From the IMG/VR virus record IMGVR_UViG_3300044618_001182, positions 1-30,346 of that record: 30,346 nt of DNA; one strand, written 5' to 3'. The DNA is from a virus. The notes under the pieces are model-generated. The model saw nothing but the letters and a program-made list of their open reading frames with translations, was not told the origin of the DNA and searched no databases. A program made the position numbers and the translations under genes. Of this stretch, positions 1 to 30,346 are shown one piece after another (position 1 is the stretch's first letter; each line of letters begins with the position of its first letter).

Positions 1-1
1 A

Positions 2-316
2 GGCAGAAGGCTTGATGCGGCTCGCAAGAGCCTGGCCGAAAGTACCACGCCCTGGGCACAGAATCATTGGACTAAGACAGTAGAACAGTTGGTGGCACAA
101 TGGCGTAGGTTACCGGTTTTACACGATGCAGATGCGGTAATGTCAGTGATGCCCAGATGGACTGTAAACTACAACTACTATGAGTTAAGCGATGAGCCCA
201 CCGGCAAGATGCTTGATGTATTTGACACGTTGTATCATTTTAGTTACAGTAAAGATCCAGATTTATCATGGTCTTGGGAAAATCACAGAGCCGCACGTTT
301 GGCTCGCGCACAATAA
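2..316 (+). CDS. C-terminal part of an unknown protein (5' end outside window)
   Basis: The reading frame is open from base 2 to the TAA at 314-316, so this is the last ~104 residues of a gene that begins before the window. An internal ATG at 89 exists, but the frame upstream of it is open and protein-like (it includes TPWAQNHWTKTVEQL), so I do not use it as a start. The end is rich in aromatic and acidic residues (YNYYELSDEPTGKMLDVFD, then DPDLSWSWENHRAARLARAQ). The tail resembles conserved T4-type phage proteins I cannot name. No function is assigned. The next gene follows 9 nt downstream with its own ribosome-binding site. Confidence 0.7.
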   Translation, partial: GRRLDAARKSLAESTTPWAQNHWTKTVEQLVAQWRRLPVLHDADAVMSVMPRWTVNYNYYELSDEPTGKMLDVFDTLYHFSYSKDPDLSWSWENHRAARLARAQ

Positions 317-325
317 GGAAACATT

Positions 326-541
326 ATGAATATTAAAAAACTTTTTTTATCAATTATTGCTATACTTGTATTAGTTTTTGCGGTTGCATTTACAACCTAT
401 ACACTTACTCCCGAAAGTTCAGTGACAACTCCGGAGATCAAGAAAACTAGCAACGAATACAAGCGTCCAGTGAGAGAAGGCAACTGCTGGCGTCAATTTA
501 TTGGTACCGGTAGCACTGACAGTATTTTGGTGTGTCATTAA
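326..541 (+). CDS. small secreted or membrane-anchored protein
   Basis: 71 residues. A short basic N-terminus (MNIKKLF) is followed by a hydrophobic segment at about residues 6-27 and then a polar domain with two cysteines near the C-terminus. This is the shape of an N-terminally anchored periplasmic protein or one with an uncleaved signal peptide; no clear lipobox is present. An AAGGAA ribosome-binding site stands just before the ATG. The family is not recognised. Small single-span proteins like this are common in phage early regions, but no role can be read from the sequence. Confidence 0.7.
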   Translation: MNIKKLFLSIIAILVLVFAVAFTTYTLTPESSVTTPEIKKTSNEYKRPVREGNCWRQFIGTGSTDSILVCH

Positions 542-554
542 TATGGAGACTACA

Positions 555-719
555 ATGAGAAAGAAGTTTACCGGACCCGACGGTCAAGTGTTTGTTGTAG
601 AAGAAGTCCTACAAACACCGGTAGGATTAACTGTATTTTATCTCAACGAAGCAACCAAAGAAAAGTATTCTTGTTTAATCGATGCGTTTGCCGAACGCTT
701 TACGGAGTTAGAACAATGA
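555..719 (+). CDS. small unknown phage protein
   Basis: 54 residues starting MRKKFTGPDG. I choose the ATG at 555 because GGAGAC sits 7-8 nt upstream; in-frame ATGs at 501 and 543 would overlap the previous gene or lack a ribosome site. The chain alternates charged and beta-prone residues (GQVFVVEEVLQ, GLTVFYLNEA), suggesting a small beta-rich fold. The stop TGA overlaps the next start in an ATGA junction, so the two are probably translationally coupled. Function unknown. Confidence 0.65.
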   Translation: MRKKFTGPDGQVFVVEEVLQTPVGLTVFYLNEATKEKYSCLIDAFAERFTELEQ

Positions 720-910
720 TCTCAGAAGAACGCATGATGGTAGTGGAAGCAGTGTTCAACGGACAGATTGGTGAAGAACATTTAACCCAAGAGGAAATTG
801 ACGTAGTCTTTGAAATGGTATGTGATGCGGCCACTGAAGCATTACTAGTAGAAGCAGTAGAACGTGGGTGTAGTGTGTTTGACGGCATCGAAGGCGATAC
901 TGTACAATAA
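716..910 (+). CDS. small acidic unknown phage protein
   Basis: 64 residues beginning MISEERMMVVEAV, strongly acidic and predicted mostly helical. The start at 716 is chosen because it overlaps the preceding stop (ATGA) and has GGAG about 10 nt upstream; the ATG at 671 lies well inside the preceding gene. One cysteine is near the middle and one near the C-terminus. No family recognised. The last bases contain the -10 of the promoter proposed for the HNH gene. Confidence 0.65.
   Translation: MISEERMMVVEAVFNGQIGEEHLTQEEIDVVFEMVCDAATEALLVEAVERGCSVFDGIEGDTVQ
879..908 (+). promoter_or_regulatory. sigma70-type promoter for the HNH gene
   Basis: TTGACG (879-884) is followed after 18 nt by TACAAT (903-908). 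The ATG of the HNH gene starts 6 nt after the -10, so transcription would start at or next to the ATG. It lies inside the end of the upstream gene. Confidence 0.55.
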
Positions 911-914
911 TACA

Positions 915-1304
915 ATGAGACCAATCTGCATTAATCCAGGGTGTGGTAAACCTGCAATGGTAAGCCATGCCAAAGCCACCGGCGATCTTAGATATCGGGT
1001 ACATTGTGGACATTGTCAAAAAGCTAGTTATGGTGGGCATCTACATGCACCAGGAGTTATTCCTTTCAAAACAGGGAAATGTAGTAACACTGATGGGCAT
1101 CTGGGCTTTGACTGTTTGATTAAATGGCCCGAGGTTCCGTCCTGGGCCAAAGGGATGACCGAAATAGATCATAAAGATGGCGATCCCCATAATAATGTAT
1201 TAGAAAATGTTGAAGAACTTTGTCCTATATGTCATAGACTCAAAGGACAACGAAATGGTGATTACGATGGCCACAAAAGACGACGCACTCAAACTACTGG
1301 TTGA
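915..1304 (+). CDS. HNH endonuclease with zinc-binding cysteines
   Basis: 129 residues. The N-terminal half has CxxxxC (C5, C10) and CxxC (C31, C34) pairs that could hold a zinc. The C-terminal half has the HNH pattern: EIDHKDGDPHNNVLENVEE with H86 and the N residues around 93-98, followed by CPICHRLKG (C103, C106, H107), the typical beta-beta-alpha-metal arrangement. Phage HNH proteins of this form act as free-standing homing nucleases or as DNA-processing nucleases; which applies here cannot be told. The start at 915 is preferred over 864 because the upstream part is not protein-like, and a promoter -10 lies 6 nt before 915. There is no Shine-Dalgarno site. The end overlaps the next gene by 50 bp. 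Confidence 0.82.
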   Translation: MRPICINPGCGKPAMVSHAKATGDLRYRVHCGHCQKASYGGHLHAPGVIPFKTGKCSNTDGHLGFDCLIKWPEVPSWAKGMTEIDHKDGDPHNNVLENVEELCPICHRLKGQRNGDYDGHKRRRTQTTG

Positions 1305-1827
1305 ATCATATCAGCCTACAGTCTATAAACGTGTACAGCGTAGCGAACAAACTCACTCGGAAAGTACACAACTCACTGAGAGAGAAATTTCCAGACTGTT
1401 AAGTCTATACCAGCACCAACAAACACTTCAAGAAAAGCGCCTGGTACGAGATGCTATTGATCATTGGTTACGCAGATATCACGGGTATGTGATTGGTGGC
1501 GGGATTGGCAGTCATTATGTTGAAGTAGGAGTGGATGTTAAAGATTGTATCTTTGAGCATATAGTGCCGGCTCGAGATGCATTAGACATGTTGTTGCAAG
1601 GTATTATGACAGTCAAGCAGGCCATGAATGTTCCTACTTGTTTGATCAGCAAACCCAATGATCAGATACTGCAAAAATCGGGCCGAGTAAAATCTAGTCC
1701 TAGCTATTGGTATTTTTTCAAACGCTATGATATATTACAAGCAGAATACAAAACACATGACGGTACTGCCGTAGATCCCGACGCCTGGACTTTAGAAAAA
1801 CATTACGAATATTTTAATGTCGCTTGA
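1255..1827 (+). CDS. unknown phage protein with an EHIVP motif
   Basis: 190 residues from the ATG at 1255, chosen because AAAGGA lies 7 nt upstream; ATG 1267 (MATKDD) is an alternative. The N-terminal half is charged and helical. The central part has a glycine-rich YVIGGGIGSHYVEVGVD segment followed by CIFEHIVPARDALDMLLQG and MNVPTCLISKPNDQIL. The EHIVP stretch resembles the first histidine strand of HNH-type nucleases, but a second Asn/His is not evident, so a nuclease function is only a guess. The end overlaps the methyltransferase start by 11 bp, suggesting co-translation with it. Confidence 0.65.
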   Translation: MVITMATKDDALKLLVESYQPTVYKRVQRSEQTHSESTQLTEREISRLLSLYQHQQTLQEKRLVRDAIDHWLRRYHGYVIGGGIGSHYVEVGVDVKDCIFEHIVPARDALDMLLQGIMTVKQAMNVPTCLISKPNDQILQKSGRVKSSPSYWYFFKRYDILQAEYKTHDGTAVDPDAWTLEKHYEYFNVA

Positions 1828-2968
1828 GCACTATTACCAACAGCTATGCCAGGAGTGGGGCTATACACCCACTGCTGATGTATGCACAGGTTACGAATCT
1901 GTTATGCCCAGGTTACATGAACTAGGCAAAGATGCATGGACAAAGGCCAACGATACCGGTAAAGAATCAATTCAACAAGAAGTATTTGATATCTATCGTA
2001 GCGTGGGTATTGTTCCAATTACCTACTATAATTTAGATGGATGTAGACAACAGGTAAATGATTTAGCAACCAAGACCAAGTCAGTTAAAAATCATCAACT
2101 TGGAGTAGGCAACAACGAAGGGCTAGCCTTTGGTCGTTTTTGGTTTCCCAACATGCAAGACGCCAAGTGGAATGACAATGCAACTGTTAGTATTCGTGCT
2201 AGATTCAATCATGATAATAAACTTAAACGTGCTATCAAGTTGGCCTATGTTCATAGAGACGAAGGAGAGGATACTGCGATTCCTAAGAACATTCGCAGGG
2301 CTTTGGAGTTGGTCAATGGCGGCACAATACAAAACTTTAAACCAATGAATGCTCGGGCGGTATGGGAACATATTTGTCCGGTATTCCGAGGCAACGTCTT
2401 GGATTTTAGTTCGGGCTACGGTGGCCGCATGTTTGGTGCCATGACCAGCAACCTACGCTATCATTATACAGGATTGGATCCAAACACAAGAACCTTCCAA
2501 GGATTAACTGCACTGGGAGAATTACTCTCAGAACAAAATTTAGGATCAGGGTATGCTGTACATTGTACCCCTAGTGAAGAATTTGATCCCGAGCCTGGAT
2601 TTTATGATGCGGCATTTAGTAGCCCTCCGTATTTCAATCTTGAAACCTATACAGATGAACCAACACAGTGCATGAATCGATACCGGGAATTATCTGCATG
2701 GTTTGATGGCTATGTTGTGCCCACATTAAAAATGGTACACAGTGCATTAGCTAGAGATGGTATCTATGCTGTAAACATTGCTGACTACAAGAACGGTAAA
2801 GAACAATTTGCCATCGTAGACCTGTGGAAAGAAATCAGTAAAAAGGTAGGATTTGAATATGTTGAAACCGTTGACATGATTTTAAATGTTCGCCCGGGTG
2901 TGGGCAATAACAAGTTAGAAAAAGCCTACAAATCAGAAGGTATCTATATTTTCCGTAAAACCTCATAA
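1817..2968 (+). CDS. SPPY-type DNA methyltransferase
   Basis: 383 residues. An AdoMet-binding motif I is visible as GNVLDFSSGYGGRMFGA (about residues 193-209), followed by GLDPN, and the catalytic motif IV SPPYFNLETY about 70 residues later. SPPY is a variant of the [DSN]PP[YFW] motif of N4-cytosine and N6-adenine amino-methyltransferases, with motif I preceding motif IV. The target base and site cannot be read. The N-terminal ~190 residues may carry target recognition. Its placement behind an HNH nuclease and an EHIVP protein could mean self-protection against host or own nucleases, which is inference. The start overlaps the upstream stop and lacks an obvious ribosome site. Confidence 0.8.
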   Translation: MSLEHYYQQLCQEWGYTPTADVCTGYESVMPRLHELGKDAWTKANDTGKESIQQEVFDIYRSVGIVPITYYNLDGCRQQVNDLATKTKSVKNHQLGVGNNEGLAFGRFWFPNMQDAKWNDNATVSIRARFNHDNKLKRAIKLAYVHRDEGEDTAIPKNIRRALELVNGGTIQNFKPMNARAVWEHICPVFRGNVLDFSSGYGGRMFGAMTSNLRYHYTGLDPNTRTFQGLTALGELLSEQNLGSGYAVHCTPSEEFDPEPGFYDAAFSSPPYFNLETYTDEPTQCMNRYRELSAWFDGYVVPTLKMVHSALARDGIYAVNIADYKNGKEQFAIVDLWKEISKKVGFEYVETVDMILNVRPGVGNNKLEKAYKSEGIYIFRKTS

Positions 2969-3023
2969 AAAAATATTCACGAGTTAATAGATAATTCCTA
3001 TTAAAAACTGTAGATTAATAATG

Positions 3024-3030
3024 TAAATAA
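3024..3030 (+). promoter_or_regulatory. TAAATAA late-promoter-like motif before rubredoxin
   Basis: TAAATAA, the same string as at 17662, 25057 and 27633, lies 46 nt upstream of the rubredoxin ATG in an AT-rich 107-bp gap. It resembles the T4 late promoter core TATAAATA. AT richness makes chance matches likely. Confidence 0.3.
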
Positions 3031-3075
3031 TAGTACAATATTATTCAGCAGTACAATTAATCAAAAGGAAAAACT

Positions 3076-3204
3076 ATGAATTACGTATGTCAAGTGTGTG
3101 GTCATGTTCATGATGAAGCAACCGAAGGAGTATTTGCAGAACTTTCAGACAACCATATCTGTCCTGAATGCGGTTGTTATAAAGATGAATATGTGTTACA
3201 ATAA
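3076..3204 (+). CDS. stand-alone rubredoxin
   Basis: 42 residues. The sequence starts MNYVCQVCGHVHDEATEG and ends NHICPECGCYKDEYV, giving two CxxC pairs (C5/C8 and C29/C32). These are the four iron ligands of rubredoxin, with the usual glycine after the second Cys and the typical K-D-E-[FY] end. It is shorter than typical rubredoxins (~52) because the central loop is reduced. Rubredoxins carry single electrons to acceptors such as rubrerythrin, whose gene starts 22 nt downstream. The ribosome site AAAAGGA lies upstream of the ATG. High confidence in the fold; the partner is inferred from adjacency. Confidence 0.85.
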   Translation: MNYVCQVCGHVHDEATEGVFAELSDNHICPECGCYKDEYVLQ

Positions 3205-3226
3205 TTTTTTAATAAAGGAGATTTAA

Positions 3227-3664
3227 ATGGCAAAAAGTATCAAAGGTACACGTACCGAAGAAAGTTTGAAGGAAGCATTTGCTGGTGAAAGCCAAGCCAA
3301 CCGTCGTTATTTGTATTTTGCAAACATGTGCGATATTGCTGGTGCAGGTGATGTGGCTGCAGTATTCCGTTCCACAGCCGAAGGCGAAACAGGTCACGCA
3401 CACGGTCACATGGAGTACTTGATTGAAGGTGGTGCAGGCGAGCCAGGCACAGGTATGCCAGCCAAGACAGTAACAGAAGCCTTAGAAGCTGCTATTTCAG
3501 GCGAAACACATGAGTACACTGACATGTACCCAGGTATGGCCAAGATAGCACGTGACGAAGGATTTGACGAAGTTGCTGATTGGTTTGAAACACTGGCCAA
3601 GGCAGAACGCAGTCATGCTAACAAGTTCACCAAAACATTGGAAGCACATAAAGCTACCTTGTAA
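3227..3664 (+). CDS. rbr: rubrerythrin, ferritin-like domain only
   Basis: 145 residues. The ferritin-like di-iron four-helix bundle is recognisable: [16 protein letters not shown] (E21), [10 protein letters not shown] (E54 and H57), [12 protein letters not shown] (E93/E96) and [10 protein letters not shown] (E127 and H130). These supply the ExxH pairs and extra glutamates of rubrerythrin. Classical rubrerythrins (~190 aa) add a C-terminal rubredoxin domain; it is absent here and supplied by the separate gene just upstream. The enzyme reduces hydrogen peroxide in the cytoplasm with electrons from rubredoxin. A strong AAAGGAG ribosome site precedes the ATG. The stop codon overlaps the direct repeat proposed as the pstS operator. 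Confidence 0.9.
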
Positions 3665-3676
3665 TACAATTGTAAT
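3659..3676 (+). promoter_or_regulatory. Pho-box-like 7-4-7 direct repeat before pstS
   Basis: TTGTAAT (3659-3665), four bases, then an identical TTGTAAT (3670-3676). The 7-4-7 geometry is that of the PhoB box, and each half matches the E. coli half-site CTGTCAT at 5 of 7 bases. A -10-like TTAAAT (3687-3692) begins 11 nt after the repeat ends, as expected for a PhoB-activated promoter without a -35. The first half overlaps the rubrerythrin stop. Confidence 0.55.
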
Positions 3677-3681
3677 ATTTG

Positions 3682-3727
3682 CTCCCTTAAATAGAACTGT
3701 GCGATCGCACACTCAACCTTAAGGGAG
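3682..3727 (+). promoter_or_regulatory. inverted repeat that pairs with the pstS ribosome site
   Basis: CTCCCTTAA (3682-3690) is a perfect complement of TTAAGGGAG (3719-3727), which contains the pstS Shine-Dalgarno sequence. Between them lies a 14-bp palindrome, TGTGCGATCGCACA (3698-3711). In a transcript reading through from rubrerythrin the two arms could fold and hide the ribosome site. A transcript starting near 3699, from the proposed Pho promoter, would lack the 5' arm. Confidence 0.5.
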
Positions 3728-3733
3728 ATTTCT

Positions 3734-4741
3734 TTGAAACACTTATTTCTAGCAGTAATCGCCGCATTTACACTCACAGCCGAAGCCGCAGATATTACCG
3801 GCGCAGGTGCTACATTTCCATATCCAATTTACGCCAAGTGGGCCGAGGATTATGCCAAACTATCAGGAAACCGATTAAACTATCAAAGCATTGGTAGCTC
3901 AGGAGGCATTAAACAAATCAAAGCCAAGACTGTAGACTTTGGTGCTACAGATGCTCCGTTGTCAGGTGACGACCTGGCTAAGTCAGGTTTGGTACAGTTT
4001 CCAGCAGTGCTGGGTGGCGTAGTTCCTGTAATAAACTTGGACGGTGTTAAACCAGGCGAACTACAAGTTACTAGTGATGTATTAGCAGACATTTATTTAG
4101 GCAACATTACTAAATGGAATGATGTCCGGATTGCTAAACTTAATCCAGGTAAGAAGTTACCCGACACAGATATCACAGTTGTACATCGTGCTGACGGTTC
4201 AGGTACAACATTTATCTTTACTGACTACTTGAATGAAGTCAGTAAAGAATGGTCTGCCAAGGTAGGCAAAGGTGCTGCAGTTAAATGGCCAGCCAAGAGT
4301 AGTGTAGGAGGCAAAGGTAACGAAGGAGTTGCGGCCAATGTAACTCGAGTAAAGGGCGCAATTGGCTATGTTGAATATGCCTATGCCAAGAAAAACAAAA
4401 TTGCACACCTCAAGTTACAAAATCGCGATGGCAAATTCGTAGATCCTGATGACACCACTTTTGCATCAGCTGCCGCAGGCGCTGATTGGTTTAGTGTTCC
4501 TGGTATGGGTATTAGTCTTGTGAATCAAAAGGGCGCCAGTGCTTGGCCCATCACTGGTGCTAGTTTTGTTTTGGTCTACAAGGATCCAGCAAACCCAGCG
4601 GCCACACAAGAAGTTCTAAAGTTCTTTGACTACGCATTTACCTATGGTGCTAAGCCAGCAGAGAGTCTTGACTATGTTCCGCTACCAAAGGCCCTGACAG
4701 ATCGAATTAGAACACAAGTTTGGTCAACCGTCAAGAAGTAA
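3734..4741 (+). CDS. pstS: PstS periplasmic phosphate-binding protein
   Basis: 335 residues with a signal peptide (MKHLFLAVIAAFTLTAEAA, cleavage likely before DITGAG). Family motifs follow in order: GAGATFPYPIYAKW, SIGSSGGIKQI, DFGATDAPL and HRADGSGTTFIFTDYL, which form the phosphate-binding cleft; the length is normal for PstS. It captures phosphate in the periplasm and delivers it to the host PstCAB transporter; no transporter genes are seen here, as in other phages carrying pstS. The start is TTG at 3734, preceded by AAGGGAG. Upstream are a 7-4-7 direct repeat and an inverted repeat covering the ribosome site; downstream is a strong terminator. It belongs with the plcP and agt genes as a phosphate-starvation set. 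Confidence 0.95.
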   Translation: MKHLFLAVIAAFTLTAEAADITGAGATFPYPIYAKWAEDYAKLSGNRLNYQSIGSSGGIKQIKAKTVDFGATDAPLSGDDLAKSGLVQFPAVLGGVVPVINLDGVKPGELQVTSDVLADIYLGNITKWNDVRIAKLNPGKKLPDTDITVVHRADGSGTTFIFTDYLNEVSKEWSAKVGKGAAVKWPAKSSVGGKGNEGVAANVTRVKGAIGYVEYAYAKKNKIAHLKLQNRDGKFVDPDDTTFASAAAGADWFSVPGMGISLVNQKGASAWPITGASFVLVYKDPANPAATQEVLKFFDYAFTYGAKPAESLDYVPLPKALTDRIRTQVWSTVKK

Positions 4742-4792
4742 TGTTAAACCGGACACAAAGATAGAGTGTCACTGGAGCTCGTAACCAGAACT

Positions 4793-4818
4793 AAAAAGGA
4801 CTTCGGTCCTTTTTCTTT
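4793..4818 (+). terminator. intrinsic terminator after pstS
   Basis: AAAAAGGAC (4793-4801), a TTCG tetraloop and GTCCTTTTT (4806-4814) make a perfect 9-bp stem ending in a T-run. A further small hairpin, GACAC...GTGTC, lies upstream within 4752-4770. Confidence 0.88.
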
Positions 4819-4888
4819 GTCACAATTTTCTAGTTGACTTTTGATATATACTTGTGTTACAGTTTTATTACTAAAGGAGGATTAGGCT

Positions 4889-5047
4889 ATGAAACAAAGT
4901 AAATTAGTTACCAAAGTTTACAAGGCCTGTATCGACCACGATGCTAAGAAACAACTTGAACTTCGCAAGAAGGAATTTGCCAAGATTGTTAAGCACAAGG
5001 CCGCAGGCAAACCATTTGACACCAAATGGACGCTCATGACGGTGTAA
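4889..5047 (+). CDS. small basic unknown protein
   Basis: 52 residues, highly basic (many Lys), beginning MKQSKLVTKVYKAC and ending KPFDTKWTLMTV; probably largely helical. A very strong ribosome site, AAAGGAGG, precedes the ATG. Upstream is TTGACT (4834-4839) but no convincing -10 at the right distance. It lies between pstS and plcP, and its stop codon overlaps the first half of the repeat proposed to control plcP. Family not recognised; it could bind nucleic acid given its charge, but nothing shows this. Confidence 0.65.
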   Translation: MKQSKLVTKVYKACIDHDAKKQLELRKKEFAKIVKHKAAGKPFDTKWTLMTV

Positions 5048-5059
5048 CAAAAGTGTAAT
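5042..5059 (+). promoter_or_regulatory. Pho-box-like 7-4-7 direct repeat before plcP
   Basis: GTGTAAC (5042-5048), AAAA, GTGTAAT (5053-5059): two near-identical 7-mers separated by 4 bp. The arrangement is the same as before pstS, sharing the core TGTAA[TC]. No good -10 lies at the expected 10-11 nt spacing, but TAAATA at 5082 lies 22 nt downstream. Confidence 0.42.
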
Positions 5060-5081
5060 ACTTTTTTCTCTGGCATTGCAG

Positions 5082-5087
5082 TAAATA
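5082..5087 (+). promoter_or_regulatory. TAAATA late-promoter-like motif before plcP
   Basis: TAAATA ends 4 nt before the plcP ATG. No Shine-Dalgarno sequence is present for this gene, so a transcript started here would be leaderless or nearly so. Similar placement occurs at 25057. Confidence 0.38.
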
Positions 5088-5091
5088 GTGT

Positions 5092-5916
5092 ATGTCAGAG
5101 AAAACTTACCGTTCAATTTTTATCTCAGATGTTCATCTTGGCACTCGCGACTGTAAGGCCGAGGCACTTAATAATTTTCTCAAACACAATACCTGCGAAA
5201 CCTTGTATCTAGTAGGTGACATTATAGATGCCTGGCGCATTCAACAAAACAAGTGGCGATGGAAACAAAGCCACACCAATGTAGTTCGTCGAGTCATGGG
5301 TCATGCAAAACGTGGTACTCGTGTGGTCTATGTTGCCGGAAATCACGACGAATTTCTTCGCCCATTAATACCATTGGGCATTGGGTTTGGCCTAATCGAA
5401 GTAGTAAATCAAGCAGAACACATTGGTGTAGACACTAAACACTATCTAGTCACTCATGGTGACTTGTTTGATGGCATCACACGTCTTGCTCCGTGGCTGG
5501 CTTTCCTTGGAGATAAAGCCTACGACTTTGTGCTCGGGCTCAATAGCAAATTTAATTGGCTACGTCATCGCATGGGATTTGGCTACTGGAGTTTGAGTAA
5601 GTATCTTAAAGGTCGAGTTAAAAAAGCCGCAGACTTTGTATTTCAGTTTGAAAAGAATCTTGTTGTTTATTGTCGTAAACGTGGATACGATGGTGTAATT
5701 TGTGGCCATATACATCATGCAGAAATTCGTGATGTAGATGGTATAGCATATATGAACGACGGTGACTGGGTAGAGAGTATGACTGCCCTGGTTGAGAATC
5801 ATAATGGATCCTGGGAAATTGTAACCTGGACCAAGGAGACAGACGATGTGGCTGTTGATAATACTAGCGGTAAACATAAACAATCCAAAAGACGTGCCAG
5901 GCAGAATGACTATTGA
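5092..5916 (+). CDS. plcP: PlcP-type metallophosphoesterase (lipid-remodelling phospholipase C)
   Basis: 274 residues of the calcineurin-like metallophosphoesterase superfamily. The metal-binding motifs are all present: SDVHLG (D13, H15), VGDIID (D43), AGNHDE (N84, H85), THGD (H122) and CGHIHHAE (H206, H208). Relatives are often annotated LpxH (UDP-2,3-diacylglucosamine hydrolase). The segments LGDKAYDFVLGLN, GYWSLSKYLK and NDGDWVESMTALVE are instead those I associate with the PlcP subfamily (S. meliloti SMc00171 type), which removes phosphate-bearing head groups from phospholipids during phosphate limitation. The following gene is a GT4 glycosyltransferase, the usual partner (agt). No Shine-Dalgarno site; TAAATA and a Pho-box-like repeat lie upstream. 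The basic C-terminal tail (KHKQSKRRARQ) may aid membrane contact. LpxH activity is the main alternative. Confidence 0.8.
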   Translation: MSEKTYRSIFISDVHLGTRDCKAEALNNFLKHNTCETLYLVGDIIDAWRIQQNKWRWKQSHTNVVRRVMGHAKRGTRVVYVAGNHDEFLRPLIPLGIGFGLIEVVNQAEHIGVDTKHYLVTHGDLFDGITRLAPWLAFLGDKAYDFVLGLNSKFNWLRHRMGFGYWSLSKYLKGRVKKAADFVFQFEKNLVVYCRKRGYDGVICGHIHHAEIRDVDGIAYMNDGDWVESMTALVENHNGSWEIVTWTKETDDVAVDNTSGKHKQSKRRARQNDY

Positions 5917-6000
5917 ATTTGCTAATGAGGCGTCCTGCGTTCACGCTCAACACAGTGTAAAATATTGGTTAAAGTTTGACTCTTTCCGGATAACCACATC

Positions 6001-6996
6001 ATGCCAAAAACAATCCTTGTAATCACAGACAATGTCCGCGATCAAGTCAATGGAGTGGTCACAACTTTCAAAAACTTGGAAGATCATGCTGGCCGTAACG
6101 GGTATCGTGTTGTTTATTGTGATCCCGGGCAGTTCCCTAATTGTGCTTGCCCTGGTTATCCTGAAGTTCGCCTGTGCTGGCCGCATGGTATCAGTAAGAA
6201 AATTAAGGCGATACAGCCGGATTATATTCACATCGCTACAGAAGGTCCGGTAGGCTTGTTTGCCCGTTGGTGGTGTGAGCGTAATAAGATACCTTATAAC
6301 ACCAGTTATCATACCAAGTTTCCTGAATTCCTAAACAAGTTGTATGGCATTCCTGTTACCTGGACCTATTGGTATATGCGTTGGTTCCACCGTCACAGTG
6401 AGCGTGTGCTGGTTACTACAGAAAGTATGCGTAAAGATTTAGACAGTCGTGGATTTAAGAATCTTGTGGTATGGACTCGCGGAGCCGATCGTACAATTCA
6501 ACCACAAGTTACTCGAAGCACTTATCGCACTCGTCCAAGATTATTATCAGTGGGTCGCGTGTCAAAAGAAAAAGGACTAGACGATTTGATTCAGTTCCAG
6601 GAAGACTATGATTTGATCATAGTTGGTGATGGCCCGTATCGTACCGAGTTAGAACGTAAGTTGCCTAATGCCAAGTTCTTAGGATACCTACATGGTCAAG
6701 AACTAGTGGATCAATATGCTCTGGCCGATGTGTTTGTATTTCCGTCTGTAACAGATACCTTTGGTGTAGTTATCATTGAAGCGTTAGCACAAGGTTGCCC
6801 GGTGGCAGCCTATCCGGTGGCAGGACCCATTGACATTATCAAAAACGGTGTTACTGGATACCTAGACAACAACCTAGCACAATCGGTTCGCAATTGTTTG
6901 GCATTAAACAACGATCGGATCAAACAAGCCAGCCAAAAATGGACCTGGGCTGAATGCTGGCGTATATTCAAAAAGAACCTAGTATCTGTTGTGTAA
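6001..6996 (+). CDS. agt: GT4 glycosyltransferase, Agt-like (glycolipid synthesis)
   Basis: 331 residues with a GT-B architecture. The acceptor half begins ITDNVRDQVNGVVTTFKNLE, the entry loop found in diacylglycerol-type GT4 enzymes such as SqdX/Agt, and includes SYHTKFPEF. The donor half has LLSVGRVSKEKGLDDL (about 181-196), IIVGDGPYRTELE and the GT4 sugar-nucleotide signature TDTFGVVIIEALAQG (D252-x7-E260). It likely transfers a sugar or uronic acid from a nucleotide sugar to diacylglycerol left by PlcP, giving phosphorus-free glycolipid. It sits 84 bp after plcP on the same strand. The ribosome site is weak. The donor sugar cannot be told; a role in surface glycan synthesis is the main alternative. 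Confidence 0.78.
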   Translation: MPKTILVITDNVRDQVNGVVTTFKNLEDHAGRNGYRVVYCDPGQFPNCACPGYPEVRLCWPHGISKKIKAIQPDYIHIATEGPVGLFARWWCERNKIPYNTSYHTKFPEFLNKLYGIPVTWTYWYMRWFHRHSERVLVTTESMRKDLDSRGFKNLVVWTRGADRTIQPQVTRSTYRTRPRLLSVGRVSKEKGLDDLIQFQEDYDLIIVGDGPYRTELERKLPNAKFLGYLHGQELVDQYALADVFVFPSVTDTFGVVIIEALAQGCPVAAYPVAGPIDIIKNGVTGYLDNNLAQSVRNCLALNNDRIKQASQKWTWAECWRIFKKNLVSVV

Positions 6997-7026
6997 AAAC
7001 AACACTCTAACATCTTGCCCAAAAGG

Positions 7027-7055
7027 TTGACCAGAAATACCCAATTTGTTATACT
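7027..7055 (+). promoter_or_regulatory. sigma70-type promoter
   Basis: TTGACC (7027-7032), 17 nt, TATACT (7050-7055). It shares the flanking GGTTGACCAGAAA and the downstream AAGGAGTTG ribosome site with the promoter at 7506, as if a promoter cassette had been duplicated. Confidence 0.8.
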
Positions 7056-7084
7056 ATTATTATAGTGAACAATAAGGAGTTGAA

Positions 7085-7240
7085 ATGACAAGAAAACATT
7101 TCGTAGCAATGGCACGTGAAATTAGCCAAATGCCAGACCGCAAGTCTGCTCGTATTGCCGCAGAAGCATTTGCCCAAGTAGCACGTTCAGTAAATCCAAG
7201 ATTTGATTTGAATCGTTTCTTAACCGCTTGTGGAGTTTAA
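7085..7240 (+). CDS. small conserved phage protein
   Basis: 51 residues: MTRKHFVAMAREIS, then RIAAEAFAQVARSVNPRFD and a FLTACGV end. I recognise the pattern (MTRKHF..., NPRFD, ACGV) as a small protein recurring in T4-like marine phages, of unknown function, basic and probably helical. AAGGAG stands before the ATG, and a sigma70 promoter lies 30 nt upstream. It is too short for many gene finders. Confidence 0.75.
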   Translation: MTRKHFVAMAREISQMPDRKSARIAAEAFAQVARSVNPRFDLNRFLTACGV

Positions 7241-7242
7241 TC

Positions 7243-7500
7243 ATGTTAAAAGAATTTACAGAAATACAACGGGTTGAACAAGCACTCCAGGGCCCACAGT
7301 TTGATCGTGAACTTCACGGTAGTTTATTTGACCGTGGCAGTGCAGATAGTTATTATGGTCGTCCACGTGATCCACATTGGTATCCAGAAGGTAGTTATAA
7401 TGGTGTAAAGGTTACTGATTTAAACCCAATCGAAATCCAAGCCTACATGGCCGGATACGACTATAACGAGCAGTATGGTGATAAAAAGTCCTGGGATTAA
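7243..7500 (+). CDS. small conserved phage protein, aromatic-rich
   Basis: 85 residues from ATG 7243, two bases after the previous stop; the ATG at 7228 would lie inside the preceding gene. The C-terminal half is rich in Tyr, Trp, Pro and Gly: RGSADSYYGRPRDPHWYPEG followed by EIQAYMAGYDYNEQYGDKKSW. This pattern recurs in phage and bacterial small proteins of unknown role. GTGGAG near the end of the upstream gene may serve as the ribosome site. Function unknown. Confidence 0.72.
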   Translation: MLKEFTEIQRVEQALQGPQFDRELHGSLFDRGSADSYYGRPRDPHWYPEGSYNGVKVTDLNPIEIQAYMAGYDYNEQYGDKKSWD

Positions 7501-7505
7501 TTAGG

Positions 7506-7534
7506 TTGACCAGAAACGATATTTCGGTTATAAT
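7506..7534 (+). promoter_or_regulatory. sigma70-type promoter, near consensus
   Basis: TTGACC (7506-7511), 17 nt, TATAAT (7529-7534). It shares the GGTTGACCAGAAA flank and the AAAGGAGTTG leader with the promoter at 7027. Confidence 0.85.
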
Positions 7535-7563
7535 AGTAGTATAGTTAATAAAAGGAGTTGGAA

Positions 7564-7731
7564 ATGAGTAATACATATCAAGTAAGTTATACAGCATACG
7601 AAAAAAACTCTAGCACAGTGTTAGCTGAAGGTACCATGCAAATACAAGCCAGCCAGGCTTTCCAAGCAGAAAATGTGGTTCGTTCCATGTTCCAAGGCAG
7701 TGATGTTATCATTCGTAGCGTATTTGGCTAA
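7564..7731 (+). CDS. small unknown protein
   Basis: 55 residues starting MSNTYQVSYTAYEKNSSTV. Alternating polar and hydrophobic residues suggest a beta-strand pair, followed by a helix (ASQAFQAENVVRSMFQ) and a final strand (VIIRSVFG). AAAGGAG precedes the ATG and a sigma70 promoter is 30 nt upstream. No family recognised. The stop is one base before the next ATG. Confidence 0.72.
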   Translation: MSNTYQVSYTAYEKNSSTVLAEGTMQIQASQAFQAENVVRSMFQGSDVIIRSVFG

Positions 7732-7732
7732 T

Positions 7733-7894
7733 ATGATTAACGAAAACGTTCAATCAGATGAGTTGGTACCGCCAGACTACGACATGGATGCAGGTGAGTA
7801 CCAGGAGTTTCAAAGAGATTATAACCGTTGGTGTTTAGAAGTTGAGCTTGCTCAAGTTGAAGAACTGAACAAAACGGTTAACCAAAATTCGTAA
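7733..7894 (+). CDS. small acidic unknown protein
   Basis: 53 residues from ATG 7733, immediately after the preceding stop; the ATG at 7673 lies within that gene. Very acidic (SDELVPPDYDMDAGEYQEFQ, then helical to the end) and without basic clusters. No Shine-Dalgarno site is visible, so translation is probably coupled to the upstream gene. Function unknown. Confidence 0.6.
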   Translation: MINENVQSDELVPPDYDMDAGEYQEFQRDYNRWCLEVELAQVEELNKTVNQNS

Positions 7895-7899
7895 TACGG

Positions 7900-7928
7900 T
7901 TGACAAGATATCACCGATCAGCTATAAT
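7900..7928 (+). promoter_or_regulatory. sigma70-type promoter, perfect consensus
   Basis: TTGACA (7900-7905), 17 nt, TATAAT (7923-7928): both hexamers and the spacing are ideal. It drives the 110-residue gene at 8000 with a leader of about 65 nt. Confidence 0.9.
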
Positions 7929-7999
7929 ATGAATATGCTGTGAGAAACAGCATAGCAGTAAATTTTAATTTAATAGGCAACTTAGAAAGGCAACACAAA

Positions 8000-8332
8000 A
8001 TGGCAACTTTAGAAAAAACTTTTACCGTAGCAGGTACAGCGACACAAAACGGCAACACCAAAGTTCGTTTTGCAAATGATTTAGTAGCACGTATCAAGAT
8101 TTTAAACAAAAATGGTTGTACCGACATTAACTTGGTTGAACTTCCGACACCAATGACTAAACTCCAGGCTCTTCAGTATTTGACTGAGCAAGGTATCACT
8201 GGTGATGCTGGCTATGCAGTAGCTGGTAAGTTGGCAGAAAAAACCAAGATCGCTAAGAAAGGCGAAGTAAAGGTCAAAGCATCTGGTATTAACTCCAGTG
8301 CTAAAGTTTCTACTGTTAAAGTAGAAGCTTAA
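8000..8332 (+). CDS. conserved phage protein, probably abundant
   Basis: 110 residues from ATG 8000, preceded by GAAAGG; the ATG at 7940 would lie in the leader. It starts MATLEKTFTVAGTATQNGNT, continues KVRFANDLVARIKILNKNGC and DINLVELPTPMTKLQALQYL, and ends in a Lys/Val/Ser-rich tail. I recall this pattern from T4-like marine phages as a conserved protein of unknown function. A consensus promoter, a good ribosome site and a strong terminator just downstream make it a self-contained, highly expressed early unit. Confidence 0.78.
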   Translation: MATLEKTFTVAGTATQNGNTKVRFANDLVARIKILNKNGCTDINLVELPTPMTKLQALQYLTEQGITGDAGYAVAGKLAEKTKIAKKGEVKVKASGINSSAKVSTVKVEA

Positions 8333-8339
8333 TACATAT

Positions 8340-8408
8340 CAGAGGCTTAGCCTCTGGTATTGTCTCGACTATACACTAGTAGCCCGGTTACAATAGCCGG
8401 GCTTTTTC
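8340..8408 (+). terminator. tandem hairpins; the second is an intrinsic terminator
   Basis: The first hairpin is CAGAGGC-TTA-GCCTCTG (8340-8356). The second is AGCCCGG (8381-8387) pairing with CCGGGCT (8397-8403) across a 9-nt loop, followed by a T-run. It isolates the strong unit at 7900-8332. Confidence 0.88.
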
Positions 8409-8429
8409 TTTGGGATAAATTATTATATC

Positions 8430-8669
8430 ATGACCGAAGAAGAAGAACTTGACCAACAAGTAAAACTCTTAATGTTTGACCTTATGCTGGTGCTGTATGC
8501 GCATGGTATAAAAGAAATCAATGTTGGTGGTATGATGCGTTTACTAGGTGTAAAGGCCGATGTTGCGGCACTACACGACACCGAATCGTTGGCACTTACA
8601 CAAGAATTTGCTAAGTATGTTAAAGAGACGCGAGATACTAAACGTCCAGATAACGAAACATTACATTAA
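8430..8669 (+). CDS. small acidic conserved phage protein
   Basis: 79 residues: MTEEEELDQQVKLLMFDLML, then a GIKEINVGGMMRLLGV segment. The sequence recalls a conserved T4-like cyanophage protein of unknown function; the VGGMMRLLGV part may be a small helix-turn-helix-like turn, unproven. There is no Shine-Dalgarno sequence, and an AT-rich ATAAATTATTATATC stretch runs into the ATG. The stop overlaps the next ATG (TAATG). Confidence 0.75.
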   Translation: MTEEEELDQQVKLLMFDLMLVLYAHGIKEINVGGMMRLLGVKADVAALHDTESLALTQEFAKYVKETRDTKRPDNETLH

Positions 8670-8911
8670 TGACATTACCGAGTTTTAAATCAGGGGAAGC
8701 CCTTTATACTGTGATCCTGCGAGATCCCGAAGCACGAAACCGTCTAAACAAGTGGTCGACTACCAGCCGAAGTATACAGGCTCGAATAGAAGATAATCGT
8801 ATGCATATATTTGATCATAATACTCTTAGTCTATTCCTAGTAACTTGGACACACAGCTGGGACAATCTAGTTATTTGGGATGTCTGGGCAAAACGGCACA
8901 TTAATATTTGA
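8669..8911 (+). CDS. unknown phage protein
   Basis: 80 residues beginning MTLPSFKSGEALYTVILRD and ending DNLVIWDVWAKRHINI. The start overlaps the preceding stop by one base, so translation is coupled. Several Trp residues lie in the last third. No family recognised. The -35 of the next promoter overlaps its stop codon. Confidence 0.68.
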   Translation: MTLPSFKSGEALYTVILRDPEARNRLNKWSTTSRSIQARIEDNRMHIFDHNTLSLFLVTWTHSWDNLVIWDVWAKRHINI

Positions 8912-8935
8912 CATGTCGCCTTTATAGTGTATAAT
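8908..8935 (+). promoter_or_regulatory. sigma70-type promoter
   Basis: TTGACA (8908-8913), 16 nt, TATAAT (8930-8935), 39 nt before the next ATG. Confidence 0.8.
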
Positions 8936-8973
8936 TAATAGGTGCTTATGGCACTTATAACAAAGGAAATAGA

Positions 8974-9162
8974 ATGGCAACTCATGAACAACTCGTAGAA
9001 GCATTTAATAACTACATCGCTGAAAACGAAAAATTCACAACCAAAGGTGTAAAAGCAGCCGCGGCTCGTGCTCGTAAGGCATTACAAGAAATGAGTAAGG
9101 GTGTTAAGGAACGTCGTAAAGAAATTACTGCAGAGAAAGAAGCACTCGCTACTGCCAAGTAA
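8974..9162 (+). CDS. small basic histone-H1-like phage protein
   Basis: 62 residues, helical, rich in Ala, Lys, Arg and Glu: TTKGVKAAAARARKALQEMS followed by KGVKERRKEITAEKEALATAK. This composition resembles the short histone-H1/Hc1-like proteins recurring in T4-like marine phages. It may bind DNA or RNA, which is inferred from composition only. AAAGGA precedes the ATG and a sigma70 promoter lies just upstream. Confidence 0.75.
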   Translation: MATHEQLVEAFNNYIAENEKFTTKGVKAAAARARKALQEMSKGVKERRKEITAEKEALATAK

Positions 9163-9163
9163 T

Positions 9164-9346
9164 ATGACACGCTACAGCTTCATTAGAACAATCGTCGAGG
9201 ATCCAGACCACCCAGGTGAGATGTTGTTGGACCTTGGCGACGAGCTGTGTGAACACATGTCATGGAAAGAAGGCGATATGTTAGAGTGGGAAGATAACAA
9301 GGACGGTACATGGACGCTACGAAAGAAAAAGATATTATCACCTTAA
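9164..9346 (+). CDS. small AbrB-like conserved phage protein
   Basis: 60 residues from ATG 9164, one base after the previous stop. The second half, MSWKEGDMLEWEDNKDGTWT followed by LRKKK, has the [W/L]xxGDxLxWxxxxDGxWxLRK pattern of swapped-hairpin AbrB/MazE-like domains, which bind DNA as dimers. The first half (FIRTIVEDPDHPGEMLLDLG) is the usual N-terminal part in phage homologues. A role as a DNA-binding regulator is possible but unproven. It overlaps the next gene by 37 bp. Confidence 0.7.
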   Translation: MTRYSFIRTIVEDPDHPGEMLLDLGDELCEHMSWKEGDMLEWEDNKDGTWTLRKKKILSP

Positions 9347-9711
9347 ATCCAGTCGTTGGAGCAGTACCTCCTACCTATAGCAATGTAACTATCACTAGTG
9401 CAGGTGCAACTATTGCCCCAATCTATACCACAGGTGCCGGTTACAATGCTGTTGAAGCCACTTGGTCTGCGGCTAATCGGTTAAGCGGCAAAATTTATCT
9501 TGAGGGCGACAACGCTGATATCGATATCAATGGTAAAAGTTTAGTAGACACATTACAAGCATTAGAAGAACGCTTAAATATTTTAGTACCCAACACTCAA
9601 CTTGAAAAAGAATGGGAAGAATTAAAGAAATTAGGTAACAAATATCGAGCGTTAGAGGCAGAGCTTACGGAAAAGGTCAACATGTGGCAAGCCTTACAAA
9701 AAACTTCATGA
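9310..9711 (+). CDS. conserved phage protein, possible virion component
   Basis: 133 residues. The first half is beta-rich and Thr/Ala-rich (NVTITSAGATIAPIYTTGAG). The middle has GKIYLEGDNADIDINGKSLV, and the C-terminal half is a coiled-coil-like helix (LQALEERLNIL, then LEKEWEELKKLGNKYRALEA). This mix suits a small structural or assembly protein and recalls conserved cyanophage proteins of unknown role. The stop overlaps the radical SAM start (ATGA). Confidence 0.7.
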   Translation: MDATKEKDIITLNPVVGAVPPTYSNVTITSAGATIAPIYTTGAGYNAVEATWSAANRLSGKIYLEGDNADIDINGKSLVDTLQALEERLNILVPNTQLEKEWEELKKLGNKYRALEAELTEKVNMWQALQKTS

Positions 9712-11093
9712 CTACCTGGCAAGAGTTTTATACCGAAATACGAGATCCAAGTTGGCCCGAGTGTGATAAAGAATTAGAATTTAATCAACTACCCGACTAT
9801 GTTCAACGTGAATGCATTGATGTGTTTGGGTACATTCCAGGACAATTTCTCAAAACATCTAAATTAAAAAATCGAGTCTTTCCAATACAAACAAATACCG
9901 CTTGCCAACTCAAATGGAACTGGAGTACTATATTTTTAACCACAGAAGAAACAGCCAGTTGCCATAGAACTAATCATCACAAATTTGATACCGATGTATT
10001 TGATTTTCATAATACTCCTAACAAATTAAATGATCGACAAAGAATGTTACAAGGTGAATGGCCCAAAAAAGGTTGTGACTATTGTAAAAATATAGAAGTG
10101 GCCGGGGGACAAAGTGATCGTATGACTAATTTAGATTTTCCTGGCATACATGCGCCACCAGAATTAACTCAAAATCCAACAGAGATACAAGTTACTCCTA
10201 GAATTTTAGAAGTTTATTTTGACAATACTTGTAATTTAAAATGTTTATATTGCGGCCCACATTTTAGTAGTCTATGGAATGCCGAAAATGTAAAATTTGG
10301 ACAGATGGCATTTAATAAAAGTTCAAATATAGAATTGAATAAACAAAAGATTTTTGATTGGATTAAAATAAATGGACATCAACTTACTGTGTTTAACATA
10401 CTAGGTGGTGAGCCATTATACCAACGTGAATTAGAACAATGTCTGGATATATTTGACCAACATCCGGCACCTGAACTTAAATTACAAATTTTTACCAATC
10501 TTGACTGTAAATTGTCGCATTTGCAAAAAATAGTAAAAAGAGTTGAGCAGTTAATTGATCAGGATAAATTGAGAGAATTTGAAATTACTGCTAGTCTAGA
10601 CTGCTGGGGAGCACCACAAGAATATGTTAGGTACCCACTGGATTTAAAAAATTGGGAAAAGAATTTTGAATATTTGGTAACTCAAGGCTGGATAAATTTA
10701 ATTATAAGCTCAACCGTAACTCCGTTAACCATAAAAACATTGCCCGAGCTACTTGAAAAAATACAATTTTGGAATCAAACTCGACGAGTTTACCACTATC
10801 AAAATAGTGTAAATGATCCTAGTTATATGTTTATAGATATTTTTGGTGATATATTTGTTAAAGATTTTAAAAAATCCTTATCTCTTAAACCAGATAACAC
10901 TCCGGAAGAAAAGTCTAGCAAACAGTATCTAAAGGGCATAGCAACACAATCTGCCAGTAGAGGTCCTAATATTCCGGAAATAACCAAGTTATTTAATTTT
11001 TTAAATCAAATGGACCAACGTCGAAATACCAACTGGCAACTAACATTTCCGTGGCTTAAAGACGAGTTTGATCGATATACGTTGACACCTTAA
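9708..11093 (+). CDS. radical SAM protein with N-terminal auxiliary cysteines
   Basis: 461 residues from ATG 9708, overlapping the previous stop. The radical SAM [4Fe-4S] motif CxxxCxxC is CNLKCLYC (C175, C179, C182), followed by the GGEPLY glycine motif. Upstream, C66, C85, C123 and C126 (the last two in KKGCDYCKNIEVAGG) look like ligands for a second cluster, as in twitch/SPASM proteins but placed before the core rather than after it. Such proteins usually modify peptides or proteins; the substrate here is unknown and no precursor peptide is obvious. The gene is more AT-rich than its neighbours (many TTT, AAA and TTA codons), which may indicate separate acquisition. A consensus promoter overlaps its end. 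Confidence 0.85.
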   Translation: MTTWQEFYTEIRDPSWPECDKELEFNQLPDYVQRECIDVFGYIPGQFLKTSKLKNRVFPIQTNTACQLKWNWSTIFLTTEETASCHRTNHHKFDTDVFDFHNTPNKLNDRQRMLQGEWPKKGCDYCKNIEVAGGQSDRMTNLDFPGIHAPPELTQNPTEIQVTPRILEVYFDNTCNLKCLYCGPHFSSLWNAENVKFGQMAFNKSSNIELNKQKIFDWIKINGHQLTVFNILGGEPLYQRELEQCLDIFDQHPAPELKLQIFTNLDCKLSHLQKIVKRVEQLIDQDKLREFEITASLDCWGAPQEYVRYPLDLKNWEKNFEYLVTQGWINLIISSTVTPLTIKTLPELLEKIQFWNQTRRVYHYQNSVNDPSYMFIDIFGDIFVKDFKKSLSLKPDNTPEEKSSKQYLKGIATQSASRGPNIPEITKLFNFLNQMDQRRNTNWQLTFPWLKDEFDRYTLTP

Positions 11094-11110
11094 TGTAAAT
11101 CTGCTATAAT
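11082..11110 (+). promoter_or_regulatory. sigma70-type promoter, perfect consensus
   Basis: TTGACA (11082-11087), 17 nt, TATAAT (11105-11110). It is one of the strongest promoters in the window and drives a ~350-bp leader ahead of the cell-wall hydrolase. Confidence 0.9.
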
Positions 11111-11468
11111 ATGTATATATTATGGTAAAAACATATCAAAATTTGGGGTTTTTTAACAGGAATATTTTTTCATTACTAAGTATTTGTGAGAACAGAAAAA
11201 ACAACTTGGCTGTCGTATATCGAACAGCGGAAGATTACAATCTAAGATCTGTTCCAAAACGGATTGGTCAGTGCCGTAAAGCTGGCAGTATTAAAAGAGG
11301 ACATCGGAAATCCTCTTCATTGACAAATGGTATGAACCGGGCGGAAACAAAGTCGGGTTTAGAGATTATGGCATTGAGGCCCGAGGTCTTATCTGTCTTT
11401 AACCTTGCCAATGCGTCCGTCTTGGACACCTCCGCTGAAGCACCCAGTATGGTTGCAAGGAGAATGAG
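11111..11468 (+). other. 350-bp stretch of unclear content: structured leader, small RNA or decayed gene
   Basis: One frame is open from ATG 11122 to 11472 (116 codons), but it has no ribosome site and an Arg/Ser-rich composition. Another frame reads protein-like in pieces (RTEKTTWLSYIEQRK, then LFQNGLVSAVKLAVLKEDIG). A third reads DKWYEPGGNKVGFRDYGIEA. Joining these needs a stop at 11232 to be suppressed and a frame change near 11315, as in a broken gene. RNA-like features are also present: hairpin AAGAGGA/TCCTCTT (11295-11301/11311-11317); GCATTG (11371-11376) pairing CAATGC (11409-11414); and CCTTGC (11403-11408) pairing GCAAGG (11455-11460). The last two cross, giving a possible pseudoknot, and GCAAGG overlaps the hydrolase ribosome site. 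I cannot decide between these readings. Confidence 0.4.
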
Positions 11469-12050
11469 TTGACAACAACTACTATCAAAAACGATCGATT
11501 ATACCAGTGGAGTAGTCGAGCACTAAAAGTTATAGGCTTTCTGTGTGTAGTATATGCCGTAGGAACTGTAACCACTAATAAACTTGCCGAACTTCGGGCA
11601 GAAAATGAAGCACCACGTCAAGGATTTATTTCTGCGGCAGATCGCACACAGCAGTTGGCCTGCTTAACCCGTAACATTTATTATGAAGCCGCAACTGAAC
11701 CATTTGAAGGCAAAGTGGCCGTGGCACAAGTAACTATGAACCGTGTAGAAACTGGACGTTTTGGTCAAGGTGTCTGCGGTGTGGTTTATCAAAAAAATAT
11801 AGTTTACGAAAAAGTAATATGTCAATTCAGTTGGACCTGTAACGGAGTTAGTCCAATCAAACCCATCTACTCTGCACTCTGGAAAGAGAGTGAGGAAGTG
11901 GCCAAGAAAGTTCTATTAGAAAACTTTCGTTTACCCAGTATGAAGACCGCTATGTATTATCATGCGGATTATGTCAACCCACAGTGGGGCAAACCACAAA
12001 TTACTAAAATTGGTCGCCACATCTTTTATTCTGAAGGCAAAAAAATATGA
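11469..12050 (+). CDS. SleB-type cell-wall hydrolase with N-terminal membrane anchor
   Basis: 193 residues. A hydrophobic segment at about 18-36 (LKVIGFLCVVYAVGTVTT) acts as signal anchor. The Hydrolase_2 (SleB/CwlJ) domain follows: LACLTRNIYYEAATEPFEGK with the catalytic Glu in IYYEA, then VAQVTMNRV, CGVVYQ and CQFSWTC, ending in AMYYHADYVNPQW. The family cleaves peptidoglycan, and with the anchor it could act as a lysis enzyme in the periplasm. The start is TTG at 11469 with AAGGAG 6 nt upstream; that site can pair with the leader. The next gene, a small membrane protein, overlaps by 4 bp, giving a lysis-cassette-like pair. Confidence 0.85.
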   Translation: MTTTTIKNDRLYQWSSRALKVIGFLCVVYAVGTVTTNKLAELRAENEAPRQGFISAADRTQQLACLTRNIYYEAATEPFEGKVAVAQVTMNRVETGRFGQGVCGVVYQKNIVYEKVICQFSWTCNGVSPIKPIYSALWKESEEVAKKVLLENFRLPSMKTAMYYHADYVNPQWGKPQITKIGRHIFYSEGKKI

Positions 12051-12358
12051 ACATCAAGAACTTTGATGTAAAAAACATCCAACAATTTTTCATCACCTAC
12101 TTGCCTCGAGTAAGTGCCGAGACCTTAGGATGGTTGGCCATAATTGTTATTAACTGCGCCACTATCCCTACCTTGTTGGCCTTGCTGACTGGACTTAGCG
12201 ATCGTGCTCCACCGTTAGATATTATCTTGTTTATGTGGGCTGGATTGTTGCTTTTGTTTGGACGAGCGGTAGTACTTAAGGATTCCTTGAACATCATCAC
12301 AATTGGTCTAGGATTTATGGTGCAGGCCGTGGTCATGGCCATGATTCTGTTTAAATAA
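12047..12358 (+). CDS. small multi-span membrane protein, possible holin
   Basis: 103 residues. Three hydrophobic stretches are visible: about 28-48 (LGWLAIIVINCATIPTLLAL), 58-73 (DIILFMWAGLLLLFGR) and 82-102 (NIITIGLGFMVQAVVMAMIL). The size, the topology and the 4-bp overlap with a peptidoglycan hydrolase fit a holin, but no holin family signature is recognised and such small membrane proteins can do other things. Its TAA is followed directly by the TTG start of the next gene in the same frame. Confidence 0.68.
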   Translation: MNIKNFDVKNIQQFFITYLPRVSAETLGWLAIIVINCATIPTLLALLTGLSDRAPPLDIILFMWAGLLLLFGRAVVLKDSLNIITIGLGFMVQAVVMAMILFK

Positions 12359-13117
12359 TTGAAGATCGACAACTTTGTAGTACTTGATTCTATATATGGC
12401 AAGTTCATAGTGGCTCGGACCTGTACATTTCAGGCCGAGGCCCTGGTCAAGACTGGGCACACTCACATTGAAGAAGAACTTGCTAATATTTTTGCTATCA
12501 TAGACACCCTGCCCGATGATTGCGTTGTAGTAGATGGTGGAGCTAATATTGGATTCTTTACAGTTCCTGTGGCGCAACGAATCAAACAACGAGGTGGCCG
12601 TGTTGTTAGTTTCGAACCACAACGACAATTGTTTAATGCCCTGAGTGGTAGTTTAGCACTCAACGGCCTGGACAATGTATTCTTACATAACATGGGCCTA
12701 GGTGATGGTCGACAATCACAGGCATACCTTCCTGCGGTGGATTACAGTCAGCCCAGCGACTTTGGTACAGTAAGTTTATCTGTAGACGATACGTTTGAAG
12801 AACACTACTGGATGCGTACTCGTAGTGTTGACATTGACAGCGTCGATAGCATGATGCTGCCAAGATTAGACTTTATTAAATTAGACGTCGAAGGATTTGA
12901 AATTCCAACACTTGTAGGTGCTCTCAAAGCTATCAAAAAGTACCGACCTTACATTTGGGTAGAATACTTTATTACAGGCGCCAAAGAAATTAAACAAGCA
13001 CTAAACTCAATCACGGACTATTCCTACTATATTGTAGACTACCAAAATATGTTGTGCATACCCAACGAAAGATTGGGCATTATAAACATGACCAACTGCC
13101 CGACTTTTGATGATTGA
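12359..13117 (+). CDS. FkbM-family methyltransferase
   Basis: 252 residues from a TTG placed directly after the upstream stop; no ATG is available before the conserved core. AdoMet motif I is VVVDGGANIGFFTVPVAQ (about 57-74), followed by VVSFEPQ (motif II acidic residue) and IKLDVEGFEIPTLVGA, the FkbM signature (D-V-E-G-x-E). FkbM enzymes O-methylate sugars or small molecules, so in a phage the likely targets are glycans on the host surface or virion; this is inference. No clear ribosome site. Confidence 0.82.
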   Translation: MKIDNFVVLDSIYGKFIVARTCTFQAEALVKTGHTHIEEELANIFAIIDTLPDDCVVVDGGANIGFFTVPVAQRIKQRGGRVVSFEPQRQLFNALSGSLALNGLDNVFLHNMGLGDGRQSQAYLPAVDYSQPSDFGTVSLSVDDTFEEHYWMRTRSVDIDSVDSMMLPRLDFIKLDVEGFEIPTLVGALKAIKKYRPYIWVEYFITGAKEIKQALNSITDYSYYIVDYQNMLCIPNERLGIINMTNCPTFDD

Positions 13118-13142
13118 CCAATAATGGATTGTTTGTTATAAT
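13114..13142 (+). promoter_or_regulatory. sigma70-type promoter, 6 nt from ATG
   Basis: TTGACC (13114-13119), 17 nt, TATAAT (13137-13142). The ATG at 13149 comes 6 nt later, so the mRNA would start at the ATG. Confidence 0.82.
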
Positions 13143-13148
13143 AGTTTT

Positions 13149-13322
13149 ATGATATTTGATAGCGAAGTCAACGCCATGCAGAACATTGATACTGGTTTAT
13201 GGTCAGTGTTCCGACTTGAGTGGCCTGTTGGTCATCTCTTTCCTAAGAAGATAATGATTGCTGAAAATATCCATCATGAAGAAGTTGATAAATGGTTAGC
13301 ATGGGGGAATTTACAACGATGA
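13149..13322 (+). CDS. small unknown protein, leaderless
   Basis: 57 residues: MIFDSEVNAMQNIDTGLWSV, then FRLEWPVGHLFPKKIMIAEN and a C-terminal HHEEVDKWLAWGNLQR. There is no Shine-Dalgarno sequence; a consensus -10 ends 6 nt before the ATG. The stop overlaps the next ATG (ATGA), which supports it as a real gene. Family not recognised. Confidence 0.68.
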   Translation: MIFDSEVNAMQNIDTGLWSVFRLEWPVGHLFPKKIMIAENIHHEEVDKWLAWGNLQR

Positions 13323-13714
13323 CAATGCACTTAGAGGGCCCGTGGCTCAGTACAACTGGTAAAAAGAAAGGTCCACGCAAATGGGCCAGCTCAGAAGCCA
13401 AAAAACTAGCCCAACAACGACAAGCTGAATGGGATCGTAAATTGATTCAGTTTGAAAAACTCACACCCAAATTTAGCACTGGCCCATACAATGCCCCACG
13501 TAAAACTATGTCAGACTTTATGCCCAAAACTCCTCCTGGCCGCGAAACTCCCCGGGTTGAAAGTCAGGACACAGGGTGGGTGCCTTGCGTTAAAATTAAA
13601 GATAATGAATATACAGGTACTAAGATTAAGGGCATTGGCACTATGCATAAGTCAAATGCTGTGCCTGTTTTCAGCGACGAAGAAGCCATAGATATTAGTA
13701 AAATGCGACGATAA
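13319..13714 (+). CDS. basic conserved phage protein
   Basis: 131 residues from ATG 13319 (ATGA overlap with the previous stop); the ATG at 13292 lies inside that gene. It starts MTMHLEGPWLSTTGKKKGPR and continues with a Lys/Gln-rich helix (KKLAQQRQAEWDRKLIQFE). The C-terminal half is proline-rich and probably disordered, with a YTGTKIKGIGTMHKSNAVPV element. The LEGPWLSTTGKKKG opening is one I recall from many T4-like phages; function unknown. It lies just before infA. Confidence 0.78.
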   Translation: MTMHLEGPWLSTTGKKKGPRKWASSEAKKLAQQRQAEWDRKLIQFEKLTPKFSTGPYNAPRKTMSDFMPKTPPGRETPRVESQDTGWVPCVKIKDNEYTGTKIKGIGTMHKSNAVPVFSDEEAIDISKMRR

Positions 13715-13749
13715 ACGGCTAAGTAAATGATGGAGATAACCAAAACAAA

Positions 13750-13968
13750 TTGAGCAAAGAAGAAGCAATCAAAATGGAAGGAGTAATTACAGAAGTCCTA
13801 CGTAATACTACCTACCGTGTGAAATTAGAGAACTTTGAACGGCCTGTGCTTGCCACGCTCAATGGTAGAATGCGATCTAACAACATAAAAGTCTTAGAAG
13901 GTGATAGCGTTGAGCTAGAATTTAGTCCTTACGACTTAACACGTGGTAGAATTACCCGTCGCAGATAA
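13750..13968 (+). CDS. infA: translation initiation factor IF-1
   Basis: 72 residues, exactly the usual IF-1 length. It starts MSKEEAIKMEGVITEVLRNT, has YRVKLEN and VLATLNGRMRSNNIKVLEGD in the middle, and ends SPYDLTRGRITRRR. The last motif is the hallmark of bacterial IF-1, and the whole chain is one S1/OB fold. IF-1 binds the 30S A site and works with IF-2 and IF-3 at start-codon selection. The start is TTG with GGAG upstream. Divergence from typical bacterial IF-1 in the loop (GRMRSNNIKV instead of GKMRMHYIRI-like) suggests long residence in phage. It may tune host ribosomes to phage messages, perhaps leaderless ones. Confidence 0.93.
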   Translation: MSKEEAIKMEGVITEVLRNTTYRVKLENFERPVLATLNGRMRSNNIKVLEGDSVELEFSPYDLTRGRITRRR

Positions 13969-13976
13969 GTAAGAAT

Positions 13977-14549
13977 ATGACTAATAACATTCGTGAAATT
14001 ATTGATCTAGTAGAAGCCACAACTCGCCCGGCCAAGCTGGAAACCACTCCTTTGCCCTACACTCATAAGGCCTTAGAACCCGTCATGAGTTCAGCTTCAA
14101 TTGAATATCATTATGAGCATTTGGCCAAAGGCTATGCCAAACGCTACAATGCCGACACTAGCAATATGGGCGGTAACTACACAAAAGATTTCAACCGCGC
14201 AGGATCGTTTTTACATAACAAATTCTTTCCACAATTACAAGCACCCAAAGGCGCTAACCGCCCAAAGGGTGCGGTACTTGAACTAATTGAAACTAACTTC
14301 AAAACCTATGAAGACTTTAAAGCAGAATTTAAAAAGGTGGCCATGGCCATCCAGGGATCGGGCTGGGTATATCTTAGCACATCGGGCACGATTAAAACCA
14401 TCCCAAATCATCAAGTTAGAACAGATATCTGTTTACTTGTTGACTGGTGGGAACATGTCTGGGCTTTAGATTATCAGTATGACAAGGAAAAATACCTAGA
14501 TAACATCTGGAAAATTATTAACTGGAACGTTTGTAACGAACGTCTTTAA
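13977..14549 (+). CDS. sod: Fe/Mn-type superoxide dismutase
   Basis: 190 residues, the normal length for cytoplasmic SOD. Family landmarks are LPYTHKALEPVMSSASIEYH, AGSFLHNKFF, GSGWVYLS and LLVDWWEHVWALDY. By alignment from memory with E. coli SodB/SodA, the metal ligands are H45, H80, D156 and H160, and the gateway Tyr is Y53; all are kept. The Fe-SOD Gln before the second His is a Gly (G76), as in Mn-SODs, and the Mn-SOD Gln position (PNQ) reads PNH, so metal preference is uncertain. The enzyme converts superoxide to peroxide, which the rubrerythrin encoded upstream could remove. It lies between infA and erpA. Confidence 0.92.
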   Translation: MTNNIREIIDLVEATTRPAKLETTPLPYTHKALEPVMSSASIEYHYEHLAKGYAKRYNADTSNMGGNYTKDFNRAGSFLHNKFFPQLQAPKGANRPKGAVLELIETNFKTYEDFKAEFKKVAMAIQGSGWVYLSTSGTIKTIPNHQVRTDICLLVDWWEHVWALDYQYDKEKYLDNIWKIINWNVCNERL

Positions 14550-14558
14550 AGGAAATAT

Positions 14559-14885
14559 ATGATCACAATAACCGACGCAGCAGTGACAAAAATCCGCGAT
14601 ATCGTCACTGAAGAAAACAACCCTAAACTGAAACTCCGTGTATTTGTTCAAGGAGGTGGATGTAGTGGCATGCAATATGGTTTTACCTTGGATGAAGAGC
14701 AAAACGAGGATGATTGGGACCTGGATATTTCAGGTGTTAAAATCCTGGTAGATAGTACGAGTGGCGGGTACCTGCAAGGGGCAGAAGTAGACTACAAAGA
14801 AGATCAGTACGGTGCTACATTTAGTATTAAAAATCCAACAGCCAAAACCACCTGTGGTTGCGGTAGTAGTTTTAGCCCAGAGTAA
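14559..14885 (+). CDS. erpA: ErpA/IscA A-type iron-sulfur carrier
   Basis: 108 residues. The three conserved cysteines are present: [14 protein letters not shown] (C35) and TTCGCGSSF (C99, C101). The overall HesB/IscA pattern ([29 protein letters not shown]) is complete and closest to ErpA. It carries Fe-S clusters from scaffold to client proteins in the cytoplasm. AAAGGA precedes the ATG. Clients in this window could be the two radical SAM proteins; that, and protection of host Fe-S proteins alongside SOD, is inference. Confidence 0.92.
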
Positions 14886-14914
14886 CCCAACTCAACTGTG
14901 CTGTAGTAATCTGG

Positions 14915-14920
14915 TAAATA
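14915..14920 (+). promoter_or_regulatory. TAAATA late-promoter-like motif
   Basis: TAAATA lies 20 nt before the ATG of a virion-like gene that also has an AGAGGA ribosome site. Confidence 0.45.
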
Positions 14921-14939
14921 CACTAGAGGACTCAAATCT

Positions 14940-15206
14940 ATGGCACAACTAGTAATTAACGTCGGAACAGCACCCAACGATGGCTTGGGCGATCCAATAC
15001 GAACAGCGTATCAAAAATGTAACACTAATTTTAGCGAACTTTTTAGCCGAGTGCAAGTTGATCCACCTACAGACCCTAGTGGTACAGTAGGGGATAGTGC
15101 CGGCATGTATGCTTACGATACCACATATTTTTATGTTTGTGTTGCGGATTATGATGCTACCACAGAAATCTGGCAACGCATAGAGTTTGATACTACTCCC
15201 TGGTAA
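14940..15206 (+). CDS. small virion-like protein
   Basis: 88 residues. The N-terminus, MAQLVINVGTAPNDGLGDPI followed by RTAYQKCNTNFSELF, is the pattern seen at the start of many phage fibre and neck-associated structural proteins. The remainder is beta-rich and aromatic (YAYDTTYFYVCVADYD, then WQRIEF). It precedes a large fibre-like gene by 8 nt. Probably a tail or fibre component; exact role unknown. Confidence 0.75.
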   Translation: MAQLVINVGTAPNDGLGDPIRTAYQKCNTNFSELFSRVQVDPPTDPSGTVGDSAGMYAYDTTYFYVCVADYDATTEIWQRIEFDTTPW

Positions 15207-15214
15207 TTTAGCAA

Positions 15215-17638
15215 ATGGCACAACCTGTTTGGATCACTCCTCCTGGAAGCCTTGGAACTATACCGGAAGGTGTGTTTTATGAGGTTCCATTACAGGCCGT
15301 TGATCCTACCGATATAGATACCATATACTATGAAGTAATAGCTGGACAATTACCAGCCGGCATAGAAGTGGTCAACGATACCGGCCTAATTGCTGGAGTC
15401 CCCCAGGCTATTGTAACAGTAGACGGTGTTCCGGCACCAGTTAGTGCCGATGTTACCAGCAAGTTTGCTGTTCGCGCCTATACAACACAAGTCATCCAGG
15501 GAGTAACAGTAATCAATCGCCTGGCTGACAGAACATTTACCCTCACAATAACCGGGCAAAACAATCCAGAATTTATAACTCCTGCCGGCTCAGTAGGCAC
15601 ATACTTTGACGGTACACAAGTAACCGACCTACAAATAGAATATACCGATGTTGACCCAGCCGACACGGTCATAGTACGACTTACGGCAGGGCAATTGCCT
15701 CCGGGCCTGACTATTTCGGCCACTGGATTAATTTCAGGATTCATTGCGCCCAATACTGATGCTGGAGTGGCTGCGGGATTTAGTCGCGACGGTCAAGGAT
15801 ATGACCAATATGCTTTTGATTTTTCAACCAAAAGTTCTACAGTAAATTATCAATTTATTTTAGAAATTACAGACGGCAAGACCAGCAACTTAAGAACCTT
15901 TACCATCCTGGTGTACAGTCGTAATGCATTGACCGCAGACGACACACAAATCACAGCAGATAATACTTTTGTCACAGCAGATGGGTCACCTCAGCGTACA
16001 CCAATCTTGTTGACACCAACTGGCAGTATTGGTACTGTACGCAATGATAATTTCTACGCATTCAAATTTGATGGTATTGATCTTGACGGAGACCAATTTG
16101 AATACACAATTAGTCTTGGTGGCACCATTGGATACGACCAAGGACTAATTAATTTTCTACCCGGCAGTTATGATTATCCGGGTGAAGGATTCGATCAAGG
16201 TGGATTTACACTCCCGCCCGGACTGACCTTAGATCCAGTCACCGGGTGGCTCTATGGGTACATTCCAGATCTCGGAATAACCGAGTTGACATATAATTTT
16301 GCCATTCGCGTGTATAAAACCGGTGACCCAACCGTGATCAGCGATTTTTATTATTACTCGTTAAGTATTGTGGGCAGTTTGAGTACCGAAGTTACCTGGC
16401 TTACCCTCAGCGACTTGGGATCAATTGACAATGGCGCCACCAGTACCTTGTATGTGGCTGCGGTAAACAAGAGTGGTATACCGCTACAGTATCAATTAGA
16501 ATCCGGCAGCACCAGTCAATTACCCCAGGGTCTACAACTATTGCCCGAAGGCGACATTGCCGGCCGGGTTAGTTTTAATACCTTTGCCCTTGACAGCGGA
16601 ACTACTACATTTGATGTACGCAGTAGAAATGTATACAACCCTAATTCAAATCCTACAACCGGTGTAGGAACTGAAACTACATTTGACATGGTGTTTACAT
16701 TTACAGTTAATGCCTACAGCGTTAATGGAGTGGTCAGCGTGTTTAAAACCTTTACCATTCGAGTCATACGCAGATACAATGAACCATACAATAATCTTTA
16801 TATACAGGCTATGCCTCCTCAAAACGATCGTGCAATATTGAATAGTCTTCTGCAGAATGATGATATATTTCCTACAGATCTATTATATCGACCGCAAGAT
16901 CCTAATTTTGGCTTAGCTACCAAAGTTGTATATCAACATGCTTATGGGTTAACAGCAGCTACTCTTGATTCTTATGTTGATGCATTAAAACTTAATCATT
17001 ACTGGAAAAATTTAGTCTTGGGTAGCATCGAAACAGCACAGGCCTTGGATGTTGACGGTAATATAATTTACGAGGTAGTGTATAGTCGTGTGATTGATAA
17101 TCTAATTAATAACGATGGCAAAAGTGTCGGCAAACAAGTGAGATTGGCATACCCAATAAATGCTGGAGATAGTACTGAGGTTGATGTTGTTTATCCCAAC
17201 AGTTTGGTAGACATGCGTACCCAGGTGATTGACACGGTGGGACAGATCAGTAATGTTTTGCCTCAATGGATGTTGAGTAAACAACTCAACGGATCAGTAC
17301 TAGGTTTTACACCAGCCTGGGTAATTGCCTACACTAAACCTGGAAAATCAGGACAAATCAAGTATAATATTCAAACCATATTTGGTGATCAGTTAAATCT
17401 GGTGGACTTTGATGTGGATCGTTACGAGTTGGATAACTTGTTGACTAAGAACTGGAATCGTGAAGAACAGCAGTGGATCCCAACACCTCCCGAAGCTACT
17501 ACCTTTGATGTGGTTCCGGGCCCGCCCACCGTATTTGATGGTAATAGCGTGGAATTTATTGTGCCAGTAGACATATACACCAATACACAAATATACGATA
17601 GATATTTGTTGTTCCCTAAACGGAACATATTGGAATAA
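15215..17638 (+). CDS. large fibre/adhesin-like protein with Ig-like repeats
   Basis: 807 residues. About four cadherin/He_PIG-type Ig-like repeats are visible, each opening with [IL]TPxGSxGT (ITPPGSLGT 7-15, ITPAGSVGT 121-129, LTPTGSIGT 266-274, and a degenerate LSDLGSID near 398). The middle of each has GQLPxGL or its variants (about 44-50, 159-165, 333-337 and 435-440) followed by a G-x-I-x-G turn. The C-terminal ~280 residues (from about 530) form a different domain with ATKVVYQHAYGLTA and LVDMRTQVIDTVGQIS. No signal peptide. This fits a virion surface protein that contacts the host or carbohydrates. It is separated by 8 nt from the preceding gene. Confidence 0.8.
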   Translation: MAQPVWITPPGSLGTIPEGVFYEVPLQAVDPTDIDTIYYEVIAGQLPAGIEVVNDTGLIAGVPQAIVTVDGVPAPVSADVTSKFAVRAYTTQVIQGVTVINRLADRTFTLTITGQNNPEFITPAGSVGTYFDGTQVTDLQIEYTDVDPADTVIVRLTAGQLPPGLTISATGLISGFIAPNTDAGVAAGFSRDGQGYDQYAFDFSTKSSTVNYQFILEITDGKTSNLRTFTILVYSRNALTADDTQITADNTFVTADGSPQRTPILLTPTGSIGTVRNDNFYAFKFDGIDLDGDQFEYTISLGGTIGYDQGLINFLPGSYDYPGEGFDQGGFTLPPGLTLDPVTGWLYGYIPDLGITELTYNFAIRVYKTGDPTVISDFYYYSLSIVGSLSTEVTWLTLSDLGSIDNGATSTLYVAAVNKSGIPLQYQLESGSTSQLPQGLQLLPEGDIAGRVSFNTFALDSGTTTFDVRSRNVYNPNSNPTTGVGTETTFDMVFTFTVNAYSVNGVVSVFKTFTIRVIRRYNEPYNNLYIQAMPPQNDRAILNSLLQNDDIFPTDLLYRPQDPNFGLATKVVYQHAYGLTAATLDSYVDALKLNHYWKNLVLGSIETAQALDVDGNIIYEVVYSRVIDNLINNDGKSVGKQVRLAYPINAGDSTEVDVVYPNSLVDMRTQVIDTVGQISNVLPQWMLSKQLNGSVLGFTPAWVIAYTKPGKSGQIKYNIQTIFGDQLNLVDFDVDRYELDNLLTKNWNREEQQWIPTPPEATTFDVVPGPPTVFDGNSVEFIVPVDIYTNTQIYDRYLLFPKRNILE

Positions 17639-17661
17639 TTTATTTTAGCTATATAACCAGC

Positions 17662-17668
17662 TAAATAA
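17662..17668 (+). promoter_or_regulatory. TAAATAA late-promoter-like motif
   Basis: CTAAATAA lies in the intergenic gap 25 nt before the ATG of a structural gene. It is the best-placed example in the window and resembles the cyanophage late form CTAAATA. Confidence 0.55.
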
Positions 17669-17693
17669 TACAAATAATTAAGGAATAGTAAAA

Positions 17694-18578
17694 ATGACTT
17701 CGCAGATTAACCCGAACAATATAGATGGTGCATATCCCGTAGCCGGTCAAGACAATAACAGTCAAGGCTTCCGCGATAATTTCACTAATACTTCCACCAA
17801 CTTTCAGTATGCAGCTGCTGAAATTACCGACCTACAAAATAAAGCAGTATTAAAAGCCGCCTTGACTGGTACTACCTTAAACAACAACATGGGTGGTAGT
17901 ATTTTAAGTAATGCTCAACTGCAAAACATGAGCGGTACCGTGGTAAGTTTGGGTGTGTTAAGCGGTGATGTTGGTATTAATTATACCGCCGGACCATATC
18001 AAACAGTAACCACCGCTGGTAGTATTAGCCTGGCGTTTACCAATTTTACTCCAGCCGGAACACAAGATTCTGTTACTGTGCAGGTTACCGTGGCCAGTGT
18101 TGCTCATACTCTAACACTGCCAGCAGCAGTTTCGGTGAATAACACCGGAATCCAAGGACTAGATGTCACAACCAATGTGATTGAATTCGCTGCAACCGGG
18201 ACATATGCATTTAATTTTGTTACTAGCAATGGCGGCACAACCATTACCGTGAGTGAAGTCAACAAAGCACTACAACCATTCAACAACAGCCAACAAGATC
18301 TGGCTTCTGCAGGTGCTATCAGCCTGGCCACCACAGTCAGTTATTTTAGTACTGCCGGTGCCGAAACTGCTACCCTGGCTGATGGAGCCGAAGGTCAAAT
18401 TAAAACCTTGATCTGTACCAGTTATGTGGGCGATATGGTTGTTACTGTGGCTACCGCAGGCTGGAAAACTTCTGGTAGCGGTACAATTACATTTGGTGCC
18501 GACGGCCGTGCTTGTACATTGCAGTATGTTCAGGGTGCCTGGTACTGCATTGGTAACAATGCCGCGGTATTTGCCTAA
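17694..18578 (+). CDS. virion structural protein, fibre-like
   Basis: 294 residues, rich in Thr, Ala, Gly, Asn and Val with few charges. It opens MTSQINPNNIDGAYPVAGQD followed by NNSQGFRDNFTNTSTNFQYA, the N-terminal pattern of a structural protein family common in marine T4-like phages. The rest is a repetitive beta-rich body ending in TLQYVQGAWYCIGNN, like a fibre tip domain. It lies behind a TAAATAA motif and an AAGGAA ribosome site. Exact position in the virion is unknown. Confidence 0.78.
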   Translation: MTSQINPNNIDGAYPVAGQDNNSQGFRDNFTNTSTNFQYAAAEITDLQNKAVLKAALTGTTLNNNMGGSILSNAQLQNMSGTVVSLGVLSGDVGINYTAGPYQTVTTAGSISLAFTNFTPAGTQDSVTVQVTVASVAHTLTLPAAVSVNNTGIQGLDVTTNVIEFAATGTYAFNFVTSNGGTTITVSEVNKALQPFNNSQQDLASAGAISLATTVSYFSTAGAETATLADGAEGQIKTLICTSYVGDMVVTVATAGWKTSGSGTITFGADGRACTLQYVQGAWYCIGNNAAVFA

Positions 18579-18587
18579 CCAAAACTA

Positions 18588-18616
18588 TTGACAGCAGTCT
18601 AAAAGTAGTATACAAT
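18588..18616 (+). promoter_or_regulatory. sigma70-type promoter, 6 nt from ATG
   Basis: TTGACA (18588-18593), 17 nt, TACAAT (18611-18616). The ATG at 18623 follows 6 nt later, so the transcript should begin at the start codon. Confidence 0.75.
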
Positions 18617-18622
18617 TAAGGT

Positions 18623-18844
18623 ATGGAACACCCGCTTATACCCAATTTAGACTCGTTGACTACCCAACAACTCACTGATAAAATTGCCGAGCTTAACAAA
18701 AAATTAGGCATAGCCTATCGCGGTGGCAATAGTTATCTCTGCGAGCAAATTAGAATGGCAATCGAAAGCTATCAGTCCAAATATCAAGAACGACTAAACG
18801 GCCCGGGCAAAACTCCGTTTGATGAAGCAATTGACATATCGTGA
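18623..18844 (+). CDS. small conserved phage protein, coiled-coil-like
   Basis: 73 residues: LDSLTTQQLTDKIAELNKKL, then IAYRGGNSYLCEQIRMAIES and YQSKYQERL, ending FDEAIDIS. The LxxKIxELNKKLxIAYRxGN pattern recurs in T4-like cyanophages; function unknown, probably a helical hairpin. No usable Shine-Dalgarno spacing; leaderless from the promoter just upstream. The stop overlaps the next GTG start (GTGA). Confidence 0.75.
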   Translation: MEHPLIPNLDSLTTQQLTDKIAELNKKLGIAYRGGNSYLCEQIRMAIESYQSKYQERLNGPGKTPFDEAIDIS

Positions 18845-19455
18845 ACGTTCGCTTACAATACACTATATCATTTACAGCTGCGGTACATTATCAAGATCGG
18901 TTGATCATGAATAATTACTTTCTACGCACTTATATGATTACTAATACTCCAGATGCGGATAATCACAACATTGCCTTTGAACGATTAAAATATTTTATTG
19001 CCGAGGAAATGGATTCAACTGTGTTTATTAATAGTAATTGCGTTGAAGCCTGTAAACGTTATCTGGCAGCCGGAATGAAGATTACTACCTTGCCCAACGA
19101 ACCAGTGGATCAAATCATTGGGGTCATGCTATTTTCCAAATTAAATGCCATTATGGAAGAACGCATCAGCATAGTTGAAACAGAATTATCCAGTGCCATT
19201 GGTGACAACATGGTCTATATACACGGTGAGCACGAAACCACTGACAATTTAGTTTTTCCAGACTGGTGGACCACAGCAGATGTGGTACATTGTGACGCCG
19301 ACTTAATTGACAGTGATAATGTATTGTCATTGTTAAGATCAAATGTATGGAAAGAATTAGATTTAGGGTGGCCCGATGCTGAAACGGCAAAAGAGCCGCC
19401 CGAGGCCACTGGTAATATTGTGTTTGCAGATTTTGGAAAAGATGAAACAAAATAA
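18841..19455 (+). CDS. conserved phage protein of unknown function
   Basis: 204 residues from a GTG that overlaps the upstream stop; an ATG at 18907 (MNNYFLRTYMITN) is an alternative shorter start. The protein is mixed alpha/beta and acidic toward the C-terminus, with a MVYIHGEHETTDNLVFPDWW segment and a tail EATGNIVFADFGKDETK. No catalytic motif is seen. Its position between two genes conserved in T4-like phages suggests an old phage gene rather than cargo. It overlaps the following gene by 14 bp. Confidence 0.72.
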   Translation: MNVRLQYTISFTAAVHYQDRLIMNNYFLRTYMITNTPDADNHNIAFERLKYFIAEEMDSTVFINSNCVEACKRYLAAGMKITTLPNEPVDQIIGVMLFSKLNAIMEERISIVETELSSAIGDNMVYIHGEHETTDNLVFPDWWTTADVVHCDADLIDSDNVLSLLRSNVWKELDLGWPDAETAKEPPEATGNIVFADFGKDETK

Positions 19456-19957
19456 CCTAGGCGAAATGGTTTTTAACGAGTCGGATGTTTGCGACCTGTT
19501 AATGCAAGGGCGTAATCCTGCATCATTAAATCGCATGCTTGTAGACCGATCTATCAACATTGAGCAAATGGTTGATTTTGTTGATCGTATGCCCGAGTTC
19601 ATTAAACACGTAGAAGATCCTACAGTTATTATGACAGTGTTTGATCAGAGAGCACAAGCTCGTTGGCACATGCCCGAAGAGTACAAACATTTAGACATTG
19701 CTGAATATATTTTAGGATTATGTAATACCGAAGCAGAACTACAACGAGTAGGGCAAGAATTGTTATTGTATCAAGAGCGAGACTTGTTTAACTTGTTGCG
19801 CTATTTAAAATATCTGGTTGATATAATGACAGAAAATCAAGTAATTTGGGGAGTAGGAAGAGGAAGTAGTGTGGCCAGTTATGTATTATATAAACTAGGA
19901 GTACACAGAATTGACTCAATGTTTTATAATTTAGAGCCCGAAGAGTTTCTCCGTTAA
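19442..19957 (+). CDS. DnaE-like GVGRGSS fragment protein of phages
   Basis: 171 residues from ATG 19442; the earlier ATG at 19376 lies in the preceding gene. The last 37 residues (VIWGVGRGSSVASYVLYKLG, then VHRIDSMFYNLEPEEFLR) match the G[PV]GRGSxxxSxVxYxLGxxxIDxxxYxLxxExFL signature of the bacterial DNA polymerase III alpha subunit. In DnaE this leads straight into the catalytic Asp motif, but here the protein stops. It therefore cannot be a polymerase, although the nucleotide-binding GRGSS turn is intact. I recall similar short proteins in T4-like phages. Function unknown. Confidence 0.78.
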   Translation: MKQNNLGEMVFNESDVCDLLMQGRNPASLNRMLVDRSINIEQMVDFVDRMPEFIKHVEDPTVIMTVFDQRAQARWHMPEEYKHLDIAEYILGLCNTEAELQRVGQELLLYQERDLFNLLRYLKYLVDIMTENQVIWGVGRGSSVASYVLYKLGVHRIDSMFYNLEPEEFLR

Positions 19958-19960
19958 ATA
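19955..19960 (+). promoter_or_regulatory. TAAATA late-promoter-like motif
   Basis: TAAATA, overlapping the upstream stop codon, lies 24 nt before the next ATG, which has an AGAGGA ribosome site. Confidence 0.42.
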
Positions 19961-19984
19961 CACATATAATTCAGAGGAATAACT

Positions 19985-20461
19985 ATGACACGCAAAGTAT
20001 ACAAGTCGGCCATGGGCAAGGCAGTTGATCTTGGCTCGCTCATTTTACAAAATGAAGGTGTAAGAGCTGTGGGCAATATGAATGTCAATGCCCGTGGAGA
20101 CCGGCTTGACGGTAACAATCGTGTAATTGATCAAAAAAATCGTCAAGTACAACGTCAATATCAACGAACAACCAATGTTTCTAATTCTGCACCAGTTCAA
20201 ACCAGCACTCGCGCAGCTAAACAATCAACTGCCGAGGCAAAAAATTTAGTCACTGAAGAACCTGATTTTTTTGAAGAATTTTTACCAGCGACTAGTAGAT
20301 CCGAGCCAGTAATAACCGAGCCGACTCCAGTTGACGAATCTGACTTGTTGCCGCAAGGCGGAGGCTTAGCCGCGGCAATTGCTAGAAGCAGACTAATCAA
20401 ACAAGAAAAAGAAAAAACTCCCAGAGAACGGGCACAAGAACAACCTATTAGAAAAATTTAA
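19985..20461 (+). CDS. conserved disordered phage protein
   Basis: 158 residues. The N-terminus, MTRKVYKSAMGKAVDLGSLI followed by LQNEGVRAVGNMNVNARGD, is strongly conserved in T4-like marine phages in my recollection. It leads to a Gln/Asn/Arg-rich stretch, a disordered Thr/Ser/Pro/Glu-rich middle and a basic helical tail (AAIARSRLIKQEKEKTPRER). This suggests a scaffolding, assembly or RNA/DNA-binding role, unproven. A late-type TAAATA motif and AGAGGA stand before it. Confidence 0.75.
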   Translation: MTRKVYKSAMGKAVDLGSLILQNEGVRAVGNMNVNARGDRLDGNNRVIDQKNRQVQRQYQRTTNVSNSAPVQTSTRAAKQSTAEAKNLVTEEPDFFEEFLPATSRSEPVITEPTPVDESDLLPQGGGLAAAIARSRLIKQEKEKTPRERAQEQPIRKI

Positions 20462-20470
20462 AAGGAACAT

Positions 20471-20872
20471 ATGATCGAAGTAAAATTAGCATTTGCACCA
20501 CATCGTATCCCTAGAGAAAAATTACGAGCTCTTAAAAAAGATGTACTAGTATCAGACATGGAGTTTGATACCCGCATTACACAAAGTGGGTTAATTTTGC
20601 CCAACGATAATGGTACTAGTTTGGGCATTCGTCCTCGCTGGGGCCGTGTGTATGCCGTGGGCAAAGATCAGCAAGATGTTCGAGTTGGGCAATGGATATG
20701 TGTGGCGCACGGTCGTTGGACTCGAGGTGTAGACATTGAAGATGGGGAAAGCATTACCAAACGTACTATTCGTAAAATTGATCCTGAGGATATTTTATTG
20801 GTAAGTGACAGTGAAACACGCCCACAAGACGACACCATGAGTGATGCAGTACATATTCAAAAACAGTCCTGA
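20471..20872 (+). CDS. GroES/gp31-like co-chaperonin
   Basis: 133 residues. The pattern KDVLVSDMEFDTRITQSGLI, then LPN, GRVYAVGKDQQDVRVGQWIC and DPEDILLVSD follows the GroES order (DRVLV, SGIIIP, GKVVAVG, VKVGDxVL, DDILAV). The mobile-loop region falls around residues 32-50. T4 gp31 replaces GroES with host GroEL for folding the major capsid protein, and this protein is likely the counterpart. AAAGGA precedes the ATG. The C-terminal ~20 residues are an acidic extension. The fold assignment is good; use with the host chaperonin is inferred. Confidence 0.8.
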   Translation: MIEVKLAFAPHRIPREKLRALKKDVLVSDMEFDTRITQSGLILPNDNGTSLGIRPRWGRVYAVGKDQQDVRVGQWICVAHGRWTRGVDIEDGESITKRTIRKIDPEDILLVSDSETRPQDDTMSDAVHIQKQS

Positions 20873-20874
20873 TC

Positions 20875-21081
20875 GTGGTTATCAAAAAAACACCAAAATG
20901 CAGTATTTGTAGACAAATACCGGCAGCCGTCTGCGATTGGCGACAAGGTCGTTGTCCACACCTTCCACCTGTGTTACAATTAACTATCATCAACAAACTT
21001 ATAAATTTTTTTAAAGGTAAAAATGAATCACCCGGATCCAGTAAAACACAGAAACATAAGTCTAGTAAAAAGCGGACTTAG
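20875..21081 (+). CDS. small zinc-ribbon-like phage protein
   Basis: 68 residues from GTG 20875, 2 nt after the previous stop. The motif KCSICRQIPAAVCDWRQGRC followed by PH places Cys/His pairs (C9, C12, C20, C27, H29) that could bind zinc; I recall this short motif from T4-like phages. The C-terminal half is Lys/Ser-rich and overlaps the next gene by 59 bp in another frame, so the natural end is less sure than the start. Confidence 0.65.
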   Translation: MVIKKTPKCSICRQIPAAVCDWRQGRCPHLPPVLQLTIINKLINFFKGKNESPGSSKTQKHKSSKKRT

Positions 21082-21181
21082 AATTGTAGCAGGCGGCAAC
21101 CTAGCCGTTGGTAACTTCTTAGCATCTGGCGTACTGTTCATAGCAGCAGAAATCTTAGGTATTTGGGAAGAATTAGTATGA
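21023..21181 (+). CDS. small membrane protein upstream of the clamp loader
   Basis: 52 residues: MNHPDPVKHRNISLVKSGLR, then a hydrophobic span of about 22-45 (VAGGNLAVGNFLASGVLFIA) and an acidic end GIWEELV. An AAAGG ribosome site precedes it. The SGLRIVAGG...GVLF..AEI pattern recurs in T4-like marine phages as a single-span protein of unknown role. Its stop overlaps the clamp-loader ATG (ATGA), so the two are probably co-translated. Confidence 0.75.
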   Translation: MNHPDPVKHRNISLVKSGLRIVAGGNLAVGNFLASGVLFIAAEILGIWEELV

Positions 21182-22098
21182 AAGAACTTTGGGTAGAAAA
21201 ATATCGTCCAAACACCGTAGATGGATATGTATTTGTAGATCAAGCACAACGTGATCAAGTTATGTCGTGGATCCGAGACGGTAGCATTCCACACCTATTA
21301 TTCAGCGGAGGTCCCGGAACCGGTAAAACGACCTTGGCAAAAATGTTAATAAACGAATTAAAAATTGACGAGTACGATGTTATGTTTGCTAATGGTAGTA
21401 AAGAAGCTCGCAAAGTCGAGTGGGTAGACAAGCTAATTAGCTTTTGTCAAACCATGCCATTCAGTAAGTTCAAGGTTGTACTAATTGACGAAGCCGATTA
21501 TATGAATCCAAATAGTGTTCAACCAGCCTTACGTAATCTCATGGAAGACTATAGTCATAGTGTAAGATTTATTTTAACTTGCAACTATCCTAATAAAATA
21601 TTACCACCAATACATAGTCGTTGTCAACAAATACACATTCCTAAAACCGACCATACTGAATTTACAGCTCGTGTAGCCACGGTATTGGTTACAGAAAATA
21701 TAGAGTTTGATATTGACACGTTAGATACCTATGTCAAAGCCACTTATCCTGATTTACGCAAATGCTTAAATCTTGTACAGCAAAATAGCACTGGTGGTAC
21801 TCTTGCAGCACCAGGTGCTACAGACAAATCAGTTGGCGATTGGAAGCTCGACGCGGTACAGTTGTTCAAACAGGGAAAACTTCGTGAAGGACGAACCTTG
21901 ATATGTCAACAGAGTACTCCTGAGGAAGCCGAAGATATATTTCGTTGGATGTACGATAACTTAGATTTATGGTCTAAAGATGTGGCGCGACAGGATCAAG
22001 CAATTATTATCATACGCAATGGCATGGCCAATATGCCGCTGGTGGCCGACCAAGAAATTAATCTAAGTGCAACAATATCAGAATTAACTAATTTATAA
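21178..22098 (+). CDS. 44: sliding-clamp loader ATPase, T4 gp44-like
   Basis: 306 residues from ATG 21178. The AAA+ features are complete: opening KELWVEKYRPNTVDGYV, Walker A GGPGTGKTT (44-52), Walker B VVLIDEAD (100-107), sensor 1 TCNYPNKI, and the SRC arginine finger (147-149). The C-terminal collar domain follows. With gp62 it loads the trimeric clamp onto primer-template DNA for the phage polymerase; no gp62-like gene is evident next door, where a radical SAM gene sits instead. The start overlaps the upstream stop and the end overlaps the next start by one base. Confidence 0.93.
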   Translation: MKELWVEKYRPNTVDGYVFVDQAQRDQVMSWIRDGSIPHLLFSGGPGTGKTTLAKMLINELKIDEYDVMFANGSKEARKVEWVDKLISFCQTMPFSKFKVVLIDEADYMNPNSVQPALRNLMEDYSHSVRFILTCNYPNKILPPIHSRCQQIHIPKTDHTEFTARVATVLVTENIEFDIDTLDTYVKATYPDLRKCLNLVQQNSTGGTLAAPGATDKSVGDWKLDAVQLFKQGKLREGRTLICQQSTPEEAEDIFRWMYDNLDLWSKDVARQDQAIIIIRNGMANMPLVADQEINLSATISELTNL

Positions 22099-23228
22099 TG
22101 CCGTCATTTGATGTTCTTGAGCCAGCAATAGATCCTAATAATCGTATTAGTTTCCTATTAGACTGGGAATTAACTATGAAGTGTAATTTGGATTGTAGCT
22201 ATTGTCTACAAGAACTACACGGTGGACATGATAATTCAACAAAACATCCGCCACTTGCCGAATGTTTAAAAACTCTTAATTTTATGTTTGAGTATGTTGA
22301 CCAATACATGAAATATAAACCTAAGGGATTAAAAACTGTAATATTAAATATCTACGGCGGAGAATCTCTATATCATCCAGATATTGTTAAAATATTAAGT
22401 GAAGTACGTAATCAATATTATCCCTACAAAGATCGGTGGCAGTTGACTGTAACTACTACTACCAATGCGATTATTTCTTCTAAAAAATTACTCAATATTA
22501 TGCCGTACATTGATGAATTTACCACTAGCTATCATACTGAAACTACTGTAAAACAAAAACAACAATTCAAAGATAACCTGTTGACTATACAGGCCGCTGG
22601 AATTCGATTAAAATGCATCGTATTAATGTATGATATAGAAGAATATTTTGCTGACGCTGAACTGATGATTGAATGGCTGGCCGATAATAATATTAAATTA
22701 TTGCCTAGACAACTTGATGATTTAACTAGTAAAAGAAATAATTATAATCAAAAGCAAGTACAATGGTTTAATAACTTGCATCAATCTAAAACCTATGGCA
22801 CTTCTGATAAAATTACAGCCGATAATGAAATAAAACTTAACTTGAGTGATACTGGCAGAGCTTGCTGTGGTGGACGACAAACTTGTCAGGATCAAAATTA
22901 TCAAGAGCGAAAGTTCTATGTAATGGATAATAAATTCACTGGGTGGTACTGTAGTGTTAACTGGTTTTTTTTATATATCAAGCAAGTCAACGGAGAAGTA
23001 TATGTTAACAAAGATTGTAAAATGAATTTTAACGGTGAAATTGGGCCTATTGGCAATCTTTCTAACACCTCTGAGATATTGAATACCTTAGTCGAACAAC
23101 TTGAAACTAAAACGTTATCGGTAATACAATGTAAAAAACCAACTTGTTATTGTGGCCTCTGCGCCCCCAAGGCCCGAGACATAACAACGTATAATCAAAT
23201 AATTACCAAATACCAAAAAGACTACTGA
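22098..23228 (+). CDS. radical SAM protein, SPASM-like C-terminus
   Basis: 376 residues. The radical SAM motif is MKCNLDCSYCLQE (C29, C33, C36), with NIYGGESLYHP as the glycine motif. The C-terminal third has many Cys: GRACCGGRQTC, WYCSVNW, KDCKMNF, QCKKPTCYCGLC. These look like ligands for one or two auxiliary clusters, as in SPASM/twitch proteins that modify peptides or proteins. It starts on the last base of the clamp-loader stop and ends on the first base of the next gene, so it is embedded in a replication-type operon. Codons are AT-rich like the other radical SAM gene. Substrate unknown. Confidence 0.85.
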   Translation: MPSFDVLEPAIDPNNRISFLLDWELTMKCNLDCSYCLQELHGGHDNSTKHPPLAECLKTLNFMFEYVDQYMKYKPKGLKTVILNIYGGESLYHPDIVKILSEVRNQYYPYKDRWQLTVTTTTNAIISSKKLLNIMPYIDEFTTSYHTETTVKQKQQFKDNLLTIQAAGIRLKCIVLMYDIEEYFADAELMIEWLADNNIKLLPRQLDDLTSKRNNYNQKQVQWFNNLHQSKTYGTSDKITADNEIKLNLSDTGRACCGGRQTCQDQNYQERKFYVMDNKFTGWYCSVNWFFLYIKQVNGEVYVNKDCKMNFNGEIGPIGNLSNTSEILNTLVEQLETKTLSVIQCKKPTCYCGLCAPKARDITTYNQIITKYQKDY

Positions 23229-23512
23229 TGCGATATCTCATACTAACCTACTACACTCAGGCCAATGGCAAAATTGACGAAGCAATGACAGTGGCCAACA
23301 AAATACGTCGTAAAGATTGGCAAACTGCCAACGTGATTCTTGATTTCAAAGAACAAAAAGTGCTAACGGCTAGAATGCACGACACCAGCATACCCAAAGA
23401 TTGGGATCGAATTGTGAGTTATTATTATCAATTCTATACTACGATCATGGAACGCCTGTTTGAAGAAAACGGGCACCCTATCGAAATTAAAGCAGAGATG
23501 CCACAAAGTTAG
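23228..23512 (+). CDS. conserved phage protein near clamp loader
   Basis: 94 residues: MRYLILTYYTQANGKIDEAM, then IRRKDWQTANVILDFKEQKV, and VSYYYQFYTTIMERLFEENG. The pattern is one I recall from T4-like cyanophages following the clamp-loader genes; unknown function. It overlaps the radical SAM stop by one base (TGATG). It ends before a 51-bp gap holding a promoter. Confidence 0.78.
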   Translation: MRYLILTYYTQANGKIDEAMTVANKIRRKDWQTANVILDFKEQKVLTARMHDTSIPKDWDRIVSYYYQFYTTIMERLFEENGHPIEIKAEMPQS

Positions 23513-23528
23513 TAAGCACTAATCTAAC

Positions 23529-23557
23529 TTGACATCTATCGCATTTCGTAGTATAAT
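23529..23557 (+). promoter_or_regulatory. sigma70-type promoter, perfect consensus, 6 nt from ATG
   Basis: TTGACA (23529-23534), 17 nt, TATAAT (23552-23557). The ATG at 23564 follows 6 nt later, making the mRNA leaderless. Confidence 0.88.
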
Positions 23558-23563
23558 AGTACT

Positions 23564-24172
23564 ATGAAATCGAAATATAAAAACAGAAAAAATCTTATCC
23601 TAACTGACTGTGATGGCGTGTGCCTTGACTGGGAATGGGCCTTTAATGTTTGGATGCAAGAACATGGATTTGAAGAAATAGCTGGAAGCAAACTCAACTA
23701 TGACATGAGCATACGCTACGGCATTCCAAGAGAACAGGTTGTAAAACTCATACGTATCTTTAACGAAAGTGCCGCAATAGGATTCTTGCCGGCACAACGT
23801 GATGCCATGTACTATATCAAACGCTTACACGAAGAACATGGATATCGTTTCCATGCTATAACTAGTTTAAGTTTAGATCCTAATGCTCAGAAACTGCGTG
23901 AGATGAATATTCACAAGATGTTTGGTGATGCGTTTGAAAGAATTGTGTGCTTAGATACCGGTGCACCCAAAGACGAGGCTCTTGAAGAATACGAAGGCAC
24001 TGGATTATTTTGGGTGGAGGACAAGATTGAGAATGCTGAGGCCGGTTACAAGGCAGGATTAAAATGTCTGCTCCTGGAACACGGCCACAACATGCACTAC
24101 TATCATGAACATGTCACTATCGTAAAAAACTGGAAGCACATTTACGAAGTAATAACTGGTCAGTCAGCATAA
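23564..24172 (+). CDS. HAD-superfamily phosphatase
   Basis: 202 residues. HAD motif I is LTDCDGVCLDW (nucleophile D15, D17), motif II is AITSLS, the Lys motif lies in GAPKDEALEEY, and motif IV is FWVEDKIENAEAGY. This fits a small-molecule phosphatase such as a 5'-nucleotidase of the deoxyribonucleotidase kind; the substrate cannot be read. It has no Shine-Dalgarno site and starts 6 nt after a consensus -10. Its 3' end overlaps the 3' end of the minus-strand phoH gene by 13 bp. Confidence 0.8.
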   Translation: MKSKYKNRKNLILTDCDGVCLDWEWAFNVWMQEHGFEEIAGSKLNYDMSIRYGIPREQVVKLIRIFNESAAIGFLPAQRDAMYYIKRLHEEHGYRFHAITSLSLDPNAQKLREMNIHKMFGDAFERIVCLDTGAPKDEALEEYEGTGLFWVEDKIENAEAGYKAGLKCLLLEHGHNMHYYHEHVTIVKNWKHIYEVITGQSA

Positions 24173-24894
24173 AGGTTAAGCACAGAATCAATAATCTTGT
24201 GCCGCTGTATGTCGCGATTATCTAATCCGCATACAGCTATACCCTTTACACCCCCTTCCTGCAGTCTTTGGCATAGGTCTAAGAGACCGTTATTGCCGCG
24301 GTTGCGATCCGCCTGTTCTACGTCGCCCGTGATTACTATTTTACTGCCTTCGCCAATACGGGTCATTAGCATTTTTACTTGATTGGGTGTAGCATTTTGC
24401 ATTTCGTCTGCAATAATGAAACAACCCTTGAACGTTCGCCCACGCATAAAGGCCAAAGGCGCAATTTCGATCACTTGATCGGCGATCATAGCGGCTATAT
24501 CAGGTTGACGATAATACTCGCGAAGAATGTCTGTTAATGGCCGTACCCACGGATCCATCTTTTGATTTAAGTCGCCAGGCAAGAAACCATGTTTCTCATC
24601 CTCTACTCCTACTGCTGGTCTGGTTAGTACAATGCGATCTACTTCTCCTTCTCTAAATGCCTTGACCGCGGCCAACATAGCTAGATAGGTTTTGCCTGTC
24701 CCTGCCGGCCCTGCTGTTACCACAATGTGTTGATCTGCATCTTGCAATGCCAATACCAAGCGTTCTTGATTCCTTGTGCGTGGCACAATATCAATAGGAC
24801 GCTGTTTTACTGGTTTTGCTTGATCGAACTTTATGGTGTTTTCTTGGTTTGTCATTTGACGTTTTTGTTGTTTTACTGCTGTTTTTCTACTCAT
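24160..24894 (-). CDS. phoH: PhoH-like ATPase
   Basis: 244 residues. After a basic N-terminus comes the PhoH core: RNQERLVLALQDADQHIVVT, Walker A AGPAGTGKTYLA, ALTRPAVG-type segment (VLTRPAVGVEDEKHGFLPGD), Walker B GCFIIADEMQNAT, and VITGDVEQADR. PhoH-like proteins are frequent in marine phages; in E. coli phoH belongs to the Pho regulon, and an RNA-related role is suspected. It is one of only two minus-strand genes here. A GGAG ribosome site lies upstream of the start. TATACT upstream may be its -10, and an inverted repeat (24924-24940) lies before that. Confidence 0.92.
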   Translation of the reverse strand: MSRKTAVKQQKRQMTNQENTIKFDQAKPVKQRPIDIVPRTRNQERLVLALQDADQHIVVTAGPAGTGKTYLAMLAAVKAFREGEVDRIVLTRPAVGVEDEKHGFLPGDLNQKMDPWVRPLTDILREYYRQPDIAAMIADQVIEIAPLAFMRGRTFKGCFIIADEMQNATPNQVKMLMTRIGEGSKIVITGDVEQADRNRGNNGLLDLCQRLQEGGVKGIAVCGLDNRDIQRHKIIDSVLNLYAD

Positions 24895-24923
24895 TAAAAC
24901 TCCGTAGTATAGTTAATAAAACT

Positions 24924-24940
24924 GACAGCACCATACTGTC
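24924..24940. promoter_or_regulatory. inverted repeat upstream of phoH
   Basis: GACAG (24924-24928), 7 nt, CTGTC (24936-24940), in the 173-bp gap between divergent phoH and the gene at 25068. On the minus strand CTGTCAG resembles one Pho half-site, but no second half-site stands at 11-bp spacing. It could be an operator; unproven. Confidence 0.3.
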
Positions 24941-25056
24941 CCAAGTATTTAGGTGGAATTTACACAAGTTCTATAGGTGTTGATAATTGTATTACCAAAG
25001 GTAAGTATTAAACTGCACTGTAAATCTTCAAACTATTCACTATATCTAATTCACCA

Positions 25057-25062
25057 TAAATA
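25057..25062 (+). promoter_or_regulatory. late-promoter-like CATAAATA, 5 nt from ATG
   Basis: CATAAATA matches the T4 late promoter TATAAATA at 7 of 8 bases. The ATG follows 5 nt after TAAATA and there is no Shine-Dalgarno sequence. Confidence 0.5.
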
Positions 25063-25067
25063 ATATC

Positions 25068-25649
25068 ATGAGCGACAAATTCGACCAACCCATATTTAAA
25101 GACGGTTCTGACTACTGGCAAGTAGCCGACAATATTAAGAACATTTATATGTCAGAGGGGTCATTAATGACCCTGTTGGATTTTGAGCGTGTATTAGATG
25201 AGCTAGATTTATATGCTTTTAAAAATTGGATCATTGGTGAACTTGTGCAGGGTCCGGTTATTAACAAATATACAGTAAGTTGCATATTCATGTGGCCAGA
25301 AAAACTCATGCCAGACCCACGCGGTGGACGTAGATTATTGCCATTTGACTGTAAGGTCAAATACAAAAAAATTACCATGGAAATACCAATGAAAATTAGT
25401 AACCCTAGTGATTACAAACTCGGTACGCACAAAGCAAAAATTATGGAGCAACGAGTATGGTTAGTAGAAATTACCATGCCCAAGGCCTTGATGAGTGATA
25501 TCCGTACCGGTTCAGTAGAATTAGAAGATGAAGATATTGACCTAGCCGACTTAGATGCAGCTTACGAGCAAGATCTAGATCAAGAAGAATACCAAAGTGA
25601 ACAGATTGCCGACAATGCCCAACAATCCCTTGAACAACCCGTTATTTGA
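25068..25649 (+). CDS. conserved T4-like phage protein
   Basis: 193 residues. The conserved body runs from WQVADNIKNIYMSEGSLMTL through FERVLDELDLYAFKNWIIGE and MWPEKLMPDPRGGRRLLPFD to VWLVEITMPKALMSDIRTGS, ending in an acidic tail. This is a widespread T4-like marine phage protein in my recollection; its function is unknown, and its size and late-type promoter suggest virion assembly. No ribosome site. It overlaps the next gene by 35 bp in another frame. Confidence 0.78.
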   Translation: MSDKFDQPIFKDGSDYWQVADNIKNIYMSEGSLMTLLDFERVLDELDLYAFKNWIIGELVQGPVINKYTVSCIFMWPEKLMPDPRGGRRLLPFDCKVKYKKITMEIPMKISNPSDYKLGTHKAKIMEQRVWLVEITMPKALMSDIRTGSVELEDEDIDLADLDAAYEQDLDQEEYQSEQIADNAQQSLEQPVI

Positions 25650-26172
25650 AGCCTTGAACTATAAGGACATGGAAGGCTTAATGAAGCCCACAGTCCACGT
25701 TGACGAATTTAGTTCCAAGATGGGTGACGATGACGATATTATTGTTATAAGTTTTTTTGTGCGTGACGAAACAGCGGCTAAAGATCTAATGAACTGGTTT
25801 GAAAAAGGTTATGATTTTGTGATTGATGCTGACCGTAGTCCAGGAGAAATTAAACCCAATCGTTACTTAGTTTATGTTGAAATTCGCCGTCGTAGTACAG
25901 CAGGTGCTCATGTAGAAACGTTAATCGATGATCTAGGTACCTTGACAGAATTCAACAAAAACGACTGGACTATGCACTATCGCGGTAAAGAAGTTCCATT
26001 TAGCCGTGATGAGTTTGACCGGGTGGTTCCATTAAGTCCCAAAGCGTATCGTGAAAAGTACGACGAAGAACTCAACGAACTGCGTATTGCCGCTGGTATG
26101 GAAACCAAACGCATTTATGATCCTAAAGACAAGGATCTACAAGCAATTCAATCCGCCGCTGGAATTCTTTAG
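25615..26172 (+). CDS. conserved T4-like phage protein
   Basis: 185 residues from ATG 25615; the ATG at 25597 is a possible alternative. The core LNYKDMEGLMKPTVHVDEFS, DDDDIIVISFFVRDETAAKD, FVIDADRSPGEIKPNRYLVY and PLSPKAYREKYDEELNELRI is one I associate with the neighbour of the preceding gene in T4-like phages. Mixed alpha/beta, acidic. Function unknown; the fixed pairing suggests they act together. Confidence 0.78.
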   Translation: MPNNPLNNPLFEALNYKDMEGLMKPTVHVDEFSSKMGDDDDIIVISFFVRDETAAKDLMNWFEKGYDFVIDADRSPGEIKPNRYLVYVEIRRRSTAGAHVETLIDDLGTLTEFNKNDWTMHYRGKEVPFSRDEFDRVVPLSPKAYREKYDEELNELRIAAGMETKRIYDPKDKDLQAIQSAAGIL

Positions 26173-26194
26173 TCCCGTAACAACAAACTAGGTA

Positions 26195-26200
26195 TATAAT
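26195..26200 (+). promoter_or_regulatory. isolated -10 element 5 nt before ATG
   Basis: TATAAT (26195-26200) stands 5 nt before the ATG at 26206 with no matching -35. The gene lacks a Shine-Dalgarno site, so a leaderless start is possible. Confidence 0.4.
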
Positions 26201-26205
26201 ATCCT

Positions 26206-26922
26206 ATGGATATTAAAAGTTTTGGTTGCAGTTTTATATTTGGTAGCGAACTCTCCGATGATGGCCTCAGTAATTTGTATACTACCGGCAGTCGGCTTAC
26301 CTGGCCGGCACTTCTCGCTAAACATCTTGGATATAATTACCAAACCTACGCCAGGCCTGGTAGCGGCAATTTACAAATTATGGAACAGATATTAAATCAG
26401 GCAGTTAATACCGAACCGTCATTGTATATCATTGGGTGGACCTGGATTGATCGGTTTGATTATGTTAGCAAAACTGCAGATAAATGGCCGGCTGATAATG
26501 GTAAATCTGGGTCAGGCTGGGGTACTGGGTGGAAAACTATAATGCCTGCCGACGATACATCCGTAGCCAAAACTTATTATCAAGATTTACATTCTGAATA
26601 TCAAGATAAACTTAACACATTAATATCTATACGAACAGCAATTGATGTATTAAAGTCAAAAAACTTACCATTTATAATGACCTACATGGACGAGCTTATG
26701 TTTAATACTCAGTGGCATGTTAGCCCAGCAGTATTAGATTTACAAAATTATATTCGCCCGCACATGACTTGCTTTGATGGACAAAACTTTTTAGAGTGGG
26801 GTAAGAAAAAGGGTTATCCAATTAGTACCGCCACGCATCCTTTAGAGGAAGCACATCGTGCTGCCGCTGATTATATAATTAAAGTTTTTGATAAACAAAG
26901 TATAACCGCCCAAGTTCGGTAG
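26206..26922 (+). CDS. SGNH-hydrolase-like phage protein
   Basis: 238 residues. The opening MDIKSFGCSFIFGSEL places S9 in a G-C-S-F turn like block I of SGNH/GDSL hydrolases. RPGSGNLQIMEQIL may provide the oxyanion Gly/Asn, and TATHPLEEAHRAA (H211) matches the block V His, except that the usual Asp three residues earlier is a Thr (T208). The family cleaves esters of lipids or acylated sugars; phage relatives are of unknown target. No ribosome site; a TATAAT lies 5 nt upstream. Its 3' end overlaps the minus-strand methyltransferase by 44 bp. Confidence 0.68.
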   Translation: MDIKSFGCSFIFGSELSDDGLSNLYTTGSRLTWPALLAKHLGYNYQTYARPGSGNLQIMEQILNQAVNTEPSLYIIGWTWIDRFDYVSKTADKWPADNGKSGSGWGTGWKTIMPADDTSVAKTYYQDLHSEYQDKLNTLISIRTAIDVLKSKNLPFIMTYMDELMFNTQWHVSPAVLDLQNYIRPHMTCFDGQNFLEWGKKKGYPISTATHPLEEAHRAAADYIIKVFDKQSITAQVR

Positions 26923-27613
26923 GTTCTTTCTTAAACTCTAATAATTTAAGATTATACTTTTCAGCAAATTCGTTTACAACTTCAAAAGACCACGGAAAAA
27001 TATCTACATAAGGACCAGTCTTGTGCGGAAGGCCTGGATTGGCTCTTAGATAGAACTTGCCACCCGTTTGTAACAAACTAACACAGTGAGCGAAGCGTTC
27101 TTCAATTTCGTCTTTACTATTAAAGTTAATTGATCCTAGTGCAATAATATGATCGTGGCTTTCTGGCTTGACCTTGTATTCTAAAATATCAACTTCGTAG
27201 TCGGCACAATCGTTATAAGGATCAATGCCAATTAGATTAGGAATGCGTCCTTTGAATGGATGATATCCACAGCCTACATCCAATACATTTTTAGGATCTT
27301 GTTTAGAAATCTCTTCTGCTAAGGCCCACCCAGAGTGATCGTATTCGCCAGTGCGTGGTTTCCAAATTTCAGCAAAGAATCTATGTGTATATGCTTCGCT
27401 AAGTTCCGCAACAATAGATTTTACTGTGCCGATATAGTCTGATGTTAGTTGTAGCTCGTGCCAAACTGCATCCTTAAATTTCTTGTATCGAGCCGGAGTC
27501 CATGGCAATTGATCTACTACTGTATCTTGGTTGACAACGATATCTTGATATTTGGGTAAATTAAAGGCTTCTGTTAAATTTTCTGTAATCAGTTTAAAAA
27601 TTTTGGTATTCAT
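26879..27613 (-). CDS. class I SAM-dependent methyltransferase
   Basis: 244 residues. After a ~100-residue helical N-terminal part, motif I reads KNVLDVGCGYHPFKG, followed by NLIGIDPYND and DHIIALGSINFNSKDEIEER. This is a class I Rossmann methyltransferase, probably of the small-molecule or sugar type. No DNA-methyltransferase motif IV is seen. AGGAAA precedes the start on the minus strand. It is convergent with the SGNH-like gene and overlaps it by 44 bp, so simultaneous expression would produce complementary mRNA ends. Confidence 0.78.
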   Translation of the reverse strand: MNTKIFKLITENLTEAFNLPKYQDIVVNQDTVVDQLPWTPARYKKFKDAVWHELQLTSDYIGTVKSIVAELSEAYTHRFFAEIWKPRTGEYDHSGWALAEEISKQDPKNVLDVGCGYHPFKGRIPNLIGIDPYNDCADYEVDILEYKVKPESHDHIIALGSINFNSKDEIEERFAHCVSLLQTGGKFYLRANPGLPHKTGPYVDIFPWSFEVVNEFAEKYNLKLLEFKKEPTELGRLYFVYQKL

Positions 27614-27632
27614 TAAAAATTTCCTATTGGGG

Positions 27633-27639
27633 TAAATAA
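27633..27639 (+). promoter_or_regulatory. TAAATAA late-promoter-like motif before tctC
   Basis: GGTAAATAAA in the 96-bp gap between divergent genes, 70 nt before the tctC ATG. Weak evidence because the gap is AT-rich. Confidence 0.33.
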
Positions 27640-27709
27640 ATTTATAAAGAGATTAAAAATTTTACCTCTCTTTGCAATTTTCTATAACTATTTACACAAA
27701 GGACATACT

Positions 27710-28666
27710 ATGAAAAAATTATTACTAGCCATTCTTATGGTTCCAACATTGGCCATTGCCTGGGAACCAACCAAACCTATTACAGTTATCAGCCCAGTTG
27801 CACCCGGTGCTGGAAACGAAATGAGTTTTAGAGCAGTTAGTAGTATTATTGAGCGAGCCGGAAAGGCCACATTTATTGTTGAAAGTAAACCAGGTGCCGA
27901 TAATGTAATTGGTATCAACCATTTAGCCGAACAACCAGCCAACGGATATCATGCGGCAGCAGCATCATGCCAAAGTACTTTTGTAGCCAGCGACGTACAC
28001 TATAACGATATTATTAAATTTAAACCCATGGAGTTAACTTTAATCACCAACATTGGTAAGAGTCCGCTGGCGTTTGTGGCCAATATTAAAAGTCCAATCA
28101 ACACCGTACCAGATTTAATTAAAGCTGTCAAGACTCGACCAGTTAACTTTGGAACCGGCGGTGCTGGACATCAACTAGCACTGGAGTACCTGATAGATAA
28201 AACCGGTGCTGATCGTAATTTTGCACAAAATATTCCATATAAAGGACCACTGCCCGCAGTAACTGATGCTGCAGCCGGAGTGGTCGAAATGGCCATTGTC
28301 CCAACCGCAGTAGCAAATACCCTGTTGCCAACAGGTAAAATTAAAATTATAGGCATTGCTGGCGAACAAAAATTGGCGGCTTTTCCAGATACCCCATTGA
28401 TGAAAGATTATGTACCGGGCCTGAATGTTAGTGCCTGCTGGAATATTGTATTGCCCAAAGGAGCACCGCCCGATGTTGTCAAATGGTATGTTGATAATTT
28501 TGTGCCAGCCCTGCGCACACCCGAATACAAAAAATGGGCCGATGAAAATATGATCTTTATTGATCCTAACGCAATAGGTCCTGAAAAAGTTCGTAAAGAC
28601 ATGGAACAACTACGAGCACAATGGCAACCGTATGTGGCAAAGATGCCTGGACCAAGAACCAAATGA
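27710..28666 (+). CDS. tctC: TctC/Bug-family periplasmic solute receptor
   Basis: 318 residues with a classic signal peptide (MKKLLLAILMVPTLAIA). The mature part begins WEPTKPITVISPVAPGAGNE and shows Bug-family marks: ESKPGADNVIGINHLAEQPA, the NFGTGGAGHQLALEYL loop, IPYKGPLPAVTDAAAG, and PDTPLMKDYVPGLNV followed by the late LPKGAP element. These receptors bind carboxylates such as tricarboxylates, dicarboxylates or nicotinate and serve TctAB transporters; no TctAB is present, so it would plug into a host transporter. The family is hugely expanded in Burkholderiales. AAAGGA precedes the ATG. The gene end overlaps the next start (ATGA). Confidence 0.9.
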   Translation: MKKLLLAILMVPTLAIAWEPTKPITVISPVAPGAGNEMSFRAVSSIIERAGKATFIVESKPGADNVIGINHLAEQPANGYHAAAASCQSTFVASDVHYNDIIKFKPMELTLITNIGKSPLAFVANIKSPINTVPDLIKAVKTRPVNFGTGGAGHQLALEYLIDKTGADRNFAQNIPYKGPLPAVTDAAAGVVEMAIVPTAVANTLLPTGKIKIIGIAGEQKLAAFPDTPLMKDYVPGLNVSACWNIVLPKGAPPDVVKWYVDNFVPALRTPEYKKWADENMIFIDPNAIGPEKVRKDMEQLRAQWQPYVAKMPGPRTK

Positions 28667-29277
28667 AATATATTTTTATGGCCGGTGCGCCAGGTTCAAA
28701 ATGGAGTAGTGTAAGCAAGAACATTTACTTTAGTCCCAACATAGATCGTACAGATGCCAGCGCAGAACGTGAATACTATCACGATGCGCCGGGTACACTA
28801 GAACTCATGCACATGGGCGCATACTTTGATCCCGGAATGGAGTTTGGTGATTGGTTTGATAATATAGACCAATACACTAAAGCTGAATGTGAAGCAGAGT
28901 TCGACCGTCCATTTTCCGGTCAAGGTATACGCATTATTAAAAGTCATGTGTTCTGCCATCATTTAGATTTTATTAAATCTACTTGGCCAGAATGTCCCAT
29001 TGTGCTGGTACATCGAGGCGACGATGCCAGCTTAGGATGGTGGGTCAAGTGTGGACATTTTAACATTACCTATCCCACGTACAATAAGTATTATAAAGAT
29101 TTACGTCAAATGGCAGTAGAAATCAAAAGGCAAAATGCAGACATGCGGGCGCATTGGGACCATGCTAGTTTTGTGTATGACAATCGTGGCTTGTGTGATC
29201 AATTGGGTATAACACCGCCTCCAACAGAGTATTATCAAAACTATGCTGACAATAAAATAAGGGTAAAGGTATTATGA
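28663..29277 (+). CDS. sulfotransferase-like P-loop protein
   Basis: 204 residues from ATG 28663, overlapping the tctC stop. The opening YIFMAGAPGSKWSSVSKNIY has a GxPGSxWSS loop that resembles the 5'-phosphosulfate-binding loop of sulfotransferases rather than a GKT Walker A. IIKSHVFCHHLDFI (KSH) and VLVHRGDDASLGWWVKCGHF (R...S, the 3'-phosphate-binding element) support this. Such enzymes transfer sulfate from PAPS to a hydroxyl. The APS kinase two genes downstream would make PAPS. The acceptor is unknown. A kinase-like role for the P-loop is the alternative. Confidence 0.68.
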   Translation: MKYIFMAGAPGSKWSSVSKNIYFSPNIDRTDASAEREYYHDAPGTLELMHMGAYFDPGMEFGDWFDNIDQYTKAECEAEFDRPFSGQGIRIIKSHVFCHHLDFIKSTWPECPIVLVHRGDDASLGWWVKCGHFNITYPTYNKYYKDLRQMAVEIKRQNADMRAHWDHASFVYDNRGLCDQLGITPPPTEYYQNYADNKIRVKVL

Positions 29278-29945
29278 CAACAGAACAAAGCAGTTGGGAA
29301 TTAACTAAACAACACAGTGGCTATCACTTTGATAACTTTAAATTTGATCCAGATCAAGATAAAGTTACTACATTAGGTAACATTGATCCTTTTTGGAAAG
29401 AAGAACTCGATACTATTATAGAGTTAGCTAAACCCAAGACTTGGCGTACTCGTGGTAAACAAGGCAACGAACGCCCAGGCGAAGAATATGATCAAGAAGA
29501 CTACGACCTGGAGCAGTTTGGTTACGGTAAGGATCATATTGTAAGTGACCTAACTTGGGAAGTGCCCAAAACATTTGATAAAATTGCTGTGTGGTTTGGC
29601 ATGGACAACTGCAAAATGCGCTTACATGTGCAACGGCCAGGGCAAGTATGGAATCTACACTTGGACAAGTTAGAAAAATGGCATCCTGAAGATCCTGCCA
29701 AAGTTATACGAGTCATGATTGCACTTAACGATTGGGAACCAGGACATTTCTTTAGCTACGGAAACTACATGCACTCGGGCTGGCATGCCGGCAATGTTAC
29801 CACCTTTGACTGGCGCAACTTACCACACGCCACAGCCAATGCTGGACATAGCCCTAGAATTACTCTACAAATTACCGGAGTAGTTACTGATCGCACACGT
29901 GATTTTTTACGTGTATTAAGAAGCAAATCTCCATATAAGGTTTAA
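29274..29945 (+). CDS. 2OG-Fe(II) oxygenase, aspartyl/asparaginyl hydroxylase-like
   Basis: 223 residues. The iron facial triad is visible as H129 and D131 in VWNLHLDKLEKW and H185 in NLPHATANAG, with R195 in SPRITLQITGVV as the 2-oxoglutarate carboxylate ligand. The spacing suits the double-stranded beta-helix family related to aspartyl/asparaginyl beta-hydroxylases. It would hydroxylate a protein, glycan or small molecule using 2-oxoglutarate and O2. Phages of this type often carry several such oxygenases. It overlaps the upstream gene by 4 bp and is 4 nt from the APS kinase gene. Confidence 0.82.
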   Translation: MTTEQSSWELTKQHSGYHFDNFKFDPDQDKVTTLGNIDPFWKEELDTIIELAKPKTWRTRGKQGNERPGEEYDQEDYDLEQFGYGKDHIVSDLTWEVPKTFDKIAVWFGMDNCKMRLHVQRPGQVWNLHLDKLEKWHPEDPAKVIRVMIALNDWEPGHFFSYGNYMHSGWHAGNVTTFDWRNLPHATANAGHSPRITLQITGVVTDRTRDFLRVLRSKSPYKV

Positions 29946-29949
29946 CATT

Positions 29950-30346
29950 ATGTCACAACGAATTTTAATCATGGGCTTGCCGGGCGCTGGTAAAACTACC
30001 TTGGCCGGTGCTCTTAAACGGTACTTGGAAGAACATGGAGAAATGAGTAATACTCAAATGGAAAGTTTACCTATCGGCGGATTTAATGCTCGAGTAACTT
30101 GGTTCAATGCCGACGACATTCGCCGCAAGTACAATGACTGGGACTTTAGTAACGAAGGACGTATTCGTCAAAGTATTCGTATGTTCCAATTCAGTATGGA
30201 GGCCGGTGGCGAATATGTTATATGTGATTTTGTTGCACCCTTGGTTGAAATGCGTAACAACTTCAAAGCCGATTGGACCATCTGGATGGATACTATCGAG
30301 TCTGGTCGTTTTGAAGATACTAACAAAGCGTTCATTCCGCCAGAAC
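29950..30346 (+). CDS. cysC: APS kinase-like protein (3' end outside window)
   Basis: 132 residues visible, open at the window end. Walker A is MGLPGAGKTTLAG (G9-T17). The segment WFNADDIRRKYNDWDFSNEG followed by RIRQSIRM matches the APS kinase pattern (xDGDxxRxxxNxDLGFSxxxR), and YVICDFVAP follows as in CysC (VxxxFISP). The enzyme phosphorylates adenylylsulfate to PAPS in the cytoplasm. No ATP sulfurylase is in view, so APS would come from the host. Phage members with this ADDIRRKYNDWDFS form are common in T4-like marine phages. Confidence 0.85.
   Translation, partial: MSQRILIMGLPGAGKTTLAGALKRYLEEHGEMSNTQMESLPIGGFNARVTWFNADDIRRKYNDWDFSNEGRIRQSIRMFQFSMEAGGEYVICDFVAPLVEMRNNFKADWTIWMDTIESGRFEDTNKAFIPPE

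Follow-up and report, generated by a model that had tools for sequence, protein, structure and literature searches.

The 30,346-nucleotide stretch of viral DNA analysed here (the window) encodes, at positions 27710-28666 on the plus strand, a TctC/Bug solute-binding receptor of 318 residues that falls in a phage clade of its own; nearly fixed in a jumbo-phage lineage, the gene is more than stray cargo. As the likeliest mechanism, with a probability of roughly 0.45, we propose that this phage-evolved receptor delivers an organic acid to the TctAB pair of the host during infection. The TctC/Bug protein family and the general idea of a phage-borne receptor are already known; new are an apparently undescribed phage clade, its departed signature motif and its high frequency in a jumbo-phage lineage. 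No description of a phage TctC receptor family was found in the literature searched, a scope that leaves aside subscription papers and preprints. Uncultured Caudovirales proteins annotated in UniProt as PBP2_Bug_TTT or 'Bordetella uptake protein' (A0A6J5T247, A0A6J5L7K0 and others) have the same domain, A0A6J5T247 with 49% identity to the window receptor and a TM of 0.95; these are automatic database annotations, and the same literature holds no study of the proteins.

An intact receptor of a phage clade

The open reading frame runs from an ATG at 27710, preceded by an AAAGGA ribosome-binding site, through 318 uninterrupted codons to a TGA at 28664-28666. It matches the Pfam TctC family PF03401 with 107.7 bits (E 9.9e-31; gathering score 27 bits), and eleven solved Bug/TctC sequences match it in sequence searches with E from 2e-23 to 9e-7. 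By inspection, residues 1-17 (27710-27760, plus strand) form a putative Sec signal peptide, MKKLLLAILMVPTLAIA, to be cut before W18 after an A-x-A (AIA) end; A17 and W18 are invariant in 58/58 relatives. An AlphaFold2 model built with 28 phage relatives spans both domains with a mean pLDDT of 93, in agreement with the original prediction of a full-length receptor with a signal peptide.

Compared by VIA-align, the model scores Z 37.1 against the TPA-binding protein 8hkb (rmsd 2.1, 291 residues), 36.7 against Bug27, 36.6 against both BugE and TphC, 36.4 against AdpC and 35.2 against BugD, with the next fold class at 17. The predicted fold is hence the two-domain type II periplasmic-binding fold of solved Bug proteins, and the model resembles the closed, liganded receptors; its two domains are predicted to be intact, which argues against a non-functional binding cleft. 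The closed fold is common to Bug27 (2qpq), BugD (2f5x), BugE (2dvz), TphC (7nds), AdpC (5oei) and MatC (6hke) from Bordetella, Comamonas and Rhodopseudomonas (287-294 aligned residues, Z 34.7-36.7, rmsd 1.8-2.2), as is the signal peptide, and the phage receptor lacks linked membrane genes like most Bug proteins. However, identity to these receptors is just 18-27%, and the window protein is phage-encoded and belongs to a separate clade.

A single IMG/VR scan with two query sequences found relatives with 28-63% identity on 76 viral contigs, many of them 200-524 kb long, which excludes a chance occurrence in the window; together with the window the loci form 58 groups at 95% identity. Two isolated matches from a pattern scan were without tblastn confirmation. 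A single Terminase_6C copy is present in 14 of the 25 records tested, among them all those above 300 kb, indicating that the records bearing TctC are phage genomes and not mislabelled bacteria. PF03401 is present in all 25, as expected for records chosen for TctC, and many have two or three copies. Because this first set had been chosen for the receptor, the search was repeated from the neighbouring virion structural gene (25068-25649, plus strand; phrog_12928, head and packaging, E 5.5e-29) as a marker of the lineage. The phage TctC family is carried by 43 of 58 marker loci with at least 5 kb on each side (74%). As the marker set comprises the best 80 of more than 500 matches and includes near-duplicates, this share estimates the frequency among the nearer members of the lineage. 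The original term 'cargo' understates this near-fixation.

The additional PF03401 copies (L087-L098, in G004, G007, G011, G013, G015, G017, G019, G021, G023 and G026) lie elsewhere in the genome, one or two at a time, and fall outside the core clade, several on long branches; 10/12 keep the canonical D of GGxxD. Isolate phages in GenBank yielded no member of the clade and only three matches, at 22-24% identity, from one faecal 'Bacteriophage sp.' record and two records labelled Salmonella. PHROGs holds no family for the window receptor, and the window clamp loader is nearest to those of PA5oct-like Pseudomonas jumbo phages (52%).

In quick, unrooted trees with SH-aLRT support only, the phage-clade rows lie on one side of a branch, with a support of 97 against 25 cellular rows and, for 26 phage rows, of 99 against 65 near betaproteobacterial TctCs. 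The cellular rows came from scans of species genomes, in the large samples with five candidates scored per genome, with six betaproteobacterial genomes supplying most of them. Scored against the phage profile, the best cellular sequence reaches 168 bits, and the nearest cellular relatives among those found are betaproteobacterial rather than members of unrelated phyla. The phage clade sits on a long stem and is not nested among host TctCs, against the placement from which a host had been expected to be read; the receptor is thus a poor host clue, and its use as host marker was dropped after the tree. Between the window and locus L002 (63% identity), dN is 0.27 and dS 1.9, which is near saturation, at a ratio of about 0.14, and the phage receptor is under purifying selection. 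In view of selection and marker-locus frequency, we rejected the idea that the gene is a passenger.

The altered ligand grip

In Bug receptors, two loops pincer the proximal carboxylate of the ligand, the one in domain 1 through the motif P-F-x-A-G-G-x-x-D, which is almost ubiquitous, not universal (PMC5812351), and the one in domain 2 of TphC through K177-G178-T179 (PMC8556258). By alignment, the corresponding loops of the window receptor are residues 29-41 (PVAPGAGNEMSFR; 27794-27832, plus strand), in place of the canonical PFxAGGxxD, and residues 177-182 (YKGPLP; 28238-28255, plus strand), canonically YKG[GATS]. The domain 1 loop reads P-V-A-P-G-A-G-N-E, i.e. the first P and the first G are kept, the second G is replaced by A and D by E. 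The signature is thus lacking, a departure found throughout the clade, and we file the protein as a variant of the TctC/Bug family, not as a typical member.

The differences are constant between 26 phage-clade and 65 cellular rows. Position 34 is S, A or T in 26/26 phage rows, whereas cells have G in 60/65 and S or A in 4/65; position 37 is E in 25/26 phage rows and 0/65 cellular ones, where D is present in 64/65. P180 occurs in 26/26 phage rows versus 3/65, and W259, Y260 and F264 in 24-25 of 26, versus 0/65, 3/65 and 0/65, respectively. The docking aromatic at position 30, F or Y in 53/65 cellular rows, is found in a minority of phage rows, while G33 and R41 are retained in 26/26. Judged from these alignments, both carboxylate-gripping loops are changed and fixed in the phage clade, from GGxxD to G[SA]GNE and from KG[GATS] to xGP. 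Ligand binding nevertheless looks retained: E in place of D is a conservative exchange, no phage row has lost G33 or R41, and the model resembles closed, liganded receptors. The constancy and distinctness of the grip point to a single ligand class common to the clade and held in an unusual way, and the ligand is perhaps not a plain carboxylate, as both gripping loops are off-signature and the aromatic at position 30 is mostly replaced.

Gene neighbourhood and host

The usual gene order is PhoH (minus strand), two virion proteins, a protein of unknown function, a methyltransferase (minus), TctC (plus) and then, all on the plus strand, sulfotransferase-like, 2OG-oxygenase-like and APS-kinase-like genes. 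The divergent partner of the receptor gene (26879-27613, minus strand) is SAM methyltransferase-like, judging from weak Pfam methyltransferase matches in a relative; the gene is present in 48/58 loci and directly upstream and divergent in 28/57. Downstream, a putative sulfotransferase-like P-loop protein (28663-29277, plus strand; weak Sulfotransfer_3 match in relatives, below the cut-off) overlaps with its start the stop of TctC (ATGA, 28663-28666); it is found in 44/58 loci and directly follows in 34/56. The next gene (29274-29945, plus strand; 35/58 loci) likely encodes a 2OG-Fe(II) oxygenase-like protein, with invariant H129, D131, H185 and R195 (HxD...H...R) and a model (pLDDT 81) that scores Z 10.7 to proline 3-hydroxylase and other 2OG hydroxylases. 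The last (29950-30345, plus strand; 23/58 loci), cut by the window end, is APS-kinase-like (Pfam APS_kinase 33.4 bits, cut-off 21.1). We regard the sulfotransferase and APS-kinase assignments as weak.

In relatives, e.g. at L011:7578-8414, the APS-kinase-like domain is fused to an NMNAT/cytidylyltransferase-like domain, and the fusion could serve sulfate activation or nucleotide metabolism. A role of this kinase in NAD salvage, prompted by the C-terminal domain, would fit the pyridine-binding Bug27 and Bug69 (PMC11452294), but was not adopted as the preferred reading, given the APS-kinase match of its N-terminal half and the sulfotransferase-like character of the neighbouring genes. In another branch (L051, L066, L070 and L071), ferritin-like and class I glutamine amidotransferase-like genes replace the methyltransferase upstream of TctC, and relatives such as L002 have further radical-SAM-like genes around it.

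The region between methyltransferase and TctC (27614-27709) contains GGTAAATAA, a short variable hairpin (AAAGAGA..TCTCTTT in the window) and CTATAACTATTTAC, with comparable AT-rich elements in 24 other phages (25 intergenic regions compared). TAAATA occurs in 26/58 regions upstream of TctC, versus a mean of 12.5 and a maximum of 20 in shuffled sequence, and the standard promoter hexamers TTGACA and TATAAT are not enriched there. The region may be a phage promoter or operator.

A betaproteobacterial host, as originally suggested, is supported by sequence comparison of PstS and ErpA, not by TctC. The six best PstS matches (60-71% identity) among 398 Pseudomonadota genomes all lie in one order sample (hypergeometric 2e-7, with about 33/398 genomes in the sample, a deduced figure), as do the best 17 for ErpA (4e-21), probabilities that overstate the independence of the matches because the genomes are related to each other. 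The order is called betaproteobacterial via L081 ('uncultured beta proteobacterium') and is, following GTDB, most likely Burkholderiales. ErpA, an iron-sulfur carrier (14559-14885), is part of an oxidative-stress and iron-sulfur set in the window, along with a rubrerythrin-like protein identified by inspection (3227-3664), a superoxide dismutase-like protein (13977-14549) and a weak GroES-like match (20471-20872). Two radical-SAM proteins, an FkbM methyltransferase and a glycosyltransferase are found at 9684-11093, 12359-13117, 22098-23228 and 6001-6996.

A receptor without a permease

Phage-carried nutrient receptors are best known for phosphate (PstS), and cyanophage PstS is thought to raise phosphate uptake during infection. 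The window encodes a PstS of its own (3734-4741, plus strand; PRK10918, 426 bits), with no Pst permease among the window ORFs scanned, in line with the PstS-like logic first suggested for the receptor. Similarly, neither TctA nor TctB is apparent near TctC, and TctA (PF01970) has no match in 31 related viral records of about 6.3 Mb in total, which may be fragments. Hence a complete TctABC transporter, with TctA encoded together with TctC, is not seen in these records, as anticipated for a receptor without transporter genes.

Both TctC and phage PstS, in cyanophages and in this window, are thus periplasmic receptors carried without a permease, and TctC, kept under selection, resembles auxiliary metabolic genes of the PstS kind in this respect. 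However, TctC belongs to the TTT and PstS to the ABC transporters, and TctC stands in a separate clade, distant from every host gene found, whereas the window PstS is recognisably host-derived (up to 71% identity to genomes of the betaproteobacterial order). PstS occurs in 6/31 records of the lineage, versus the 43/58 marker-found loci with TctC, and is therefore probably a much younger acquisition. A further viral TTT gene, tctA on a SUP05 viral contig (PMC4164917), encodes the membrane subunit, recognised by a domain match only, and not the receptor.

In betaproteobacteria, many Bug receptors are orphans with no membrane genes linked to them (PMC5812351). Most candidate hosts have the permease in few copies and many receptors: 11 of 13 genomes near the phage by PstS or ErpA encode 1-5 TctA and 7-94 TctC each, the exceptions being G093 (no TctA, one TctC) and G322 (neither). 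Among the six closest by PstS, five have 1-4 TctA and 7-65 TctC (e.g. 2 versus 65, 1 versus 33 and 1 versus 7), and the sixth is G093. An additional receptor could plug in without its own permease because of this excess of receptors over TctA.

We propose the following mechanism. TctC would be produced in infected cells along with the sulfotransferase-like protein encoded downstream and exported by Sec to the periplasm, where it would capture an organic acid, probably a dicarboxylate, a tricarboxylate or a closely similar compound. The ligand would then pass to TctAB, the membrane pair of the host, so that more of the compound is taken up while the phage replicates, as supposed for cyanophage PstS. 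The original idea that the receptor could redirect a host transporter is plausible. Expression during infection, the ligand, docking to host TctAB and the benefit to the phage are what we infer; the closed, liganded-type fold, the purifying selection, the marker-locus frequency, the missing TctA and the host order are in agreement with it, while the two of 13 host-like genomes without TctA are not.

That receptors of this family can act in signalling, as BctC does, also counts against docking to TctAB. Citrate-bound BctC is needed for both signalling and transport, and signalling has been put forward as a role of the many orphan receptors (PMC5812351). Ligand-bound phage TctC might accordingly act on a periplasmic sensor of the host, as BctC with BctE, and switch host expression in favour of the phage rather than support transport, and the newly fixed aromatics W259, Y260 and F264 could form a changed contact surface. 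We consider this unlikely, although it is the strongest alternative to delivery to host TctAB; a general inspection of the genes conserved around TctC showed no sensor kinase.

Somewhat less probable still is that the ligand, e.g. 2-oxoglutarate or an organosulfur acid, serves the adjacent 2OG-oxygenase-like, sulfotransferase-like and APS-kinase-like proteins as precursor or co-substrate. These genes adjoin TctC in most loci, the first overlapping it in the window, the 2OG-like fold is supported by the predicted model, and the ligands known for the family include oxoadipate and sulfolactate (PMC5812351; 5oei), but several loci are without one or all of the enzymes and two of the three assignments are weak. 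We give slightly less weight again to periplasmic exclusion or defence, in which the receptor fold would be a scaffold that blocks a competing phage or traps a host signal molecule without any role in transport. Such a use would be compatible with the remodelling and fixation of both pincer loops, and with the presence in some phages of two or three PF03401 genes, which might represent a suite of binding proteins; the features that speak for retained ligand binding count against it. Finally, a recently captured host gene drifting without function, easily acquired by chance given the great abundance of Bug genes in betaproteobacteria, is highly improbable in view of the separate clade, purifying selection, synteny and high frequency in the lineage.

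It is conceivable, if tentative, that a separate class of TTT receptor arose within jumbo phages, its ligand grip rebuilt to suit a single metabolite, either one needed by infected betaproteobacteria or one used by adjacent phage enzymes. The gene would then have persisted over long evolutionary times as part of the infection core, in some phages alongside one or two receptors of other specificity. The altered grip makes the phage receptor a direct target for ligand identification. As the phage seems to rely on this plug-in design too, the finding also bears on the open question of why Bug systems have many receptors for few membrane partners. The frequency of an organic-acid-type receptor family across a wide jumbo-phage lineage suggests that the supply, or the sensing, of organic acids is limiting in the infections of these phages.
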